Virus record (IMG/VR): IMGVR_UViG_3300042341_000193
Span: 1-64,000 of that record
DNA from: a virus
Strand: one strand, 5' to 3'
Length of the DNA stretch: 64,000 nt
Of this stretch, positions 1 to 64,000 are shown piece by piece (the first letter of the stretch is position 1; each line of letters begins with the position of its first letter). Both the position numbers and the translations under genes were made by a program. A model generated the notes under the pieces. That model was not told where the DNA came from. It searched no databases and was given only the letters and a program-made list of their open reading frames with translations.

Positions 1-1864
1 CAGCAGGGCCAGTTGCACCAGTAGGCCCCTGTGGACCTACGTCTCCTTGAACGCCTTGTGGACCTTGCGGGCCACCGGATGGGCCAGTTGGACCCACGTC
101 TCCTTGAACGCCTTGTGGACCAGCAGGGCCAGTTGCACCTACCGATCCTTGACCACCGGCAGGGCCAGTTGGACCCACGTCTCCTTGAACGCCTTGTGGA
201 CCAGCAGGACCAGTTGGACCTACAGCTCCTTGACCACCAGCAGGTCCTTGTGGGCCAGTTAGTCCTTGTGATCCGGTACTTGCAACTACAATACCATTTA
301 CACTTATATCACCTTCGAGTGTAACTTGCAAAGGAATACCGCCAAAATATACGGTGCTAGTCCCAACATACAAACTACGCCATTGTTTATCAGCACTACC
401 TAAATCAAATCTTATATCATCTGTTGGAATTAAACTGTTTTGCACTTGTAAGTCTGTACCTGTTGCCAGTGACCCTATCTTTGTAAACTTAAATGTTCCT
501 GTTGATGAAAGCTCCGATGAAACTATGCTAGTAGTAGTAGTTCCGGAGTTAGTAAAAAACATAAACTTGGCAGTGGGGAAAGTCCCTGTGTTTTCAACTC
601 GAACGTGTATTCTTGCGGGAGCCATGAATTGTGTTGGAGTTCGAGTTGAAAACACAAGCTCTGCAATATTATCATTTTCTAACAAAGGTGTTGGTGCAGT
701 TGCTGTTCCTCTAGTTCTAACCCATCTAAAATCTAATGCATCTGGTTGATCAAAGTGTTGTGAAAATGACCAACCTGCGGCACCTGGTATAAAAAGTTCT
801 CTAGACCAAGCAACACTTGTACCAGTATTAGAGGTAGCACCACCAATAAAAATTACCTGACTATCGAAATTGTAAGACATTGCTAAACTAGGAGAAATTT
901 CTGTATTATTAGTTGTTCCGTAGAGTGCAAATCTTCCAAATTGACCAGGATTTACTCTTCCTTGTCTAATACCATCTATACTAATTCCGGTTGTTGGATC
1001 TACAGATACTTGGTAATTGTCAAAGTACATGGATGTAGATGCTACATGTATCGTTCCACTGTTTAGGTATAGATTGCCTTGTCCAGTTAGTTCTAACTTT
1101 TTAACCCAGGTAGTTTCCTGTCCGGTGGTAGGGACTGTATAGGTTTCAAATGAATTGTCAGCAACACCGATACCGAATAATGTCTGTGAATCACCCGGTC
1201 CCGTATCCCCTAGAAATAAAACTTGATTTATGTTTGCATCTTCATTTACTAAAACTGTTGATTGCTCGTATGCCGAGGCGAATCCGTATGCTCGATATTC
1301 ACCTCCGGTAAATGGAGTTGATTCTAAGTGACGTATTCTACTATAATTGTCACTATCATAACCTCCAACAACAATAGCTTGACGAATGGTAAGTGTGTTA
1401 ACATAGACGGTATTCCATCTACGTAGGTCAGATCCTAAGTTAAATTGGTTACTAGCATTGGGTAATACATTACCGGAAGTTACTAAGTTTCCAAAGCTAT
1501 TTAGACTAGTAACAAAAGATCCGTTAACCAGAGACGACGTGGTTGAAAATCCGCCCCCGGTACCGGCAGGGCCAGTTGGGCCAGTCTCACCTTGTGGCCC
1601 AGCAGGGCCGGTAGGACCGGCAGCTACAGTAAATTGAACAATATTTAATGCATCATTATATACAGCAGTCATGCCACTATGACTACTATGAACTAATAGC
1701 GTAGCACCAGCGTCTGCTACTGCTTCTGTAAAATCAGTACCAGTTGTTCCTAGCAGTGTGGCAATTTCTGTAAAATTTTGATTTACTTTGATAAATGCAG
1801 ATCGTATGCTGTCACCGTCGCCTGAGTTTGCATTAGAACCTGTATTGATAACTTGAATGGTCAT
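1..1864 (-). CDS. Collagen-repeat tail fibre protein (3' end beyond window)
   Basis: An open reading frame runs from ATG at 1864 off the left edge. The N-terminus ([20 protein letters not shown]) is typical of phage fibre or adhesin subunits. Near residue 80 there is a short Gly-Pro-X block, then about 400 residues of beta-rich sequence, and from about position 270 to the edge a long Gly-X-Y collagen-like repeat (units such as GPTGPAG and [10 protein letters not shown]). Collagen-like triple helices are known in phage tail fibres, so this is probably a receptor-binding or whisker fibre. The 2-bp gap to the upstream gene suggests co-transcription. The C-terminus is not visible, so the tip domain is unknown. 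Confidence 0.8.
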
Positions 1865-1866
1865 TT

Positions 1867-2154
1867 TTATAATCCTGCTAGTTTTCTAATTGACTCTAAC
1901 TGATCCGGTTTCTCTAGAATCTTGTCATAATCTTGCATAGTGAGTACACCCTTGTTCTTAATAGCCAAAATGTTAGTGATAACAAAGTGCAGGTCTGCAT
2001 CCGATTTTACGTCCTCGCGGGCTAGTTCTAAAATTCGAGTAAGTAATGGAATATCCAATGTTACTGTATCAACAGCATCTGCGGACTCCTTTACTGTAAT
2101 ATTTGGTTTGGCAGGGTTTACAATGCCGGAATGTATAAAAGTTGAGTGACTCAT
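1867..2154 (-). CDS. Small conserved-type virion-region protein, function unknown
   Basis: This 95-aa acidic soluble protein has no signal peptide or membrane segment. It lies 2 bp upstream of the fibre gene on the same strand, so the two are probably one transcript. A TAAATA box on the minus strand just upstream of the ATG resembles a T4-type late promoter. The position suggests a small fibre-associated or chaperone protein, but no recognised domain supports this. Confidence 0.6.
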
Positions 2155-2166
2155 ATGACTATTTAG

Positions 2167-2195
2167 TTGCTCTTTATGGTAAATGACTGTATAAT
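2167..2195 (+). promoter_or_regulatory. sigma70-type promoter for HNH gene
   Basis: TTGCTC (2167-2172) and TATAAT (2190-2195) are separated by 17 bp. The spacer contains GGTAAA, as in the early-region promoters. It reads toward the HNH gene at 2231. Confidence 0.7.
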
Positions 2196-2230
2196 AAATA
2201 CTGGGTCACAACAACCTTTGAAAGTAGTAA

Positions 2231-2743
2231 ATGAGTTCGACATTATTGTTAAATGCAGACGGAGCCCCGATTTCTTGGCTACCGTTGAGCACAATTTCCT
2301 GGGAAGAATCTATTAAGTTCATAGTGCTTGAAAAAGCCACTGTGTTAGATGTCTACGATAATTGGGTCGTGCATAGTGCAAACTGGGAAACACAGGTTCC
2401 TGCCGTTATGATTCTTCGCGAGTACGAAAAGCGCAAGACTGCAATTCGTTATTCCAAACATAATGTGTTCCTTCGTGATGGCTATACATGCCAGTACTGT
2501 GGGGATGATGTAAGCCGTAAAACAGCCACGTTAGACCACGTGCTGCCAGTTAGTCACGGTGGTAAGACTACCTTTGAAAACACTGTCTGCGCCTGCGCGA
2601 GCTGTAATGCAAACAAGGGTAACGACAAGAAGATTGTGCCAAAGCACAAGCCAGTTAAGCCCACCTACTATCAATTAGTAGACAAGCGTAGACAGCAAAA
2701 GTGGGATATACCACACCCATCGTGGGCCAACTACTTAGGATAA
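2231..2743 (+). CDS. HNH endonuclease (free-standing)
   Basis: A 170-aa protein with a C-terminal HNH nuclease domain. Zinc-knuckle cysteines are visible at about 87/90 (CQYC) and 122/125 (CASC), the catalytic DH pair at 102-103, and the second His and the Asn (VSHGG..FEN) at about 109-117. The N-terminal 75 residues match the kind of accessory domain seen in phage and bacterial HNH proteins of this size. It has its own promoter and terminator and sits alone between minus-strand operons, as expected of a mobile or free-standing nuclease. It could act as a homing nuclease or in packaging. Confidence 0.88.
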   Translation: MSSTLLLNADGAPISWLPLSTISWEESIKFIVLEKATVLDVYDNWVVHSANWETQVPAVMILREYEKRKTAIRYSKHNVFLRDGYTCQYCGDDVSRKTATLDHVLPVSHGGKTTFENTVCACASCNANKGNDKKIVPKHKPVKPTYYQLVDKRRQQKWDIPHPSWANYLG

Positions 2744-2746
2744 AAG

Positions 2747-2768
2747 AAAAGCACCGTAAGGTGCTTTT
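2747..2768. terminator. Bidirectional rho-independent terminator
   Basis: A 9-bp stem AAAAGCACC/GGTGCTTTT with loop GTAA is followed by T runs on both strands. It ends the HNH transcript (+) and lies just past the stop of the IF-1 operon (-). Confidence 0.85.
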
Positions 2769-2783
2769 TTTATGACCCAAATT

Positions 2784-3002
2784 TTATTTTGAACGATATA
2801 CTATACGACATTTAGTTAAGTCGTATGGGCTCATTTCTACCCTAACTCTATCCCCTAACAGTATTTGAATTCTGTTCTGTCGCATCTTGCCCGAGATGAA
2901 TCCCAGAACTGCGGAACCTTGTTCCAACCTTACCCGAAACATTGCGTTGGGTAGTACTTCTTCGATCCTGCCCTCAAGGCTGATCATATCTTCTTTAGCC
3001 AC
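2784..3002 (-). CDS. infA: Translation initiation factor IF-1 homologue
   Basis: The protein is 72 aa, exactly the usual bacterial IF-1 length. It starts MAKED and carries the S1-like OB-fold signature: [16 protein letters not shown], the ILLGDRV loop and PYDLTKCRI. By eye well over half of positions match E. coli IF-1. IF-1 binds the ribosomal A site and modulates initiation with IF-2 and IF-3. It appears to use a GTG start (3002); an AGGAGAA lies somewhat far upstream. It is the last gene of an operon with DNA ligase and an 80-aa protein. The basic ribosome-contacting core seems intact, so activity is likely. Confidence 0.93.
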
Positions 3003-3004
3003 GA

Positions 3005-3247
3005 TTAAACACTTTCTCCTTTAAGTCCTTTAATGACCATTTCTTTAGCTCTCCTATCTAAATCAGCTACTTCAGCTTTGTGTATATTTACTGCCATTTG
3101 AATCATAAAGTCCGTTATGGCAATCTTGCCCCGATCAGTAAAATAACAGTATTCTGGACCTACGGCACTGCGGTGGTAGAATCGATCGTCCCTGGCCAAC
3201 TCGCAGAAGCCTCCGAACATTAAATTTTTAACAGCTTCTTTATCCAT
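3005..3247 (-). CDS. 80-aa protein between ligase and IF-1, function unknown
   Basis: I place the start at the ATG at 3247, immediately after the ligase stop (3249-3251). The longer in-frame ORF up to 3520 runs inside the ligase gene and is not credible. The 80-aa product ([10 protein letters not shown]...) is helical and charged, with no membrane segment. Its short gaps to both neighbours imply translational coupling. I do not recognise a domain; a winged-helix-like small DNA-binding protein is possible (it contains the phrase [12 protein letters not shown]). Confidence 0.7.
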
Positions 3248-3248
3248 A

Positions 3249-4541
3249 TTATAGTTTCTCACCTGCTTTAAAACCTCGGAATCGAAGAGCCCGTGGAAAT
3301 CGGAGGCTGTATACGTCTTCACTATCTTGGCTCCGAGTAATTGCATCTGCTCGCACTTCCAAGACTTGACCAATAACCTCATCGTCAACTTCGGCTCTCT
3401 GATCATCTGTCCAGCCAGAGCCAACATTAACACGGATGAACTTGCCATCCTCTTCGCCTTCGCAGATAACTGCGCCCATTTTGCCTTCATTTTTACCTGT
3501 TCCTGGCTCGATGCCCACAATGGTTAAACTTACTTCGATAAATGGCTTTTGTTTGAGCCACGCCACATGACGCTTACAGACATAAGGTGCATCAATGTCT
3601 TTGATCATAATGCCTTCAAACCCTGCATCAATGGCATCTTTGTTATATTGTTTAAATTGCATTTCACCAACTGCTGTGTCTAGATCCACTTCAAGTTGAG
3701 GAATAATATCAATGTTCCCAATCTTATCCAGTACAGACTGCATACTGCGTAGGAGATTACTACGACGGCGTTGTCCCAGAATGCTTTTACCTTTTCGGAA
3801 TTCACTAAGTGGAAGAACATCAAAGGCCATCAGTCGTGCATCGCTGGCATCTGCATCGCTTTTACGATGTACCTGTTTCATTAGTGCTTGGAAGCTAGAG
3901 CTAACCACTTCACCGTCAATGACAATACTGCGATCAAACAGTTCGATGTTATCTTCAATGCCTTTGGTAATGTGTCCAAAGTTTTCTAAAATTTTGCCAT
4001 TGCGGCTGTAGACAGTTGCAGTCTTAGCATCGGCATCAACAATCAACACAGCACGAACACCGTCCAGTTTAGGCTCAAGCAGTTTCTTACCTGCGACTTT
4101 GCTTTCGTGGTTGGCGCCGTCGTGAGCCAACATGCACTCGAACAATGGTACAGCGTCTTTCTTAATCTTATTGATAGTCTTTTCACTAACACCGCAACGG
4201 AGATCCTTGATTAGGATACGACGATACCAATCATTCCATTGCTTCTGTGTGCTTGCACTCAATGCCAATTCGATTGCATCACGTGCGGCATCGCCTGTTA
4301 GTTGTCGAGTGCGTAGAAGTTCGCACAGTTCTTTAAATGCAACCCAAGGCAGACCCTGTCCGCTACCACCTGTGCTGGTAGGTACTTTCTTTACACCAAA
4401 TGTAATAAATGGACTTAGAGCCAGTTGAAAGCCTTCAAACAACTCTACGTTGTCGATTTCTGCTTCTAGGATTGCTTCTTTGTTTAGTCGGCTGGAGTGT
4501 TCTTCCAGACTGCGGATTACTGCATCGCAAGGAGTTGTCAT
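3249..4541 (-). CDS. lig: ATP-dependent DNA ligase (T4/T7 type)
   Basis: This 430-aa protein seals nicks during replication and recombination. An N-terminal helical domain (about 1-145) precedes the adenylation domain, with motif I KLDGVR (Lys about 158 the nucleophile), motif III around IDGEVVSS, motif IV FEGIMIKD and motif V near WLKQKPF. A C-terminal OB domain (about 330-430) ends the protein. The length fits phage ligases of this family. It heads a three-gene operon ending in IF-1, behind a strong promoter at 4573-4601. Confidence 0.94.
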   Translation of the reverse strand: MTTPCDAVIRSLEEHSSRLNKEAILEAEIDNVELFEGFQLALSPFITFGVKKVPTSTGGSGQGLPWVAFKELCELLRTRQLTGDAARDAIELALSASTQKQWNDWYRRILIKDLRCGVSEKTINKIKKDAVPLFECMLAHDGANHESKVAGKKLLEPKLDGVRAVLIVDADAKTATVYSRNGKILENFGHITKGIEDNIELFDRSIVIDGEVVSSSFQALMKQVHRKSDADASDARLMAFDVLPLSEFRKGKSILGQRRRSNLLRSMQSVLDKIGNIDIIPQLEVDLDTAVGEMQFKQYNKDAIDAGFEGIMIKDIDAPYVCKRHVAWLKQKPFIEVSLTIVGIEPGTGKNEGKMGAVICEGEEDGKFIRVNVGSGWTDDQRAEVDDEVIGQVLEVRADAITRSQDSEDVYSLRFPRALRFRGFKAGEKL

Positions 4542-4572
4542 GTGTGTTTCATTAGTGTGTTACGATAAGACA

Positions 4573-4601
4573 ATTATACAACATTTTTGGAACAGTGTCA
4601 A
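4573..4601 (-). promoter_or_regulatory. sigma70-type promoter for ligase/IF-1 operon
   Basis: On the minus strand, TTGACA (4601-4596) and TATAAT (4578-4573) are spaced 17 bp apart. A GGTAAAAT motif lies just upstream of the -35 box instead of inside the spacer. Confidence 0.8.
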
Positions 4602-4619
4602 TGGACATTTTACCAAAAT

Positions 4620-4943
4620 TTAAATGGAGAAGCTACTGCCGCAGCCGCAAGTGGATTGAGCGTTTGGATTTTTTATTGAAAAGCTAGATCCGGAAAGATC
4701 TTCTTTGTAATCAATTTCGGCACCTTGTAGATACTGCATACTCATAGCATCTACTACGACTTTAAATTCACCAATTGGAAATTGGAAATCATCTTCGTTA
4801 AATTCTTCATCAAAGGTAAATCCGTAACTAAATCCAGAACAGCCGCCACCTTGTACAAAGGTTCTTAAGGCAAGTTTTGGATTATTTTCCTCCATTAGGA
4901 GGTCTGTAATCTTTGTCTTAGCATTTGATGTTATGTTGATCAT
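4620..4943 (-). CDS. A-type iron-sulfur carrier protein (IscA/ErpA/HesB family)
   Basis: A 107-aa protein when started at ATG 4943 (the upstream in-frame ATG adds an unlikely Cys-rich leader). The three cluster-binding cysteines of the family are present: Cys35 in GGGCSGFSY and Cys99/Cys101 in TCGCGSSF. The GGGCSG...Y pattern and the C-terminal CGCG match ErpA/IscA/SufA. Such proteins deliver Fe-S clusters to client enzymes. Radical-SAM enzymes nearby (7.4-15.7 kb) are possible clients, by inference. Divergent from the Cys-rich gene at 4984. Confidence 0.92.
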
Positions 4944-4957
4944 ACTACTATTTACAC

Positions 4958-4965
4958 TATAAATA
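4958..4965 (+). promoter_or_regulatory. T4-type late promoter candidate
   Basis: An exact TATAAATA octamer, the T4 late -10 consensus, sits 18 bp upstream of the ATG at 4984 with a good AGGAG ribosome binding site in between. Confidence 0.55.
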
Positions 4966-4983
4966 TCCAAGCAGGAGAAAAAC

Positions 4984-5148
4984 ATGGAACAATACATGGA
5001 TGACTTTCAAAACTACAAACGATTTACAGCTAAATGCAAATGCGGATGTCCTGCACACTGCAATCATAGTTGTACTGAATGCGAATACTGCCCGGACTGC
5101 GAATGTCCAGAGTGCATAGAATTAGATAATAGCAGAGGGTACAATTAA
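4984..5148 (+). CDS. Cysteine-rich 54-aa metal-binding-like peptide
   Basis: An AGGAG ribosome site precedes ATG 4984. The product has 10 cysteines within 27 residues (Cys18, 20, 22, 26, 30, 33, 36, 39, 41, 44) plus His25 and His28, in CxCxC, CxxC and CxC spacings. This density resembles metallothioneins or small zinc or Fe-S binding peptides. Its stop overlaps the next start (TAATG), so it is coupled to 5148-5501. It is divergent from the Fe-S carrier gene, which may share the metal theme. Too short for standard ORF calling, but the RBS and coupling support it. Confidence 0.75.
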
Positions 5149-5501
5149 TGGCATACTGGTCTAGAGATGATACTAAAGAATGGATCATACAGTTAGAGCA
5201 TCGTATTGACGACATCGACTACTATTTGAATAAAACTTTAGAATGGTGCGAAGAATACGGTATAGAAAATCAACGTGTGATTTTTATGTGCAGTTTCTTA
5301 ACCTGTATTTGGGTTAGCCAGGTTCGGGGAGAGACTATAACGTTTACAGAACTAATGGAAATGTTAGGCGTTTCGGAATGGGAAACTAATTTTAATAACG
5401 AAGAAAAAATATATGAACTCGACAAGTGTTTCGCCGAGTTAGATCATCACGAGTTGTTAGAAACGGCCGTGCTGAAACTCAATCAGAATGACGAGTGGTA
5501 A
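5148..5501 (+). CDS. 117-aa acidic protein, function unknown
   Basis: Translation is coupled to the Cys-rich peptide by a TAATG overlap. The protein is acidic and helical with several scattered Cys and Trp residues and no signal or membrane segment. I do not recognise a family. Its pairing with the Cys-rich peptide suggests a shared process. Confidence 0.7.
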   Translation: MAYWSRDDTKEWIIQLEHRIDDIDYYLNKTLEWCEEYGIENQRVIFMCSFLTCIWVSQVRGETITFTELMEMLGVSEWETNFNNEEKIYELDKCFAELDHHELLETAVLKLNQNDEW

Positions 5502-5753
5502 TCATTTACTGTCGTAGTCTTTAACAGGGCCGCCGTGTAATTCACTCTTAGACTTTTTGCCTTTGAGTCTTACACCGCTGCCTGCCTTGCCCTGTGTACC
5601 CGTACCGTCAGTATGATTGCTATCATGTTTAAGCATGCCGCGGCTCACGCATTGTGAATAGCGCACATTACTCAATCTAGAACGCCCAATAGAGCATTGG
5701 CTAGCAGTAGGTGCGGCTATTTTCTTTTCGGCAAGTAGTTCTGTGATTCGCAT
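5502..5753 (-). CDS. 83-aa basic protein, function unknown
   Basis: It begins MRITELL, a start I associate with small virion-region proteins of marine T4-like phages. The C-terminal half is low-complexity, rich in Gly, Ser and Lys, and probably disordered. It abuts the stop of the convergent gene at 5501. An ATAAATA box upstream of the ATG on the minus strand may be a late promoter. Confidence 0.6.
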   Translation of the reverse strand: MRITELLAEKKIAAPTASQCSIGRSRLSNVRYSQCVSRGMLKHDSNHTDGTGTQGKAGSGVRLKGKKSKSELHGGPVKDYDSK

Positions 5754-5761
5754 AGATTTAT

Positions 5762-6082
5762 TTATTTGAATAGGATCAAACTCATAATTACTGTCTGTGC
5801 CGCAAAGCCCAAACAGATAGTAGCAATGTACAAGAAGTTACGTTCAATAAGAGCTTTAAAAAACAGCGTGATCAATGCACTCCAAACAAATACCATTAAA
5901 TCTACAGGAGGCAGCTTATCGCTCTGCGCCATCAATACTGCTACAAGAGTAGGAATACTAGACAGATGCAGTAGGATAATTGTAACCCAACCTAATGTAT
6001 GGGCACTTACATGCCCAAGGTGATCTTTAGCAAATTTAACAAGAAATAATACTGCGTCTTTAATTTGATCAATGATAAACAT
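5762..6082 (-). CDS. Membrane protein, holin candidate
   Basis: A 106-aa protein with about three hydrophobic segments (roughly residues 28-50, 60-76 and 83-105) and a short amphipathic N-terminus. It is encoded 8 bp downstream of the SleB-type hydrolase on the same strand, the usual holin position. I do not recognise a named holin family, so the role rests on topology and location. Confidence 0.65.
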   Translation of the reverse strand: MFIIDQIKDAVLFLVKFAKDHLGHVSAHTLGWVTIILLHLSSIPTLVAVLMAQSDKLPPVDLMVFVWSALITLFFKALIERNFLYIATICLGFAAQTVIMSLILFK

Positions 6083-6090
6083 ACTTGTCC

Positions 6091-6672
6091 TTACTTGTAA
6101 AAAATGTGATTGCCGATTTTAGTGATACGTTCTCTCTTCCAGCCTGGATTGATATAATCACCGTGGAAGTACATGGCCTCTTTTAGGCTAGGAAGGCGAA
6201 ATCCTTCTAGTAGAACTTTCTTAGCGACTTCTTCGCTTTCTTTAAAAGAAGCCTTGTTCACTGCCCTAGTTGGAACAGTCCTGTCACAGACCCAACTAAA
6301 TTGGCATAGGACCTTTTCATAGACAATGTTCTTTTGATAGATTGTCTTGCAGATATCGCTTGGATACTGCCCGCTTTCAGTTCTGTTTATTGTAACTTGT
6401 GCAACTGCAACCTTGCCCTCAAACGGCTGATTGCCTGCTTCATAATAGATGTTCTTGGCGAGACAAGCTAATTGTCTTTCGCGAACTTCTGTTGTAATTT
6501 GGGAACTATCTGTTACTTGATAATTAGATTGCTTGTTAGCAATGGCCCATTGTAATAGAGATACAGATCCATAAGCAGCTACAATCATCAACAATAATGT
6601 GATGATCTTCAACAAAGTCGAAGAAACTTGCACCTGTGTATCTTGATCCCTATCTAGCGTTAACTCAGTCAT
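6091..6672 (-). CDS. SleB/CwlJ-type cell wall hydrolase with N-terminal membrane anchor
   Basis: A 193-aa protein with a single hydrophobic segment (about residues 20-42), possibly a signal-anchor that lets the enzyme reach the periplasm without a classical holin. The catalytic Hydrolase_2 domain begins near residue 65 with LAKNIYYEAGNQ (Glu about 78 the likely catalytic residue) and AVAQVTINR, and ends near GNHIFYK. This family hydrolyses peptidoglycan glycan strands, so it is the probable endolysin. A strong AAGGAGG ribosome site precedes the ATG. Confidence 0.85.
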   Translation of the reverse strand: MTELTLDRDQDTQVQVSSTLLKIITLLLMIVAAYGSVSLLQWAIANKQSNYQVTDSSQITTEVRERQLACLAKNIYYEAGNQPFEGKVAVAQVTINRTESGQYPSDICKTIYQKNIVYEKVLCQFSWVCDRTVPTRAVNKASFKESEEVAKKVLLEGFRLPSLKEAMYFHGDYINPGWKRERITKIGNHIFYK

Positions 6673-6703
6673 ATAGACCTCCTTTTTCGTTAGTGGTAAA
6701 ATA

Positions 6704-6733
6704 ATTATACAACAATGACTATTATACAGTCAA
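6704..6733 (-). promoter_or_regulatory. sigma70-type promoter for lysis genes
   Basis: On the minus strand, TTGACT (6733-6728) and TATAAT (6709-6704) are separated by 18 bp. Three GGTAAAA motifs (near 6695, 6738 and 6760, plus-strand orientation) surround it. Confidence 0.65.
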
Positions 6734-6771
6734 AGTTGGTAAAAAGCAACCGGTTTTGGTAAAATCTAGGA

Positions 6772-7323
6772 TTACTTAATGCCAATAAGCATAAATCTTG
6801 AGAACTTCCAAGTGGGGTACTCAAAGTCTTTTTGGCCGCGGTACAGTAGGTTACTAACTGGATAAGTCCCGATGAACTCGTCTAAACTACTGCTGTGTAT
6901 GTGGTGGTCTTCGTGCGGCATATTGTTGCCTTGAAGTACTACAGTGGTTCCTTTTGGGATACTGTTCCACCAATCCAAACTTTCGAAGTGTTCGGTGCTT
7001 GTATTTATAACCAAATCTGGGCCGTGCCAGTCCAGATCAAGTAGATTACAGTCCTGGGTTTTAGCTTTAAACTTCCAGTTATCTATAACCCAATTCTCGT
7101 TGATCATGTCCGCCACAGCTTCGCATTTTGGATCAACGTCGTAACTGCGTATCTTTCCAATCTGTATATTGCCTCGACTGTTTAATAGGAACGCTGTTAC
7201 TCCATACCATCCGCCGTAGATCCAAATACTATCGACAGAATCAAAAAGTTTTTCTAATTCTTCGCAGAGCCAAATCTTACTTCCTATTTGACCGCTACTA
7301 AATGCATCCTTATTCACTATCAT
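6772..7323 (-). CDS. Class I SAM methyltransferase-like protein
   Basis: A 183-aa protein with a Rossmann-like pattern: IWIYGGWYG in place of the usual glycine loop, then SYDVDPK with the acidic end of strand 2, then DLVINTS. The sequence resembles small methyltransferase-fold proteins common in marine T4-like phages. The glycine-rich loop departs from classical motif I, so catalysis and substrate are uncertain. Confidence 0.6.
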   Translation of the reverse strand: MIVNKDAFSSGQIGSKIWLCEELEKLFDSVDSIWIYGGWYGVTAFLLNSRGNIQIGKIRSYDVDPKCEAVADMINENWVIDNWKFKAKTQDCNLLDLDWHGPDLVINTSTEHFESLDWWNSIPKGTTVVLQGNNMPHEDHHIHSSSLDEFIGTYPVSNLLYRGQKDFEYPTWKFSRFMLIGIK

Positions 7324-7432
7324 ACTTTAATTTCAATATTTTTTTCAAGACTAGGAACCCTAAATATAGCATCTATTTACTGAGAGATCAAATGTTGTTA
7401 ATATAACAGTATTTTATTTAATAAATACCGCT

Positions 7433-9397
7433 ATGCCTGATAGATCTATACAATTACTAACTGATGTTTTTCCAAATTCAACTACAAATCATGGTAATTT
7501 GAACAATCCCGATATAATACTAGTCCAGGCACCTGGATGGGGAGTGCAAACAGCTCCGCTTTCTTTAGCATCACTTTCAGCCTATGTTCGGCAGAAAGGA
7601 TACAAGATTTTACCATTAGATTTAAATGTTGAATTTTTTGCTATTAGACCTGAGAAATTTTCCATAATGTGGGACATAGATCAATCTCAGTGGTTTTGGG
7701 AATCTAAAGACTGCGTTAATGACCTGTTAACCGAATACAAAAAAGAAATTGATGACTTTGTCGAGTTAGTGGTGTCGACTAATACACCATTAGTTGGATT
7801 TAGTTTATACAACACTTCAATGCATACTTCGATGCATCTTATCAAACTGCTCAAAGCACGTAAGCCTGAGCTAAAGATTATTGTCGGTGGTCCTCATGCC
7901 CACCGATATCTAGCTGGTAATGTTTTGGCAAAAAATCCGTTAATAGATGCAGTCGCCCAGGCTGAGGGAGAAGAAACATTAGTAGACATAATTGAGCGTG
8001 TTCGAAAAAATCAATCATTGCTCGATTGCCCTGGATTGTTAGTGTTTAAAGACGGAGCAGTACATGCTACTCCAACAAGGCCAATGATTCCAAAAATCGA
8101 CACTCTTCCGATACCCCACTACAGTGATTTTTCATTAGCTCCTTACCTATCCCCAACACGATTACCAATGGCGTCTAGTCGAGGGTGTCCTAATAAATGT
8201 ATATTCTGTAATGAGCAACCTTATTGGGAATCATATCGATTTCGGTCTGCAGAAAGCATGATTGAAGAAGTTAAGTACCAATTAAAATTATATCCTGAAA
8301 TTGACTTTATTGACTTTCAAGATAGTTTATGTAACGGGAAGATAAGCGCAATTGAAAAGTTTGCCGAATACCTCATTGAAAATAAAATTAAAATACAATG
8401 GGCCGGACAGGCAGTTATTAGAAAAGAAATGACCGAAGAACTGATGATAAAATTAAAACAGTCCGGATGTGTGGTCATGGCCTACGGATTAGAAACTCCA
8501 AACCCTACACTTATGAGGAGTGTAGGAAAGTTATTATCAAAAGGTGCCGATATTGATAAAATTGCTGAATCTCATGCAAGGACCGGACTTAATGCAGTTT
8601 ACAATGTCATGTTTGGGTTACCGGGAGAAACTGAAGAAGATTCATTAATGGTCTTAGAGTTTTTAAGACGTAATTCAAAAAATAAATTATATGTAAATCC
8701 CAGTGCAGCATTTTGCGGATTTGCTAACGGAACTCCTGGATGGGAGAACGCAGAAAAATTCGGTATTGACAAAACACTCGGCGGAACTTTTTGGAAAAGT
8801 GTAGATGGTAATAACACATTCCTAGTTCGATTAAAAAGATTTGAAGATTTTTGTCGATTAGTTTCCGACTTAGGTATAAAAACCACTTATCCGTCGACAT
8901 ATCTTCTCAATAGAAATCAAGTCATTGCCCAATATTATATTGCAATAGGTCAACCAGAAAAAGCAATATACTATTACACAGAATGGGTTAAAGATCATCC
9001 CGAAGATCAAATAGCTAAAAAGTTTTTATTCGAATATTCAGGTTTCTTAAAAAGTACCCCAAGTTCAAATGTTTATGCAATTAGCCGGCATTCGGATGAG
9101 AATTGGTTAAATGGTGTTGCTAGAAATTGGGGGCCTGCAATATTATTTTCACATGTTCCTTACATTTTAGAAGAATTAACAGTTGGTAAAATTGTACAGT
9201 TTTCAGATCTTCAAACAAGAAAAATAATTAGAGTTGAAGATAATTTTGAAAATGATTGTATTGTAATACACCTCGACGGCACTCATTTAGATGGAGATCA
9301 AGTTGGTTGGCCAAAACTAATAACTGTTTTAGAGGAGCCTAGCAAAGTTATCCCTATTAAGATAGTTAATTACACAGAAATAGATTTTAAAAAATGA
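7433..9397 (+). CDS. B12-binding-domain radical SAM protein
   Basis: A 654-aa protein with an N-terminal cobalamin-binding-like domain (about 27-190; APLSLASLSAYVRQKG, IIVGGPHAH), a radical-SAM core with CxxxCxxC cysteines at about 252/256/259 (RGCPNKCIFC), a GLETPNPTLMRSVGK segment typical of this class, a short TPR-like stretch (about 505-535) and an unknown C-terminal domain. Members of this class perform methylations and other radical reactions using SAM, an Fe4S4 cluster and often cobalamin. It overlaps the next gene by 4 bp (ATGA), so they are coupled. The substrate is unknown. Confidence 0.88.
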   Translation: MPDRSIQLLTDVFPNSTTNHGNLNNPDIILVQAPGWGVQTAPLSLASLSAYVRQKGYKILPLDLNVEFFAIRPEKFSIMWDIDQSQWFWESKDCVNDLLTEYKKEIDDFVELVVSTNTPLVGFSLYNTSMHTSMHLIKLLKARKPELKIIVGGPHAHRYLAGNVLAKNPLIDAVAQAEGEETLVDIIERVRKNQSLLDCPGLLVFKDGAVHATPTRPMIPKIDTLPIPHYSDFSLAPYLSPTRLPMASSRGCPNKCIFCNEQPYWESYRFRSAESMIEEVKYQLKLYPEIDFIDFQDSLCNGKISAIEKFAEYLIENKIKIQWAGQAVIRKEMTEELMIKLKQSGCVVMAYGLETPNPTLMRSVGKLLSKGADIDKIAESHARTGLNAVYNVMFGLPGETEEDSLMVLEFLRRNSKNKLYVNPSAAFCGFANGTPGWENAEKFGIDKTLGGTFWKSVDGNNTFLVRLKRFEDFCRLVSDLGIKTTYPSTYLLNRNQVIAQYYIAIGQPEKAIYYYTEWVKDHPEDQIAKKFLFEYSGFLKSTPSSNVYAISRHSDENWLNGVARNWGPAILFSHVPYILEELTVGKIVQFSDLQTRKIIRVEDNFENDCIVIHLDGTHLDGDQVGWPKLITVLEEPSKVIPIKIVNYTEIDFKK

Positions 9398-10176
9398 AAA
9401 GTTTTTTAAATCAATATAATGTTATATCTGAAGATATACCAGGGTCCTTACAATTTCCCAGTGCATTAGTATGGGACTCGTTATTAGGTTATCAAACCGA
9501 AAATAAAGTTGTGCGTAATTTTTTAGAAATAGGTGTATTACATGGAAAGTCTGCAATGCTAAGTGGGCTATATGCACAGGCCAACAACACACAGCAGGTG
9601 ATTGTAGATCCCGGTGAATGGATGGACACAACTTATTCAAATTTACTATCAAAGATTGAGGGATTAAATCTAAGATTAATAAATGATTATTCTAACAGTT
9701 TGGTGCATTTTCATTATTCTATTTTTCAAGAACATTCTCGCGATTATTCATGGTTTCATATTGATGGCGATCATAGTTATGCACAATGCTATAAAGATTT
9801 AATTTTAGCTGATCATTTTTTGTCTGACTATGGAGTTGTTATTGTTGATGATTTCTTTTCAACCATGTTTCCTCAGGTTACAGCTAGCACTTTTTCATAT
9901 TTAGAAAAACATCCATTAAATTTAAAAATGTTTTTAGTTGGTCAATGTAATAAAGCATATCTATGCAGACCGCCAGCATTTGATTTTTATAAAACGTTTT
10001 GCATAGATGTATTATCTAAAGATATGAAAGACCGAAAATATCCTGTAACTATAACTAAAACAACTTATCCTCAGGATTTTGATTGTTACGGGTATCAACC
10101 CATAGGATGGACTGATGACAGAATGGAGTTTCGTGGTCCGGACTGGGATAGAACTAATTTTATAAAATATACCTAA
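9394..10176 (+). CDS. Class I methyltransferase (Methyltransf_24-like)
   Basis: A 260-aa protein with motif FLEIGVLHGKSAMLSGLY (SAM-binding loop), IVDPGEW after strand 2, WFHIDGDHSY and VVIVDDFF. These are the hallmarks of small Methyltransf_24 enzymes found in glycan and natural-product clusters. Translational coupling to the radical-SAM gene (ATGA) suggests both act on the same substrate. It converges on the minus-strand radical-SAM genes with only 3 bp between stops. Confidence 0.78.
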   Translation: MKSFLNQYNVISEDIPGSLQFPSALVWDSLLGYQTENKVVRNFLEIGVLHGKSAMLSGLYAQANNTQQVIVDPGEWMDTTYSNLLSKIEGLNLRLINDYSNSLVHFHYSIFQEHSRDYSWFHIDGDHSYAQCYKDLILADHFLSDYGVVIVDDFFSTMFPQVTASTFSYLEKHPLNLKMFLVGQCNKAYLCRPPAFDFYKTFCIDVLSKDMKDRKYPVTITKTTYPQDFDCYGYQPIGWTDDRMEFRGPDWDRTNFIKYT

Positions 10177-10179
10177 CAG

Positions 10180-11415
10180 TTAATTTTTCCACCACGGCAA
10201 ATATTTTTCTGTATTGTGATTTCGATAAGCATCCATCTTTTTTATTATCGAAACACTGTTTTTAAAATTTATATCTGACTCAGGTGTTCCGATTAAAAAT
10301 GTAATCATTGCACTCAATATGTTAGCCTTTTCTTTAACTGCATCTTTTTCAAGTAGTTCTCTATTGTTTTCAAACCAGGTTGCAATTTCTTGATACACTG
10401 TATTTTTATAAGCTGTTGGTAAATTACTCGGGGATGCATAGCTTGGATCGTAGATATAATTTATGTGAGGAAAGTTTAAAATATTCTTTCCTTCCAACCT
10501 CACAATATAATCTAACAATTCTGTAAATTTATGTGTATTAAAAATAGAAAACACAGTGTGAAACTCGATACCAATATTTTCGTTTTCATTCGAATATTGA
10601 ACTATGCTATCAATATTATCTTTAACAATGTTCCATTTTCCAGGATATCTAATATATTCGTACATATCAGCAACAGCATCAATACTTACTTTAATAGTCA
10701 TAGTCTTAAAATGGCTCCAGATGTCAAACCATTTTGACGGTGTCACAGTTAAATTTGTATGTATAGATAAGTCAACCTGTTTAGATAAACCTGAACTAAT
10801 TAGTTCTTTACAAAATGTATAAAAATCGTTGTTGATTAATGGTTCACCACCGGTTACTAATATCTGCACTAATCCGTCAGTCTTTACTAGGTCAAGGATA
10901 TGTTTAATTTGATCATAGTTCCATTGAGCTTTATAATCACTTTCTTTTTCACCCCATGGTTTAATGTTGAGGAATTTAAATTCTTTTATTAGTTGATCGC
11001 TAGCTCCCGGGGTACACATCTTGCATTGTAGATTACACTTATTCGACCAACTTAAATCTAAGTAATTTACATCAACAGATTCTAACTTGCCCGTATGCAT
11101 TTCAGTGTTTGTTATAATATCTTCAATCGGCCATCTCTTTACAAACCAATTTCTAACACTTTCACCCCCATTGTCCTCAACATTATAACAATGCTGGCAC
11201 TCGGCCACCCGCTCGCCGTCTATCATTTTCTTTCTTATATTTTTTAATTGATCAATATTGTAAAATTCAATCAAACTTGTTATCTCATTTATTTTTACAA
11301 ACTTGCCATCTTTCTTTAATCTTCCTGCATTAGTAGAATTACAACAAAGACGCATATTGCCATCAGTGTGTGTAGAAAAATGATTCCATGCTAACGGGCA
11401 ATATGTCTTAGTCAT
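10180..11415 (-). CDS. Radical SAM protein with N-terminal twitch/SPASM-like cysteines
   Basis: I prefer the ATG at 11415, which gives an ATGACTAA overlap with the preceding stop. The protein is about 411 aa. The core motif CNLQCKMC supplies the CxxxCxxC ligands. Extra cysteines before the core (YCPLAW, LCC, CQHC) resemble auxiliary-cluster ligands, but on the N-terminal side. VTGGEP follows the core, as in SPASM/twitch enzymes. These modify peptides or sugars. It is third in a three-gene minus-strand operon of the same family. Confidence 0.85.
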   Translation of the reverse strand: MTKTYCPLAWNHFSTHTDGNMRLCCNSTNAGRLKKDGKFVKINEITSLIEFYNIDQLKNIRKKMIDGERVAECQHCYNVEDNGGESVRNWFVKRWPIEDIITNTEMHTGKLESVDVNYLDLSWSNKCNLQCKMCTPGASDQLIKEFKFLNIKPWGEKESDYKAQWNYDQIKHILDLVKTDGLVQILVTGGEPLINNDFYTFCKELISSGLSKQVDLSIHTNLTVTPSKWFDIWSHFKTMTIKVSIDAVADMYEYIRYPGKWNIVKDNIDSIVQYSNENENIGIEFHTVFSIFNTHKFTELLDYIVRLEGKNILNFPHINYIYDPSYASPSNLPTAYKNTVYQEIATWFENNRELLEKDAVKEKANILSAMITFLIGTPESDINFKNSVSIIKKMDAYRNHNTEKYLPWWKN

Positions 11416-12757
11416 GTTTAAAAGCATCTTTCAAGTCTGGAATATAATCGCCGATTGAAATTCCTCTATGGTCATCAAGTATTTTAATTCTATGTTTGAA
11501 TACCTTAAACAGTTTCGGATTGTCAGGCTTGGTTAATTCATTTAATAACAAGTGTATCTTTCCATCTAGTCCGGGAAAATCTTTAATGACTTGACTATTT
11601 TCTAGATATGCTGTTAATCTCTGTGTAGCTAAATCTTTCAGAGACTGTGGTAACATTGATATTTGTTGTTCCATCGGAAACATAATTAAGTTGATGTTAT
11701 ATGGCCACTCTTTAAAGTATGGATGCACTTTGGCCTGTTCTTCTATAAAATATAATAGGCTATCTAAGTTAACAATGTTCAATGAGCTAACGGTGATATT
11801 ATTCAATATCTTAACATTGCTGTGTTTCATATAACTCTTTGCTTCAATGTAATTCTTTGATACCTGGCGCCATTTACTAGGATATCTAGCATAATCGTTG
11901 ACTTTATCAAACCCGTCAATACTGGCAATGAGTTCAAACTTTTTAAACTTAGGCATTAACTCTAAAAAGTTTTTATTTAGGTTTGTAAAGTTACTGGACA
12001 AAAATACAGTAATATTTTTAGCATGATCATTGTCTACAACATATTGCAGTGCCTTTAACACAAATGGCATAATTGTAGGTTCACCACCGGCAAAACTTAA
12101 TACTTCTAGTCCAGGTGCTAATTTTGTAAAACTTTCCCATATTTCTTCATTATCAGACCAATCGGGATGTTCGACATCTTTCCATGTTTTATTATGTTCA
12201 GTGATTCCAAACACACTGGAAATTTCAATAAATCTTCCATCTAATACTTTGATGCCACCAAATTTATTATTAAGTTCACCTAACTCTTTAGCAATCTGAC
12301 TACTGTCGTAACTGTTGCACATGACACATTTAAGGTTGCACAAATTACTAGGCTTTAATTCTAAATATGTTGGTTGGTGTAACACTTCGTAACTGTTGTT
12401 TATGCTGTTGGCAACTATCTCTAATGTTTTTCGATTATTTTTATAATCTTCAATTGACCGTGTACGCATACTAACGTCGCCGTCTCGAATGCAACGCCTG
12501 CAAGCATCAGGAGTATCTCCTGTATGTAATTTTTTTCTTAAATCAACAAGGTGTTCGCTGTTCCACGCATCACTAAAATTATCCCCGGATAAAATGCTAA
12601 TGATATCTCCGTTCGGGTGTGTCATTGTTCCTACATAATTACAACACGGTTTAAGGTGGCCAGCGGGATTAGAACTTAGTTGTGTAAAAGGATAAAAACA
12701 AAATGTCTCACTTTCAATAATTTCTGTTCTTAATTGATCAATCTTGTCCATATTCAT
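11408..12757 (-). CDS. Radical SAM protein, twitch-type paralogue
   Basis: A 449-aa protein with the same architecture as its downstream neighbour: N-terminal FCFYPFTQLSSNPAGHLKPCC and CRRC auxiliary cysteines, core CNLKCVMC (Cys about 140/144/147), then FAGGEPTIMP. It overlaps the upstream gene by 20 bp. The substrate is unknown. Closely spaced paralogues suggest sequential or heteromeric chemistry. Confidence 0.85.
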   Translation of the reverse strand: MNMDKIDQLRTEIIESETFCFYPFTQLSSNPAGHLKPCCNYVGTMTHPNGDIISILSGDNFSDAWNSEHLVDLRKKLHTGDTPDACRRCIRDGDVSMRTRSIEDYKNNRKTLEIVANSINNSYEVLHQPTYLELKPSNLCNLKCVMCNSYDSSQIAKELGELNNKFGGIKVLDGRFIEISSVFGITEHNKTWKDVEHPDWSDNEEIWESFTKLAPGLEVLSFAGGEPTIMPFVLKALQYVVDNDHAKNITVFLSSNFTNLNKNFLELMPKFKKFELIASIDGFDKVNDYARYPSKWRQVSKNYIEAKSYMKHSNVKILNNITVSSLNIVNLDSLLYFIEEQAKVHPYFKEWPYNINLIMFPMEQQISMLPQSLKDLATQRLTAYLENSQVIKDFPGLDGKIHLLLNELTKPDNPKLFKVFKHRIKILDDHRGISIGDYIPDLKDAFKHD

Positions 12758-15683
12758 TATTCCTTGTTGCTTCTAACACTAATTTCATTTCTGGTATGAT
12801 TTCATAAGTATTCTCACCTCTTAACTTATCCAATTGTTCCGTCACTGTTACAAATTTCTTTGCTGATGTTAAATCAAATGGTTTTTTTAATTCATGTATG
12901 ATATGTGTTAAAAGATGATCTATGCTTGTATTATATGTTTCGTTGTGCTCTTTGACAAAAGTTTCTAATTTAATTACAGTCTCTGCACGATAATCATCGG
13001 GTAGAATACTAACATGATAATGTGAAGGATGTTCTAACAAATTGATGAAGAAATTATTGTAATTAATAAATTTGGTTTTAGGATGTTGACGTATAACTCC
13101 TATTGAAATCAAATGTTTAATAATTTCAGGAAATCTGCCAACATTCCAAGCACCTACAGTAATACCCGGGCGTATGATAGCATTATCTAATGTCATCAAT
13201 TCTTTTAGATTTGACTCAACCTTAGACCATACAGTGCCGGCTCGAATGAGTTCTGCACGTTCTCCAACTTCATCGATACTGGGCCATATTTCTAATTTGC
13301 CAAAGTTCCATCGCCGCCAGTAGTCAATAACATTTTTCTTATTATAAGATAACACTGATGCATTTGTGTTATATGATAGTTTAACATCAAATCGTTGTTT
13401 TTCTACCAACATTTCTAAAATTTGCCAGTGTTCAGGCATGAGTAGAGGTTCGCCTCCAGCAAAGTAAATTCTTTCCACATGGTTAATTTGATCTTTTAGA
13501 AAATCAAAGTTATTCTTATCATCTACTGATTCGATGCTCCATATTTTTTCTTGATCAGTGAGGCCTAATTTTTTAGCATCCGGCACCCATGCTGAACTGT
13601 AACGTGGTCCGCAACTACGACATTTAAAATTGCAAAGATTACTAAAACGGAAATCCCAATACTTCAACTCCATAGTAGTGCATGTTCCGTCTGCTAGTGT
13701 AATTTCTGGAATTTTTTTTACTACCTCTGGAAAGTCTCTATTGTGATAGAAACGACCACTTTCACCAGTGACCCGTTCTCTATCAAAACATTTACGGCAT
13801 ATTTCGGGCTCTTTGCCCCCTATCATATCTTTTCTTAAAGATTTCATATTGCCGCTGTTCCAAATTTCTTCAATGCTCTGATGTGTTAGATCACCAGCAA
13901 AATAATTATGTACAGAGGTTAGGCAACACGGAATTACTTTTCCACTAGGTTCAAATGCAAGATGCATCCAGGGCACTGCACATATTGTGGTTGTATTTGT
14001 TGCAACTGCAACTACATCTTCTTTTTTGACAATTTTAATAGGTTTGTAATCGAAGGCAGTTATTTTTTTTGAGTTGAACATTGTGAGTAACCAGGACCTG
14101 TTATTTATTTGTTGTAATGTTGGTGTATTTTTATTTGCATCAAAGAACTCTTTAGCAGAATGTACAGCAGATAATGCATAATTACCGAACGGCCTATCTA
14201 CTCCCAGAGTCTCCCATGCTGCCAATCTATCAATAGCTTCAGCATTATCGGGATCTTGTGCAATGGTATTGCATAACTTAATTGTTTCCCTAAATGCACT
14301 TCGCCATGTGGCAAACTCGTCTGTGTTAAATGTTGTAATGTTACTGACTTTATCGAAGACTTTTAATTTAGGAACAATAGTCGTCAGTAGGTCTAATGTT
14401 TTCCAAACTTTGATTTTGCCAAATGCCCGCTTAGGGAATAATTTAACGCCACCGTAACCATATTCTAAATCATTAACAGGATTCTTACTGTGCCAGACGT
14501 ATGTACAGTCTCTATCAAATATCTCTGGTTGGTAGTCGAACTGCCAGTCATCGACTAAGTAAGCATCACCGTCGACTACATAGAACATGTCAGTCTTGGA
14601 TAACTTAGCCGCTGCCTTATGTGCCTCAAAGATACCAGTAACACCATCCACACGTTTGGCATGTGGTGCTTTTTCTAAAACACGCTGCCAATTCTCTTCT
14701 GCATTAGATTCATGGTAACTAATAAAGATTACATCCAGTGTTTCGGCAATCAGAGGAGTAACTGTTCCTATTTCTTTAACACCCACAATCTCTGCACTGG
14801 GAGTAATTTTCAAAGCCCAAATCTTCTCCCCGTTTATTTCTTTGTCTAGATACCATATATGTTCATAGGCTAGATCGTGCCAAGGAATGTCGTAATCTAA
14901 ATCAAAACGCATTTCTGGTAGGCTAGGATTTTGTTCAATTTTAAACTCAGGACTAACTGTGCCTAACCATTCCCATTTAGAAGTTTTTTTACGTTTAGGT
15001 TCAAACTTAATCAACCAAGTACCTGGTTTTGGACTGTAGTTAGGATCCAGCTCAAGTGCAGTAACGTAATCCAGAAACCAAAATGGCGGATAACATTCGT
15101 TGACATCGATGAGTAGTTTAGGAAGATCAGGATTCCATGTAACTCGCATTTCAGGCATAACGTATCCCATGTCTTTCTCGCCTTTAACGTTGGCGCCAGG
15201 CACCTCACAAGTAAATGCCCATATTTTATCTTCTAAAGGATTGACTCTAGGATCAATGTACCAAACTAACGTATAGTCAGCATCGTCTTGATTATATACA
15301 TAACTTTCTATAGGATTAAATTCAAATGTAATAGAACTTGCTATTGCAGAATTCTTTTTCCAGATAGGCGTTTTTGCCCACATGTGATTCTTTGGTACTT
15401 CTATTTCATGTGTTTCATATCCAGCATATGGGTGCCACCCATCTTTAAACAGTTTGGCTACCCACTCACCTTTGTATGTCCAAACTAGACATTTTCTTGT
15501 TTTAGGCACATCATTTACAAAGTTCAAGACACTAGAATGTCTTGCATAAGGATTTATCACTAAGAATTCAGTATCGCCTTCACCTAAGTTGTATAATTGT
15601 TGGTCATAATAAAACTCATCCCCTCCCCAGGGGATTTCTTTGATTAGGTCTGTATTGATTTTGGGGTATTGATCTAGAAGCAT
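12738..15683 (-). CDS. Fusion: glycosyltransferase-like N-terminus plus radical SAM (twitch) C-terminus
   Basis: A 981-aa protein. Residues 1-320 hold repeated Trp-rich units (patterns such as WYID...IWAF...GEKDMG and WYLD...IWALKITPS). Residues about 325-480 have a nucleotide-sugar-transferase look, with VIFISYHESN and a DxD-like VVDGDAYL. The C-terminal 420 residues form a radical-SAM enzyme with VPWMHLAFEPSGKVIPCC and CRKC auxiliary cysteines, core CNFKCRSC and YFAGGEPLLMP. It heads the operon with the two smaller paralogues. The fusion ties glycosyl transfer and radical chemistry to one polypeptide. Confidence 0.82.
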   Translation of the reverse strand: MLLDQYPKINTDLIKEIPWGGDEFYYDQQLYNLGEGDTEFLVINPYARHSSVLNFVNDVPKTRKCLVWTYKGEWVAKLFKDGWHPYAGYETHEIEVPKNHMWAKTPIWKKNSAIASSITFEFNPIESYVYNQDDADYTLVWYIDPRVNPLEDKIWAFTCEVPGANVKGEKDMGYVMPEMRVTWNPDLPKLLIDVNECYPPFWFLDYVTALELDPNYSPKPGTWLIKFEPKRKKTSKWEWLGTVSPEFKIEQNPSLPEMRFDLDYDIPWHDLAYEHIWYLDKEINGEKIWALKITPSAEIVGVKEIGTVTPLIAETLDVIFISYHESNAEENWQRVLEKAPHAKRVDGVTGIFEAHKAAAKLSKTDMFYVVDGDAYLVDDWQFDYQPEIFDRDCTYVWHSKNPVNDLEYGYGGVKLFPKRAFGKIKVWKTLDLLTTIVPKLKVFDKVSNITTFNTDEFATWRSAFRETIKLCNTIAQDPDNAEAIDRLAAWETLGVDRPFGNYALSAVHSAKEFFDANKNTPTLQQINNRSWLLTMFNSKKITAFDYKPIKIVKKEDVVAVATNTTTICAVPWMHLAFEPSGKVIPCCLTSVHNYFAGDLTHQSIEEIWNSGNMKSLRKDMIGGKEPEICRKCFDRERVTGESGRFYHNRDFPEVVKKIPEITLADGTCTTMELKYWDFRFSNLCNFKCRSCGPRYSSAWVPDAKKLGLTDQEKIWSIESVDDKNNFDFLKDQINHVERIYFAGGEPLLMPEHWQILEMLVEKQRFDVKLSYNTNASVLSYNKKNVIDYWRRWNFGKLEIWPSIDEVGERAELIRAGTVWSKVESNLKELMTLDNAIIRPGITVGAWNVGRFPEIIKHLISIGVIRQHPKTKFINYNNFFINLLEHPSHYHVSILPDDYRAETVIKLETFVKEHNETYNTSIDHLLTHIIHELKKPFDLTSAKKFVTVTEQLDKLRGENTYEIIPEMKLVLEATRNNEYGQD

Positions 15684-15722
15684 TACTACTAATTATCTTA
15701 GTAGAGAATGCTTCCGAATCTT

Positions 15723-17252
15723 TTAGAAACTCTTAGGCAGCGACACAATGCTGGTCAGTACTGTACCCGAATTGTCAAATCCTATAAATTTACGTGTCAC
15801 TGTTCCATCAAGTATAGCGCCGGAGTCTAACTGGTAATACCTAGGCGGAGTATCAACATTCGAATAATAATGGAATGCTCTAGTTAGATTTTTTAGTGTT
15901 GTATCAAAATCACTGTTAAGATCCGATATGTCCCTCAACTGATTTAATGAAACATTAACGTTTCCGTTGCCGTCGTCATTGACAATGAACATAGATCCTA
16001 CAGAAGATTCTAAACCAAAAGATGTTTCGTAGTCCAATCCTGGTGTACTCTTTACCTTATACAGTGGCAGGCCGTCACTATTTGTGGCGCTACTGAGATG
16101 CTGTACAGGTCCAGTAGACGATAACGGGAATCTATATACAGTGGCCCATCCACTATACGGATAGTCTGTAGCTGTGGCAAGATAGCCCAATGTGCTGGTT
16201 GCTGTAAAGACTTGACCACCAGCACCATATAAATCTGTGCCATCTCCACCTGTACCTACACCTATGGTAAGAACTTTAACTTGATCAATCTTGTCGTAAC
16301 TCATTCCTATAACACTGTTATACGGTGCAGCAGGACTTACCCAATAACCCAAGGATTCAAATCTCGAAAGGTCAATAGCTACATTAACTATGTTAGTGAC
16401 TGTGACTACAGAGTTAATTCCAACACCGCCTTCAGATGCAATAGTTACATTGTTAGTATAGGTTCCGGGTGTGTTGTTTAGCTCTAGCACACGCAATCTT
16501 ACAGTAAAGGTATTGTTGGCTTTATCAACGATGCTCCATCCTGGGTTGTTGTTTCCAAACGATGTAGTAAAATCTAATAGTACATCTGGCTGATCAATTA
16601 GATCATATACGGGCATAATTTCAAAACTTTGACGTACTTGTTCTCCTAGCTGTGTTGCCGTGGTAGTTGCAGTGATGGGACTTACACGCATACTAAAGGT
16701 ACGTTCTACATTTTGAAATGTAGGTATCTTATAGTTTACAGCATCAAAATCAGAAACAATATTTAAGAAATTAGAATATTGACCTACTTCAGTTCCATAA
16801 TAAGAGATAATAAAGTTTTGACTGCCGCCCGGAGGGATAACAAAGGAACTGGTAGTATGAAATATTGGAAAGACTCCGTTAGGAAAAGATCGTTTAATAC
16901 CATTACCATCAGTGTCTCCTACGGTCAAAGGAGTATTTCCGTCATTATGTAGGGTAAGAGTCTGTCGTGTAGCAGTACTGTACCATTTTAACAAATCTGC
17001 CCAGTTAGTTGGATTTTGCAAAACAAGATCTGTGGTACTGGTCGAAGCTGGTGGAAATACAAAGGTAGGAACGGGATTAGGTGTTACTCGTAATATCTTT
17101 GTTTGAGTAACAGCCGTAGGTGCCCTCTTAACTGGTTCCCATAGATATTTCAGTGTCTCTAATGTTGGAACTGGGCCTTTAACAGCGCCACCAGATATTC
17201 TAAATCCGAGTGAACTGGTAATTCTTAGATTAGTATCAAAATTATTTGCCAT
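15723..17252 (-). CDS. Virion/fibre-like protein with Ig-like repeats
   Basis: A 509-aa beta-rich, Thr/Ser/Asn-rich protein with few Lys or Cys. Segments such as LTLHNDGNTPLTVGD and FVIPPGGSQNFIISY followed by SNFLNIVSD match the general pattern of Ig-like (ASH-type) domains, apparently repeated around residues 90-180 and 200-290. It starts with MANNFDTNLRITSSLGFR. It lies in a three-gene run of virion-like proteins and is 3 bp from the next gene upstream. It is probably a tail fibre or baseplate decoration; no specific family is recognised. Confidence 0.6.
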   Translation of the reverse strand: MANNFDTNLRITSSLGFRISGGAVKGPVPTLETLKYLWEPVKRAPTAVTQTKILRVTPNPVPTFVFPPASTSTTDLVLQNPTNWADLLKWYSTATRQTLTLHNDGNTPLTVGDTDGNGIKRSFPNGVFPIFHTTSSFVIPPGGSQNFIISYYGTEVGQYSNFLNIVSDFDAVNYKIPTFQNVERTFSMRVSPITATTTATQLGEQVRQSFEIMPVYDLIDQPDVLLDFTTSFGNNNPGWSIVDKANNTFTVRLRVLELNNTPGTYTNNVTIASEGGVGINSVVTVTNIVNVAIDLSRFESLGYWVSPAAPYNSVIGMSYDKIDQVKVLTIGVGTGGDGTDLYGAGGQVFTATSTLGYLATATDYPYSGWATVYRFPLSSTGPVQHLSSATNSDGLPLYKVKSTPGLDYETSFGLESSVGSMFIVNDDGNGNVNVSLNQLRDISDLNSDFDTTLKNLTRAFHYYSNVDTPPRYYQLDSGAILDGTVTRKFIGFDNSGTVLTSIVSLPKSF

Positions 17253-17255
17253 GAC

Positions 17256-18080
17256 TTATTTGTTTTTCCTATATAAGGATATCCACGATTTTCTTGCATA
17301 TCTTTTACTTACAACAGCACCAGTTACAGTCATTGCCGCTAACCAAACAACACTATTTGGTATAGATAATTTATTAAATCTGTTACCGCGTAACATATTT
17401 GTAGCATTAGTAAATGACCATTCTACATATTTAGATGTCCACCTTGTTCCGTTTTTAAACAATAAAGGAAGAATGATTTTTGATCCAATAACCTGATAAC
17501 CGCGTCGAAATGTTTCACCTAACATTGTATCATGTAAAGCATTTTCGCACCACTTTACTAATTCCATTTTTTCAGATAAAGACCAAGTGCCAGCGGTAGT
17601 CAACGCTGTTGCTACTACGCAAGCACCGGCGCTGCCGCTGCCGCTGCCGCTGGCCGAGCAACTACTACTGTTGCTGTCAGCACAAGAAACACCACCGCCA
17701 CCACCGCCGTCACCTGTAGGTGTGTAAGGAACTTCTGGGTCTGGCTGCGATGTTCCAGAAATACGCACTGTTGTGGTCTCTGATGTAGTAGTTGAACTAG
17801 CGTCCGGGTACTGACCAGACACTGTTAAAACACTGAGATAGTCACCTGTGACCAGTGTGGCCGAAGTATGGAATGTGGTAAATTCAGAACTGTATGTACG
17901 TGGGGGCAACACCAACGGACTAGCCAGGGTAATGGGCGTTGTGGTAATGTCACTGCCCTCTCCAAATACTGTGAGATTCGCGTGTTGCAGTATCTTAGTG
18001 TTGTCAATTGTAAAAGAGAATGTGGTAACAGTGATGGTGTTTGCACTGTTGTTGTATAGTTTAAAGTTTCCCGCTGCCAT
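17256..18080 (-). CDS. Virion-like protein with beta domain, Gly/Ser linker and C-terminal CxxATA-type helical domain
   Basis: A 274-aa protein. The first 110 residues look like an Ig-like beta domain. A low-complexity Gly-rich and Ser-rich linker (about 120-150, with several Cys) follows. The last 120 residues start CVVATALTTAGTWS and continue as a helical domain, a C-terminal module I associate with phage and bacterial surface proteins. It is co-directional with two other fibre-like genes. Function beyond a structural role is unknown. Confidence 0.55.
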   Translation of the reverse strand: MAAGNFKLYNNSANTITVTTFSFTIDNTKILQHANLTVFGEGSDITTTPITLASPLVLPPRTYSSEFTTFHTSATLVTGDYLSVLTVSGQYPDASSTTTSETTTVRISGTSQPDPEVPYTPTGDGGGGGGVSCADSNSSSCSASGSGSGSAGACVVATALTTAGTWSLSEKMELVKWCENALHDTMLGETFRRGYQVIGSKIILPLLFKNGTRWTSKYVEWSFTNATNMLRGNRFNKLSIPNSVVWLAAMTVTGAVVSKRYARKSWISLYRKNK

Positions 18081-18095
18081 ATATGTTGTTCTCTT

Positions 18096-18923
18096 TTATA
18101 GTACGATGTTCTCAAAATGGGTCTTGGGCGTGATGATAAAGCCAGGAGCCGTGGTATCTGTATAGGTTATGGTAAATTCCACACCCTTGCCGGTGTTAAC
18201 GTCCTTTTGTGCTACCATGCTGATCTGCAGGGTACCACTGGTCCAGTAGGTACTGGTAGTGGGCCAGGCTGTGTCGCGCCACTGTGTTCTGGTATATTTC
18301 CAGTTCTGGGTATCCTGTATATAGAGTATAAATGCAGCCCACTCCTGATCTAGATCGTTGACCCCCGTGGTGTCATCGTAGAAACTGCTCCAAACAAACT
18401 CACCCCCAGTGTTAAAGAAATAGTGACCTAGCAGGCTAGTAGTCCAACTGGCCGTGACCACATGGCTGATTTCCCCAACCCATGATGTAGTTGTACTGGT
18501 ACTAACACCCCCTCTATAAGGGCTTGTGGTCACAGCGCCTGTGCGATCTATAGTATTACCACCATCTGAGAAGTACTGGCTAGGATGGCAAGTGTACCGA
18601 CGCACATCGTCCAAGAGCCAAAGAGCTCTGTAGTGTAGATCATTATGTGTGGCTGTGGAGACCAGGGTAGTGCCTGTTGTGGGGCCCACTGTTGATGTAG
18701 TGACGTTTAGTACGTGAAGATGTATTTGATTAATGTCAGCAATCAAGTTATGCCAACCCTGGGCTGTGACCCTGTTGCGATTGGTCACGGGCACACTGTT
18801 CAGCCAGGTCAACCCATAGCCATCTATGCCCGTGCCCAGAATTTCTTCCACATTGTTGTAGATGGTGTTGTAGTCGTCGATCTGGATTAGAGTCAATGGA
18901 CTGGAATATAGTGGATAGGTCAT
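18096..18923 (-). CDS. Virion structural protein, fibre-like
   Basis: A 275-aa Thr/Ser/Trp/Tyr-rich protein (MTYPLYSSPLTLIQIDDYN) with no lysine-rich or membrane region. The composition and the opening are typical of marine T4-like phage tail proteins. It is first in a minus-strand trio, and a GATAAATA late-type box sits about 22 bp upstream of its start. No catalytic motif is seen. Confidence 0.6.
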   Translation of the reverse strand: MTYPLYSSPLTLIQIDDYNTIYNNVEEILGTGIDGYGLTWLNSVPVTNRNRVTAQGWHNLIADINQIHLHVLNVTTSTVGPTTGTTLVSTATHNDLHYRALWLLDDVRRYTCHPSQYFSDGGNTIDRTGAVTTSPYRGGVSTSTTTSWVGEISHVVTASWTTSLLGHYFFNTGGEFVWSSFYDDTTGVNDLDQEWAAFILYIQDTQNWKYTRTQWRDTAWPTTSTYWTSGTLQISMVAQKDVNTGKGVEFTITYTDTTAPGFIITPKTHFENIVL

Positions 18924-18944
18924 AATGATGTTACAATAGTGTGA

Positions 18945-18952
18945 TATTTATC
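18945..18952 (-). promoter_or_regulatory. T4-type late promoter candidate
   Basis: GATAAATA on the minus strand, one base from the T4 late consensus, at a suitable distance upstream of the fibre-like gene starting at 18923. Confidence 0.4.
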
Positions 18953-18998
18953 CTTGATCTCGACATTGACAAATCAGCTTAGATTAAATACTAACATT

Positions 18999-19757
18999 AT
19001 GAAACGATACAAACATTCAGGTACCATGGGCGACATCATATATGCTCTGCCCATAATGCGTCACTTTGGCGGTGGAGAATTTTATCTACACCTCAATCAA
19101 GTTGACTGGATAGGTCAACACTACTACGGTAGCCCCCCAAACCCATTCCATCAGGGTCGCATGACCCCAAAAGATCTAGACTTCATGCAGAGCTTTTTCC
19201 TGGCCCAGGACTACATCACACGCTGTGATGCACTGGATCCCAAAGAGGAAATCACGCACAATTTGGATCTATTCAGACCCTTGTTCGTGGGTCACCCGGG
19301 CAACTATGTGGACTGCTACGCAGAAGCATTCAAGATCCGAGAGCCGGGTCTGCGCACAATTTTACGCAATCAACCCTGGCTCACCGTGCCCAAGCCCACG
19401 CCCATTGCGGAAATAGTGGTCAACAGGTCCGCTCGTTGGAACAGTCCCGACAGTCTAACAGGTTGGACAGCCATTCGTGATCAAGCAGAAGATCGAGCTG
19501 TGTTTGTGGGTCTACCCGAAGAGCATCAAGAGTTCTGTAAGTTTGCCAACTGGGCCATACCCTATCATCCCACAGAGACCCTACTGGAGTTGGCTGAAGT
19601 CATTGCGGGTGCGGATCAGTTCGTGGGCAATCAAAGCCTAGGTTTGAGTCTGGCCATAGGACTGGGAGCGGACTGGGCCTGTGAACTACGCAGAGATCTA
19701 CCACAGGAACGCAATGAATGCTGGTTCCCGGATCATCCCCGCGGCGAATACTTTTAA
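18999..19757 (+). CDS. GT9-like glycosyltransferase (heptosyltransferase-like)
   Basis: The ATG at 18999 (MKRYKHSGTMGDIIYALPIM) is chosen over an upstream TTG because it aligns with the paralogue at 41148-41924. The 252-aa product has the N-terminal SGTMGDI loop and a C-terminal ELAEVIAGADQFVGNQSLG block, the pattern of ADP-heptose:LPS heptosyltransferases (GT9). With the ADP-heptose genes at 49-51 kb it may transfer heptose, by inference. The next gene starts 8 bp later and is also GT9-like. Confidence 0.65.
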   Translation: MKRYKHSGTMGDIIYALPIMRHFGGGEFYLHLNQVDWIGQHYYGSPPNPFHQGRMTPKDLDFMQSFFLAQDYITRCDALDPKEEITHNLDLFRPLFVGHPGNYVDCYAEAFKIREPGLRTILRNQPWLTVPKPTPIAEIVVNRSARWNSPDSLTGWTAIRDQAEDRAVFVGLPEEHQEFCKFANWAIPYHPTETLLELAEVIAGADQFVGNQSLGLSLAIGLGADWACELRRDLPQERNECWFPDHPRGEYF

Positions 19758-19765
19758 TCAACAAT

Positions 19766-20497
19766 ATGACAGCAAAATCTCCACGTAGACCCAAACTGGG
19801 CATAGTACAATCAAGAGGTCTAGGCGACATAGTGATAGCTCTGCCCATAGCTAAATTTTATCACGATCAAGGCTGGGATATTCTGTGGCCCATATGTACA
19901 GAATTCATCTCGCACTTTGAACACACAGTACCCTGGATCAAATGGATTCCAGTGCAGACAGACCCGGGCAGTTTCTTCTACGACCAACCCATGAAGGCCC
20001 TGAAGAACTTTCATTGTGACGAGATCATCCCCCTGTATCAAGCACTGACGGGCCATAAATTCCACGAAGAACTGTACTTTCAACAGACCAAGTTTGATCA
20101 ATACAAGTACATCAAAGCGGGCGTACCATTCTTAAACAAGTGGAAACTTAGCGAGTGTATTCAGCGTGATGCACAAAGAGAACAACGTCTATATGACAAG
20201 ATCATTACCAATGAAAAATACGCAGTAGTACATCTAGAAGGCAGCGATCACACGGCCAACTTCGATCCCAGTATAATACCCAGCGACTGGCAAACAGTGT
20301 ATATCAAAGCGGAAACTGACAGCATCTTCGACTGGCTAAAGATCATAGAAGGCGCAGAAAGTCTAGTAATGGTCGACAGTGTGTATAGTAATCTAGTTGA
20401 TCAATTAAAGATCAAAACGGACAAATACTTTATACCAAGAAGTCATGTGGGACTAACACCTGTACACGGTATGGACTGGACATGGATTAAGTTCTAA
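19766..20497 (+). CDS. GT9-like glycosyltransferase
   Basis: A 243-aa protein from ATG 19766. It opens with KLGIVQSRGLGDIVIALPIA, the GxGD loop of GT9 enzymes, and ends with a KIIEGAESLVMVDSVYSNL block corresponding to the nucleotide-sugar binding half. It is paralogous in layout to the gene just upstream. Acceptor and donor are unknown; ADP-heptose is plausible given the biosynthetic genes in this genome. Confidence 0.65.
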   Translation: MTAKSPRRPKLGIVQSRGLGDIVIALPIAKFYHDQGWDILWPICTEFISHFEHTVPWIKWIPVQTDPGSFFYDQPMKALKNFHCDEIIPLYQALTGHKFHEELYFQQTKFDQYKYIKAGVPFLNKWKLSECIQRDAQREQRLYDKIITNEKYAVVHLEGSDHTANFDPSIIPSDWQTVYIKAETDSIFDWLKIIEGAESLVMVDSVYSNLVDQLKIKTDKYFIPRSHVGLTPVHGMDWTWIKF

Positions 20498-20531
20498 ACA
20501 CACAGTATATATACACTACACTGTATACACC

Positions 20532-20658
20532 CAAATACCCCGCTACAGCCTAATACGTTATAGCGGGATTCTTATATATACACATAGTCAAATACCCCGC
20601 TGTAGGTCTATTGGGGATTAGTCATACAGCGTATATACACATAGTCAAATACCCCGCT
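20532..20658 (+). repeat. Three direct repeats with 57-bp period
   Basis: CAAATACCCCGCT occurs at 20532, 20589 and 20646, exactly 57 bp apart. The last two copies share the longer lead-in TATATACACATAGT. After the first two copies a complementary arm allows a hairpin (CCCGCTA with TAGCGGG; CGCTGTA with TACAGCG). The array sits in an AT-rich gene-free region. It could be an iteron-like origin element, a protein binding array or serial transcription stops. Confidence 0.7.
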
Positions 20659-20669
20659 ATAAGAGGCCC

Positions 20670-20918
20670 CTCACACAGTAAAGAGAACTCAAACTTCTAC
20701 AATGATTGGCGGTGGGAGAACCTGAGAGAACCTGAGGAAGAACGGTGAAAACCATTTTACGATAACCTCTCTTCACCATGGCCCCACCACAGCCCGCACC
20801 CTAGAAATCACGGTGAATCCACAGCCAAACCACAGCATCTTATGCTGGAAAAGTGGCATTTTCGCCACAGAAATGCTGGAAATACACCGGTTATTAGCAG
20901 GGTTTTTCAGCCCCACAG
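20670..20918 (+). other. Gene-free region with several hairpins
   Basis: There is no credible ORF. Perfect hairpins include GGTGAA/TTCACC (near 20745 and 20780), CAGCAT-CTT-ATGCTG (20833-20847) and GTGGC-ATTTTC-GCCAC (20853-20868). A second ATGCTG copy (near 20873) could pair with the same CAGCAT instead. This may be an RNA leader or an origin-proximal region. Confidence 0.45.
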
Positions 20919-20947
20919 TTGCCCAAACTAGCTAATGATGTTATACT
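20919..20947 (+). promoter_or_regulatory. Probable sigma70-type promoter before structured RNA
   Basis: TTGCCC (20919-20924) and TATACT (20942-20947) are 17 bp apart. No ORF follows for 300 bp on this strand. Confidence 0.5.
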
Positions 20948-20953
20948 ATACGC

Positions 20954-21120
20954 ATACAGTAGAGAAAACCGTAACTGTATAGGTAGTGTATGAGCTTAAC
21001 CACAGTCGCTTACCGGATGGGAGTGGGGACCAAGTACATGAGCAGAAGTCCTAGACCTGTGTACTATACAGTGAAAGACCGGCCGGAATGTGGTAAGCGG
21101 CAAAGTCTAGCTCATTGAGC
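20954..21120 (+). ncRNA. Candidate structured noncoding RNA A
   Basis: It follows a promoter-like element and has no ORF. Three nested helices are visible: TGAGCT (20991-20996) with AGCTCA (21109-21114); CGCTTACC (21007-21014) with GGTAAGCG (21092-21099); AGTACA (21033-21038) with TGTACT (21060-21065). A competing pairing exists because GCTTAACCACA (20994-21004) is nearly complementary to TGTGGTAAGC (21089-21098). The exact ends are unknown and I recognise no known family. Confidence 0.5.
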
Positions 21121-21177
21121 AGGAACAAGGTCTGCGGGCCCGTATAATGACACTTGCGTATATACGGGATATATAAT

Positions 21178-21225
21178 GACTATACTGGTATATTGGAGTA
21201 TTATCTCACTATATACAGTATAGTC
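21178..21225. repeat. 10-bp perfect inverted repeat
   Basis: GACTATACTG (21178-21187) and CAGTATAGTC (21216-21225) flank a 28-bp AT-rich centre. It could be an operator or cruciform in the gene-free region. Confidence 0.55.
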
Positions 21226-21233
21226 TATTATGT

Positions 21234-21256
21234 AGATAATCAATAACTGATTATCT
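21234..21256. terminator. Hairpin downstream of minus-strand gene
   Basis: AGATAATCA and TGATTATCT form a perfect 9-bp stem with a 5-nt loop, just past the stop of the gene ending at 21267. There is no strong T run, so termination is only probable. Confidence 0.5.
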
Positions 21257-21266
21257 GGATTATCTT

Positions 21267-21518
21267 TTAAACAAACTCAATATTATCTGTACGCATAGTT
21301 TGTTTTGCAGTAGAGATAATACGCTCTTTATCTTTTTGTATAGTTTCCCAAACAAAATCTCCGCTAACAAAATCGCATTTAGCACGAGTGGGAAACTTCC
21401 AAGCACCTTTATCTGTTTGTTCTGTAACATTAAAAGCGCAGATAATAGTATATACTTCTTTTTCTTTATTATATACAATTTTAGCTTTTGCAGTGTTTGC
21501 AGTGTATACTTTTGACAT
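21267..21518 (-). CDS. 83-aa early protein, function unknown
   Basis: The ATG at 21518 has an AAGGAAG ribosome site. The protein (MSKVYTANTAKAK...) is basic and mixed alpha/beta, with no Cys-rich or membrane region. It is the only minus-strand gene at the edge of the early block and is divergent from the GIY-YIG gene, with its own promoter. No family is recognised. Confidence 0.7.
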   Translation of the reverse strand: MSKVYTANTAKAKIVYNKEKEVYTIICAFNVTEQTDKGAWKFPTRAKCDFVSGDFVWETIQKDKERIISTAKQTMRTDNIEFV

Positions 21519-21544
21519 GTGCTTCCTTTGTTGTTTAAGTATGT

Positions 21545-21573
21545 ATTATAGCATCTTTTGGAGTGCCTGTCTT
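21545..21573 (-). promoter_or_regulatory. sigma70-type promoter, minus strand
   Basis: On the minus strand, AAGACA (21573-21568) and TATAAT (21550-21545) are 17 bp apart, followed by the ACATAC leader seen at the forward early promoters. It drives the gene at 21267-21518. Confidence 0.65.
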
Positions 21574-21611
21574 GTTGTATTTTGAACACAGATCATTTGG
21601 AGGGTCTTTGG

Positions 21612-21640
21612 TTGACTGATTGGTAAAACCTTGCTATAAT
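21612..21640 (+). promoter_or_regulatory. Early promoter P1
   Basis: TTGACT and TATAAT, 17-bp spacer containing GGTAAAACC. The ATG of the next gene is 6 nt past the -10 box, so the transcript would be leaderless or nearly so. Confidence 0.85.
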
Positions 21641-21645
21641 ACACT

Positions 21646-21984
21646 ATGACGACACAAACAGTAACCCGTAAGAAGCGTGTAGACCGCAATCATATCATCT
21701 ATGAGCTTGTGGTCAACGGCAAGAACTACATTGGCGTCACAGCTAAGACAGAGAGCACTGTGAACAAGAGTGTTTTGAGTCGTGCCGCTAAACACTTCTA
21801 TCGTGCCAAGACTGAGACTAAGAACTGGCTGCTCTGTGCTGAGTTGCGCACACTGAGCGACAAGAGCGAGATTGAAGTATACGTGCATGAAGTTATACGA
21901 GGCAAGGCAGAAGCCCACAAGCGTGAAGTAGAGATCCGCAGAATGGTTAAGCCTGTTTTAAATACAGACGTTCGTGGGGACTAA
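21646..21984 (+). CDS. GIY-YIG-like nuclease
   Basis: A 112-aa protein whose N-terminal part reads IIYELVVNGKNYIGVTAK, matching the two short strands of the GIY-YIG fold, followed by SRAAKHF (candidate catalytic Arg) and a C-terminal HKREVEIRRMVKPVLN with the conserved Glu and Asn positions. Such nucleases in T4-like phages act as homing endonucleases or in host DNA breakdown. It starts right after P1 with no ribosome site. Assignment is by motif spacing, so moderate confidence. Confidence 0.6.
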   Translation: MTTQTVTRKKRVDRNHIIYELVVNGKNYIGVTAKTESTVNKSVLSRAAKHFYRAKTETKNWLLCAELRTLSDKSEIEVYVHEVIRGKAEAHKREVEIRRMVKPVLNTDVRGD

Positions 21985-22003
21985 GTGTCACTTCAAGTAA
22001 CAC

Positions 22004-22032
22004 TTGACAAGTTGGTAAAACCGTGTTATAAT
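22004..22032 (+). promoter_or_regulatory. Early promoter P2
   Basis: TTGACA and TATAAT, 17-bp spacer with GGTAAAACC. Confidence 0.9.
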
Positions 22033-22058
22033 TGACACTTACACACTAAGGAGCAATG

Positions 22059-22334
22059 ATGAGTTATACACTATACATCTACAAAGCAGATCGTCGTACA
22101 AAGACCGGAGAGCGCTTGTTCTCTACTACAGTTTGGCCCGTAGCGGATGACAATGCCATGCGCCGCACTGTAGCGGACTTGTTCCATTTGTACAGGCCAG
22201 AAGACGGCTTCCGCTTCGACTGGACTCCCAGCATGAAGACTGTTAAGAACTTGATGACTGGGGCAATGGTTGAGATCGCACACGACACTCCCCGCAGTTG
22301 CGATCCGTCAAGCGAACTCTACTGGAGCATGTGA
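22059..22334 (+). CDS. 91-aa early protein, function unknown
   Basis: AAGGAG lies 5 nt before the second of two adjacent ATGs, which I choose. The product (MSYTLYIYKADRRTKTGERL) is a basic mixed alpha/beta protein without membrane segments. Its stop overlaps the next start (TGATG), so the pair is coupled. No family is recognised. Confidence 0.75.
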   Translation: MSYTLYIYKADRRTKTGERLFSTTVWPVADDNAMRRTVADLFHLYRPEDGFRFDWTPSMKTVKNLMTGAMVEIAHDTPRSCDPSSELYWSM

Positions 22335-22495
22335 TGAAGAACGAAATTGAACGTTTGAACTTTGTGATCTGGGCCAAGGATCGATTCCCGGGCTTTACCA
22401 CCAATCACGAACAATGGACCAAGGCCAATCGGGCATGGCGGGCTGTGGCTCGCAAAAACCCAATGGTTGACAAGGTTATCGGTTTTACCGTATAA
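22334..22495 (+). CDS. 53-aa early protein, function unknown
   Basis: It starts at the ATG overlapping the previous stop. The product is basic and Trp-rich (NFVIWAKDRF, EQWTKANRAW). Promoter P3 for the next gene lies inside its last codons, so coding and promoter sequence are superimposed here. Confidence 0.65.
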   Translation: MKNEIERLNFVIWAKDRFPGFTTNHEQWTKANRAWRAVARKNPMVDKVIGFTV

Positions 22496-22496
22496 T
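22467..22496 (+). promoter_or_regulatory. Early promoter P3
   Basis: TTGACA and TATAAT with an 18-bp spacer. The spacer carries CGGTTTTACC, the reverse complement of the usual GGTAAAACC motif. Confidence 0.85.
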
Positions 22497-22522
22497 ATAC
22501 ACTTACACACAAAGGAGCTGAT

Positions 22523-22795
22523 ATGTCCGTTCAATCTATCAACAATGAGATTCTTGCAGGCAACTTCACTAACGATCAACTGACCAGCATCATCGACGCT
22601 GTGAAATTTGCCCGAGCACGCCTTGCAGAGAAGACCAAACGCTCTGTCACGCTGGGCAGTGCTGTGAAGTTCACTAGCACTAAAACAGGCATCACTATGC
22701 AGGGTGTCGTAGACAAGATCGCGATCAAATACGTAACAGTTCGTACTAACCAGGGCCTGTGGAGGGTGCCTGCAAATATGTTAGAAACCGCTTGA
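22523..22795 (+). CDS. 90-aa early protein with SH3/KOW-like C-terminal half
   Basis: A good AAGGAG ribosome site precedes the ATG. Residues 1-40 are helical (NEILAGNFTNDQLTSIIDAV). Residues 45-88 are beta-rich (GSAVKFTSTKTGITMQGVVD, then WRVPANMLE), resembling small SH3-like nucleic-acid or protein binding barrels. A related layout is common in T4-like phages. The function is unknown. Confidence 0.72.
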   Translation: MSVQSINNEILAGNFTNDQLTSIIDAVKFARARLAEKTKRSVTLGSAVKFTSTKTGITMQGVVDKIAIKYVTVRTNQGLWRVPANMLETA

Positions 22796-22821
22796 CACTT
22801 TGGTAAAACCGTGTTATAATA
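22793..22821 (+). promoter_or_regulatory. Early promoter P4
   Basis: TTGACA and TATAAT, 17-bp spacer with GGTAAAACC. The -35 overlaps the stop codon of the previous gene (TGACA). Confidence 0.9.
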
Positions 22822-22846
22822 CATACTTGTTTAACAGGAGAAGACG

Positions 22847-23203
22847 ATGACTGTAGTGTATAAAGCAGGTGAGCAGACCTTTAAGGCCGTTGAGTTGTTG
22901 TTTGGCAAGCGCGAACTGGTCAATGCCGTTGTAGAGCAAGTACTGATCAGCCAGACAGAAGCTTTCATTGAGATGATCATGGACGGGCAAGAGGACATGT
23001 CGCGCAATGGGATCAACGAAACCCTGCGTGGCGTTAAAGACAGCGCCACTGACTTCATTGGCGATATGATGGGCGACCTCGAAAGCATGATCAGAGAGCG
23101 TCTCAAGCAGGTCAACTACGGCGCGGCTGTGACGGGTATTAAGTACGATCTCGCTGGCGACGTTACAGATATTGAGGTCGATGTGTCTGTGGGCGTTGAA
23201 TAA
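22847..23203 (+). CDS. 118-aa early protein, function unknown
   Basis: The N-terminal half contains helices (KAVELLFGKRELVNAVVEQV). The middle is Met- and Asp-rich, and the C-terminus is a beta hairpin (YDLAGDVTDIEVDVSVGVE). There is no membrane segment or catalytic motif. It is a single-gene unit between P4 and P5. Confidence 0.72.
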   Translation: MTVVYKAGEQTFKAVELLFGKRELVNAVVEQVLISQTEAFIEMIMDGQEDMSRNGINETLRGVKDSATDFIGDMMGDLESMIRERLKQVNYGAAVTGIKYDLAGDVTDIEVDVSVGVE

Positions 23204-23222
23204 CCCTTCGGTTGACAGGGTT
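23202..23222 (+). terminator. Terminator-like hairpin overlapping P5
   Basis: AACCCT (23202-23207) pairs with AGGGTT (23217-23222). The loop and 3' arm contain the P5 -35 hexamer and spacer start. Confidence 0.5.
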
Positions 23223-23240
23223 GGTAAAACCTGTTATAAT
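23212..23240 (+). promoter_or_regulatory. Early promoter P5
   Basis: TTGACA and TATAAT, 17-bp spacer with GGTAAAACC, then the CATCGCAACAAGGAG leader also used by P11, P17 and P19. Confidence 0.92.
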
Positions 23241-23265
23241 ACATACATCGCAACAAGGAGCTGAT

Positions 23266-23496
23266 ATGCGCAAGTACACTACGAAGCTGTTAGAGATGAT
23301 GGATGAGGGTTTGATCTCAGCAGAAGCTGTGGCAGAGATGGCATTGGCCTACATGAGCGAGGACGATGTTAAAGACATGTGCCGTGCTAACGACATCCTG
23401 GACGAAGAGGATGAGGACACCATTGTTGAAGAAGACGAGGAGTGGACTCCCGACAATGCAGACTTCTGCGATCCCGGCTCACGTCACCACTATTGA
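23266..23496 (+). CDS. 76-aa acidic early protein
   Basis: The start is taken at ATG 23266 after AAGGAG; upstream in-frame codons only translate the promoter. The first 45 residues are helical, and the remainder is strongly acidic (DEEDEDTIVEEDEEW). Such acidic tails occur in DNA-mimic and anti-restriction proteins, but that is only a possibility. Confidence 0.72.
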   Translation: MRKYTTKLLEMMDEGLISAEAVAEMALAYMSEDDVKDMCRANDILDEEDEDTIVEEDEEWTPDNADFCDPGSRHHY

Positions 23497-23505
23497 AAGG
23501 CAACT

Positions 23506-23886
23506 ATGCGATACTACGATGAACTGGCAACTTACGAGCGCGATGGCTTTACTGTGATCGTAGACAAGAGCTACGAAGACCTGAACCCACGTGATTGCTT
23601 TGACTTTGATAGTGAAGAAGAAGTTAGCAAGATGTGTAAAGACATCGACAATGGCAACTTGGATTGGTTCATGTTGCGAGTGCGTGTAATGGTTGACAGC
23701 CTTGAGATGGGTTCGCACTACCTGGGCGGATGTCTGTACAAGGATGCTCGCGAAGTACTGACAGACGGCACCGCAGAGGACTGCATCGGCGAAGCACTGC
23801 ACGAAGCCAAACGCGAAGTCTACAAGTACAAACAAAAATTCGCTGAGTTGAGCGACATGGTTGATCGTGAAGGTGTTGATGTTTAA
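23506..23886 (+). CDS. 126-aa early protein, function unknown
   Basis: It follows the acidic gene by 9 bp with a weak GAAAGG ribosome site, so it is probably in the same transcript. The protein is acidic with an N-terminal beta region (YERDGFTVIVDKSYED) and C-terminal helices (EALHEAKREVYKYKQKFAEL). No family is recognised. Confidence 0.72.
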   Translation: MRYYDELATYERDGFTVIVDKSYEDLNPRDCFDFDSEEEVSKMCKDIDNGNLDWFMLRVRVMVDSLEMGSHYLGGCLYKDAREVLTDGTAEDCIGEALHEAKREVYKYKQKFAELSDMVDREGVDV

Positions 23887-24109
23887 TAAGAATGAAGTAC
23901 TACAGTGGGTGGGTGCCGTGGCGATCATTGCCGGGCACGTACTCAACGCAATAGGTCCCAGTGTCTATCCTTACAATATTATCGCGTTCGCTGTGGGCAC
24001 TGTAGCGTTCTTGGCATGGGCTATCCGTGTGGCAAATAAGCCACAGGCTGTGGTCAACGTTGTATCATTAGCCATAGGCATTGTAGGGTTATACAAAGCA
24101 TTTGGTTGA
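23879..24109 (+). CDS. 76-aa membrane protein
   Basis: Started at ATG 23879, overlapping the previous stop by 8 bp. Three hydrophobic segments are visible (about 9-28, 35-53 and 58-75). Such small early membrane proteins often alter host envelope functions or block superinfection; no specific evidence here. It is the last gene before promoter P6. Confidence 0.7.
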   Translation: MFNKNEVLQWVGAVAIIAGHVLNAIGPSVYPYNIIAFAVGTVAFLAWAIRVANKPQAVVNVVSLAIGIVGLYKAFG

Positions 24110-24134
24110 CAAGTTGGTAAAACCTTGCTATAAT
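24106..24134 (+). promoter_or_regulatory. Early promoter P6 (drives noncoding RNA B)
   Basis: TTGACA and TATAAT, 17-bp spacer with GGTAAAACC. The -35 overlaps the stop codon of the membrane-protein gene. No ORF follows before P7. Confidence 0.9.
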
Positions 24135-24140
24135 AAGGCA

Positions 24141-24320
24141 TAGTAAGAAATAAACAGGGTTACCTAGTCCGTTAGGGCCCACAGCAAGCGAAGAGTTCCG
24201 ACGGGGACAGGTTGCTGTGGGGCATGAAGGCAGTTGTAAACGAAAGTTTACACGAGTTGCTGACGGGGAACTAGGGCGTAATGTTTGGCACACCGAACGT
24301 TAGAGACGGACTAACGGGTA
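24141..24320 (+). ncRNA. Candidate pseudoknotted noncoding RNA B
   Basis: About 180 nt with a dedicated promoter and no usable ORF. Perfect helices: CCCACAGCAA (24178-24187) with TTGCTGTGGG (24212-24221); TGTAAAC-GAAA-GTTTACA (24235-24252) with a GNRA tetraloop; CCTAGT (24163-24168) with ACTAGG (24270-24275); CCGTTAG (24169-24175) with CTAACGG (24311-24317), which crosses the CCTAGT helix and so makes a pseudoknot. Two alternatives compete: AGTTCC (24194-24199) with GGAACT (24267-24272), and CGTTAG (24298-24303) with CTAACG (24311-24316). I do not recognise a known RNA family. Confidence 0.72.
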
Positions 24321-24321
24321 G

Positions 24322-24350
24322 TTGACAATCCCCTGTTTTCTTGCTATAAT
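24322..24350 (+). promoter_or_regulatory. Early promoter P7
   Basis: TTGACA and TATAAT, 17-bp spacer, no GGTAAAACC motif. It lies directly after the last helix of RNA B. Confidence 0.85.
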
Positions 24351-24376
24351 ACACACTTACACACTAAGGAGCAAAG

Positions 24377-24646
24377 ATGAAAGCACTAGAGAAGTTTATC
24401 GAGCAGAAGAATCACTGGAACAGTTTCTTCAAAGGCGAGCAATACGAGATCCAGAGTGCCAAGGGTCGCCAGCGTATCGCAGACATGATCGATGCCGCAT
24501 TGAGTCCGGAGAACTTGACCTGTGATGGCGAACTGAGCCGCACAGAAGTCAATCGTCGCTACAAGGAACTGATGACTGCGGCAAAGCAGTTGAAGAAGTT
24601 GGACCCGGCTGTTTCTTTTTACGAGTGGGAAGAGGAGATCATCTAA
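24377..24646 (+). CDS. 89-aa early protein, function unknown
   Basis: Good AAGGAG site and ATG. The product is predominantly helical and charged (KALEKFIEQKNHWNSFFKGE, RYKELMTAAKQLKKL), with no membrane segment. Its stop overlaps the next ATG (TAATG). Unrecognised. Confidence 0.72.
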   Translation: MKALEKFIEQKNHWNSFFKGEQYEIQSAKGRQRIADMIDAALSPENLTCDGELSRTEVNRRYKELMTAAKQLKKLDPAVSFYEWEEEII

Positions 24647-24858
24647 TGAAAGCAATGGTTACAACTGTTCTCCGTCAGGAGATTGAAGTGCCCGAGGGCA
24701 CGGATCGTCAAAGTGTGCTGGAGTTTCTGGCAGAGAACCAAAGCTTCACAGATGCGTTCTGTGGTGTTAGCGATATGACACAACGGTTCCGCATTGTTGA
24801 TATCAGTGTGGTGGAAGAAGAGATTACTGAACTTGGCGAGGAGAGCTACGATGCCTAA
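24646..24858 (+). CDS. 70-aa early protein, function unknown
   Basis: Started at ATG 24646 in a TAATG overlap. A small alpha/beta protein (MKAMVTTVLRQEIEVPEGTD) with an acidic C-terminus. It overlaps the next gene by 8 bp, so three genes from P7 form one operon. Confidence 0.7.
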   Translation: MKAMVTTVLRQEIEVPEGTDRQSVLEFLAENQSFTDAFCGVSDMTQRFRIVDISVVEEEITELGEESYDA

Positions 24859-25399
24859 TTGGTGTTCAAACGGTATTACACTGCGTCACGCAGACCCCCA
24901 AATGATCCAGCGGGCCGCCAAGGCTCTGCAAGAGGGCAAGTTCCTGCAGGAGTTCATTCCTTGCCCTGCCGAACTGCTGGACACTGTGGCTCAGATGGGC
25001 ACCAACGATGCTGAAAAAGCTAACCGAGAGAAGTACGGATACAGTTCCTGGTATGACTTCAATGTGGCCAACTGGGGCACCAAGTGGGATGTAGAGTCTA
25101 GCAATGTAGAGATCGAGGATGCTAACACTGTCACAGCTGGCTTCGACAGTGCCTGGGCACCACCCATCCGTGCATATGAGCAGTTGATGGACTTGGGCTT
25201 TGATCTAGTGGCCTTCTACTACGAGCCTGGCATGCAGTTTGTGGGCAAGTGGGACAACGGTAGTGACGACTGCTGTGAGTACGGTGGCGCAACTGCTGAC
25301 ACGGTGCGTGACATGATCGGCGAGGAGTTAGACGACTACTTCTGCATCAGCGAGAGTATGGCTGACTGGGAAGAAGAGAACCAAGAGGATCAAGAATAA
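24851..25399 (+). CDS. Api92-like protein with YubB ferredoxin-like domain
   Basis: The 182-aa product begins MPNWCSNGITLRHADP, the strongly conserved opening of the Api92/YubB (DUF1281-type) family found in phages and plasmids. Repeated Trp/Tyr-rich segments (WGTKWDVESSNV, FDSAWAPPIRAYEQL, FYYEPGMQFVGKW) also fit. The ferredoxin-like name refers to the fold, not to Fe-S binding. The family is widespread but its molecular role is unknown. Confidence 0.85.
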   Translation: MPNWCSNGITLRHADPQMIQRAAKALQEGKFLQEFIPCPAELLDTVAQMGTNDAEKANREKYGYSSWYDFNVANWGTKWDVESSNVEIEDANTVTAGFDSAWAPPIRAYEQLMDLGFDLVAFYYEPGMQFVGKWDNGSDDCCEYGGATADTVRDMIGEELDDYFCISESMADWEEENQEDQE

Positions 25400-25405
25400 C
25401 CCTAC

Positions 25406-25419
25406 AGCCCCCAGGGGCT
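25406..25419 (+). terminator. Hairpin before P8
   Basis: AGCCC pairs with GGGCT with a 4-nt loop, followed by TTTGG and the P8 -35 region. Confidence 0.5.
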
Positions 25420-25423
25420 TTGG

Positions 25424-25452
25424 TTGCTCGTTTTACAAAACAGTGTTATAAT
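25424..25452 (+). promoter_or_regulatory. Early promoter P8
   Basis: TTGCTC and TATAAT, 17-bp spacer with ACAAAACAG, a degenerate form of the spacer motif. Confidence 0.75.
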
Positions 25453-25482
25453 ACACACATGTTAAAACAAACAGGAACCAAA

Positions 25483-25659
25483 ATGTTAAAAATGTATACA
25501 CTGCAACGCAATAACACTTATCTAATTGCAGGAAAATTTGTGCCGCTAGCAGTAGCACAAAAAAATAAAGCAAGCATGTACAAATATAAAACTATGCTCG
25601 CACATGCAACACAAAGCATTAAGCAAGCAGGAGACACTGTAGCAGTGTTTACTTTATAA
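25483..25659 (+). CDS. 58-aa basic early protein
   Basis: I choose ATG 25483 because AGGAAC lies about 7 nt upstream; an earlier ATG at 25459 has no ribosome site. The product (MLKMYTLQRNNTYLIAGKFV) is Lys- and Ala-rich and probably nucleic-acid binding, by charge alone. Confidence 0.65.
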   Translation: MLKMYTLQRNNTYLIAGKFVPLAVAQKNKASMYKYKTMLAHATQSIKQAGDTVAVFTL

Positions 25660-25677
25660 CCCTACAGCACATAGGGT
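25659..25677 (+). terminator. Hairpin before P9
   Basis: ACCCTA pairs with TAGGGT around a 7-nt loop, followed by CTTTGG leading into the P9 -35. Confidence 0.55.
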
Positions 25678-25683
25678 CTTTGG

Positions 25684-25712
25684 TTGCCCTGTGTACCTTT
25701 TTGCGTTATAAT
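25684..25712 (+). promoter_or_regulatory. Early promoter P9
   Basis: TTGCCC and TATAAT, 17-bp spacer. Confidence 0.75.
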
Positions 25713-25742
25713 ACACACATGTTAAACGAAAAGGAAATTAAA

Positions 25743-26129
25743 ATGCAAACATACACTACACTGCACACAAACGGACTCGGCTACTGGAGCCGCACAGCTA
25801 AAGCTGTAGACGTTACGAAACTAGACTTGCAGTTCATTAACGACGAGAGAGACTTCGGCGAGCTGTGTGTGTACTTTACAGCAGACAGCTGGGACGTTAA
25901 CACAATGGGACTAATTTACACAGACAAGCAGTTTAAAGCAGAACTGCGTGAGTACTTGGTTACGTTGGGCTTTACGCAAGCAGAAGCAAACGACGTGGAG
26001 TACAGCGAGCAGGGTATGCAGGGCGACAATTACGTGTCGTGCGATGTAGGAGATAAGTTTATTGCGGGCTTAATGCGTTTGGACCCCCAGCATGTTAACG
26101 CTGTGATTGCGGAGTGCGAGGGCATTTAA
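25743..26129 (+). CDS. 128-aa early protein, function unknown
   Basis: ATG 25743 follows AAGGAAA. The acidic protein (MQTYTTLHTNGLGYWSRTAK) has alternating beta and helical segments and no membrane region. It is a single-gene unit between P9 and P10. No family is recognised. Confidence 0.72.
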   Translation: MQTYTTLHTNGLGYWSRTAKAVDVTKLDLQFINDERDFGELCVYFTADSWDVNTMGLIYTDKQFKAELREYLVTLGFTQAEANDVEYSEQGMQGDNYVSCDVGDKFIAGLMRLDPQHVNAVIAECEGI

Positions 26130-26155
26130 TAGTACAGTAAAGTGGAAGGGCATTG

Positions 26156-26184
26156 TTGACAGCAGTGCCCTTTTGCGTTATAAT
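26156..26184 (+). promoter_or_regulatory. Early promoter P10
   Basis: TTGACA and TATAAT, 17-bp spacer, no clear GGTAAAACC. Confidence 0.85.
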
Positions 26185-26211
26185 ACACACATACACTAAA
26201 CAGGAGCAGAC

Positions 26212-26367
26212 ATGAAGCGTACAGATGTTGAAGAGCTGTTGGGAAAGATGGAACAGTTTGCGGACTTCCTGTTTGCACAGGGCAAGAACTGTGCAGGCAA
26301 TGAGCTGTTGGGCTTTATTGAGACCGCAGATGCTGTGTTAGAGGACTGCGAGTTGGAGGCGGAATGA
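26212..26367 (+). CDS. 51-aa acidic early protein
   Basis: ATG 26212 after CAGGAG. The product (MKRTDVEELLGKMEQFADFL) is helical and acidic with a Cys-containing centre. Its stop overlaps the next start (ATGA). The RBS, promoter and coupling make it credible despite its size. Confidence 0.72.
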   Translation: MKRTDVEELLGKMEQFADFLFAQGKNCAGNELLGFIETADAVLEDCELEAE

Positions 26368-26588
26368 TTACAGCGGACAAACTCAAACTCCTCACCAACA
26401 TGCCAGCAGTTATGCTAGAGCAGGCACTGCCCGTCAAAGGCCGACCCAAACTCAAGACAGCCCGCTTCCTGGGCATCACCAACGGGCACGAGTTCTGCTA
26501 CCTTGTGACAGACACTGATGACGGTGCGGGCAAACTGTTCCTCAAGTATGACCCTACAGCGGATAAGGTTTCTGCTACGCTGGCTTGA
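26364..26588 (+). CDS. 74-aa early protein, function unknown
   Basis: Coupled by ATGA to the gene before. The protein is helix then beta (LLTNMPAVMLEQALPVKGRP, TARFLGITNGHEFCYLVTDT). Its stop codon overlaps the -35 of P11 (CTTGACA). Unrecognised. Confidence 0.7.
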   Translation: MITADKLKLLTNMPAVMLEQALPVKGRPKLKTARFLGITNGHEFCYLVTDTDDGAGKLFLKYDPTADKVSATLA

Positions 26589-26613
26589 CAAGTTGGCAAA
26601 ATCTTGTTATAAT
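26585..26613 (+). promoter_or_regulatory. Early promoter P11
   Basis: TTGACA and TATAAT, 17-bp spacer with GGCAAAATC, a near match to the spacer motif; CATCGCAACAAGGAG leader. Confidence 0.88.
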
Positions 26614-26638
26614 ACATACATCGCAACAAGGAGTAGAC

Positions 26639-26902
26639 ATGCTTACAGTCAATCAAACTACCCGCTCTTACACTGGCAAGCCCGGCTGCATGTGCGGATG
26701 CAATGGCACTTACAACGAGGGCGAACGTGCTCGTAAGATGGCTATAACTGCTCTGCTTAAAAACCCTGCTGTGCGCTACGACAGCTGGAACGATGGGCAA
26801 GAGGGCGCTGTGTTTGTTGTTACAGCTACCCGCAATCGTGTACTTTATCTTACAGCAGAGGGCGTGAAAGCTGTTGAAGCTATGGGCGTAAAGCCCGAGT
26901 AA
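26639..26902 (+). CDS. 87-aa early protein with CMCGCNG motif
   Basis: Started at ATG 26639; upstream in-frame codons read through the promoter. A small Cys cluster (CMCGCNG, about residues 17-23) near the N-terminus could bind metal. The rest is alpha/beta (GAVFVVTATRNRVLYLTAEG). The function is unknown. Confidence 0.72.
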   Translation: MLTVNQTTRSYTGKPGCMCGCNGTYNEGERARKMAITALLKNPAVRYDSWNDGQEGAVFVVTATRNRVLYLTAEGVKAVEAMGVKPE

Positions 26903-26918
26903 GCTGTAGGGTCTTTGG

Positions 26919-26947
26919 TTGACAGGGTAGCCAAACAGTGTTATAAT
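26919..26947 (+). promoter_or_regulatory. Early promoter P12
   Basis: TTGACA and TATAAT, 17-bp spacer with degenerate motif GCCAAACAG. Confidence 0.88.
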
Positions 26948-26974
26948 ACACACATACACAACAAAGGAGCTGAT

Positions 26975-27217
26975 ATGAATATGTCTTACTGCATGTTTGA
27001 GAACACAATGAATGATCTGCGTCACTGCGTGGAAGCAATGGACAATGCGGACTCTATGAGCGAGCTGGACTTGAGCCGCACTGAGAAAGCAGCTTATGAG
27101 TATATGCGCGAGCTGTGCCAAAACTTCCTGGACTGTGCAGAGCGCCTGGAGCAAGAGGAAGCTGACGGACAGCCCGACGAAGCGCAAGAGTGGGCAGACT
27201 TTGATCCCGATTGCTGA
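26975..27217 (+). CDS. 80-aa acidic helical early protein
   Basis: ATG 26975 after AAGGAG. The product (MNMSYCMFENTMNDLRHCVE) is helical, contains several Cys and ends in a strongly acidic tail. No family is recognised. Confidence 0.7.
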   Translation: MNMSYCMFENTMNDLRHCVEAMDNADSMSELDLSRTEKAAYEYMRELCQNFLDCAERLEQEEADGQPDEAQEWADFDPDC

Positions 27218-27219
27218 AA

Positions 27220-27276
27220 TGTCAACCCCTGCCATTAGACCCTGCAACACGCCTGGGTACTTCGCAGGGGTTGACA
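27220..27276 (+). repeat. 55-bp hairpin element, copy 1 (includes -35 of P13)
   Basis: TGTCAACCCCTGC (27220-27232) and GCAGGGGTTGACA (27264-27276) are a perfect 13-bp inverted repeat enclosing ACCC/GGGT. The right arm contains the P13 -35 hexamer. A near-identical copy lies at 32311-32361. Confidence 0.8.
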
Positions 27277-27299
27277 GTTTGGTAAAACCTTGCTATAAT
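27271..27299 (+). promoter_or_regulatory. Early promoter P13
   Basis: TTGACA and TATAAT, 17-bp spacer with GGTAAAACC; the -35 lies in the hairpin's 3' arm. Confidence 0.9.
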
Positions 27300-27330
27300 T
27301 AACACTTACACAAACACACTGGAGCACACA

Positions 27331-27744
27331 ATGGGTACACGAAGCACTATCGCACTTGAGTTTGCAGATGGCACAGTACAGCAAGTCTACTGTCACTGGG
27401 ACGGCTACCTGGCACACAACGGCCAGCTCTTGCTCAAGCACTACAGCGATCCGTTCAAACTGCGTGACTTGATTGACTTGGGCGGTTTCTCAAGCCTGTG
27501 CGACTCTGTTGAGGAAACTAAACAGGGTGCCTACACACAACGCGGTGAAGAGTTGTCGATTGAGAAATACAAAGACATTGAGGACTATTACAAAAATGTC
27601 AGCGGCGAGGAGTACGACTACATCCTCAGCATGAACTGGAAAGGCAAGGCTCAGTGGTATGTTCGTCACTACGGCACACAAGAGAATTGGATTCCGTTAG
27701 AACTGGCATTTGAACAAGAGAAGCAAGAGGAGGAAATGGAATGA
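27331..27744 (+). CDS. Conserved phage protein (MGTRST family), function unknown
   Basis: The 137-aa product opens MGTRSTIALEFADGTVQQVY followed by CHWDGYL, a recurring opening in phage hypothetical proteins I recognise but cannot name functionally. It is alpha/beta, with an acidic C-terminal tail. Its stop overlaps the following HTH gene start (ATGA). Confidence 0.8.
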   Translation: MGTRSTIALEFADGTVQQVYCHWDGYLAHNGQLLLKHYSDPFKLRDLIDLGGFSSLCDSVEETKQGAYTQRGEELSIEKYKDIEDYYKNVSGEEYDYILSMNWKGKAQWYVRHYGTQENWIPLELAFEQEKQEEEME

Positions 27745-27920
27745 GCAAGATCGCTGAACTGGCATACGACATTGAGCAACTGTACATCGATGGCATGAGT
27801 GCCAGAATGATTGCACTGACATTGGATTGCCCCGTGGAGATGGTCTACGGTTGGATTGAAGGCAACAGTGTTGCTGATACGCCACAAGAGGAGGAAGTCT
27901 ATTCGCCATATTTTGGTTGA
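27741..27920 (+). CDS. 59-aa helix-turn-helix protein
   Basis: Coupled by ATGA to the preceding gene and too short for most ORF filters. Residues 12-40 (YIDGMSARMIALTLDCPVEM, then VYGWIEG) form a clear helix-turn-helix of the small phage DNA-binding type. Its stop codon is the TGA inside the -35 TTGACA of P14, so the gene could report on or regulate that promoter. It is a candidate for the factor reading the repeated promoter motif, by inference only. Confidence 0.75.
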   Translation: MSKIAELAYDIEQLYIDGMSARMIALTLDCPVEMVYGWIEGNSVADTPQEEEVYSPYFG

Positions 27921-27945
27921 CAGTTCCTCCAAAAGAGGTTATAAT
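27917..27945 (+). promoter_or_regulatory. Early promoter P14
   Basis: TTGACA and TATAAT, 17-bp spacer without the motif. The -35 contains the stop codon of the HTH gene. Confidence 0.85.
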
Positions 27946-28002
27946 TAATACATGGACAGCGCGGTGCTGTTCGTACACACAGACAAACACAAAGGAAATT
28001 TT

Positions 28003-28422
28003 ATGTCTAAATCTTTTACCCATGCTGGCGTTTCTAAACAAGATGGCCAATTCAAAGTTCGTTTTGCCAATGACGCACTGCGTACCAAGGTGCTGATCAA
28101 GAACGGTCATACCGATATTGATATCATCGAGCTGAAACACGCTATGACCAAAGAGGACGCTGTTGCTTATCTCATGGAGATCGACTTTGCCACTACCAAC
28201 GGCAAGACCAATGCTGATGTGTTGGCTGCACTGGCTGCTGAGATCGACAAGCGTAGCGAAGTGCCTGCTAAAGAGGCTAAGGTTGCCAAAGCTGCAAAGG
28301 CCAAGCCTACTATGAAGGCTATCGAAGCCAAGGTGGCTGCTAAGAAGGCAGAAGCCAAACCCACTCCTACTAAAGCCCAAGTGATTGCCCAGCTGGCTGA
28401 CATGGAAGACGCCCCTTACTAA
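28003..28422 (+). CDS. 139-aa early protein with Lys/Ala-rich tail
   Basis: ATG 28003 after AAGGAAA. Residues 1-85 form an alpha/beta domain (FKVRFANDALRTKVLIKNGH, ELKHAMTKEDAVAYL). Residues 88-125 are a Lys/Ala repeat tail (KEAKVAKAAKAKPTMK), probably disordered and nucleic-acid binding. The C-terminal TPTKAQVIAQLADMEDAPY looks like a short anchor motif. The function is unknown. Confidence 0.75.
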   Translation: MSKSFTHAGVSKQDGQFKVRFANDALRTKVLIKNGHTDIDIIELKHAMTKEDAVAYLMEIDFATTNGKTNADVLAALAAEIDKRSEVPAKEAKVAKAAKAKPTMKAIEAKVAAKKAEAKPTPTKAQVIAQLADMEDAPY

Positions 28423-28494
28423 GAATAACCCCTGCAGTGTGCGTAGAGGCAATGTCAATAAGTCCTCTTCGATAACATGTATAACGGGGTATTC
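28423..28494 (+). other. Structured leader between genes
   Basis: GAATAACCCC (28423-28432) pairs with GGGGTATTC (28486-28494) with one bulge, and inside it AGAGG (28445-28449) pairs with CCTCT (28464-28468). It ends 12 bp before the next ATG, so it could control its translation. Confidence 0.5.
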
Positions 28495-28506
28495 AGAGAG
28501 AACACT

Positions 28507-28725
28507 ATGAGTAGATTAGATTATATTGGTCGTCCTTGGACGGCATTCGATCCGGAGAACAAGCAACACCGCAAATGGTTTGCAGAGTTCCAAAGGTCCG
28601 GTACTTGGGGTCGTTGCCCTGTTCGATTCATTGTTTCGGATCAGCACGGGGATTTGATTACCCTTATCCAGCGTAAACTGATCGGACATTATGTCGATCG
28701 TGAATTTGGCAAAATTAGTGCTTGA
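28507..28725 (+). CDS. 72-aa early protein, function unknown
   Basis: ATG 28507 (MSRLDYIGRPWTAFDPENKQ) preceded by GAGAG. The product is basic with Trp and His. I see no clear promoter of its own, so it is probably read from P14 through the structured leader. Unrecognised. Confidence 0.68.
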   Translation: MSRLDYIGRPWTAFDPENKQHRKWFAEFQRSGTWGRCPVRFIVSDQHGDLITLIQRKLIGHYVDREFGKISA

Positions 28726-28750
28726 TTTACCAGTCAGTCTTCTCTATAAT
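28722..28750 (+). promoter_or_regulatory. Early promoter P15
   Basis: TTGATT and TATAAT, 17-bp spacer. The -35 overlaps the previous stop codon. Confidence 0.75.
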
Positions 28751-28790
28751 AGATAATAACTGCACAGCAGTATCTAACAAGGAAGACAAA

Positions 28791-29060
28791 ATGAAAACGA
28801 TTAATCCAGAAACCAAAGCCGGGAAACTATTCACAGCATTGAAAGCAGGCGAGGCATTGACTCCTGCACAGGCTGCAAAGCGTTTCGGTATCAAGAATGT
28901 CACAGCTGAAGTCAGCCGTATTCGTCAAAGCGGTTTCGCAGTGTATGCAAACAACCGCAAAGCCGGTAACGGTGTTGAAGTGACCGAGTATGTTATGGGT
29001 CAACCAAGCCGCAAGATCATTGCCGCAGGTTACAAGGCTATGGCTCTCGGCCTTGCGTAA
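28791..29060 (+). CDS. Winged-helix/HTH DNA-binding protein
   Basis: ATG 28791 after AAGGAAG. The 89-aa product has LTPAQAAKRFGIKNVTAEVS (about residues 25-44), a helix-turn-helix that places the recognition helix at NVTAEVSRIRQ, followed by a wing-like GFAVYANNRKAGNGVEVTEY. The same layout recurs in T4-like phages. It may regulate early transcription. No other catalytic motif. Confidence 0.78.
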   Translation: MKTINPETKAGKLFTALKAGEALTPAQAAKRFGIKNVTAEVSRIRQSGFAVYANNRKAGNGVEVTEYVMGQPSRKIIAAGYKAMALGLA

Positions 29061-29081
29061 GTAGAGAGTTCGCTCCGAAGT

Positions 29082-29145
29082 CCTGGGGGTAGTGTCCCAG
29101 GCAAACCCCCGAGCCCTGCCACGCTGTGAAGCTGTTGCGGGGCTC
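29082..29145 (+). terminator. Competing hairpins after the HTH gene
   Basis: CCTGGG (29082-29087) pairs with CCCAGG (29096-29101). The overlapping GGGGGT (29085-29090) could instead pair with ACCCCC (29105-29110). Downstream GAGCCC (29111-29116) pairs with GGGCTC (29140-29145), then CCTTTTG. This is an attenuator-like layout. Confidence 0.5.
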
Positions 29146-29179
29146 ACCTTTTGTGGCAAAAATACAACACCAAAAGAGG

Positions 29180-29208
29180 TTGACAGAGTGGTAAAACCTT
29201 GCTATAAT
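29180..29208 (+). promoter_or_regulatory. Early promoter P16
   Basis: TTGACA and TATAAT, 17-bp spacer with GGTAAAACC. An ATG lies 7 nt after the -10 box. Confidence 0.9.
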
Positions 29209-29214
29209 ACATAC

Positions 29215-29487
29215 ATGAACTTAAACAATGTCGACGAAGAATGGTTCCGCAGAGATCGAAGCTTTCGTATCATAGGCAATGATCAAGTAGGCTATCATGT
29301 CCGAGCCTGTGGAAACCATCGTGTTCTCAGCGATAGAGAAGAGCCCTTAAAGACCCTACAAGACGCAAGGAATTGGTTGACAGAATACTATCCCGGTGTT
29401 ATAATACATACATCGCAACAAGGAGCAGTCAATGAGCTACATTGTTTTCAAACACAACAAGGAATACGGTCCACGCAAAGGACTTGA
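29215..29487 (+). CDS. Overlapping early ORF, probably leaderless
   Basis: The ATG at 29215 sits at the expected start point of P16, so the message would be leaderless. The first 55 residues (MNLNNVDEEWFRRDRSFRII) look like a real alpha/beta protein. The rest reads through promoter P17 (NWLTEYYPGVIIHTSQQG) and 56 bp into the next gene. Either the gene is truly overlapping, or it was truncated when a promoter cassette was inserted in its 3' end. Confidence 0.5.
   Translation: MNLNNVDEEWFRRDRSFRIIGNDQVGYHVRACGNHRVLSDREEPLKTLQDARNWLTEYYPGVIIHTSQQGAVNELHCFQTQQGIRSTQRT
29377..29405 (+). promoter_or_regulatory. Early promoter P17 (inside an ORF)
   Basis: TTGACA and TATAAT, 17-bp spacer, with the CATCGCAACAAGGAG leader. 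Confidence 0.88.
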
Positions 29488-29635
29488 AGGACCCTTCCAC
29501 TATCCCAATGGCCGTGTTGCCTACTACGATCCTAAGGAAGGCCGCTACTGGGATCCACGGACTGACTTCTACCTCGAGACTGAGGAAGCCGCTGAACTCC
29601 AGAACTCGATCTTCGGAGTGCTGAAACGTGCTTAA
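29432..29635 (+). CDS. 67-aa early protein, function unknown
   Basis: ATG after AAGGAG (MSYIVFKHNKEYGPRKGLEG). Aromatic and charged, with the C-terminal half helical. It overlaps the next gene by 8 bp. Unrecognised. Confidence 0.72.
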   Translation: MSYIVFKHNKEYGPRKGLEGPFHYPNGRVAYYDPKEGRYWDPRTDFYLETEEAAELQNSIFGVLKRA

Positions 29636-29813
29636 GATACATCCAGACCTTAACCCACTAGAGGTCATCCTAGTCGAAGAGGACATGGCCCGCAAGGGAA
29701 TCACACACTACACAATGACTCCGGGCAATGACTGCATCTGGGTCTACTACGGTTCTATGAACCTTTACTACATCTTCAACGAGGGTAAGATACATGACAT
29801 CCAAATCGATTAA
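29628..29813 (+). CDS. 61-aa early protein, function unknown
   Basis: Starts inside the previous gene's last codons (MLKIHPDLNPLEVILVEEDM). A small alpha/beta protein. It overlaps the following gene by 20 bp, so the three genes from P17 form one tightly packed operon. Confidence 0.68.
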   Translation: MLKIHPDLNPLEVILVEEDMARKGITHYTMTPGNDCIWVYYGSMNLYYIFNEGKIHDIQID

Positions 29814-30003
29814 AGTCTATCAGGAAACCACACAGTGGACAGACAGCAACGCCGGTAACCATGTCTACATCTTCAACGAGCGGGTTACAGGTCGAAGTGC
29901 CACAGCTATTGCCTACATACCTGCGGGCACAGATCAGGTAAAGAAGTTCCGTACACCGCTCAAGCTGGATCTCAAAGGGCGAACATTTAAAGAGTTGACT
30001 TGA
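29794..30003 (+). CDS. 69-aa early protein, function unknown
   Basis: MTSKSIKVYQETTQWTDSNA; beta-rich basic protein of the same operon. Its stop codon lies 3' of the P18 -35 hexamer, so gene end and promoter overlap. Unrecognised. Confidence 0.68.
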   Translation: MTSKSIKVYQETTQWTDSNAGNHVYIFNERVTGRSATAIAYIPAGTDQVKKFRTPLKLDLKGRTFKELT

Positions 30004-30023
30004 TAAATAATTGACTGTATAAT
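29995..30023 (+). promoter_or_regulatory. Early promoter P18
   Basis: TTGACT and TATAAT, 17-bp spacer. The next ATG (30030) is at the expected transcription start. Confidence 0.75.
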
Positions 30024-30029
30024 AGAACT

Positions 30030-30317
30030 ATGAAACGAATCCTTACTTCAATCGCACTGATCGCATCCTTGGGCACTGCACAGGCAGCTGGTCCAGAGGA
30101 TGTCTTGCTGGGTATCATCCTAGGCGGATTCATAGGCAATTCAATGGCTAAACAACAGCCCGTTCAGCCTCCTGTAATCGTTCAACAACCTCCTGTGATC
30201 TACCAACCACAACCGCAGATCATCTACCAACCCTTGCCCCCACAGCCGGTATGCTACCATACTCCGGTCTATAACGGCTATGGTCAGTTCTTTGGCTGGC
30301 GCACTCACTGTAGATAA
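30030..30317 (+). CDS. Exported Pro/Gln-rich protein
   Basis: A 95-aa protein with a classical signal peptide (MKRILTSIALIASLGTAQAA, cleavage likely after AQA), a short helical region with glycine-zipper look (LLGIILGGFIGNSM), then a Pro/Gln/Tyr repeat (PVIYQPQPQIIYQPLPPQP) and a C-terminal Cys-containing tail. It is probably periplasmic or membrane-associated. It would be translated from a leaderless message if P18 is used. The function is unknown. Confidence 0.72.
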   Translation: MKRILTSIALIASLGTAQAAGPEDVLLGIILGGFIGNSMAKQQPVQPPVIVQQPPVIYQPQPQIIYQPLPPQPVCYHTPVYNGYGQFFGWRTHCR

Positions 30318-30323
30318 AGATTC

Positions 30324-30398
30324 CTGGCCATAGTTCAATGGACAGAACATCTGCCTTCTAAGCAGTCAATCCAGGTTCGATTCCTGGTGGCCGGACCA
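30324..30398 (+). tRNA. tRNA-Arg (anticodon UCU), CCA encoded
   Basis: The cloverleaf is complete. Acceptor CTGGCCA (30324-30330) pairs with TGGCCGG (30388-30394) with one G-U. D stem GTTC/GAAC; anticodon stem TCTGC/GCAGT with a U-U at its outer pair and loop CTTCTAA (anticodon TCT at 30357-30359). T arm CCAGG-TTCGATT-CCTGG, discriminator A and encoded CCA. It reads AGA codons, often rare in proteobacteria. A terminator follows at once. Confidence 0.93.
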
Positions 30399-30401
30399 AA
30401 T

Positions 30402-30422
30402 AACCCTGCACTTGACAGGGTT
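30402..30422 (+). terminator. Rho-independent terminator containing the -35 of P19
   Basis: AACCCTG (30402-30408) pairs with CAGGGTT (30416-30422), followed by TCTTTTT. It ends the tRNA transcript, and its loop and 3' arm contain TTGACA of the next promoter. Confidence 0.8.
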
Positions 30423-30440
30423 TCTTTTTGATGTTATAAT
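30412..30440 (+). promoter_or_regulatory. Early promoter P19
   Basis: TTGACA and TATAAT, 17-bp spacer that doubles as the terminator T tract; CATCGCAACAAGGAG leader. Confidence 0.88.
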
Positions 30441-30466
30441 ACATACATCGCAACAAGGAGCACACA

Positions 30467-30784
30467 ATGGCTAAACTGTTAATCACTACACAATACTACG
30501 AGAACTACGGTGCCCATGATTGGGACGGCAAGAACGAGTGCCCACAGTACTGGAAAGCCAAGGGCGGTTCGGACTACGTGGTCAAGAAGTTCAAAGGTGG
30601 CTCTGCCGATGCTACCATGGCGGTCATGTGCCTGCGAGCACAGATTGAGTCAGACAACGATCACTTCCGTGAAACAGTGATCGACTTCCGCATTGTCAAG
30701 GACGACTACCTCACAGAGTTTGAGCAGAGCCAGTTGGACTACGAAGGTTCCATCCGTTACCCAGCAAAAGAGTTGGTTTGGTAA
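30467..30784 (+). CDS. 105-aa conserved phage early protein
   Basis: MAKLLITTQYYENYGAHDWD is an opening I associate with phage hypothetical proteins. The protein is alpha/beta with conserved-looking W, Y and G, a HFRETVIDFRIV strand and an EQSQLDYEG tail. It is a single-gene unit between P19 and P20. The function is unknown. Confidence 0.75.
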   Translation: MAKLLITTQYYENYGAHDWDGKNECPQYWKAKGGSDYVVKKFKGGSADATMAVMCLRAQIESDNDHFRETVIDFRIVKDDYLTEFEQSQLDYEGSIRYPAKELVW

Positions 30785-30796
30785 AGACCTTAGTGG

Positions 30797-30825
30797 TTGA
30801 CAGGGCTTTGAATTCCTGTTACAAT
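30797..30825 (+). promoter_or_regulatory. Early promoter P20
   Basis: TTGACA and TACAAT, 17-bp spacer without the motif. Confidence 0.82.
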
Positions 30826-30851
30826 ACACACATAGACACTAAGGAGCAAAG

Positions 30852-31076
30852 ATGATTAGAGAACACATCGAGATGGACACACGACACGGTGGTCCTTATG
30901 ATCGCGGCATGGCAGACAGCTATTACCGCAGGGACTACAATCCCCACTACTACCTAGGTGACACCAAAGCCTCAGGGCGTGTCACTCTCAAGGATATGAC
31001 ACCCAATGAGATCGTGGCCTACACCGCAGGCTTCAACGACAACGAAGAACATGGCGACTATAAGGAGTGGATCTAA
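30852..31076 (+). CDS. 74-aa early protein, function unknown
   Basis: ATG after AAGGAG (MIREHIEMDTRHGGPYDRGM). Rich in Tyr, His, Asp and Gly. The segment GPYDRGMADSYYRRDYNPHY looks like a conserved phage small-protein motif. Its stop overlaps the next start. Confidence 0.72.
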   Translation: MIREHIEMDTRHGGPYDRGMADSYYRRDYNPHYYLGDTKASGRVTLKDMTPNEIVAYTAGFNDNEEHGDYKEWI

Positions 31077-31159
31077 TGCAAGCAATGATCAACCTAGCCA
31101 TAGTACTGATGCCCGTGATCGTCATGGGTCTTGCAATGATTATCATGGGAGAATTTTAA
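31076..31159 (+). CDS. 27-aa single-span membrane peptide
   Basis: Coupled by TAATG at both ends (31076 and 31159). The sequence MQAMINLAIVLMPVIVMGLA plus seven residues is almost entirely hydrophobic, Met-rich, with an acidic C-terminus. It resembles small phage membrane peptides. Too short for ORF tools, but the back-to-back coupling supports it. Confidence 0.6.
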   Translation: MQAMINLAIVLMPVIVMGLAMIIMGEF

Positions 31160-31377
31160 TGAACGATCACGATAAGGGTAACCTAATGTTCTTGTTGAAC
31201 CTGCCTACCAAACAGCTCAAACAATGGTACACGGAAGTGTCGGAAGACGACCGCCTGTATGCAGAAGAATTGTTGGTGCAGGCCCACTTAATGACCATCG
31301 ATGCGGCTGTGGCTAAATTGCCACAGTACAAAGAAGCCAAAGAAGTTCTAAAACCCTTTAGGTTGACAGGTCTTTGA
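31159..31377 (+). CDS. 72-aa early protein, function unknown
   Basis: Started at ATG 31159 (MNDHDKGNLMFLLNLPTKQL). A helical protein, third in the P20 operon. Its end overlaps the -35 region of P21. Unrecognised. Confidence 0.7.
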   Translation: MNDHDKGNLMFLLNLPTKQLKQWYTEVSEDDRLYAEELLVQAHLMTIDAAVAKLPQYKEAKEVLKPFRLTGL

Positions 31378-31391
31378 AAAGACGTTATAAT
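31363..31391 (+). promoter_or_regulatory. Early promoter P21 (drives noncoding RNA C)
   Basis: TTGACA and TATAAT, 17-bp spacer without the motif. It overlaps the end of the previous gene. No ORF follows before P22. Confidence 0.88.
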
Positions 31392-31397
31392 ACATAC

Positions 31398-31523
31398 AAG
31401 AAGAAAGAATAAGGTTGCTGAAGTAAAGAGCATTTAAGGACGCTGAGGAACAGTGTTAAAGCCCTAGAGGAACTGGGGCACTTAGGTGGGGCAACGGATA
31501 TAATAACCCTACAGAGCGTAGGG
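31398..31523 (+). ncRNA. Candidate noncoding RNA C
   Basis: About 125 nt between P21 and P22 with no ORF. GTTGC (31414-31418) can pair with GCAAC (31491-31495), enclosing AGTG...GCCC / GGGGCACT (31452-31482). It ends with the hairpin CCCTAC-AGAGC-GTAGGG (31507-31523), which may terminate it. Weaker structural support than RNA B. Confidence 0.5.
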
Positions 31524-31526
31524 TGG

Positions 31527-31555
31527 TTGACAGAGTAGTAAAACGAAGTTATAAT
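31527..31555 (+). promoter_or_regulatory. Early promoter P22
   Basis: TTGACA and TATAAT, 17-bp spacer with AGTAAAACG. Confidence 0.88.
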
Positions 31556-31585
31556 ACATACACACTAACACAAAAGGGGCGACAG

Positions 31586-31972
31586 ATGGCTAAAAAAGTA
31601 AACTATGATGCGTTTAACAGTTTCGACCTTAACGAAGCCTGTGACCATTTTGACTGCGTGGACCAGAAGGCTTGGGCTAAGATCCGCCCGTTCATTGTAG
31701 CAGACGGACAGGACTACGAGGCAGTGATGGTAGAAGCGTTCGACTTTGAAGACGTTACAGACAGCGAGCACGAGGCCTTCTGTGCAGGCGTTAAGTATGC
31801 CCTAACAAAGATGAACATTGCCTTTGAGAAAGCAGGCGTGGAACTAGAAGTGGCAGAAGTGGACTTGGTAGAGGCATTTGGCTACATGCTAGTGCGGGTT
31901 GACGACGAGCCCGAGACCTTTGTTAAGCGAGCCCTTAAGAAGCCCGTTATGATGGTAGAAGGCTGGGTATAA
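31586..31972 (+). CDS. 128-aa acidic early protein
   Basis: ATG 31586 after AGGGGC. The protein (MAKKVNYDAFNSFDLNEACD) is acidic and mostly helical, with an EAFCAGVKYALTKMNIAFEK helix. It is a single-gene unit. No family is recognised. Confidence 0.72.
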   Translation: MAKKVNYDAFNSFDLNEACDHFDCVDQKAWAKIRPFIVADGQDYEAVMVEAFDFEDVTDSEHEAFCAGVKYALTKMNIAFEKAGVELEVAEVDLVEAFGYMLVRVDDEPETFVKRALKKPVMMVEGWV

Positions 31973-31977
31973 CCCTT

Positions 31978-31991
31978 AGCCCGCAAGGGCT
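31978..31991 (+). terminator. GCAA-tetraloop hairpin before P23
   Basis: AGCCC-GCAA-GGGCT followed by ATTGGTTT; adjoins the P23 -35. Confidence 0.55.
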
Positions 31992-31996
31992 ATTGG

Positions 31997-32025
31997 TTTA
32001 CACTCTGGTAAATTGGCGTTATAAT
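31997..32025 (+). promoter_or_regulatory. Early promoter P23
   Basis: TTTACA and TATAAT, 17-bp spacer with GGTAAATTG. Confidence 0.8.
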
Positions 32026-32057
32026 ACAAGCATACACTAACACACTAGGAGCAAAAG

Positions 32058-32297
32058 ATGAAGCTAAACGAGATCGTAGACTACAGGGGCCTTGGCACCA
32101 TCCAGATGCGACTGGACGAGGATGGTCGTAAGTTCTATTCCTACAAGCACAACTTCTTCAACCAGTACGGCGATGAAGACACCATCAAGGGTGCCAAAGA
32201 GATGCTGGAGTGGGAGCACGGTAAGGCCGTAGAGATCCAACAGGCTATCTCAACCTTGACCGCTCGTGGCTACAAAGTCTTTAAAGAAATAGCATAA
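32058..32297 (+). CDS. 79-aa early protein, function unknown
   Basis: ATG after TAGGAG (MKLNEIVDYRGLGTIQMRLD). Beta-rich then helical, resembling small regulatory proteins. It is a single-gene unit followed by the second 55-bp hairpin element. Unrecognised. Confidence 0.72.
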   Translation: MKLNEIVDYRGLGTIQMRLDEDGRKFYSYKHNFFNQYGDEDTIKGAKEMLEWEHGKAVEIQQAISTLTARGYKVFKEIA

Positions 32298-32310
32298 TTG
32301 GCCGGAGTGC

Positions 32311-32361
32311 CAACCCCTGCCACTAGACCCTGCAACTCGCCTGGGTACTTCGCAGGGGTTG
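32311..32361 (+). repeat. 55-bp hairpin element, copy 2 (includes -35 of P24)
   Basis: CAACCCCTGC (32311-32320) pairs with GCAGGGGTTG (32352-32361). The interior differs from copy 1 (27220-27276) at only a few bases, including ACCCTGCAAC and CTGGGTACTTC. Confidence 0.8.
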
Positions 32362-32387
32362 ACACCGAGGCTTTTCCGTGCTATAAT
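32359..32387 (+). promoter_or_regulatory. Early promoter P24
   Basis: TTGACA and TATAAT, 17-bp spacer without the motif. Confidence 0.87.
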
Positions 32388-32414
32388 ACACACATAAACA
32401 AACAAGGACACACA

Positions 32415-32549
32415 ATGACACAGAAATCAATTCCATCAAGCACCGGCGGCGTTATTACCTACACCAAGACTGGTCTGATCCACACCGCAGGCAAAGCCTA
32501 CTCCGGCAAGATTGCCGCTCAGGAAGCCAAACAAACTAAAGGAAAATGA
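32415..32549 (+). CDS. 44-aa basic early peptide
   Basis: ATG 32415 after AAGGAC; codons upstream only read the hairpin and promoter. The product (MTQKSIPSSTGGVITYTKTG) is Lys-rich. It is followed closely by a membrane-protein gene in the same transcript. Confidence 0.6.
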   Translation: MTQKSIPSSTGGVITYTKTGLIHTAGKAYSGKIAAQEAKQTKGK

Positions 32550-32550
32550 A

Positions 32551-32769
32551 ATGACTCCTAAACAAACCGCACTGCTCAACATGGGCAAACTCCTGGGCAT
32601 TGCCCTTATCGCAGGCTTCTGTGCCAACGTAGTGTTCACCTACTTCACCGTAGAACAGATTGGCATTGGCTTCTGCGTAGGCATGATAGTCTATCTGTGC
32701 AAGATGGTCTACGACATCGAGCTGGCCAAAGCAGAGCACCTGGATGCCCTGAACAAGTTGAACAAGTAA
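32551..32769 (+). CDS. 72-aa two-span membrane protein
   Basis: ATG 32551 preceded by AAAGGAAA. Two hydrophobic helices are visible (about 12-32 and 36-52), with a short charged C-terminal helix (IELAKAEHLDALNKL). Possibly envelope-modifying. Unrecognised. Confidence 0.68.
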   Translation: MTPKQTALLNMGKLLGIALIAGFCANVVFTYFTVEQIGIGFCVGMIVYLCKMVYDIELAKAEHLDALNKLNK

Positions 32770-32783
32770 ACAAGGATCGCACT

Positions 32784-32984
32784 ATGCAAACCGTCGCCGC
32801 TTTTGTCCTAGCCGTTGCAACTCTAGTTGGCATCAGCTTGATCATGGCCCTGCCCACTATGCTCCTGTGGGACTGGTTGATGCCCGAACTGTTTGGACTG
32901 AAGGAAGTCACTCTGTTCCAAGCATGGGGCTTGAACTTCCTCTGCGGCATGTTGTTTAAAAGCCACAACAGCACCAGCAAATAA
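32784..32984 (+). CDS. 66-aa membrane protein
   Basis: ATG 32784 (MQTVAAFVLAVATLVGISLI) after CAAGGAT. One long N-terminal transmembrane helix followed by a second hydrophobic region. It is part of the P24 operon, just before P25. Confidence 0.66.
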   Translation: MQTVAAFVLAVATLVGISLIMALPTMLLWDWLMPELFGLKEVTLFQAWGLNFLCGMLFKSHNSTSK

Positions 32985-32987
32985 CAG

Positions 32988-33016
32988 TTGACAAGGTGGT
33001 AAAACCTTGTTATAAT
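32988..33016 (+). promoter_or_regulatory. Early promoter P25
   Basis: TTGACA and TATAAT, 17-bp spacer with GGTAAAACC. Confidence 0.9.
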
Positions 33017-33049
33017 ACATACATCAACAACGCACTAAGGAGCTTTTAA

Positions 33050-33400
33050 ATGAACGCTAAAGACTTTAACCTGGACGCCGTGCAAGACGCAACCAACGAA
33101 GCCGCACTGGCTGCTCGCTCAGCTGTTAAGCAGGCCTATGCCGCACTGGGCGGTGACCGTGGCGCTTGTGGCTTTGCTTGGGTCAATGTGTGGGGTGTAC
33201 GCTCCAACAGCAAGTTGGGCAAGGCCCTGCAAGCCGCTGGCTTCCGCAAAGACTACACAGGTTCGCTCCAGCTGTGGAATCCAGGCAAGGCGGCTGCTCA
33301 GAGCTTGGACATCCTGGAAGCGGGTGCCTATGCATACGCAGAGGTGCTCAAGGCTAAGTTGGGCTTGGACAAGGTCTACGCCGGAAGCCGAATGGACTAA
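33050..33400 (+). CDS. 116-aa conserved phage early protein
   Basis: ATG after AAGGAG (MNAKDFNLDAVQDATNEAAL). Ala-rich helical N-terminus, then GDRGACGFAWVNVWGVRSNS and a GSLQLWNPGKAAAQSLDIL segment I associate with a widespread phage hypothetical family. The function is unknown. Confidence 0.75.
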   Translation: MNAKDFNLDAVQDATNEAALAARSAVKQAYAALGGDRGACGFAWVNVWGVRSNSKLGKALQAAGFRKDYTGSLQLWNPGKAAAQSLDILEAGAYAYAEVLKAKLGLDKVYAGSRMD

Positions 33401-33416
33401 GCAAGGGGCGCGAGCC

Positions 33417-33501
33417 CTTTGTTGAACGCATTAGATCCCTTTTAGTGTTCGGGCTCCACGGACCAACGGGCACTAGATTCCTTTTAATGTGTTCAACAAA
33501 G
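33417..33501 (+). other. 85-nt long imperfect hairpin before P26
   Basis: CTTTGTTGAAC (33417-33427) pairs perfectly with GTTCAACAAAG (33491-33501). The stem continues with GCATTA/TAATGTG and TAGTG/CACTA, leaving symmetric GATYCCTTT internal loops that are also direct repeats of each other. It could be a terminator or a small RNA. Confidence 0.65.
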
Positions 33502-33504
33502 AGC

Positions 33505-33533
33505 TTGACAACTCTGTAAAAAGATCATATAAT
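33505..33533 (+). promoter_or_regulatory. Early promoter P26
   Basis: TTGACA and TATAAT, 17-bp spacer with GTAAAAAG. Confidence 0.85.
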
Positions 33534-33565
33534 ACATACATCAACAACGCACTAAAGGAAGCAAA

Positions 33566-34444
33566 ATGGCTACAGCAAAGAAGGCAGCACAGAAACCCAG
33601 CAAGGGCACTACAGTACTGGAATTCGATACGGACGCTATCAAGAAGCGCGAGAACGAAGTGGCTAAGGAAACAGACGCAGAGATCCTGGCACGACTGGGT
33701 GAGCGCTTTGAGATCCTGGACGAGATGACCAAGGCTGTGAAGAGCGGTGATGTCCGTGCTATGATCGTCAGCGGCCCTCCAGGTGTTGGCAAGAGCTTTG
33801 GAGTTGAGAAGGTTCTGCAAAAGGACGGCCTGTTTGACACATTGGCTGAGAAGAAACCCAAGTTTGAGATTGTCAAAGGTGCTATGAGTGCCTTGGGACT
33901 GTACGCTAAACTGTATGAGTTCTCTGACGCTAAGAACGTGGTTGTGTTCGATGACTGCGACAGTATCCTTATGGAAGACCTGAGCCTGAACATCCTCAAG
34001 GGTGCCTTGGACTCCAGTGAGCGTCGTTTCATTGCTTGGAACACTGACAGCCGCCTGCTACGCTCAGAAGGCATTCCAGACCGCTTTGAGTTCAAAGGTG
34101 CGGCCATTTTCATTACCAACATCAAGTTTGAGCACGTAAAGAGCAAACGACTCCGTGATCACTTGGATGCATTGGAAAGCCGTTGCCACTACATTGACCT
34201 GCAGATGGACACCAACAGAGAGAAGATTCTGCGTATCAAGCAGGTGGTTAACGATGCAGACATGCTGGCCCGCTTTGAGTTCAGTCAGATCCAAAAGGAC
34301 GAGATTGTCAGCTTTGTGGAACAGAACCAGGACAAGTTGCGTGAGCTGAGCCTGCGTATGGTGCTCAAGTTAGCAGACCTGCGCAAGGGCTTTCCAAAGA
34401 ACTGGCAAGCAATGGCCAAGACTACCTGTATGAAGCGAGCATGA
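33566..34444 (+). CDS. AAA+ ATPase
   Basis: A 292-aa protein with a Lys/Ala-rich N-terminus. Walker A is GPPGVGKS (about residue 71), Walker B is VVVFDDCD (about 130), with a sensor-1-like AAIFITN and a following arginine-rich block (KSKRLRDHLDALESR). The C-terminal 80 residues are a helical lid. Single-domain AAA+ ATPases of this form are common in T4-like phages without a defined role. It overlaps the next gene by 4 bp. Confidence 0.87.
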   Translation: MATAKKAAQKPSKGTTVLEFDTDAIKKRENEVAKETDAEILARLGERFEILDEMTKAVKSGDVRAMIVSGPPGVGKSFGVEKVLQKDGLFDTLAEKKPKFEIVKGAMSALGLYAKLYEFSDAKNVVVFDDCDSILMEDLSLNILKGALDSSERRFIAWNTDSRLLRSEGIPDRFEFKGAAIFITNIKFEHVKSKRLRDHLDALESRCHYIDLQMDTNREKILRIKQVVNDADMLARFEFSQIQKDEIVSFVEQNQDKLRELSLRMVLKLADLRKGFPKNWQAMAKTTCMKRA

Positions 34445-34671
34445 CCCGAGTAATCATATACGCACTAGTGGGCACAGTACTCAGTGCCGCTGGTATAGAC
34501 TTCTACAGTGAATGGTTCTGGTGTATGCTGGCGCTGTTCATCTGTAGTGATTACCTCAGCCGTAGGGCGGGCTTTGAAATGGGTGTAGTACAGGGCATAA
34601 CAGCCTACTCAACAGCCACTGAATCCCAACGAGCAGACCTAGATAAGATAGTAAAAGACAACAATGACTAA
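34441..34671 (+). CDS. 76-aa membrane protein
   Basis: Coupled by ATGA to the ATPase gene. Two hydrophobic segments are visible (about 4-20 and 25-42), followed by a soluble helical tail (ATESQRADLDKIVKDN). The pairing suggests membrane recruitment of the ATPase, by inference. It overlaps the next gene by 8 bp. Confidence 0.68.
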   Translation: MTRVIIYALVGTVLSAAGIDFYSEWFWCMLALFICSDYLSRRAGFEMGVVQGITAYSTATESQRADLDKIVKDNND

Positions 34672-34960
34672 CACTACACAACACACATGCCAGTACATTG
34701 GCGCACACGCTCACACACCTACATGTACACACGCCGCACTAGAGGGCCGTAGCTACTGTGCTGAGCACTATGCGCTAGTGTACAAGCAGGGTACTAAGCG
34801 GGCTACACGCCACAAAGAACTACGGGTCGTGGACAAGGTTCGCATCGTAGAGAGTCTCATGAACGAAGCCATTGCTGAGTTAGAAGCAGAGGGCTTTGAC
34901 TGCTACGGTGATTCGGAGTTGGGCTTGCTGGCTGATGAGGACCAGGTAGTCCAGGCCTGA
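34664..34960 (+). CDS. 98-aa Cys/His zinc-binding-like protein
   Basis: The N-terminal half carries CQYIGAHAHTPTCTH and SYCAEHYALVY, giving about three Cys and several His suited to a zinc site. The C-terminal half is helical and acidic. It is the last gene of the P26 operon before a 320-bp gene-free stretch. Unrecognised. Confidence 0.68.
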   Translation: MTNTTQHTCQYIGAHAHTPTCTHAALEGRSYCAEHYALVYKQGTKRATRHKELRVVDKVRIVESLMNEAIAELEAEGFDCYGDSELGLLADEDQVVQA

Positions 34961-35280
34961 GGTGGTGGCCGGCCATGGTGGGGTGGTCAGGTAGTGCTTG
35001 CACATGTTAGCAAGCACTAACTTGCAAGCATGCCAAAAGTTCTCAAAAATTCTCTCAAAAAATCTCCAAACTTTTCACCCCCAGTGTTAGAGTAGATCAC
35101 CAGGGGCCGAGATCTCTTCCCCCTTTTTTAACTGCGCGGCAAAAATTTGAGCCGCTAAAACTTTCGGTACCCACGCTGTTCGGATTTTGAAAATTTTTTG
35201 CGCTAATTTTTTCCTCTATATATAGAAATTCTTGACTTATAGCATAAGTACGTATATAATTATTTTAAACTCGCACACTC
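34961..35280 (+). other. Gene-free stretch with hairpin
   Basis: No credible ORF. AGTGCTTGC (34993-35001) and GCAAGCACT (35010-35018) make a perfect 9-bp hairpin, followed by a further TTGCAAGCA copy and an A/T-rich tract with the repeated unit TCTCAAAAA. GC-rich GGTGGCCGGCCA lies at the start. I see no other structure until promoter P27. Confidence 0.6.
35232..35260 (+). promoter_or_regulatory. Promoter P27
   Basis: TTGACT and TATAAT, 17-bp spacer. It reads into the gene at 35281. Confidence 0.75.
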
Positions 35281-35718
35281 ATGCTACACTGTATAACCAC
35301 CCTCACTGACCCACTTTGCGCCATAGTCAAGGACGATCCCGTGCGTCCCGAAATACCCATTGAATTCAGAGTAAGTGAACGCAGTAATATATTTGTACTG
35401 TTAGATCTCTATGGTAAGCCCATGGCTGCTGTATGTGCTGTTTACAAAGATTCAGTTCCCAAAAACACACTGGAACTAACACATCCCAACATGATGACTC
35501 CACACATAGCAGTGTTCTATACCATATGGAGCTACAGTGCTGGTTCTGGGAGGCAGTTGATTCTACAGACTCGTGATCATCTACGAGTTGTGCAACCCAC
35601 TCTAACACAGTTTGTCACTCTATCACCACCCACTGACATGGCTCGTGTGTTTCACCTACGCAATGGTGCTGGCGTGCTGTCAGTCAATGCGGACACTGTC
35701 AATTACATCTATAACTAA
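35281..35718 (+). CDS. 145-aa conserved phage protein, function unknown
   Basis: An alpha/beta protein with segments VFYTIWSYSAGSGRQLILQT and QFVTLSPPTDMARVFHLRNG. The second resembles the C-terminal part of GNAT acetyltransferases, where a substrate-binding helix follows a strand. I recognise the pattern from marine T4-like phages but not a proven function. It is followed 12 bp later by the HAD nucleotidase. Confidence 0.72.
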   Translation: MLHCITTLTDPLCAIVKDDPVRPEIPIEFRVSERSNIFVLLDLYGKPMAAVCAVYKDSVPKNTLELTHPNMMTPHIAVFYTIWSYSAGSGRQLILQTRDHLRVVQPTLTQFVTLSPPTDMARVFHLRNGAGVLSVNADTVNYIYN

Positions 35719-35730
35719 CAAGTATAACTT

Positions 35731-36294
35731 ATGACTAAAAATACCTTTTATCTAGACATGGACGGAGTCGTAGCTGATTGGGAATCAGCTGCTTCTAGCT
35801 TTTTAGGTCGACCAATGCGCAATCCCGATTCACTCACACACTATCGCAACACTGTGGAAGAATGGGAACTGATCAAGACTCAAACACGTTTTTACCGTGA
35901 TCTACCACTTATGCCCAGGGTGGGCGAGCTTGTACATCTAGCACGTCAGTATAGAGACATCTTGGGTTGGAATTTGCTGTTTCTCACTGCTGTGCCCGCC
36001 AAAGATGATGTACACTGGGCATTCTATGACAAGGTGTTATGGGCACAACTACATTTTCCCGACGTACCCGTACACTTTGGACCGCATTCGTGGGACAAGC
36101 ATAAACACTGCACAGTGGGGGATATATTAGTAGATGATCGTCCGGACAATTGTTCACAGTGGCTTGAAGCAGGCGGACTGTCGTTTAAGGTCAACGGTAA
36201 TGATCTGGGCAGTGTACTGGATTTGATCTCGACAGATTTAAGGACTCGTGTGGCACGTAAGAATCTACGTGACGTGGTTCTGGATCTAGTGTGA
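35731..36294 (+). CDS. HAD-family 5'-nucleotidase/deoxyribonucleotidase
   Basis: A 187-aa protein with HAD motif I YLDMDGVVADW (nucleophile Asp and general-acid Asp), motif II FLTAVP and motif IV ILVDDRPDNC. This set and size fit the 5'(3')-deoxyribonucleotidase (NT5C) type, which dephosphorylates nucleoside monophosphates. A sugar-phosphate substrate cannot be excluded given the neighbouring sugar genes. Confidence 0.82.
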   Translation: MTKNTFYLDMDGVVADWESAASSFLGRPMRNPDSLTHYRNTVEEWELIKTQTRFYRDLPLMPRVGELVHLARQYRDILGWNLLFLTAVPAKDDVHWAFYDKVLWAQLHFPDVPVHFGPHSWDKHKHCTVGDILVDDRPDNCSQWLEAGGLSFKVNGNDLGSVLDLISTDLRTRVARKNLRDVVLDLV

Positions 36295-36374
36295 TTAAGT
36301 GGGTAGATAAAGGTGTATAAAAATCTCTTTTTTACCGCTTCGCGCTTCGCGCTGCTGGGTTGGGCTCTTGACCG

Positions 36375-37151
36375 ATGAAGGTGGCCATATTAGTCAGCGG
36401 TGAACCTAGGTTCTGCAGGGAATTGACAGTGTTTCAATCTAGGCTTGTGGGCTTTGATTCTGCTGATTGGTTTGTGTCCGTTTGGTCACGCAGCCAAAGT
36501 CGCAGTGACTATTGGCGCAGTCAGGGCAGTGAGTTGGTGGCACCCGGGTGGCTCAATCCCACAGTGGAGTGGGCTCAGGAACGTATTCAGCTGAATCTAC
36601 AGGGTGGGCATCGTTTGGCTCACTTAGAACTAGTGGATCAAAGTCAGCTAGCATTCCCTCACAGTGGTCGTGATGACGGTGTTACCAACGTGGCCAACGG
36701 GTGGAAAATGTTCTGGGGTAACTGGCGCACAGATCAAATGCGTCAAGCACACGAACACAGCACCGGACAACCCTATGACCTAGTACTGAAGATACGTCCC
36801 GATCTAATGCTACACAATACCTTGGATCTAGCTCGCTGTGCTGAAATCCTAGGGCATGATGATCGTGCAGTGATCATGCCCGATAATACTCGTGCGGGCT
36901 ATGGACATGCAGTCAGTGATCTTATGGCTGTGGGACGGGGTGCTGCCATGAGTTGTTATGCTGACTGTTTACATTCGATTGAACAGTATATAGCACAGGG
37001 TAAAATATTTCATCCCGAGACCATACTGGGAGATTATTTGAAATCTCAGCAGATGGGAATACGCACTGCCGGATTCCGCATTGACATTAGACAGTTGGGT
37101 CAACGGATAAGTGAAACAGAATATATTAGCGATTTCGGAAGTTGGGCATGA
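36375..37151 (+). CDS. Putative glycosyltransferase-like protein, paralogue 1
   Basis: The 258-aa product starts MKVAILVSGEPRFCREL. It shares with two paralogues (37148-37915 and 40400-41146) the opening (S/P)GEPRF or SGGHPRF, a central block PYDLVLKIRPDLM and a C-terminal PETILGDYL. The IRPD-type block resembles the DxD-containing core of some LPS glycosyltransferases. The function is inferred from neighbours, not proven. It overlaps the next gene by 4 bp. Confidence 0.6.
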   Translation: MKVAILVSGEPRFCRELTVFQSRLVGFDSADWFVSVWSRSQSRSDYWRSQGSELVAPGWLNPTVEWAQERIQLNLQGGHRLAHLELVDQSQLAFPHSGRDDGVTNVANGWKMFWGNWRTDQMRQAHEHSTGQPYDLVLKIRPDLMLHNTLDLARCAEILGHDDRAVIMPDNTRAGYGHAVSDLMAVGRGAAMSCYADCLHSIEQYIAQGKIFHPETILGDYLKSQQMGIRTAGFRIDIRQLGQRISETEYISDFGSWA

Positions 37152-37915
37152 GAGTAGCATTGTTATTACCCGGAGAACCTAGATTCTGTAGAGAATTCGA
37201 TCTGCTTCTGGAAAATCTCCGGGGCTATACCACAGTGGACTGGTTTGTTTGGCTGTGGCAGGACAGTCAATGTGAAGAACATCGTGGAGTAGATGTTGTA
37301 GCGCCCAGTTGGCGTCACATGGAATATGAAACAGCACACAGTCGCTTGAACAGCTATCTGCCTGCAGGGCACCAGTTGATTAATCTAAGCATAGAGAATC
37401 GAAGCAGTTATCCTCCGCCTCGGGTACACCACAAAGCAGGGGAAACCAGCGTGGAACGAATGTGGGGCATGTATACCAGTGTGAGGGAATGTGATCTACA
37501 GCGCCGAGTACATGAACGGGCCACGGGACAGCCCTATGATTTGGTCATACGCACACGCCCGGATCTAGGCTTGGCTGCACCCTTGGATCTAGAACATTGT
37601 CTAGAATATCTAAAACAAAATCCCCGAACTGTTATCACTCCCAGAAATGAAGTACACGGCTATGGGCACAAGACCAACGACATGATGGCACTGGGGCAGA
37701 GCAGTGCAATGTCCACTTACTGTGATCTAGCTCAGTACATAGTTGAGTATCATCATAAACTAGGTTTGATCTATCATCCAGAAACCATGTTGGCATTTCA
37801 CATAGCAGCACAGGGACTGACTAACCATAATAAAGACAGCTATGAAGTAGTGTTGCGTAAGTTTGGCGCTGTTGAACGAGATGCTTACCGTAGCGATTAC
37901 GGGCGCTGGGCTTGA
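37148..37915 (+). CDS. Putative glycosyltransferase-like protein, paralogue 2
   Basis: I start at ATG 37148, which overlaps the previous stop (ATGA) and aligns with the paralogue's start. The 255-aa product has MRVALLLPGEPRFCREF, PYDLVIRTRPDLGL and YHPETMLAFHI. It runs convergently into the GDPD-like gene with a 19-bp overlap of 3' ends. Confidence 0.6.
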   Translation: MRVALLLPGEPRFCREFDLLLENLRGYTTVDWFVWLWQDSQCEEHRGVDVVAPSWRHMEYETAHSRLNSYLPAGHQLINLSIENRSSYPPPRVHHKAGETSVERMWGMYTSVRECDLQRRVHERATGQPYDLVIRTRPDLGLAAPLDLEHCLEYLKQNPRTVITPRNEVHGYGHKTNDMMALGQSSAMSTYCDLAQYIVEYHHKLGLIYHPETMLAFHIAAQGLTNHNKDSYEVVLRKFGAVERDAYRSDYGRWA

Positions 37916-38346
37916 ATCTTTAGAATCCAGTCACTGCATATAGCATGACATTTCCAGTCTAGATTACTCAGTGTGAGATCCGCAGTTTCGGGCATGACCT
38001 GTACACTTCTCCCAGTTACAGGATATCCTGGATAGGCCCAAATGTAGTTTTTACTGGTCAGTGTGTAATGATCTTCTTGATGCCAGAAATAATTCAAATC
38101 TTTGCCCAACAACCAGTCAAGTGCGTCTATGTGTTTGGCGTGTATCCACAGACCCGGTTGATCTAAAAATTCTCTAGTAATGTTGTACTGTGGACCATCG
38201 TGTCCTAGATAAAGTCTGCCGTCAAATACCCATAGGTCAATTTCACAATCGTAGCCCAGAGCTAGACTATTTTTAATCTGCTGTGGTTGATTTTCTAATG
38301 AACGGTTAGGACCATTGATCAGTCCACGATGTGCTATCAGTTTCAT
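37897..38346 (-). CDS. Glycerophosphodiester phosphodiesterase-like protein
   Basis: A 149-aa protein starting MKLIAHRGLINGPNRSLENQ, with GYDCEIDLW and LYLGHDGP, the catalytic-site motifs of GDPD enzymes (HRG, E-D, H). It is shorter than typical GDPD proteins (about 240 aa), so it may be a minimal or specialised version. It is the last gene of a minus-strand sugar-related operon from about 44.1 kb. Confidence 0.72.
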   Translation of the reverse strand: MKLIAHRGLINGPNRSLENQPQQIKNSLALGYDCEIDLWVFDGRLYLGHDGPQYNITREFLDQPGLWIHAKHIDALDWLLGKDLNYFWHQEDHYTLTSKNYIWAYPGYPVTGRSVQVMPETADLTLSNLDWKCHAICSDWILKIQAQRP

Positions 38347-39023
38347 TTCTTTCTAAAATATAAGTTGAGTTCATTTGACCACTGGTCGTTTAATTGTTCG
38401 TGAAACACAGCAAATCCATGTTCAGAAAGGAAATCTTTCATCTCGGCCACTGTGTGGTTTTCTTTGTAGAGTTTCCCTGCTTCATCCCGAGCACATTCCA
38501 CAACACCTTCTTGAATTAGGCGTACATAGTCGCCCATGCCTTTGAGCACACGTAGGTCACTGCCCTGTGTATCACAATGAAAGTAATCGATCTTTTCCAA
38601 GTTCAGGCCCTGTGATTTATACCACGTATCAAATCTAGAAACTTTGACTGTAACAGTTCTTGTGGTAACTAGGTCTCGCCGCCCGGGCCAGGTCTGACTT
38701 ACTTCGTCAACAAATGGATATAGACTGCTAGCGCCCCAGTCACCTACTGGATCACGATCGGCAACATAAAATGTTGACTCACCGTCATAGTCACTAATTG
38801 CCAAAGGAAATACATGATAACGATCTTCGTAGCTAACGCCAGCTGGTTCAGCACGATGATAAAATTGCCATGTGTACCCATTTTTTCTTGCAGTGTCTAT
38901 TCTACTAAACAATTCGGGAATAGGTTCAAATGCCCAGGTCTCTACTGAGGTGTCGTTACGTGTTCTGTCTAAACTGTCTTGACCCTGATTTGCACCGATG
39001 TCAAATAGAATATATTTGCTCAT
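38343..39023 (-). CDS. FkbM-family methyltransferase
   Basis: A 226-aa protein with the FkbM-type opening ILFDIGANQGQDS (SAM loop), TWAFEPIPELFSRI, and a central IDYFHCDTQGSDLRVLKGMG, where FkbM enzymes carry the KiDvqGaE-type motif. Such enzymes O-methylate glycans. It overlaps the GDPD gene by 4 bp and lies 3 bp after the fusion gene. Confidence 0.82.
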   Translation of the reverse strand: MSKYILFDIGANQGQDSLDRTRNDTSVETWAFEPIPELFSRIDTARKNGYTWQFYHRAEPAGVSYEDRYHVFPLAISDYDGESTFYVADRDPVGDWGASSLYPFVDEVSQTWPGRRDLVTTRTVTVKVSRFDTWYKSQGLNLEKIDYFHCDTQGSDLRVLKGMGDYVRLIQEGVVECARDEAGKLYKENHTVAEMKDFLSEHGFAVFHEQLNDQWSNELNLYFRKK

Positions 39024-39026
39024 ACT

Positions 39027-40403
39027 TTAATCTTCTTTATGATTTGCTAAGAAATGATTTAGATCTTCCGGAGTGCCTATACCCCACATCTTTTGAATTT
39101 TCTTAACTTTAATTTTCTTACCTGCTTCAATTGCTTGATTAAACACGGGGCAAACATAAAATTCATTGTTAACACGAATGTTCTTTTCAATCATTTCTTC
39201 GGCATATTTAACGTAGTCACTGCCGTGCTTCCAGTAGTAAACTCCAACAGTGGCATCGTTGCTGATAACTTTCTTTTCAGCAACTTCACTGACAAAGCCG
39301 TCATCTCCTACACGGGCATAACTCCACTTTGGATGGCTCGCTTCAAAGGTAATGATACCCCCGTCAATTTCATCTGCGTTGAATGCGTACATACATTCGT
39401 TACTGTTCCATTTGATGAATTGATCACTGTTGGCCATAACTAACGGAGCATCGTTGTTGATATAATCTTTAGCCAGCAATGTACTGCAAGCTGCCCCTTC
39501 AGTTACTCCTTCGACCTGCACAATATCACATCCTGGTGCAATTAGATTGAGCAAATACTTTAGATTGTATTTTTCGTAATGTTCTTTTTGTACAATGAAA
39601 ATAAAGTGTGCGTCGATGTTTAGATTTTCCACAACTACTTGAATCATCGGTTTGCCGTTGACTTCAATTAAAGGTTTAGGGAATGTGTATCCTTGTTGTG
39701 CAAATCTACTACCTGCACCTGCCATGGGTACCAGCACATTAAGTTTACTGTCTTTCCAAGGAATATTATTTTTAATTGTTTGTGAGTTCATATGTGATAA
39801 TTTATTATTAATTTTTGACCAGGTCACATCGTGTGAGTCTTCTACAGCCAGTAAGTTTCCACCACTGTCCAATGCACCTTGTCTACCAATGTGACTGTCT
39901 TCAATGATTAGTGTATTGCGAGGTAGGGCATTGCAGACTGTCATACACTGCCAGTACATCTCTGGATACGGTTTAGGTAAAGTAACATCTTGATTGCTAA
40001 CGTAGTAATCAACATATTCCATGACTCCTATTTTAAGCAGACTTAGTTTAACAGTTTCTCGTATGCTGTTACTGGCTACTGCAATCAAGTAACCTTGCTT
40101 TTTTAGTCTAGTGAATATGTCAATTAGTTTATAATCAAAATCAAATTTGCGAATTAGATCAAATGTAGCTTCTTGTTTTTTACGCCATATTAGATCATGA
40201 AATTCTGCAGGCAATCCTTTTGTTTCAGATAGTAATTTTAATTTTTTAGTAGTATTGAGTCCGTCATATACACTAAGGTGTTCGTCTCTGTTGATCACAT
40301 ATTTTTTATCAACAGATTCTAATGCGGCATTTAGGCTATGATAGTGTAGTTCTCTACTTTCTATCAGTACACCATCTAAGTCAAAGATTACAAGTTTATT
40401 CAT
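39027..40403 (-). CDS. Fusion: HAD phosphatase plus sugar nucleotidyltransferase
   Basis: A 458-aa protein. Residues 1-210 are a beta-phosphoglucomutase-type HAD hydrolase (IFDLDGVLIESRELH, VASNSIRE, KPYPEMYW, IIEDSHIG). Residues 220-458 are a nucleotidyltransferase (LVPMAGAGSRFAQQGYTFPK, LVMANSDQFIKW). Together the chain could remove a sugar phosphate and make an NDP-sugar. It overlaps the upstream paralogue 3 gene by 4 bp. Confidence 0.85.
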   Translation of the reverse strand: MNKLVIFDLDGVLIESRELHYHSLNAALESVDKKYVINRDEHLSVYDGLNTTKKLKLLSETKGLPAEFHDLIWRKKQEATFDLIRKFDFDYKLIDIFTRLKKQGYLIAVASNSIRETVKLSLLKIGVMEYVDYYVSNQDVTLPKPYPEMYWQCMTVCNALPRNTLIIEDSHIGRQGALDSGGNLLAVEDSHDVTWSKINNKLSHMNSQTIKNNIPWKDSKLNVLVPMAGAGSRFAQQGYTFPKPLIEVNGKPMIQVVVENLNIDAHFIFIVQKEHYEKYNLKYLLNLIAPGCDIVQVEGVTEGAACSTLLAKDYINNDAPLVMANSDQFIKWNSNECMYAFNADEIDGGIITFEASHPKWSYARVGDDGFVSEVAEKKVISNDATVGVYYWKHGSDYVKYAEEMIEKNIRVNNEFYVCPVFNQAIEAGKKIKVKKIQKMWGIGTPEDLNHFLANHKED

Positions 40404-41146
40404 GATAGTATTGTTGGATCTTGCGTAACGGGCAAGTGATAATGTTTGTCAGTAAACTTAGAACGACCTCTTGTGGTTAAGACGTGATCGAAGTTTTCTA
40501 ATCTGTATTTTATATTGTTCTTATTAAGGTAGTGGCCCAGTATATGTTCTCCGGACCAGTTTCCGTGTCCGTTGTGTTCCCATTGTGGATCTGATTCTAC
40601 TACCAGCTGATTATATTGTCTACCTATGTCAGCGTACAATCGCATACTATTATAAGTACCTAAGGCAAATTGATCATTGACAGGCCATTGACTCCACCCA
40701 CATCCATTTTTAGGAATCACAATGTCATCTTGAACATCAAGTGATCTTAGATCGATAATTCTATTTAGCATGCCGTCTGGTCTAAATCTAATTACAAGAT
40801 CGTAGTCCTGGTCAATTAAATCAAAGGCCATGTACAAGGATTGCCACATTCCTATTCTACGTTGATACCACCAACGAATGTTTTCAGGAGAGGCCGGCGG
40901 ATGTGACAGCGAGTGTAGTGGAAGATTCCATGCTGGTTGTTCTGTAATCTTTAGTTTTGCTAAACGGTAATTTGGCAACAGCACTGATTCTATCCTAGCT
41001 CTGCCCTCTGCTTCAGTCGAAACCCAGTCACTGTTCCAAAAATTTAGATAGAGGTCCGCAGACTCAAAGCCAGTTAGTTGATGCATTAAAGCAATAAAGT
41101 CTCCGGTAAACCTGGGATGGCCGCCGCTGATTAAGGCTACACGCAT
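40400..41146 (-). CDS. Putative glycosyltransferase-like protein, paralogue 3
   Basis: A 248-aa protein starting MRVALISGGHPRFTGDFIAL. It shares the DYDLVIRFRPDGM core and GEHILGHYL end with the two plus-strand paralogues at 36.4-37.9 kb. The inverted location suggests duplication then shuffling. It lies 1 bp from the GT9-like gene upstream. Confidence 0.58.
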   Translation of the reverse strand: MRVALISGGHPRFTGDFIALMHQLTGFESADLYLNFWNSDWVSTEAEGRARIESVLLPNYRLAKLKITEQPAWNLPLHSLSHPPASPENIRWWYQRRIGMWQSLYMAFDLIDQDYDLVIRFRPDGMLNRIIDLRSLDVQDDIVIPKNGCGWSQWPVNDQFALGTYNSMRLYADIGRQYNQLVVESDPQWEHNGHGNWSGEHILGHYLNKNNIKYRLENFDHVLTTRGRSKFTDKHYHLPVTQDPTILS

Positions 41147-41147
41147 T

Positions 41148-41924
41148 TTAGAAATATTGAATGTTTAATCTAAAAGGATAGTTAATTTCTAAACGCTCGA
41201 ATGGTTCGTTCTTACGAACTTCTAGCATCATAGTCTTACCCAAAGCCAGTGCAACTGCACTAGGTCCACCCATGCTGGTAACAAAGTATTCACTACCTTG
41301 AATAACTCGAGCAAGTTCCATTAGATTTTCTGTTCTATAATGAGGTACCCATACTTTGAATATTTCTTCAAAGGCCGCATGTTCTTCTTCACTGCCTACA
41401 AATACGCCCTGGTCAGTTAATCCTCTTTGACAAACGTTTTGCCATGTTTTGCTGTCTTTTTCATTTCCGTCTTGGTAGTTCATGTTACGATGTACTACGA
41501 TAGGACGTCCTGGAATCTTAATAGGATTACGACATTCCATCCATGGATCTATTTGAAGTTGTCTGAAATGATATTTGTGATCAATGCCATTGGCTAGTGC
41601 ATGTTGATTACTAAAATTACGAGGTAAGAAACCTGTCTCTAAATGCAATGCTGCATCTTCAAGTTCGTAATCAATATCTTCACCGTTCCATACTTTAAAA
41701 CTATTAATGTACGGTTGATGCAACATAAACTCTTCCATTTGATCAAAGTCTACTTGTCTCATCTTATCGTTGTGACGTCCTGCATCAGGCCACCCTAACT
41801 TTTCTTGAATCATTTTTTTAAGATTACCTAGACGAAGGTAAACATCACCACCGCCTAATATTTTAACTGCAACCATGCTACACAATGTGTCGCCCATGGT
41901 ACCTGAATGTGAAAATGTTGTCAT
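41148..41924 (-). CDS. GT9-like glycosyltransferase (heptosyltransferase-like)
   Basis: Started at ATG 41924 (MTTFSHSGTMGDTLCSMVAV), aligned with the paralogue at 18999. The 258-aa product has the glycine loop SGTMGD and the C-terminal block ENLMELARVIQGSEYFVTSM. It is probably a GT9-fold transferase. A heptose donor is plausible because this genome carries ADP-heptose genes, but the donor is unproven. Confidence 0.65.
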   Translation of the reverse strand: MTTFSHSGTMGDTLCSMVAVKILGGGDVYLRLGNLKKMIQEKLGWPDAGRHNDKMRQVDFDQMEEFMLHQPYINSFKVWNGEDIDYELEDAALHLETGFLPRNFSNQHALANGIDHKYHFRQLQIDPWMECRNPIKIPGRPIVVHRNMNYQDGNEKDSKTWQNVCQRGLTDQGVFVGSEEEHAAFEEIFKVWVPHYRTENLMELARVIQGSEYFVTSMGGPSAVALALGKTMMLEVRKNEPFERLEINYPFRLNIQYF

Positions 41925-41934
41925 AATTTCTTTC

Positions 41935-42771
41935 TTATCTATACATATCTGTGGCACGTAATACTGCGCCTTCTAAAATCATATCTTTGTATTGTTCAAC
42001 ATTACTAGTAACACATTCGGGAAAGTAATCATCTAGTTGAACCCACTCATATCTTTCGCTGTCATTGGGACCATGATGTCCGTATTTGTTTTGTATAAAC
42101 CATTTGATATTGTGACGCTTGATCATATCAGGTGTATCAGTTTCTGTGTGAGCAAAGTTTTGAATTTTGGTAATCGCATGTTGATCATCACCTAGGTAAG
42201 TGAAATGCCAGCCGCCATGATCCACAAATACTGTGTTTTCTGGCTTTGCGTTCCAAAAGAATGTCCATTCTCTTTCTTGTTGTGCGTTTGAATAACAACG
42301 ACCTCTTGTTACCATGATGTTGGCATTTTTTGAAACGTTATAAACTTTCATGTAGTTTAGTTTATATTGAAATTGCGGAATGTTCAAGATGTATTTGTCA
42401 TAATTATTCTCATCTTCTTTTATCAAAGTAACGATCTCAGCACGAGTAATTTCGTCACAGTCACTGACAATAACAATGTCTTCGGGTTCCATATCATATA
42501 GGCCTCGGTCAAGACAAACCCGCTGGAAACGTTCACGGACCCACGAGTCTTCAGTCTCGGGCATGTCTTCTACTTTTATATGACGAATCTTACTCATCCA
42601 CTGACTAAATCTCTCTTTGTTATTTTCAAAGATATATTCTTTGGGTTTACCGCTGTGACTTAGATTTGATTCTGCTAAAACAAATACGTCAACTACGTCC
42701 CACAGTTCTTTCAATCGAATTTCTAAAACGTCTAATTCGTTAAAGAATGGAAAACAATCATATACTTTCAT
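41935..42771 (-). CDS. GT17-family glycosyltransferase (N-acetylglucosaminyltransferase-like)
   Basis: I place the start at ATG 42771, which overlaps the previous stop (TAATG) and has a GGAG site. The 278-aa product has MKVYDCFPFFNELDVLEIRL, ESNLSHSGKPK, RGLYDMEPEDIVIVSDCDEI and GWHFTYLGD, the signature of GT17 (beta-1,4-mannosyl-glycoprotein GlcNAc-transferase) relatives in bacteria and phages. The SDCDE block is the metal/nucleotide-sugar site. Confidence 0.83.
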   Translation of the reverse strand: MKVYDCFPFFNELDVLEIRLKELWDVVDVFVLAESNLSHSGKPKEYIFENNKERFSQWMSKIRHIKVEDMPETEDSWVRERFQRVCLDRGLYDMEPEDIVIVSDCDEITRAEIVTLIKEDENNYDKYILNIPQFQYKLNYMKVYNVSKNANIMVTRGRCYSNAQQEREWTFFWNAKPENTVFVDHGGWHFTYLGDDQHAITKIQNFAHTETDTPDMIKRHNIKWFIQNKYGHHGPNDSERYEWVQLDDYFPECVTSNVEQYKDMILEGAVLRATDMYR

Positions 42772-43370
42772 TAAAATCTCCAAATGTATTGATAACCTTC
42801 ATGTACTAAAGGTTTGCCGATGCTCTGCATAAAATCATAAATGTATGCACCTTTGCCTTGACGTTGCCCATTGACAATAAAATTATCATCTACAGCAACA
42901 AGTGAACCAGGCCGCAGTCTAGACATAATTGCCGCAAGTTCTTTAATGTGATGTGCAGCACTGGGCCATGGGTCTTCTGGTTCGTAATCATAACTATCTA
43001 AGTATAACAGATCTACATAGTTCTCTGTTTCAGTTAAGTTCTGATTTGCTTGCCAGAGAAATTCAACGCTGTCACTGCAATGGATTTGTACTCGATCGCT
43101 TACTTGAGTAAGTGCATATTCTACGTGTTCTGGATTGATGTCAACGGAGTGTAATTCACCGCCGCTTTGATTAATGAATGCATCAAAAATTCTTGTGCTG
43201 AATCCTTCATCTTTAAAACTTACGTCTTCGCTTCCCCACTCTTTATGTGGAGGACGAGCGCATCCTGTTTCAATTATTAATGGTTCTTCACAAGTTTTTA
43301 AATGCTCTATCATTATTTGGAATGAGTCCTGGCGCTTGCCAGTTTTACGGATCATTTCTTCTAAGGTCAT
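42771..43370 (-). CDS. Class I methyltransferase (Methyltransf_24-like)
   Basis: A 199-aa protein with LIIETGCARP (SAM loop), ELHSVDINPEHVEYA, VDLLYLDSYDYEPED and GSLVAVDDNFI. This is the small glycan-associated methyltransferase architecture seen also at 9394-10176. It is co-transcribed with the GT17 gene. Confidence 0.78.
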   Translation of the reverse strand: MTLEEMIRKTGKRQDSFQIMIEHLKTCEEPLIIETGCARPPHKEWGSEDVSFKDEGFSTRIFDAFINQSGGELHSVDINPEHVEYALTQVSDRVQIHCSDSVEFLWQANQNLTETENYVDLLYLDSYDYEPEDPWPSAAHHIKELAAIMSRLRPGSLVAVDDNFIVNGQRQGKGAYIYDFMQSIGKPLVHEGYQYIWRF

Positions 43371-43409
43371 TTTTATCCTGTGTAAATGTTGTTGATATTT
43401 ACAAACAAG

Positions 43410-43431
43410 AAAGGAACCCTCAGGCTCCTTT
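43410..43431 (-). terminator. Terminator after the nucleotidyltransferase gene
   Basis: AAAGGA(A)CC-CTCA-GG(C)TCCTTT stem, with a T run on the minus strand downstream of 43449. It separates the nucleotidyltransferase unit from the sugar operon. Confidence 0.65.
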
Positions 43432-43448
43432 TGATTCTTTATAAAAGT

Positions 43449-44141
43449 TTACTTATTGATGCTTAAATTTTTATCAAATGTCTGATCTATATAAGATACT
43501 AGCTTTTCTAATGATTTACTGTTACGTAAGCTCTTATATACTAAATTTTCTATCCCGTATTCTCCGGTCTGTTTTAGACCTATTTTGCGGTATTTTCGTA
43601 ATAATTTTAGAACTTTTTGAGCCATTTCGAAGTCGTTTTGATTCAAAACATACCTGATTAAATTATCCCAGTACTCGTACTGCTTTTCGATGCTTTTACG
43701 GTCTATTTTGCCACTATAGTTCTTTGGCTCGCGTATCCAGCTATTAGTTTTAAGACTCCACGCTGAACTTACAGTCGGACGAGTTTGATCTTCTGTTCCG
43801 GGCTCTACAGGAATACCTCTGATATTGATTTGAAATTTTTCTTTAAACAGTAATCGTTTAGTGTCCAACAATTCTTCCACTTCTTGATCACACTGTATTT
43901 TACCATAGTCTATAATTAGATGCAGATCAAGATCGCTTTGCTCGGTATAGTGATAAGTGACTTGACCTCCGGTTATTTGTACATCGATAACAGGAACATC
44001 GATATCTATAAATTCTCTAAATTTTTCTGCAATCTGTAACAGCTTAACTTTAACTTCGGGGCGCAGTTGTATACCATCCCATAGTTTGGGATTTAATCGA
44101 TCATGTTCCTCGTAGCCCTTGGTAAATTCAATCATTCGCAT
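43449..44141 (-). CDS. Nucleotidyltransferase-fold protein
   Basis: A 230-aa protein. The block VTYHYTEQSDLDLHLIIDYG matches the pol-beta-like nucleotidyltransferase motif (a DLDLH metal-binding pair), preceded by VIDVQITGG. The C-terminal half is helical. Related proteins are widespread in T4-like phages without defined targets. It is a single gene with a terminator on its 3' side. Confidence 0.72.
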   Translation of the reverse strand: MRMIEFTKGYEEHDRLNPKLWDGIQLRPEVKVKLLQIAEKFREFIDIDVPVIDVQITGGQVTYHYTEQSDLDLHLIIDYGKIQCDQEVEELLDTKRLLFKEKFQINIRGIPVEPGTEDQTRPTVSSAWSLKTNSWIREPKNYSGKIDRKSIEKQYEYWDNLIRYVLNQNDFEMAQKVLKLLRKYRKIGLKQTGEYGIENLVYKSLRNSKSLEKLVSYIDQTFDKNLSINK

Positions 44142-44170
44142 AGAATATTATTTATTGATTAAATATTATT

Positions 44171-44731
44171 ATGATTGAACAAAATTATAGAGGTTATCTT
44201 TTAGCAGCTCATCCTAGACGACAGGAACCGATTCTTCGTAAAGGAGTATTGCTAATATTAGATCATGATGCAACCGGGGCTATAGGACTCCAGATCAATA
44301 AACCATTTACAAATGATATCACGTTTCAAACTGTAATGCAGAATGTAGGCTTACATACAGATCAAGACCAGCCTTTATACAACGGCGGTCAAGAGTCAAC
44401 TAATAGAATACATGTAATACATAGTCTAGACTGGTATACATCTAACACTACTAAAGTTACAAATCGAATTGGAGTAAGTCATGATGTTTCAGTTCTTGCC
44501 GCAATAAGCAAGGGAGAAGGTCCTGAACATTTCAGAGTAGTTGCAGGATTTACACGTTGGTTGCCCGGACACATTGAAGGGGAAGTTGCAGGAAAAGAAC
44601 CTTGGCATTCATGGAGTTCATGGAGTTATGCTCCTGCTGAAGTCGAAACTGTATTTGGATCAGATGATATTGACCAGTGGCACAAAGTTATAGCTGAATC
44701 AGGTCGTTTACAAATTGCAAATTGGTTTTAA
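44171..44731 (+). CDS. AlgH/YqgE family (UPF0301) protein
   Basis: A 186-aa protein. It opens with NYRGYLLAAHP, then FRKGV-like (ILRKGVLLILDHDATGAIGL), QINKPF, LYNGGQ and RVVAGFTRWLPGHIEGEV, and closes with the W-containing tail. This matches bacterial YqgE (AlgH), a conserved family of poorly known, possibly regulatory function. It converges on the helicase gene with a 4-bp overlap of 3' ends. Confidence 0.88.
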   Translation: MIEQNYRGYLLAAHPRRQEPILRKGVLLILDHDATGAIGLQINKPFTNDITFQTVMQNVGLHTDQDQPLYNGGQESTNRIHVIHSLDWYTSNTTKVTNRIGVSHDVSVLAAISKGEGPEHFRVVAGFTRWLPGHIEGEVAGKEPWHSWSSWSYAPAEVETVFGSDDIDQWHKVIAESGRLQIANWF

Positions 44732-46200
44732 TCTTTTTCAGGATTTAAATTAGCCAACATACTTCTAATGTCGGCAACACCCTTGGCGTGTTTATTTTTA
44801 CTAACAGCTACACCTTTTGTAGGATCAATTGGAATAATTTCTCCAGTTTCGGGATCAGTAGTAGTTGACACTGTGCTGGTCCTTTTTAGGCCTGCATAGA
44901 CACTACTTCCGCCACCCTGTTGCCGTTGCTGACTGAAACTGCCTTCTTGCTCATCTTCACCTAGGTCGCTAATACGCAATGTATCTACATTAAACTCTAG
45001 ATCAACTTTTTGCCCAACACCACTAGAACTACGTGTCTTCATAAACTGTATTTGATACCGCCCACGTTCTTTCATAGCACGTGACGTAAAGATACCGATA
45101 ACATTATCCGCCGTCATAATCTTACTCAATCCGCCCGAGATGTGGCTGTGATCAAACTCAATTTCTTCAACAGCACTACGGTTTAACTGTGACGCTGTGA
45201 CTGTGATACATTGTGTTTCCATAGCCAAGTTACGAATTTCTTCCGACACATACTTGTCCTTAACGAACAGGTCACTTGGGCTAACTTTAACACTCAACGG
45301 CATCATCAAGTCCAAATAGTCAATTAGAATAACGTCGGGCTTGCAACCTTTCTTGACCTGATACTCTTTCAAGTAGGCACGGATATCGTTACAGTTCTTG
45401 CCCGATGGCATATACTTAACCTGTAAGTTACCACTCTTCTTGCCCAACATCTTGACCTTGAGTTCAACGTCGTCGATGTTCTTAAAGATCTCTCGAGTTG
45501 TAATACCTGTCATCATACTATCGAGTCGCATACCTACGAGGCCTTCGGCTAATTCAAATGTAAGATATAAGACATTAAGTCCAGCTAGTGCCCAGTTCAC
45601 TCCTAAGTTGGCTAAGAACAAACTCTTGCCGCCACCTGATCCAGCACAGAAGATATTCAGTTCACCTCGGTTAAATCCGCCGTATAATTTCTTATCAATG
45701 CTGGGCCATCCTGTGCTGATCTGCCCATTGCCATCTTTAAGTTTAGTCAGACGTGCTCTGGGATCTTCAAAGTAATCTGTACCCATATCTTTGTTTAGAG
45801 ATATCTGTATAGCATCCTTAATTAGTTTTTCAACTGGACCGTAGTCTCCGGACTCTAACAAATCACTAGACTCGATAATTGCCCTTTCTAGTCCTTTGTG
45901 TCTGCTAAAGTTTTCAAACTCATTCATTAACCATTCATAGTTTTCTCTGGGCAATGCAACTGGGTTATACTGACTTCTTGTAGATGCGTTGACGATATTG
46001 GCCTCGGGCATTACCTTGTATTCATCTACATATTTTGTAATGAACTCTGCACTTTCTTGCAGTCGCTGATCAAAGTTTTTGGGATCAAAAATATTTTGAC
46101 AACGTACAAACGTCTCAGCATCGCTTAGAAACATTTCCAAGTACAGCTTTTGCACTTCAAAGTCATAATTGGGTTTTTGTGGTTTTTCTTTTTTATTCAT
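44728..46200 (-). CDS. gp41: Replicative DNA helicase (gp41/DnaB type)
   Basis: A 490-aa protein. The N-terminal 150 residues are the helical collar domain. The RecA-like core has Walker A AGSGGGKS (about 187-194), Walker B DVILIDYLDL and a TASQLNRSA sensor-like motif. A Gln/Gly linker and C-terminal tail (EDEQEGSFSQQRQQGGGSSV) may contact other replisome proteins. It unwinds DNA 5'-to-3' with the adjacent primase. Confidence 0.92.
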   Translation of the reverse strand: MNKKEKPQKPNYDFEVQKLYLEMFLSDAETFVRCQNIFDPKNFDQRLQESAEFITKYVDEYKVMPEANIVNASTRSQYNPVALPRENYEWLMNEFENFSRHKGLERAIIESSDLLESGDYGPVEKLIKDAIQISLNKDMGTDYFEDPRARLTKLKDGNGQISTGWPSIDKKLYGGFNRGELNIFCAGSGGGKSLFLANLGVNWALAGLNVLYLTFELAEGLVGMRLDSMMTGITTREIFKNIDDVELKVKMLGKKSGNLQVKYMPSGKNCNDIRAYLKEYQVKKGCKPDVILIDYLDLMMPLSVKVSPSDLFVKDKYVSEEIRNLAMETQCITVTASQLNRSAVEEIEFDHSHISGGLSKIMTADNVIGIFTSRAMKERGRYQIQFMKTRSSSGVGQKVDLEFNVDTLRISDLGEDEQEGSFSQQRQQGGGSSVYAGLKRTSTVSTTTDPETGEIIPIDPTKGVAVSKNKHAKGVADIRSMLANLNPEKD

Positions 46201-47197
46201 CTCTTAACGCTTCTAGTTTCTTCTTCATTAGATTTATTTTTATCTCGCCCGCAACCTTGTAGTGCAAGATTGTGGCTAACACATACAGTCGTCCATATTT
46301 CTTTACAGCATCTGCTACATCTTTGACGTCATCGCCCCACGGAGGCAAACTAGCACTCCAGCCATTGGTTATTGCTGATTTGAGCATCTTGGCACCGGGG
46401 CGATCTCTGTCTGGTACTACTATAATTTCTTTTCCTAATCCAGTCAATCTTGCAATCTGGGCATCGTTAGGCTCGTTCGTCATAATGGCTACGCCATCTA
46501 TAGCTATAGCATCAAATTGTCCTTCTACGACTATGACGCATTGACGATTCCACCCTTGACGATCCAAATTAAAAACATATCCACTTTGACTATCTGTCAA
46601 GTACTTAGGGTTGCCGGGATTGATTTTTCTGCCAGTGTATCCTATTACCTTTCCATCTTGATAAAACGGTATTAGTACTCTATCTACATAGCCCGATGCA
46701 GGACTCCACATCCAATTGTACCAATCGAGCTCCATACCCCTACTTAAAATGTATTCTACTATCTTGCCAATGTCTTCTGCTACATCGGGCAAGTACCCGG
46801 TATTAATCCATTCCATTACAGACATTGTGCCATCGGGCAAGGGTTTTTCTAATAATACTAAATTTAGTGCTTTCTTAAGAACGGGCTGGTCATCTTTGAT
46901 CTTGAGTGCCGCAAGATTAAGTTTACCTATGTCTATCTCATTCATGCCTATCCATTGAAATAGGCTTTTGGTATTCTTGCTTAGAATTTTACCAGGAGTC
47001 CATCCTGCGGCAAATCCACAATTGAAACAATGATATACAAACCCGTCATTCTCTACTCTAATACCGCCACGCAGTTTTTCATCTTGACGTTCTCCTCTGT
47101 GATGACAGCAGGGAGCATTAAAACTGGTCCATCCACCGGATGTAAGTTTCCTCTTAGAAGGCAGTAATGTCAGTAATGCAGATTGTATATCGTTCAC
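46193..47197 (-). CDS. gp61: DNA primase (gp61 type)
   Basis: A 334-aa protein. The zinc ligands are in PCCHHRGER (Cys30/31, His32/33) and HCFNCGF (Cys57/60). The Toprim core is visible as VIVVEGQFDAIAIDGV with PDRDRPGAKM (metal-binding DxD). It makes primers for lagging-strand synthesis with the helicase. It overlaps the helicase gene by 8 bp. Confidence 0.92.
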   Translation of the reverse strand: MNDIQSALLTLLPSKRKLTSGGWTSFNAPCCHHRGERQDEKLRGGIRVENDGFVYHCFNCGFAAGWTPGKILSKNTKSLFQWIGMNEIDIGKLNLAALKIKDDQPVLKKALNLVLLEKPLPDGTMSVMEWINTGYLPDVAEDIGKIVEYILSRGMELDWYNWMWSPASGYVDRVLIPFYQDGKVIGYTGRKINPGNPKYLTDSQSGYVFNLDRQGWNRQCVIVVEGQFDAIAIDGVAIMTNEPNDAQIARLTGLGKEIIVVPDRDRPGAKMLKSAITNGWSASLPPWGDDVKDVADAVKKYGRLYVLATILHYKVAGEIKINLMKKKLEALRDE

Positions 47198-47206
47198 ATA
47201 TACAGT

Positions 47207-48043
47207 TTAGCTTCTGTAAAGTGCTTTGTCAAACGATCCGAAGAAACTAGGATTATCATTATTAGATTCTGCAGGTGCAGTTCCAGGAACATGTAGAATT
47301 CTAATATAGGTATAGACACCATTAAAGTTAATCGAATCTATTCCGGTAAATCCAGTATAAGTCTTGGTAACGATGTTAGAATAATTTCCACTTGATCCCG
47401 GAGTGTTGTCCAGGGTTCCTTGAATGTATACGGTCCCCTTATATCCGGTCATGTACATGGCTAATGTGTGCAATGCGCTATTACCATTGTATTCTGGGTT
47501 AGCATAGATGTTTCCACTCTTATGCTCATACTTCTGTATATCGTCGTTGTATGTAATATTAAACGTGTTTATAGTGGTGCTGTCTTTGAGAACAGGAAAT
47601 ACTTCAGAACTTAGATGCAGGGTTCCTGCCATTCCGTAGTAAGTATTAGAATAAGTTGGGAGATAGGCTCCATCAGATTCTCTAAGTTTAATTGTATATT
47701 GATAACTGGTTCTATCTAAATCTAATGTATCACTCTCATTAAGAGTTAGTATAGCTAATCCCTTGGTTGAAGTAGTTGCTACATCTAGTACTTCGATTTG
47801 TTTTTCAACTATTAATCTCTGATTGATAGCATCAAACATACTGAATACAAATGTTTGCGTGTTGTAGATTCTAACATTTTTTTGGTCGCTATTTTTAAAC
47901 TGAATTCTAACTTGATTTTTGATACCTTTTTGTATCTTTAGGTCTCGCTGGTACATAACCTGGTTTACTCCTCTTACAGTAGCGTCCAAATCTAATGTTA
48001 CATCGAGTTTGTAATTATATAAATAGACTGGTAAATTTTGCAT
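47207..48043 (-). CDS. Baseplate/structural-like protein
   Basis: A 278-aa beta-rich protein. The N-terminal half (IQKGIKNQVRIQFKNSDQKN, YTIKLRESDGAYLPTYSNT) resembles the Ig-like N-terminal domains of phage baseplate upper proteins. The C-terminal half is Gly/Asn-rich (AMYMTGYKGTVYIQGTLDNT). The role is inferred from composition. A minus-strand AATAAATA late-type box lies directly upstream. Confidence 0.58.
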   Translation of the reverse strand: MQNLPVYLYNYKLDVTLDLDATVRGVNQVMYQRDLKIQKGIKNQVRIQFKNSDQKNVRIYNTQTFVFSMFDAINQRLIVEKQIEVLDVATTSTKGLAILTLNESDTLDLDRTSYQYTIKLRESDGAYLPTYSNTYYGMAGTLHLSSEVFPVLKDSTTINTFNITYNDDIQKYEHKSGNIYANPEYNGNSALHTLAMYMTGYKGTVYIQGTLDNTPGSSGNYSNIVTKTYTGFTGIDSINFNGVYTYIRILHVPGTAPAESNNDNPSFFGSFDKALYRS

Positions 48044-48063
48044 AAAGTATTTATTTTAAACTA

Positions 48064-48432
48064 ATGAGAGACCAGTTCCAAGAAAACTTTCCGTTCATAA
48101 CCTGCTTAAAATCCAATGATAAGGAATATGTAGGTATTGTTATTAACTTTGATGATTATGTTGCTAGCATCTACGATCTATCTATGATCGTAGGAGTCGA
48201 GGAACGACAGATTTTCCTAGAAATGGGTGAAGTCTGGTGGTGGGAAAGTAACAGAAAAATACCCATAAACATTTTTCTTAAAAAAGAAATGCATGTATTC
48301 CGACCCTTTATAAAAACTTTTAATGTAAAAGACATAGAGTTAGTATTTGGTCCTAGTGTTAATCTAAGCGAAATTGCTGAAAAGAGAGTAAAACGTAAAT
48401 CTATTCAGCTAATAAGGAATGCGAGGAAGTAA
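48064..48432 (+). CDS. 122-aa conserved T4-like phage protein, function unknown
   Basis: A compact alpha/beta protein (MRDQFQENFPFITCLKSNDK) with an acidic W-rich centre (GEVWWWESNRKIPINIFLKK) and a basic C-terminal tail (KRVKRKSIQLIRN). I associate it with marine T4-like phages. Its 3' end overlaps the DnaE-like gene on the opposite strand by 32 bp. Confidence 0.72.
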   Translation: MRDQFQENFPFITCLKSNDKEYVGIVINFDDYVASIYDLSMIVGVEERQIFLEMGEVWWWESNRKIPINIFLKKEMHVFRPFIKTFNVKDIELVFGPSVNLSEIAEKRVKRKSIQLIRNARK

Positions 48433-48991
48433 GACCTTCGCAAATTAAGTTCATTTGAACTACAATAGCTGCCGCATATGCTATAGCGTGAGCTTTTTTA
48501 AAATAATACTCATTACCCGCAGGCTTTTGCCAAATTTCTGCGTTTACAGTATTCCAGTCTTGTCCAATTAGATAGCGTTTTGCCGGTCTAATCATAGCTA
48601 ATACCGCAGCCAATTGACTTATGCTATTTGGCAACATCTGTCTTAGAATTGATCCGTGACCGTTCACATGGAACAACATATTAGTGAAATCGTCCTGTTG
48701 TAAAAGATCCCATAGTGGTTCTTGATTTAATAATTTTAAGAGATGTTCTTCATCTCGTACATCTTTGTAAATTCCAACATTTAATAGGTCAATCTTAAAA
48801 TACCCGCGGTTTTCAGCTTCTTTATAGTCAAAGCTAGCAGTATCAGTTATGGAATTGTACGGGATAGAATGACAATATACGCCAGTATTGTGCTTTTTAA
48901 AAGTTCCATTATCTTTAATAGCCGCTGGTACATGCTCGATAATTTTGAGAATTTTTGTTCTATCAGCAAAGTCGATATCAATATCCGGCAT
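48401..48991 (-). CDS. Miniature DnaE-like (C-family DNA polymerase core) protein
   Basis: A 196-aa protein with several landmarks of bacterial DNA polymerase III alpha in the right order: the palm acidic motif PDIDIDF at the N-terminus, FKIDLLNV (cf. the KFDFLGL third-aspartate motif), NMLFHVNGHGSILRQMLPNS (cf. the VFQLESRGM region), LAAVLAMIRPAK and FKKAHAIAYAAAIV (cf. FNKSHAVAYG). The PHP, fingers and OB domains are missing. The three catalytic-type aspartates look present, so activity is possible. It is in the ADP-heptose operon, overlapping the kinase gene by 14 bp. Confidence 0.72.
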   Translation of the reverse strand: MPDIDIDFADRTKILKIIEHVPAAIKDNGTFKKHNTGVYCHSIPYNSITDTASFDYKEAENRGYFKIDLLNVGIYKDVRDEEHLLKLLNQEPLWDLLQQDDFTNMLFHVNGHGSILRQMLPNSISQLAAVLAMIRPAKRYLIGQDWNTVNAEIWQKPAGNEYYFKKAHAIAYAAAIVVQMNLICEGLTSSHSLLAE

Positions 48992-49745
48992 TTCTAATCT
49001 CGTCGTATGATGGTGCGTAATTTCCTAAATGTTGTACAGTTAATCCTGCGGCAACGTTAGCAAACATTATAGCTTTCTTTATATCATTTGTATATAGGTA
49101 TTGAGTGGTTAGTGCCGCCAAAAAAGTATCACCACATCCACAAACATCACTTACTTCTACTTGTTTACTTGGATGCACTTCGTCCCATAGTCTAGCACCT
49201 TTGCTACCTAATGTAACAATTAACCCAGCACACTCGCTTGTTAATCTGCTATACTCTAGTTCATTAATCTTAACCCATGCACCTTGAAAACGTTCTAAGT
49301 CAGTCTTTTTAGTGTCTATGAACACTGGTATGCTCAAAGCAACGAGTTCTTCGATTAATTCGTAGCTAACTGTACCTTTGTTGTAGTCACTGATCACAAC
49401 TGCGTCGTAAATCGCAGGAATAGCCGAAGCAAATTCAATAGGATTAGATTTAACATCATTGTCAATTCTTACAATGTGTTGTTTACTTTTGGAATCGATT
49501 AATCTGGTCTTAACACTTGTTTCTCCGCATAGGTATGTAACTTCACAGCCCAGTGCTTCAAGATTGAGTTTGACATTACGAGCCATGCCTGCTCTTTCTT
49601 CCTTAGAGCTATATTTGAATACAGGAACAGGTGCCTCGGGACTTATTCTGTCAACAGTTCCAAACTGATAAACATCTAAGCAATCATCCCCGATTAATAA
49701 TATTCTGAATGGTGTTGGTAGTTGAGTATTCGCCGACTCTGTCAT
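48978..49745 (-). CDS. hldE1: Heptose-7-phosphate kinase, HldE N-terminal type (PfkB family)
   Basis: A 255-aa protein. The N-terminal ILLIGDDCLDVYQFGTVDRI and SPEAPVPVF are characteristic of the HldE (RfaE) kinase domain, and VCGCGDTFLAALTTQYL carries the PfkB catalytic Asp. It would phosphorylate D-glycero-manno-heptose 7-phosphate. In bacteria this and the next function are one fused HldE; here they are separate genes overlapping by 62 bp. Start at ATG 49745. Confidence 0.85.
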   Translation of the reverse strand: MTESANTQLPTPFRILLIGDDCLDVYQFGTVDRISPEAPVPVFKYSSKEERAGMARNVKLNLEALGCEVTYLCGETSVKTRLIDSKSKQHIVRIDNDVKSNPIEFASAIPAIYDAVVISDYNKGTVSYELIEELVALSIPVFIDTKKTDLERFQGAWVKINELEYSRLTSECAGLIVTLGSKGARLWDEVHPSKQVEVSDVCGCGDTFLAALTTQYLYTNDIKKAIMFANVAAGLTVQHLGNYAPSYDEIRNAGY

Positions 49746-50088
49746 AATAGATCACTTCTTTACAATATTCTTCTGCTGTGCTAGGTCTATCTTTTTTCCA
49801 GTCGCTGCCTTTTACATACACGTCTGGTTTCCAGCTTTTCATTATTTCTATAAGTTGTTCTTTGCTGTCAAAAAACAATACACTGTCAACTGCTTTTAAA
49901 TTTTCTAAATGAAATTTACGATCTTCTTGGTTGTTAATAGGACGATCATCACCTTTTAACTCTTGCACTCTACGATCAGTATCAATCACAACCAGTACCG
50001 CATCTCCTTTGCTTTTAGCAAAGTTGAGCATTTCAATATGACCTCGATGCAGAATATCAAATGTTCCGTTAACCATTACTCGGGTCAT
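49684..50088 (-). CDS. hldE2: Heptose-1-phosphate adenylyltransferase, HldE C-terminal type
   Basis: A 134-aa protein with the nucleotidyltransferase signature VNGTFDILHRGHIEML (HxGH) and SDWKKDRPSTAE, ending in STTNTIQNI (cf. the STS-type motif). It would transfer AMP to heptose 1-phosphate to make ADP-heptose. It overlaps the epimerase gene by 20 bp and the kinase gene by 62 bp. Confidence 0.87.
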   Translation of the reverse strand: MTRVMVNGTFDILHRGHIEMLNFAKSKGDAVLVVIDTDRRVQELKGDDRPINNQEDRKFHLENLKAVDSVLFFDSKEQLIEIMKSWKPDVYVKGSDWKKDRPSTAEEYCKEVIYYDRVGEYSTTNTIQNIINRG

Positions 50089-50857
50089 AATACTTTCTTA
50101 GGTTAGTTACATCAGCACATGTGTATGTTTGATAATGTGCTTTAACATTATCAGGCATAGGAATATATTCAACTCTACATTTCATTCCTTCTGCAATTGT
50201 TCGAGCAACGTTATCAAACGATGTAGCGCGACCTGTACCGGCATTCCAAATACCAGATTCAGTTACGTTAAAAAACTTTTTATGAATACTAACTACTTCA
50301 TGTACAGAAATAAAATCACGTTTGTAATTCTCAGAATTTTCAAATAGCTTGATAACTCCGGTAGCTTCTGCCTGCTTGGTAAACTTATGATGAGGGCTAG
50401 ACTGATCACCTTTATGATCTTCATGAGGTCCATACACGTTGAAATACCTAAATCCCTGGACTGTTATGTTAGACCATTTTTCTCTAAATCCACTTACATA
50501 TCTTTCAAAAAGATATTTGCTCCATGCATATGGACTTAGCAAATGAACAGGTGCATTTTCGTTAAATTCTTTTCCTAGTCCATATACGCTTGCAGAACTT
50601 GCATATTGCAAATTTACATTGTTTGCCTGACATTGATTGATAACAAGTCTACTAAAATCATAATTCTGATCTAGCATCTTGTCTACATCCATTTCAGTAG
50701 TAGACGAATTTGCTCCTAAATGTATGCACCAGTCTAAGCCTCTAAAATCTGGAAGTTCTTCTCCCCATTCAAAAAGAGACAGTTCGTGTTCGTCATTTAG
50801 TGCATTGACCATATTTTGACCAATAAAACCTTTATACCCTGTAATCAAAATTTTCAT
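50069..50857 (-). CDS. hldD: ADP-heptose epimerase-like SDR (HldD type)
   Basis: A 262-aa protein with the NAD(P)-binding Rossmann motif TGYKGFIGQNM, an SSASVYG block and the catalytic YAWSK (Tyr110, Lys114), followed by FRYFNVYGPHEDHKGDQSS, where HldD has GxRYFNVYGPxExHKGxMAS. This last stretch is the best evidence for the ADP-L-glycero-D-manno-heptose 6-epimerase assignment. It overlaps the cupin gene by 4 bp. Confidence 0.87.
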   Translation of the reverse strand: MKILITGYKGFIGQNMVNALNDEHELSLFEWGEELPDFRGLDWCIHLGANSSTTEMDVDKMLDQNYDFSRLVINQCQANNVNLQYASSASVYGLGKEFNENAPVHLLSPYAWSKYLFERYVSGFREKWSNITVQGFRYFNVYGPHEDHKGDQSSPHHKFTKQAEATGVIKLFENSENYKRDFISVHEVVSIHKKFFNVTESGIWNAGTGRATSFDNVARTIAEGMKCRVEYIPMPDNVKAHYQTYTCADVTNLRKYYDPSNG

Positions 50858-51210
50858 TTCTGACTGTCTCCTTTAGCAACTCGATAATTGTCTTCGACAC
50901 TGTCCGGTGTGCTAACTTCGATAATGGTCCCTTCTTCGAGACAAATCAGTTGATGTGGTACCAGTGGATTATTATGCCACACAGAGCCTGGTTTTAATAC
51001 TTCTAAATATTCATCCGCTGTCTTCGTATCAATAAATCTAACTTGAAATTCACCGCTTAACACATACCAGGTTTCTTCCTTTACAGAATGGAAATGCATA
51101 CTAAATCTAGCACCGGTATTAAACTTTAGTAATTTTCCGCAATACTTGTCGTTTGTTGCCCAAATTAATTCGTGACCCCAACCTTTTTCTACAAAACCTT
51201 CTAATCTCAT
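50854..51210 (-). CDS. Cupin-fold protein, sugar-isomerase-like
   Basis: A 118-aa single cupin: KGWGHELIWATNDKYCGKLL, then HFHSVKEETWYVLSGEFQV (metal His/Glu set) and PLVPHQLICLEEGTIIEVST. This matches the short mannose-6-phosphate isomerase/sugar cupin group found with nucleotide-sugar genes. It is the head of the ADP-heptose gene set, overlapping both neighbours by 4 bp. Confidence 0.78.
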   Translation of the reverse strand: MRLEGFVEKGWGHELIWATNDKYCGKLLKFNTGARFSMHFHSVKEETWYVLSGEFQVRFIDTKTADEYLEVLKPGSVWHNNPLVPHQLICLEEGTIIEVSTPDSVEDNYRVAKGDSQK

Positions 51211-51590
51211 AATTCTCCACTTTCAGCCAGTTTTAACATTAGGCTATATTGTTCGTATGCTTTTTTTACTGCTGGATATTTGTCCCGCAGTGCTCTCTCT
51301 CGTTCTTTCTGCTCCATTAGTGTTTCAAACATTCTGTAATGCCCTTGCTTCTTCATGTTGTTAAACACCTCGGATTCGAAGTCTGCAATTCTTTCTAATT
51401 CACTTTCAGCAATTTCCACAGTATACAACGGTTCGCTATCATATATAACATCTTCATAAACTCGATTAAAATCCATAGGATCTCTAAAGTAATTTAAATT
51501 GACTTTGCTGTACCGATGTGCCCGCTTGTTTGTATCAAGTACACGAATACTGTGATGTTGGCAAAATTGTTTTATATTTTCTGTAGTCAT
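51207..51590 (-). CDS. 127-aa protein, function unknown
   Basis: ATG 51590 is chosen because it overlaps the previous stop (TAATG). The product is mostly helical and charged (MTTENIKQFCQHHSIRVLDT; MFETLMEQKERERALRDKYP). No family is recognised. It sits between the tiny-gene array and the ADP-heptose operon. Confidence 0.68.
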   Translation of the reverse strand: MTTENIKQFCQHHSIRVLDTNKRAHRYSKVNLNYFRDPMDFNRVYEDVIYDSEPLYTVEIAESELERIADFESEVFNNMKKQGHYRMFETLMEQKERERALRDKYPAVKKAYEQYSLMLKLAESGEL

Positions 51591-51790
51591 TATTCTATCA
51601 GCATTAACATAGCCATTGTGGCTTTCTTGTCGTCCTCTAAGCAAAGTAAAATTTCAGCGCCGCCACGAAGCGGCATAATGCGCCAACCTTCTCCACCTAT
51701 TCTATCGTGAATATAATAGAGACGAGGCCCAACGTGCTTCATGCACCAAGCCTCTGCTTTACCTACGCTAGGAACTTTAAACTCAATCAT
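51590..51790 (-). CDS. 66-aa array protein
   Basis: MIEFKVPSVGKAEAWCMKHV. Its C-terminus (LEDDKKATMAMLMLIE) resembles the D-x-x-x-T-M-x-x-L pattern of the three small genes that follow upstream, suggesting a diverged paralogue. Function unknown. Confidence 0.65.
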   Translation of the reverse strand: MIEFKVPSVGKAEAWCMKHVGPRLYYIHDRIGGEGWRIMPLRGGAEILLCLEDDKKATMAMLMLIE

Positions 51791-51810
51791 GTTCTATAGT
51801 ATATATCACT

Positions 51811-52053
51811 TTATGTGCCCCACCTCAACAAAAACATAGTTAAGTCTTTAGAATCTTTAAATGCAAAAGTAGTGTTGCCAAACATGCTGTGCATAACCCA
51901 AATCTTACCATTCATGCCTTCCCAAGTTTTAGGAGTTTGGTAGGACCACCCACCGGTTCCTATATGTTCGTGGCACCATTGTTCCATGTCTGGATGTTGC
52001 CAATAACGTTCTTTACCAAATGTAATCCAGCTAGCAGTATCACTCATGACCAC
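51811..52053 (-). CDS. 80-aa array protein ending in KDLTMFLLRW
   Basis: The C-terminus FAFKDSKDLTMFLLRWGT is shared with the next two genes. The N-terminal part has WCHEHIGTGGWSY, comparable to WCRERFGNSGSRW in the next gene. It overlaps the next gene by 10 bp. Confidence 0.68.
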   Translation of the reverse strand: MVMSDTASWITFGKERYWQHPDMEQWCHEHIGTGGWSYQTPKTWEGMNGKIWVMHSMFGNTTFAFKDSKDLTMFLLRWGT

Positions 52054-52325
52054 CTCAGAATGAATAAGGTCAAATCCTTTTCATCTTTAAAATAAAATTT
52101 GTCTTTCTTTTCAAACCAACGACTGCCACTATTTCCAAATCGTTCTCTGCACCAAGTCTGTGCCTGTTCATTTAGATCCAAGGGAGTGCTTTCTGTTCGA
52201 GCCATTTCAATCCAGGTATATTTCATACCCCATCCGCCAGCTTCTCCCGTTTTCATAGGTCGCAGTTCGTGTTCTGAACCGATGTTCAAGCCGCCGACAA
52301 TAGAACTAATACTGGTCATGACCAC
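52044..52325 (-). CDS. 93-aa array protein ending in KDLTLFILRW
   Basis: The C-terminus YFKDEKDLTLFILRWS and the WCRERFGNSGSRWFEKK block align with its neighbours. The N-terminal 45 residues are unique. It overlaps the following gene by 10 bp, so the array is translationally coupled. Confidence 0.68.
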   Translation of the reverse strand: MVMTSISSIVGGLNIGSEHELRPMKTGEAGGWGMKYTWIEMARTESTPLDLNEQAQTWCRERFGNSGSRWFEKKDKFYFKDEKDLTLFILRWS

Positions 52326-52516
52326 CTCAACATAAACATAGTAAGATCTCGATCTTGTTTAAAATAATATTCAATAGAAGTACTGTGATGAACTACATTC
52401 CATTTACCTTTGAATTTGCCCAAGGTCTTTCCTAACCATTCATCAACTTCTCTGGTACTGTGCAAAAGATTAACTTTGGTCTTATATGGCCATAATTCTT
52501 TTTTAAGTCGTCTCAT
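52316..52516 (-). CDS. 66-aa array protein ending in RDLTMFMLRW
   Basis: The C-terminus YYFKQDRDLTMFMLRWS matches the paralogues, and VDEWLGKTLGKFKGKWNVVH is the counterpart of their WC(H/R)E block. It overlaps the DUF551-like gene by 4 bp. Confidence 0.68.
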   Translation of the reverse strand: MRRLKKELWPYKTKVNLLHSTREVDEWLGKTLGKFKGKWNVVHHSTSIEYYFKQDRDLTMFMLRWS

Positions 52517-52863
52517 GTTAGTGCTTTCACAATTTCATATTGACGCAGTGCTTCTTGGACATTGTTCCAAGCGATAGCCAATGCTGGATTAGACTTTGGT
52601 GCTTTTCTATATCTCACAGGAGGATCACTATCGACCCACTGCTCTGGATTATCTTTGGTCCAGTAATAGACATTAGCCCAATGACTATGACAGGTGCTGT
52701 CAGTACGCCATTCTCCCTTGCCGTTCATGCCTCCAGTATGATTCCAATAAAAGTAATCTACACCACAAGTATCGTCAGCTAGGGTTACGGTCCTGAAGCC
52801 CATATAATAGCCGCTTTTATCAGGCTGCTGATCTGCTGTATGGTGCCATATGGAAGTCTTCAT
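52513..52863 (-). CDS. 116-aa DUF551-like protein
   Basis: Pattern WHHTADQQPDKSGYYMGF... DYFYWNHTGG... NVYYWTKDNPEQW... PPVRYRKAPKSN resembles the short Trp/Tyr-rich DUF551 proteins of phages (P..G.Y, YW, W-W). It overlaps the upstream gene by 44 bp; a later start would remove the first Trp block. The function is unknown. Confidence 0.6.
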   Translation of the reverse strand: MKTSIWHHTADQQPDKSGYYMGFRTVTLADDTCGVDYFYWNHTGGMNGKGEWRTDSTCHSHWANVYYWTKDNPEQWVDSDPPVRYRKAPKSNPALAIAWNNVQEALRQYEIVKALT

Positions 52864-53128
52864 AGTCTAAAAAAGATGTTGGAGTTTCTGATAGAAGGAG
52901 TGCGTCCCCGTACTTTAATTTTAACATCATTTCCTGTTTTTCGCAAGTGGTTGTTATCTTGATGTAGGGATTTTCGTTTTGATATCGCCAGCGTGTTCCA
53001 TTTGAAGTTTCAAAATCTTGCCATTCGGGCATAACGACTTCCACTTCGCAACCCAACCCAAATAGGAATGTTGCATCAATTTCTGTAGCATCGGGCTTAC
53101 TCAGTGTCCAAAGTGTTTTAGTAATCAT
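52820..53128 (-). CDS. 102-aa array-region protein
   Basis: MITKTLWTLSKPDATEIDAT. The central part YIKITTTCEKQEMMLKLKYG resembles the C-terminal M-x-L-K-(Y/F)-G of its neighbour YSTMFALKFGSG, suggesting a diverged paralogue with an added C-terminal tail. It overlaps its neighbour by 4 bp. Confidence 0.62.
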   Translation of the reverse strand: MITKTLWTLSKPDATEIDATFLFGLGCEVEVVMPEWQDFETSNGTRWRYQNENPYIKITTTCEKQEMMLKLKYGDALLLSETPTSFLDYEDFHMAPYSRSAA

Positions 53129-53376
53129 ACTCCGTTGCCGCTCCCAAACTTTAATGCAAACATAGTTGAATATTTCTCACCCTTGTTCATAAACTTAAAT
53201 GTTACATATTCATCGGCTTGAAATACTGCCCATTCAAAATCTAGTCCCATAATCAATCCCTGATCCTTACACCATTCTGCTAACTGGATAGCGTGGTTAC
53301 TAGCGTGGTGTAGTTTCATAAAATTAAGATGTCTGTATTGAACTATAGTGTCGAACGGTATTCGAATTTCAATCAT
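53125..53376 (-). CDS. 83-aa array protein ending in YSTMFALKFG
   Basis: MIEIRIPFDTIVQYRHLNFM, with a WCKDQGLIMGLDFEWAVF block equivalent to WCHEHIG / WCRERFG and the C-terminus KGEKYSTMFALKFGSG. It is therefore another member of the array. It overlaps the following gene by 8 bp. Confidence 0.65.
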   Translation of the reverse strand: MIEIRIPFDTIVQYRHLNFMKLHHASNHAIQLAEWCKDQGLIMGLDFEWAVFQADEYVTFKFMNKGEKYSTMFALKFGSGNGV

Positions 53377-53629
53377 CGTTCATAATTTCTTCTATATACG
53401 GACTTTCGTTAGGAAAATAATGCACATGATATTCTCGCTGATTAAATCTGTAGACTTCAGATATACTATGTTGATTGTTACTAAACTCGTCGGGCTCATC
53501 TTGCATCTGTATCATCAACCAAACATTTTCTTTTTCTTGACCTTCTAATGTTCGACGAGGAGGGCCCATGACCTTACGAAGAAATGTTTTTAATTCTTCT
53601 TGGGACATGTTGTTAATAAAGGCTGTCAT
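53369..53629 (-). CDS. 86-aa protein, function unknown
   Basis: ATG 53629 forms an ATGA overlap with the preceding stop and is preferred over ATG 53650. The product (MTAFINNMSQEELKTFLRKV) has a helical N-terminus then a Gln/Asp-rich part (IQMQDEPDEFSNNQ). Unrecognised. Confidence 0.66.
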   Translation of the reverse strand: MTAFINNMSQEELKTFLRKVMGPPRRTLEGQEKENVWLMIQMQDEPDEFSNNQHSISEVYRFNQREYHVHYFPNESPYIEEIMNDD

Positions 53630-54321
53630 TTTATCCCAGTCTCGTTGCACAGTTCTTGAATCATCAAGATATCTGCAGGACTATCTTTAAATTTCTTCAT
53701 CCAGAATTTAACATCAAATACAGGTGTAATCATGCTCAACTGTTCGTCACTCATCTTACTAACCATGGTCTTACCCGATGTACAATTTAGGATAAGCCAC
53801 GGACTAACGCGACCATTTAGCATGTCATGCACTGCTTTGTTCAAACTGACATAATCAAAGTATTGTGCAAAATTTGCACTATGCTCGTCTCCCCAATCCA
53901 TCATTGTTTGCAATGTTCTCTGCACTGCTGCTTCGACTGGTTCTACTTTGAGCATGTCAAATAGGTACTGTTCATACAGTTCATCCCTGCACCAGTGGTC
54001 TAATTTGACACCACTTTTAATCACATAGTCAATGAACTTTTGAGGATAGATAGGATTGACGTTATTGACAAAACTGCCAAACTTTACAAAGGCATTATAG
54101 TAAGCACTGGTACAAAAATGTTCATAGGTCTTGCCTTTTTTATCATTTTGTGTAAGTTGATAAAAACGAACATAGGCCATATAACCTGCTTGAACACGCT
54201 TCTCATCTTTCTGCAGAGCACGCCTTTTTTGTTCACACATGTGCGCTACTAGAGTCTTTTCTTTCATAAAACTCTTACCGCAATGTACACAATTAAAAGG
54301 TTGATCTGCCAATGCTATCAT
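53626..54321 (-). CDS. C2H2-type zinc-finger protein, function unknown
   Basis: A 231-aa protein. The N-terminus FNCVHCGKSFMKEKTLVAHM is a single zinc finger (CxxC...H...C, the last ligand being Cys). The remaining 200 residues are helical and aromatic-rich, for example QKFIDYVIKSGVKLDHWCRD. I know similar proteins beside recombination genes in marine T4-like phages, but not their role. It overlaps the next gene by 4 bp. Confidence 0.78.
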   Translation of the reverse strand: MIALADQPFNCVHCGKSFMKEKTLVAHMCEQKRRALQKDEKRVQAGYMAYVRFYQLTQNDKKGKTYEHFCTSAYYNAFVKFGSFVNNVNPIYPQKFIDYVIKSGVKLDHWCRDELYEQYLFDMLKVEPVEAAVQRTLQTMMDWGDEHSANFAQYFDYVSLNKAVHDMLNGRVSPWLILNCTSGKTMVSKMSDEQLSMITPVFDVKFWMKKFKDSPADILMIQELCNETGIK

Positions 54322-54782
54322 TCGTAATCTTTTCGTTGCTTCTTGTCAAAACCCATTTTGTCAAACAGTTCGTCGATGTCTTTCTTAGTCATCATGCTAG
54401 CTAACGTCTTAATGTCATCTAGCTTCCATGCAGGATAAATTTCAGCTAACAGTTTTTCAATCTTATTTGCTTTGCCCTTTTTACCTGCGGCAAGATAAGG
54501 ATGATACATGTTAGAACCAATACCAGTTGCTGCAAATAATTTCCACAACAAGGGTCTATGATTCTTACTTAATTCCCAATGATTTTTATTAACATACTCG
54601 TTAGTCCTTTCTAGGAACCATTCTTGCAATGATTGATCACCTTGCACATTAGCAGTATACCTCATTAAGATGTAAGGACTGAATGCTTTCTTTTCCTCGT
54701 CGGTGAGGTTTTCGTAAAAGTCATAGTTGCGACTGTCTACTGCATTTAGTTCACGCTTAATATCAAGTTTTGCGGTTGCCAT
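54318..54782 (-). CDS. 154-aa helical protein, possible clamp-loader small subunit (gp62-like)
   Basis: Helical throughout, with FSPYILMRYTANVQGDQSLQ, a WELSKNHRPLLWKLFAATGI block and KIEKLLAEIYPAWKLDDIKT. The order of a short N-terminus, an aromatic helical core and a final helix bundle recalls T4 gp62. Similarity is weak by eye, so this is a suggestion only. It overlaps both neighbours. Confidence 0.5.
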   Translation of the reverse strand: MATAKLDIKRELNAVDSRNYDFYENLTDEEKKAFSPYILMRYTANVQGDQSLQEWFLERTNEYVNKNHWELSKNHRPLLWKLFAATGIGSNMYHPYLAAGKKGKANKIEKLLAEIYPAWKLDDIKTLASMMTKKDIDELFDKMGFDKKQRKDYE

Positions 54783-55044
54783 ATCTTTTTTCGTAATCTT
54801 CTGTAAGGTAGTATGTTATTTTAACACGGTCCAGGGCGGCTTGTAAAGCAGTATCGGACTTGGCAGCACGATGAATATCACCCCACAATTTACTTTCCAT
54901 TATTTCGTCATGCAATGATGCCCTAGGTGATCCTGTTCCGATTCCTACATTGCCGGAACTGTCTATCCGCATTTTTTCAGTAGAACCTGCATTTCTAGCA
55001 TAAACAGTTTTACCCTTATCCGGACTTTCAAAAATTAGTGACAT
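54763..55044 (-). CDS. 93-aa protein with embedded tail-fibre motif
   Basis: It begins MSLIFESPDKGKTVYARNAG, an opening I associate with a small conserved protein of marine T4-like phages, then carries EKMRIDSSGNVGIGTGSPRA, a phrase otherwise typical of phage fibre and bacterial beta-helix proteins. It returns to a helical domain (SKLWGDIHRAAKSDTALQAA). It probably acquired the fibre motif by recombination. The function is unknown. Confidence 0.7.
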   Translation of the reverse strand: MSLIFESPDKGKTVYARNAGSTEKMRIDSSGNVGIGTGSPRASLHDEIMESKLWGDIHRAAKSDTALQAALDRVKITYYLTEDYEKRYGNRKT

Positions 55045-55045
55045 C

Positions 55046-55549
55046 TTACCAACATCTTGTGTAATCTACAATCTCACTTTGTCTAGAAACTTCTTTAACA
55101 AAATAGGCGCATAAAGGTTTTTCGCCTGCATGTAATGGTGTGGTTAAAAGTTGCCCAGCCCTCATTTTAGGAAAATACCATTTAACATCTTGATAAACAT
55201 CAATAATATCAATTTCATGAAATTCTGGCCTAAAGCTACTAAGTGGATTAAAACAATATGTTTTGAATCCTCTATCATTTAGACTTGTTAATGGCAATAC
55301 TTCCATATCTGGTCCTTCTGGATCTCCGACAATTGTACACCAATCAAGTGGCATAGTAATTTCATCCTGACCTATTTTAAGAACTGCTGCAGGACCAGTA
55401 AAACTTTCAAGAAAAATTAGTGGGATAAAAAAGTAATCAGGATTTTGATTATCACTATTATCTAATACTGAAAATCGTAGATCATCGTCTACTTCTTCAG
55501 GTAATTCGTTGAGATAAAATGTTTTGTTTTCTAAGGTTAAGATTTGCAT
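55046..55549 (-). CDS. 167-aa conserved protein next to uvsW
   Basis: Aromatic and acidic, with PLDWCTIVGDPEGPDMEVLP, LTSLNDRGFKTYCFNPLSSF and QDVKWYFPKMRAGQLLTTPL. I recognise this set from other marine T4-like phages, where it is uncharacterised. It overlaps uvsW by 1 bp, implying co-translation. Confidence 0.75.
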   Translation of the reverse strand: MQILTLENKTFYLNELPEEVDDDLRFSVLDNSDNQNPDYFFIPLIFLESFTGPAAVLKIGQDEITMPLDWCTIVGDPEGPDMEVLPLTSLNDRGFKTYCFNPLSSFRPEFHEIDIIDVYQDVKWYFPKMRAGQLLTTPLHAGEKPLCAYFVKEVSRQSEIVDYTRCW

Positions 55550-57042
55550 TATTTGTTATATTTCACTTTTTGAATTTCGAATGGATATTTCGCATCCTTA
55601 TAGAACTTTTTTCGTTCAGTAAGGTGTCTCTTTGCATACTTCGTTGACGCTGTAATATCCCAGATTTGTACGAAGTCTTTGTCGTCTGCTTTTCTAATGC
55701 CTCGCCCAATTGATTGTATAACGCGAGTAAAGCTCTTTCCGGACTCCAACATAACCAGATTAAAAATCCTAGGGATATTAATACCAACAGCGGCCACACC
55801 GTAAGTCGCCACAATAATCTTGTTAGTAGCAGTTTTAACTTCGTCATATTCAGTCTTTCTATCTTTGGTTTTTACTCTACCAGATATAAAAGCAACATCC
55901 GGTTCTTCTTTCAAAACATTGAATAAGCCACTAAGATGAGTTTGTAGGAATTCTCCGCACTCGATTCTATCAACTAACACAAGGGTGTTGCCAGTGTTTG
56001 CAATCTCTTTAATTAGCGTAGATATGTAACTCATCCTATCATTATCGGTTACTAGGAATTTTAACTCCTCAGGATATCCGCTAAATTCTTTCCACTCTGC
56101 CGTTTGAATAATGTTTACGTGGCAATCACTTAGTACACCTTTTTCCTGTAATTCGTGAGCACGAACTTGATGTACTACTTCACCTAGACTTGCACGTAAA
56201 CTTTGAAATTCGTGGTCTGCTTTAGGTACAGTACCAGTTAAGCCCCAGCGTATTGGTGCGTTGGCAAGATTTCGGGTTAGCAAGTTTTTCAACACTTCCG
56301 CCTTGGCCATGTGTACTTCATCAACCATAACTGTAGCAACTCCTTCGAGTAATTCTGCTAAAGTTAACACTTCTTCATCAGTGGTATCTTTGGATTTTTT
56401 GTCTAAAATATTCAAACTTTGCCAGGTGCAAATAGTATGCGTTTTGTTCAGATCTTTTCTGTCACCGTAGTAAACACCTACATCTAATTTACAGTTAATG
56501 AAGTCTTCCTCTGTTTGTTCCACAAGACTTTTGTTAGGAACAATGGTTATTGTACGACCATATTTTTCCACAATTTTCGATAAAGTTGCGGTGGTTATTG
56601 TCTTGCCAAAACCAGTTGCAATTTCTTGAATACACTGTGGATTTTTAAGAAACATATTGACTGCTTCAACTTGATCGTCACGCAGTCTAATAGGTTTGCC
56701 TGCAAATCGATGACCTTCGGGCCATGTCTGATCACCCCAAAAATCTTCAAAAATTTCAGGAAAATCTAGGGCAATGGGCTTGCGATTATCTTCAAGATCA
56801 ATGTTGTAATTTTTACTCTCAAGATATGTTAACACCTGTGGTAGCATTGATAGATAGGTAGTTCCACCTAATCCGAAAAAACTAACACTGCCGTCCCAAC
56901 GACCTAATTTATAGGCTGGACGATACCTAGCTGTGGGGTCTTCGTACTTGAATTTCTTGACCAGAGCCTTTCGTGCGTCGAGGTCTAAATTTTCTATCTT
57001 AACATTGACCTCGTCTTTTATTATTATTTTACAGTATGGCAA
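55549..57042 (-). CDS. uvsW: UvsW-type DNA/RNA helicase
   Basis: A 497-aa SF2 helicase. A small N-terminal domain (about 1-105) precedes the Walker A EIATGFGKT (about 141-149), the DEVH box in MVDEVHMAKAEV (about 240), a motif III-like WGLTGTVPKA and motif VI VIQSIGRGIRKAD (about 455). UvsW unwinds R-loops and branched DNA, shifting replication from origin- to recombination-dependent initiation. It overlaps its upstream gene by 14 bp. Confidence 0.9.
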   Translation of the reverse strand: MPYCKIIIKDEVNVKIENLDLDARKALVKKFKYEDPTARYRPAYKLGRWDGSVSFFGLGGTTYLSMLPQVLTYLESKNYNIDLEDNRKPIALDFPEIFEDFWGDQTWPEGHRFAGKPIRLRDDQVEAVNMFLKNPQCIQEIATGFGKTITTATLSKIVEKYGRTITIVPNKSLVEQTEEDFINCKLDVGVYYGDRKDLNKTHTICTWQSLNILDKKSKDTTDEEVLTLAELLEGVATVMVDEVHMAKAEVLKNLLTRNLANAPIRWGLTGTVPKADHEFQSLRASLGEVVHQVRAHELQEKGVLSDCHVNIIQTAEWKEFSGYPEELKFLVTDNDRMSYISTLIKEIANTGNTLVLVDRIECGEFLQTHLSGLFNVLKEEPDVAFISGRVKTKDRKTEYDEVKTATNKIIVATYGVAAVGINIPRIFNLVMLESGKSFTRVIQSIGRGIRKADDKDFVQIWDITASTKYAKRHLTERKKFYKDAKYPFEIQKVKYNK

Positions 57043-58207
57043 AGTTAAAATTCCTTTGTGGTTTTTTGTCCAGTATGTGAATCACATTATGGTGATTTTT
57101 CACAAATTCTCGTATTGTATAGTGTACACTATGTAGGCTGAAGTTTACAACACAATTGAATTTAATTTTTGATTCGATAACTGTCTTCGGTACCTTGCCG
57201 CTGATAAACACTGCACGAGTTTTTTCAGTGATGGGATTGTTTAGTTGCTCGTCTTTGATAAATTTATTGAATTTTTCACCAGTTTCTTTAGGTAGTCTAA
57301 ACATCACACTCATTTCTTCAGGAGTGATATCAAGTGATTTTAAAAATTCATAACTTTTTGTAATTTTTTCCATCTCCAGGCCGCCCGGTATGATAAACAT
57401 GCAAGGAGACAGATTTTTAACAATACGAGAAATGTCGTAAATTGTAGATTCTTCCAAATTTACGGTAAAATTCACCCCTGGATTTTCATTTAGGAAATCT
57501 ATTACAGATTGTTCAATATTATTTTCAGCCAGGTACTCACTGACACTATCATCCCATGTATGTATACCGACTTTTCTTGCTAAAAATAGCGAGTCCAACA
57601 AATCTGTGGTTTCAGGTTGAGGCACACGATGGCTTACATTGATAAATTTTGGCATTTTTTCGGTATAACTGACCATAGGTACAAAATTTTCAAGATTTTC
57701 TTGAATAGCCAGTATTTGCTCAATGTAATTAACAAATTCTTCGTCAGCAGTGAACTCGTCCTTCTCAACAAACGAGATCAGGAATTGTATGCTACGTTCG
57801 TTCAGTGCAAAAATCCATGCTTTTTCATCTTTATCCCATTCCGCGTGTATCAAATTAGGACGCTCTTTTCTAATTCTCTCCAAGATGGTTTCATTATAAG
57901 GAAATTCCACTTTGATTGCCTTAGTGTATTCACTATGAGCAATCACAGAGATTCGTTTGTTAGAATTGATAGTTCTACGGGGTACTCTATATGTGGGATT
58001 TTCCAGAAAATTTGTGATATCTTGTCCAAGTATCTGCGTTAATTTTTCTTTTTGTCTTTGCAGTATTCGAACTGCAAGAATTGCCTGTTTTTCAGTGAAT
58101 CCAAGACCTCTAGAAATTTGATCATGGAAGCTCCAAACCATTTTTGAATCATAGGGATTCATTTGGGTCTTCATTGCAAGGAGAATAATTAGGTCTTCAA
58201 TACTCAT
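57029..58207 (-). CDS. 392-aa protein upstream of uvsW, function unknown
   Basis: No classical P-loop. The protein has an ILAVRILQRQKEKLTQILGQ helix, an AEWDKDEKAWIFALNERSIQ segment reminiscent of helicase-accessory (HARP-like) modules, and a C-terminal VVNFSLHSVHYTIREFVKN. Because it overlaps uvsW by 14 bp, it may be a partner of that helicase. Unrecognised otherwise. Confidence 0.72.
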   Translation of the reverse strand: MSIEDLIILLAMKTQMNPYDSKMVWSFHDQISRGLGFTEKQAILAVRILQRQKEKLTQILGQDITNFLENPTYRVPRRTINSNKRISVIAHSEYTKAIKVEFPYNETILERIRKERPNLIHAEWDKDEKAWIFALNERSIQFLISFVEKDEFTADEEFVNYIEQILAIQENLENFVPMVSYTEKMPKFINVSHRVPQPETTDLLDSLFLARKVGIHTWDDSVSEYLAENNIEQSVIDFLNENPGVNFTVNLEESTIYDISRIVKNLSPCMFIIPGGLEMEKITKSYEFLKSLDITPEEMSVMFRLPKETGEKFNKFIKDEQLNNPITEKTRAVFISGKVPKTVIESKIKFNCVVNFSLHSVHYTIREFVKNHHNVIHILDKKPQRNFNFAIL

Positions 58208-58213
58208 ACTAAC

Positions 58214-58242
58214 ATTATACAGGAAAACAAAAAAGGACGCAA
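58214..58242 (-). promoter_or_regulatory. sigma70-type promoter within a terminator
   Basis: On the minus strand, TTGCGT (58242-58237) and TATAAT (58219-58214) are 17 bp apart. The -35 lies in the terminator loop and arm at 58229-58252. It drives 57029-58207 and uvsW. Confidence 0.55.
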
Positions 58243-58252
58243 GTCCTTTTTT
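58229..58252 (-). terminator. Terminator after uvsY
   Basis: AAAAAAGGAC-GCAA-GTCCTTTTTT stem with flanking A/T runs, on either strand. It ends the gp32-uvsX-uvsY transcript. Confidence 0.8.
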
Positions 58253-58254
58253 AG

Positions 58255-58710
58255 TTAGAGGGAAATATCGTCCAATCCGGCAGCGCGGAGTTTGATAATA
58301 TTGCTAAGTTGCCACTGTTTGATATCCAGTGCCTTGATAATGCCCAGCCATTGATTTCTCAGCATGGCAAATTCGTTGATAATTTTTTCCATATCAACAA
58401 CATCTGCTTCACCATCGACGTATTTTTCAACATCTCGACTGCTTAGTGCTCTTTGATAATTCTCTAGATATTTCTTAAAGGCTTTGCTTCGAATACGGCG
58501 CAACTCAATGTTCAAATATTCTAATACTGCTTCAATTTCCTGCAATTGGTTAAACCTTTGTTCAACAATTCCAGGTAAAGAAGCCGAAGCTTTCTCTACT
58601 TTTCCGTAGATCTTAACTTCGGCCCTTGCACTATCTATTTCTTTATAAAAGTATTCTATGCAGTCAGGTAAGTGAGCAATGTCCTTACTAACTTTAGAAT
58701 ACCATCCCAT
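58255..58710 (-). CDS. uvsY: UvsY-like recombination mediator
   Basis: A 151-aa protein, close to T4 UvsY in length. The central IRSKAFKKYLENYQRALSSR followed by DVEKYVDGEADVVDM is the UvsY-type core. The protein is helical. UvsY loads UvsX on gp32-coated single-strand DNA. Genomic position beside uvsX agrees. Confidence 0.85.
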   Translation of the reverse strand: MGWYSKVSKDIAHLPDCIEYFYKEIDSARAEVKIYGKVEKASASLPGIVEQRFNQLQEIEAVLEYLNIELRRIRSKAFKKYLENYQRALSSRDVEKYVDGEADVVDMEKIINEFAMLRNQWLGIIKALDIKQWQLSNIIKLRAAGLDDISL

Positions 58711-58712
58711 AA

Positions 58713-58964
58713 TTAATCCTCATCTTCGTAGAAATCATCGTCTTCAATAAAGCTGTCATCTTCTTCTTCATTAAATTCTTTCATTACTAATTCGATAGCA
58801 TCGTCAAGATGTGGATCATACCCTAATAGTCCTTCTAATGTGTCAGCTTCGACATCTTTGTTAACTAAAAAATCAACAAATTGTGACGCTGCAAATTCAC
58901 GGCCCTTTTCAGGAATGTGATCTCTAAATGTGTCCCAAATTTCAAAGATTAGTTGCTCTTCCAT
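58713..58964 (-). CDS. 83-aa acidic protein between uvsX and uvsY
   Basis: EIWDTFRDHIPEKGREFAAS and FLVNKDVEADTLEGLLGYDP, then a C-terminal acidic tail (EEEDDSFIEDDDFYEDED). It is a small protein I associate with uvsX in marine T4-like phages. The acidic tail suggests a DNA-mimic or partner-binding role. It overlaps uvsX by 1 bp. Confidence 0.75.
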   Translation of the reverse strand: MEEQLIFEIWDTFRDHIPEKGREFAASQFVDFLVNKDVEADTLEGLLGYDPHLDDAIELVMKEFNEEEDDSFIEDDDFYEDED

Positions 58965-60031
58965 TATGCTTCCTCATTGTCTTCAAGTGCTATTGGATCT
59001 AAGGCTTTTTCTCCATTCTTGGAAATATCTTCCATCATAATGGTTAGCCCGTCTTTTTCGTTCTTTTCCCAAGCCTTACGGAATTGTTTGATTATTTCAC
59101 CATCGACTGTTGTGTAAACAAGACTGTTGCCTTCTTTCTTCAACATATTTTTAGCTTCGAACAAATCAACCAATCCGCTGTAGGGACTCATGCCAGTTGT
59201 ATACGGAATTTCTACTTGCACTGACTCGAACGGCTTTGCATAACGTGTTTTCATAATCTTACAAGCTGCACGAATACCGTTAACAGTTGTAGTCTTATTA
59301 CCATCAGCGTCAGTTTTCAGTTTGAGTTTCTTCATAGCAACTACAATAGAACTTGCATAGACAAATCCTTGCCCGCCACTAATCTTATCATCTGGATCAA
59401 ACATATCCTGGCTAGCGTATGTGTGATTTGTACAAACCATACCTACATTCCACGAGCCAAACATGTTTACACAGTTACGAACCAATGAAGTAAGTGCCTT
59501 AGGCTTACGACCCATGTCACCTTTCATCTCGCCTGCTTCGAACTGATTAACGTCTGTAGGAGTCAACAACATACCCAATGAATCAATTACAAATAATACC
59601 TTAGGACGCGAATCTTCGGGCATGGTTTTGTATTCTTTCATGAATTCACTAATGGTTTTTGCCACGTCGTCAATCATAGCCATGTTAAGTTTTAGAAGTT
59701 TATCTTCACTTGTATTAACACCTAGATCAAGCAACCACTTTTCGTCAAGGGCGTTTTCGCTGTCAACTAAGACAACAAAAATACCTTGTTCTTGTGCCGC
59801 TTTAATAATGTTACCAGAGCAGATATATGATTTACCTGCACCGGATTCGCCCGCAAAAACTGTTACTTTGCCTAGTGGAACTCCTTTGTAGAAGTCCCCC
59901 GAGATAAGATAGTTTAGGGCGTAGTTACCGGTTGAAATCCAATCGGTGGGGTCGTTAAACCCAATTCCCAAGCCATCAATACTTTTCGTAATAGACTTGC
60001 GGAACTTCGAAATATCGAAGGCCTTTGACAT
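58964..60031 (-). CDS. uvsX: UvsX recombinase (RecA family)
   Basis: A 355-aa RecA-like protein with Walker A AGESGAGKS (about 60-68), Walker B VLFVIDSLGML, a VGMVCTNHTYASQDM motif and an ISGGQGFVYASSIVV L2-like segment. It catalyses strand exchange and recombination-dependent replication with UvsY and gp32. It is 14 bp from the gp32 gene in the same operon. Confidence 0.93.
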   Translation of the reverse strand: MSKAFDISKFRKSITKSIDGLGIGFNDPTDWISTGNYALNYLISGDFYKGVPLGKVTVFAGESGAGKSYICSGNIIKAAQEQGIFVVLVDSENALDEKWLLDLGVNTSEDKLLKLNMAMIDDVAKTISEFMKEYKTMPEDSRPKVLFVIDSLGMLLTPTDVNQFEAGEMKGDMGRKPKALTSLVRNCVNMFGSWNVGMVCTNHTYASQDMFDPDDKISGGQGFVYASSIVVAMKKLKLKTDADGNKTTTVNGIRAACKIMKTRYAKPFESVQVEIPYTTGMSPYSGLVDLFEAKNMLKKEGNSLVYTTVDGEIIKQFRKAWEKNEKDGLTIMMEDISKNGEKALDPIALEDNEEA

Positions 60032-60045
60032 AGTCTATTCTCCTA

Positions 60046-61056
60046 TTAGTCTTTTTGACGGTTACGAATCATTGCAATGATATCGGCTGCTCTGCTCGAT
60101 GCCTCCCCACCTGCGCTCTCAGCTTTTGCGGCTGGAGGAGTGAATGATTTCTCTGCTGTTGCAACTTCATCTTCCCAAGGTGCTGGCTCTTCAACGGCAG
60201 GTACTGGTGCTGGTCTAGCCACCGGTGCTGCCGCTGATTTAGCCGCTCCACCTTCTGCATTGTCACGACCACCATAGCCTGCTGGCTTGAAGTATTGACC
60301 CCAACGATCCATATCAAATGCTTCACCGTCTACTGACGCTTCGAACATTTCTTTCATGACTTTGAGTTCAACTTCGCCTGGCTTCTTAGGCAAGAAGTCT
60401 TTTAGATTATACAATCCATGTTGTGCAATTGCAGCATTTTCTGCATCGCTTAGAGCACGTTCACGACGAGCCCAAGTGCTAGTAGAGTAGTCAGCATAAC
60501 CACCTTTGCTTGTTTTAGCAATCTTGAAATCAAGACCACGAACCAAGTCTGTCGGTAGTTCTTCAATCTCACTATCCATCAAAGCATTTTTAACAATGTT
60601 AAAAATTTGTGAGCCGATGATGAAGCGACGGATTGGATTTTCAGGAGTCTTATCTTCCTGTAGTTTGCTTTCGCCCACAAAACCTTGGAACAGGTATGAC
60701 TTCTTCTTCCAGTACTTACGACCCATATCTTCCAAAGACTTGTCTTTGAACCAAGGACGAACCTCAGTAAGAATTGGACATGTCTCGCCCCACATTTCCA
60801 TACATGGGACTTGAACAGTCACTGGCTTGGAATTGGTTTCACCTTTCACACCGGCAAATGGCAATTTGATCATTGCACGTTCGATCCAGAAGAAAGTATT
60901 TGAGCTGTCACCGTCAGGAAGGAAGCGGACTGTTGTAGTCGAACCTTCTGGCATGTTCCAGTGAGGGTAAATTGCATTATCACCGCCGCCGGATTGCCCG
61001 CCGCCTTGTTGTGAAGATGCTTGTAGTTTTGCGCGAATTTCTGCTAATGTTGCCAT
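60046..61056 (-). CDS. gp32: Single-strand DNA binding protein (gp32 type)
   Basis: A 336-aa protein. Residues 1-25 are the N-terminal cooperativity arm, with a Gly-rich stretch. The core OB region has HWNMPEGSTTTVRFLPDGDS, FFWIERAMIKLPFAGVKGE and a CMEMWGETCPI zinc-type region (the usual third and fourth ligands are not obvious). The C-terminal 80 residues are Ala/Pro/Glu-rich, the recruiting tail. It coats replication intermediates. Confidence 0.92.
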   Translation of the reverse strand: MATLAEIRAKLQASSQQGGGQSGGGDNAIYPHWNMPEGSTTTVRFLPDGDSSNTFFWIERAMIKLPFAGVKGETNSKPVTVQVPCMEMWGETCPILTEVRPWFKDKSLEDMGRKYWKKKSYLFQGFVGESKLQEDKTPENPIRRFIIGSQIFNIVKNALMDSEIEELPTDLVRGLDFKIAKTSKGGYADYSTSTWARRERALSDAENAAIAQHGLYNLKDFLPKKPGEVELKVMKEMFEASVDGEAFDMDRWGQYFKPAGYGGRDNAEGGAAKSAAAPVARPAPVPAVEEPAPWEDEVATAEKSFTPPAAKAESAGGEASSRAADIIAMIRNRQKD

Positions 61057-61118
61057 AATGTTTTTCCTTAATGTTGATTTATTATGCCTCTTCTTTAAAG
61101 CCTACTGACTAAAAAGAA

Positions 61119-61149
61119 AAACTGTGCATGTGTTTAGTATGCACAGTTT
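61119..61149. terminator. Rho-independent terminator
   Basis: AAACTGTGCAT and ATGCACAGTTT form an 11-bp stem with a 9-nt loop, followed on the minus strand by TTTCTTTTT. It ends the transcript of the large gene at 61201. Confidence 0.82.
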
Positions 61150-61200
61150 TATTTATTATCGCAACCTATACGGCTACGAAAATACGGTTATTTTTGCCAA

Positions 61201-63708
61201 TTATTTTCTGTAGTTGGCAATTCTCATAATTGCTGCTAAGTCAGTAGATTCGTTCTGTCCTAGACCCAGTTCTGCTTTTTTACGGGCTAATCCTGCTGAG
61301 CTTGTTGGGCTATTGGTTTTTTCTTTTTCTAAATCTTTAGTGGACATCTTCCAGTCGCCGCCTTGTTCCTTGCGTTTGTACGCAGGCACTTGGCTCTTAT
61401 CTGGACCGCTTTCATTCGGACCGCGGTCGTCCGGAACACCGGCAGCTTTTAATGCATCTGCCCTGTCACTGTAACCTTTAACACCTGGTTTGATATCTTT
61501 AGATGCTTGTCTAATTGCTGCTTTTTCCGTGTCAGAGGCATTGCTGGCATCAACGTGCTTCATTGTTGTAGAAGCTTGATGACTATCTCTACCTTCAACT
61601 TTTGCCTTGATGTTTCCCACTAGTTCTTTTAATCTTGCCAATCCGTCATCGCCATTAACTGGTGTGCCGTGACGCTGTTGCCATTCCATAGTTAGTTTTT
61701 CCATAAATTGTTCAGCCATTTGTCTTGCCTGTTGTCCAGCTTGCTCTCCAAACTTTTCACTGATTTGTTTTTCAACATCTAATGCAATGCCTTCACCGCC
61801 ACGGAATGGTCCAACTTCTGGATTGTCACGATTGTAAAAACTCTTAACAATCTTAGCAACTTCTTGTACCATTGCCTTAGGATCTTTGCCTTCTGCAACA
61901 GGAGGTTGTTCTGGAGCAGGAGCGTCTACAGGCGGCATTTCTGCTGCTGGCTCTTGAGGCGCAGCACCAGTTAGTCCTAATGCCACTAACAACTCTGGGT
62001 AACTTTCCTGCGCCCACACTTGTAATACTTCGATAGGATCAGTTGTAGGATCTAAGTCAAACGCACCTTTTAATTTTGCTTCGAGGTCGCTATCTTCTAA
62101 ACCAAAGCTGCTGAAGAATTGCCATGCGGTTTGACCGTCTACACCCAGTTCTATCTCACCGTTAGGCAATTCATCCATTGCCTGCTTTAAAGATTGAATT
62201 TGATCATCGGTTAGTTTACCTTGCTCAACCGCTTCTGCCCATTCTGTAAATTCGTCAAATACACTTTCCTTGACTTCTTTATCGTCGTCGTTGCATTCGC
62301 ACGGCGAGCAATCGCATTTGGAACAAGTTCCTTCATTAACAAAATCTTCAAGATCAACAGCATTGGCTTCTTGCATAATGCTGTGAATTAGAGGAAAAAA
62401 TGCTGCTAGATCTTCTTTGAAATTTGTTTCTGTAAATTTTGCCTTGTATGTTTCCATAGTGACAGGATCTAGATCTGCCATTAGTGTTTCATCTTGTTCT
62501 ACAAAACTTGCTGTCCATGCTTCATAATGATGACGCTTGCTCAATGATTCAATTTGTGCTTTTAATTCTTGTAGTCGGCCTACGGCCCTTTCTTTAATGC
62601 CCATTGCATCATCATGTAATTGAGTGTGTTGTACTTGTCTGCTGAATTCTTGTAATTGGGCAATCTGTTCACTCATACGTACAATTGCCTTGCCGGCTGG
62701 ATCGTGTGGAACGCCACCGTGGTCAACGTGCTGAGCCATGGCAAATGCGCCAGCTGGATGAATGAACGGATATTTAAATCTTTCACCGTCTCTATTTTGA
62801 ATGTAAATTGCCTTGATGTTTTTCTTCTGGCTACGTGCGCCTGGATACATTTCATCTACTGGACTGTGGTGTCTAACAATAACTTCTGTGGCACCTTTTA
62901 CAGCGCGGCTAGTTTTTTTAGAACTTCTTTGGTTCCATCGGCTTTCTTGCAGACCTTCTCCCATATGTTGCTGTGTTCTATCTTTTAACATTGATAGTAG
63001 TCTTTCAGCAATTTCTTCGGGATGATCCTCATATTGTCTACCTAGGTCGTATTGTAGTTCATCAAATTCTTTTTGGATATAACGTCCAACGGGATGTGTT
63101 ATAGAATCTCCAGCATCTACTATTTTTAAAATAGTATCACTATTGAATTCTGGACTATTCACTACTTTTCCAACTTTTTGCATCAATGCGGTATTATCAA
63201 TACTAGGACTCATTCTCGATATCAACCGATCACGTGGAGTATTTGTCAGTTCACGACCAGTGTTTTCTGATACACCTTTTCTAATTTTTTTAGTTTCGTT
63301 CATAGTATTCATTTCGGGTTCTTCCTTAGTACCTTGCGTTGCTGCAAGATGTTGAAAATCATTTTTATCTAAATTTGTTTTAGCAATATCGCGTGTATCA
63401 AAACGTAGCAATCTACGCATTGCAAACAGTCTCATTTCTTTTAGAAAATCGTACCACATACCTTTTGCAGGATCATCTTGATTTTCTGTAATGCCTTGAC
63501 TGTAGTATATTTTAAGACTACCTAGATCGTTTAGGCTAATGCTCACACGGCCTAGATTTACACCTTCGTTAATAAAGTCAAAATCAAAGAATCTTGCCTC
63601 TGCAGGATCAATGGTTACAGCACCTGTTTCGTCGCCCATTTCCAAATTTTGGAAACGACTGCGGACTTTATCGAACAAGTCTTGGGAGATTATTTGAATA
63701 GCTTTCAT
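61201..63708 (-). CDS. Large conserved phage protein (probable virion component)
   Basis: An 835-aa protein. The N-terminal MKAIQIISQDLFDKVRSRFQ, with a WYDFLKEMRLFAMRRLLRFD block, is a pattern I associate with marine T4-like phages. The middle has AMAQHVDHGGVPHDPAGKAI and a CSKCDCSPCEC cluster (about residue 455) that could bind zinc. The C-terminus is Pro/Gln/Ala/Glu-rich with repeated KD(P/D/E) elements. It is near terminase and so is probably structural, but the role is unknown. Confidence 0.72.
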   Translation of the reverse strand: MKAIQIISQDLFDKVRSRFQNLEMGDETGAVTIDPAEARFFDFDFINEGVNLGRVSISLNDLGSLKIYYSQGITENQDDPAKGMWYDFLKEMRLFAMRRLLRFDTRDIAKTNLDKNDFQHLAATQGTKEEPEMNTMNETKKIRKGVSENTGRELTNTPRDRLISRMSPSIDNTALMQKVGKVVNSPEFNSDTILKIVDAGDSITHPVGRYIQKEFDELQYDLGRQYEDHPEEIAERLLSMLKDRTQQHMGEGLQESRWNQRSSKKTSRAVKGATEVIVRHHSPVDEMYPGARSQKKNIKAIYIQNRDGERFKYPFIHPAGAFAMAQHVDHGGVPHDPAGKAIVRMSEQIAQLQEFSRQVQHTQLHDDAMGIKERAVGRLQELKAQIESLSKRHHYEAWTASFVEQDETLMADLDPVTMETYKAKFTETNFKEDLAAFFPLIHSIMQEANAVDLEDFVNEGTCSKCDCSPCECNDDDKEVKESVFDEFTEWAEAVEQGKLTDDQIQSLKQAMDELPNGEIELGVDGQTAWQFFSSFGLEDSDLEAKLKGAFDLDPTTDPIEVLQVWAQESYPELLVALGLTGAAPQEPAAEMPPVDAPAPEQPPVAEGKDPKAMVQEVAKIVKSFYNRDNPEVGPFRGGEGIALDVEKQISEKFGEQAGQQARQMAEQFMEKLTMEWQQRHGTPVNGDDGLARLKELVGNIKAKVEGRDSHQASTTMKHVDASNASDTEKAAIRQASKDIKPGVKGYSDRADALKAAGVPDDRGPNESGPDKSQVPAYKRKEQGGDWKMSTKDLEKEKTNSPTSSAGLARKKAELGLGQNESTDLAAIMRIANYRK

Positions 63709-63720
63709 ATGTGTTATTTA

Positions 63721-64000
63721 TTAGTAATTAGATATATAGATAGGCATTGGCATTAGGAATTCGTCCTCGCGCTCTTCCCGCATTTTATCGTAAATTGCAG
63801 GATCCCATTCTTGTAACATTAAAGCCATGCGTATAACCAGTAACGTAGCACTTACTAAGTCGTCATGCAGCCCTACTTTAGCTTCAAAACTAACACCTTT
63901 TGCAATATATCCTTTTAATTCGCTAATTAGAGGTTTAGATCTAACACGGAATCTTTTGCTTTCTACTAGATGTTTTAATTTAGCACATGCATTGATTTTG
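63721..64000 (-). CDS. terL: Terminase large subunit (gp17), C-terminus only
   Basis: Only about 93 residues are in the window. The block SKPLISELKGYIAKGVSFEA then KVGLHDDLVSATLLVIRMAL matches the last part of the gp17 nuclease domain, with the conserved HDDL acidic pair. The end is MPMPIYISNY. A late-type AATAAATA on the minus strand overlaps its stop codon. The motor and the start are off the right edge. Confidence 0.85.
   Translation of the reverse strand, partial: KINACAKLKHLVESKRFRVRSKPLISELKGYIAKGVSFEAKVGLHDDLVSATLLVIRMALMLQEWDPAIYDKMREEREDEFLMPMPIYISNY

Follow-up and report, generated by a model that had tools for sequence, protein, structure and literature searches.

Genes at the locus

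The window, by which we mean the whole stretch of DNA analysed here (64,000 nucleotides from a virus record that is itself a genome fragment of 107 kb), carries on its minus strand an open reading frame of 196 codons at positions 48401-48991. The frame begins with ATG and shares 14 nt with the 3′ end of a PfkB-like kinase gene upstream (Table 1). Its product matches PHROG 11778, annotated as 'DNA polymerase', over its full length (residues 3-188; E = 4.8e-67), and also phrog_405, the full-length phage DnaE (E = 1.9e-6). A Pfam search with this protein sequence alone returned no significant match, and the Pfam model of the DnaE fingers gave weak matches in 45 of 56 relatives. AlphaFold predicted the single chain with a pLDDT of 92 and a pTM of 0.82. 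The 15 best Foldseek matches of this model in the PDB were all alpha subunits of C-family polymerases (DnaE or PolC), at probabilities of up to 1.00; the TM-scores were modest and did not exceed 0.48. We regard it as confirmed that the frame encodes a real, strongly conserved phage protein with the palm features of C-family (DnaE) polymerases, in agreement with an earlier note on this DNA that had described a miniature C-family core with the DnaE landmarks in order. We refer to the protein as the C-half, and to the product of a partner gene described below as the N-half.

Table 1. Features of the locus in window coordinates, with the corresponding residues of E. coli DnaE
Feature	Position	Strand	Correspondence, match or context
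C-half of split minimal Pol III alpha	48401..48991	(-)	196 aa, phrog_11778; Mg-binding palm half and shortened fingers
PDIDIDF, C-half residues 2-8			E. coli DnaE P400-F406
D3-I-D5-I-D7 codons	48971..48985	(-)	E. coli DnaE D401/D403/D405; first two catalytic aspartates
KHxxGV, C-half residues 33-38			E. coli DnaE K510-H511
H34-N-T-G37	48881..48892	(-)	E. coli GKH(511)AGG, by profile alignment; thumb gone just before
FKID, C-half residues 65-68			E. coli DnaE K553/D555
K66-I-D68	48788..48796	(-)	E. coli K553 and third catalytic aspartate D555
'VLAMIRPAK' fingers segment, C-half residues 130-138			E. coli DnaE R639
R135-P-A-K138	48578..48589	(-)	Fingers motif, E. coli FR(639)PGP
FKKAHAIAYA, C-half residues 164-173			E. 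coli DnaE K758/H760
F164-K-K-A-H168-A-I-A-Y-A	48473..48502	(-)	E. coli FNK(758)SH(760)SAAYA
Small convergent gene, phrog_11637	48064..48432	(+)	E 1.5e-33; overlaps 3′ end of C-half gene
phrog_14467-like 'virion structural protein'	47207..48043	(-)	Conserved next neighbour, 75/88 loci
DNA primase	46193..47197	(-)	phrog_47, E 2.2e-39; 83/88 loci
DnaB/gp41-like replicative helicase	44728..46200	(-)	PF03796, E 5.6e-16; phrog_19, E 3e-73; 76/88 loci
Sugar genes: PfkB kinase, cytidylyltransferase-like, epimerase, cupin	48978..51210	(-)	Pfam; upstream of C-half gene

The small convergent gene lies downstream of the C-half gene in 87 of the 88 loci with enough sequence; we assign no function to it and consider it a candidate third partner of the split polymerase. 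Most annotated phages have a similar gene order, which runs from recombination genes, a DnaQ-like exonuclease and the uvsW helicase through the C-half and the convergent gene to the structural protein, primase and gp41; the order in phage RAS14 departs from it. Because the downstream primase and helicase context is conserved, we place the C-half gene in a replication cluster. The earlier note had located it within an ADP-heptose operon, which is true of the window but not general: only 18 of 111 loci carry the sugar kinase, transferase and cupin genes upstream, and it is the replication cluster that is widespread. The sugar genes are lineage-specific upstream neighbours outside the polymerase system and their position is a local accident; a functional tie of the C-half to sugar metabolism was rejected on the same count.

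Active-site motifs and missing domains

The C-half keeps the DnaE motifs in order, with the palm aspartates followed by the K-x-D strand, shortened fingers and the KxH helix (for residue roles and domain boundaries in E. coli we rely on established knowledge of DnaE). Among 64 representatives below 85% identity, D3, D5, D7, H34, G37, P44, K66, D68, R135, P136, K138 and H168 are invariant, and K165 and K166 are kept in 63; the acidic residues of PDIDIDF and the third aspartate, to which the earlier note had drawn attention, are among the invariant positions. The invariance of the metal-binding and nucleotide-binding residues argues for an active enzyme over a decoy.

Most polymerase domains are indeed lacking, as had been noticed from the sequence. 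The PHP domain, thumb, RRAMGKK helix, clamp-binding region and OB domain are all absent from the 196 aa, and the GS motif sits on a separate protein, so that the C-half alone is not a complete family-C polymerase. Thumb, clamp-binding region and RRAMGKK helix are parts of a normal Pol III alpha. In the C-half, the helix after the D403 equivalent passes directly to GKH, and D5 and H34 are separated by 29 residues, compared with 108 between D403 and H511 in E. coli, where the thumb is included. The distance from the RP motif to the KxH helix is about 30 residues, and about 120, including RRAMGKK, in E. coli.

A distant gene of related phages encodes the other half of the palm

A search of 11 complete phages with PF07733, the Pfam palm model, found a second locus in all 11, matching the front of the 260-position profile (mostly positions 20-96) and located between 14 kb and hundreds of kb from the C-half gene. 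The N-half encoded there, about 170 aa in length, is phrog_11127 (five of the second-locus proteins were scanned) and carries the GxGRGSS nucleotide-binding motif, of which G-x-G-R-G-S is invariant in 59 representatives. In all 59 the same [ED]-F motif lies at the C-terminus, give or take a few residues; the N-half of Alishewanella phage Slickus01, ending in 'FAEL', is the sole divergent relative seen. Its AlphaFold model (pLDDT 87) has confident structure matches only to C-family polymerases. In hhalign comparisons with E. coli DnaE, the N-half aligns up to residue 393 (F-L-N; E = 3e-10) and the C-half from residue 399 (E = 1e-4), which indicates that the two genes divide one palm domain, at the loop between its nucleotide-binding part and its metal-binding strand. 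No fusion of the halves occurred among the fetched loci, none of which held both. Judged by these alignments, the window protein covers the palm's C-terminal half alone, the N-terminal half being encoded by a distant second gene. The earlier reading was therefore right about the C-family core and missed both the half-domain nature of the protein and its partner.

Distribution and co-occurrence

Homologues in phages, for which the earlier note had proposed a search, are plentiful. Searches by tblastn with the C-half matched 63 phage records, including Rak2-like, PBECO4-like and PA5oct-like phages, Atu_ph07, Phosso, SCTP-2 and other large phages. In IMG/VR, a relative is encoded by at least 556 stretches; scanning twice more, with divergent single sequences, added few loci. 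No relative of the C-half turned up in a profile search of species genomes from bacteria and archaea, 84,980 in all.

The N-half is also listed for 57 of the 60 phage records listed with a C-half. The three others are RAS14, which carries an N-half by PF07733 search, CM1, and PP728206, a 109-kb record that is shorter than its relatives. We did not see the N-half in the 107-kb record of the window; the clade's three largest contigs carry it (270, 207 and 181 kb; E about 1e-40), and the shorter contigs of the clade that were searched gave none. Slickus01 (141 kb) provides an independent test, because it was found by its N-half alone and a C-half was thus predicted and then found, 11 kb away (E = 6e-48) and with all motifs intact.

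A B-family polymerase is present in 11 of 11 complete jumbo phages, in the three large clade contigs and in Slickus01, and was not seen on the 107-kb fragment. Because it is co-resident, the split enzyme is not the sole replicase. In Slickus01, the B-family matches fall in two frames (578 and 322 aa).

Selection on the C-half

The median dN/dS is 0.097 among 202 pairs of C-half sequences at 80-97% identity, the pairs not being independent. Across 119 sequences, catalytic codons exchange freely between GAT and GAC, CAT and CAC, and AAA and AAG without ever altering the residue; at D3, D5 and D7, where the earlier note had asked for a measure of selection, GAT/GAC exchanges are the only changes. 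A dN/dS of about 0.10 combined with purely synonymous change at catalytic codons speaks strongly against a decaying remnant.

Comparison with known systems

For jumbo phages of group 2.2, Iyer et al. independently described a split minimal Pol III alpha in 2021 (PMC7824862), and we match its parts to phrog_11127 and phrog_11778. Compared with that published system, the window comes from an uncultivated phage, shows no partner on the 107-kb fragment and has its C-half after sugar genes. Truncated alpha subunits had been noted before in CBB_328 (172 aa; PMC5259590), the length of which fits the N-half, and in Atu_ph07 gp316 (PMC6102473). Our literature search found no experimental study of the split minimal Pol III alpha. 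Since the split was published in 2021, the main gain from the window is a wider known range and a sharper anatomy; added here are the exact split point, the loss of the thumb, the invariant residues, the analysis of selection, the synteny counts and a 141-kb phage with the pair.

Bacterial DnaE (E. coli Pol III alpha, PDB 2hnh and 5fku; Taq, 4iqj) shares the palm motifs with the two halves together, as well as parts of the fingers, but is one chain of 1160 aa with PHP domain, thumb, full fingers, clamp-binding region and OB domain, all of which the split enzyme is missing. Cellulophaga phage phi19:2 has a full-size DnaE cut between the same two motifs (gp044/gp045, L235:2828-6428; ...FERFLN / LPDIDTDF). 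It differs in that the genes are adjacent, the thumb and RRAMGKK are kept and the long N part has a C-terminal extension (a tail of more than 50 aa). This DnaE does not match the C-half family profile and represents a separate lineage. Two further families, phrog_13169 and phrog_7513, also resemble N parts that end near the same palm site, and together with phi19:2 they suggest that breaks may recur there.

A proposed two-protein active site and its rivals

We favour, with a probability of roughly 60%, the reading that the C-half is the C-terminal subunit of a minimal, thumbless family-C nucleotidyltransferase in which two proteins form one active site and carry out short synthesis beside a B-family replicase. 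Large T4-related phages of group 2.2 would then make a minimal Pol III alpha as two separate proteins. The N-half would give the GxGRGSS nucleotide-binding half of the palm, which holds the nucleotide phosphates, and the window protein the three metal-binding aspartates, the equivalents of K553 and H760 and the shortened fingers; the two would have to meet to build a single active site. The complex would perform short, distributive DNA synthesis, either primer extension or gap filling, beside the phage primase and helicase, and bulk replication would be left to the gp43-type B-family polymerase. The homology, the complementary halves and their co-occurrence, the unchanging active-site residues, the purifying selection, the linkage to primase and helicase and the B-family polymerase of every complete relative searched are shown by the data above; that the proteins associate physically and catalyse a reaction, that their substrate is DNA and that they act at the fork is what we infer. 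The loss of the thumb and clamp-binding region argues for short, distributive synthesis, and linkage to primase and helicase agrees with such a role, short of proof. That a minimal enzyme may fill gaps is illustrated by African swine fever virus DNA polymerase X, a single-chain family X enzyme and very small Pol beta-fold polymerase without the usual DNA-holding domains. Weighing against the reading are the N-half not seen on the 107-kb fragment, TM-scores of no more than 0.48 and the missing thumb, clamp-binding region and RRAMGKK helix. The bolder proposal that this is the smallest known natural C-family enzyme, thumbless, with a two-chain active site and a dedicated job at the fork, and hence that T4-related large phages have a two-polymerase replisome, is tentative and in our judgement falls somewhat short of even odds.

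Because the thumb, clamp-binding region and RRAMGKK helix are absent, templated polymerisation is uncertain, and the main rival gives it up: an active two-subunit nucleotidyltransferase would extend the ends of DNA or RNA by a single nucleotide or a few, as in end or tRNA repair. Invariant catalytic and nucleotide-binding residues in proteins that lack a thumb and further DNA-holding domains, together with the retained Pol beta-like active site, would suit such an enzyme, and related phages encode several enzymes of RNA repair, other Pol beta-fold transferases among them (PMC7824862). We nevertheless consider it unlikely, given that the C-half gene is linked to primase and helicase, not to genes of RNA repair, and that its product retains the fingers elements KxH and RPxK. 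A catalytically dead structural or regulatory subunit of the replisome, whether decoy or scaffold, would account for the extreme reduction in size and the loss of most domains, and the literature search gave no report of activity. Dead enzymes, however, normally lose their metal and nucleotide ligands, and those of both halves are invariant down to about 30% identity, which makes a dead subunit improbable.

The idea of a decayed remnant, raised in the earlier note and here specified as a captured bacterial dnaE, draws on the truncation of the C-half relative to the 1160-aa DnaE and on the wording of the CBB authors, who termed a related protein truncated (PMC5259590). It is contradicted by the low dN/dS and the invariant catalytic codons, on which we reject it as very improbable, as well as by the at least 556 viral stretches that encode a relative, the more than 100 sequences that keep a similar length and an open frame, the conserved synteny and the complementary partner that ends at the matching residue. 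Fractured genes are known in phages, and splicing by a split intein could in principle join the halves into one chain. The B-family polymerase of MIJ3, a phage of the same group, contains a putative split intein (PMC6892783). The N-halves, however, stop 0-2 residues past the DnaE-homologous end, and the C-halves mostly start at the homologous end or with a leader of about 20 residues or fewer; neither half has intein sequence at its end, which leaves no room for one, and we rejected this explanation as scarcely credible.

Two small proteins are enough for a direct test of the split-polymerase hypothesis. If the enzyme is active, it would show how little of the Pol III alpha palm suffices, in a natural two-part form, and many large T4-related phages would use a second, bacterial-type polymerase.

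Other genes in the window

An AlgH/YqgE-like protein (44171-44731 (+); PF02622, E 4.6e-25), unusual for a phage and without a PHROG match, adjoins the helicase gene. Close to it, a 230-aa protein (43449-44141 (-); phrog_36119) has an SDLDLH motif that by eye recalls Pol beta-fold nucleotidyltransferases. Neighbouring small open reading frames at 51811-53376 (-) share a W-C-x-E ... K-D-L-T-x-F-x-L-R-W pattern, again judged by eye, and are possibly tandem paralogues. Amid other small genes, a 93-aa frame (54763-55044 (-)) opens with a tail-fibre repeat motif (MRIDSSGNVGIGT, phrog_18345), to which an unrelated C-terminal part is joined.
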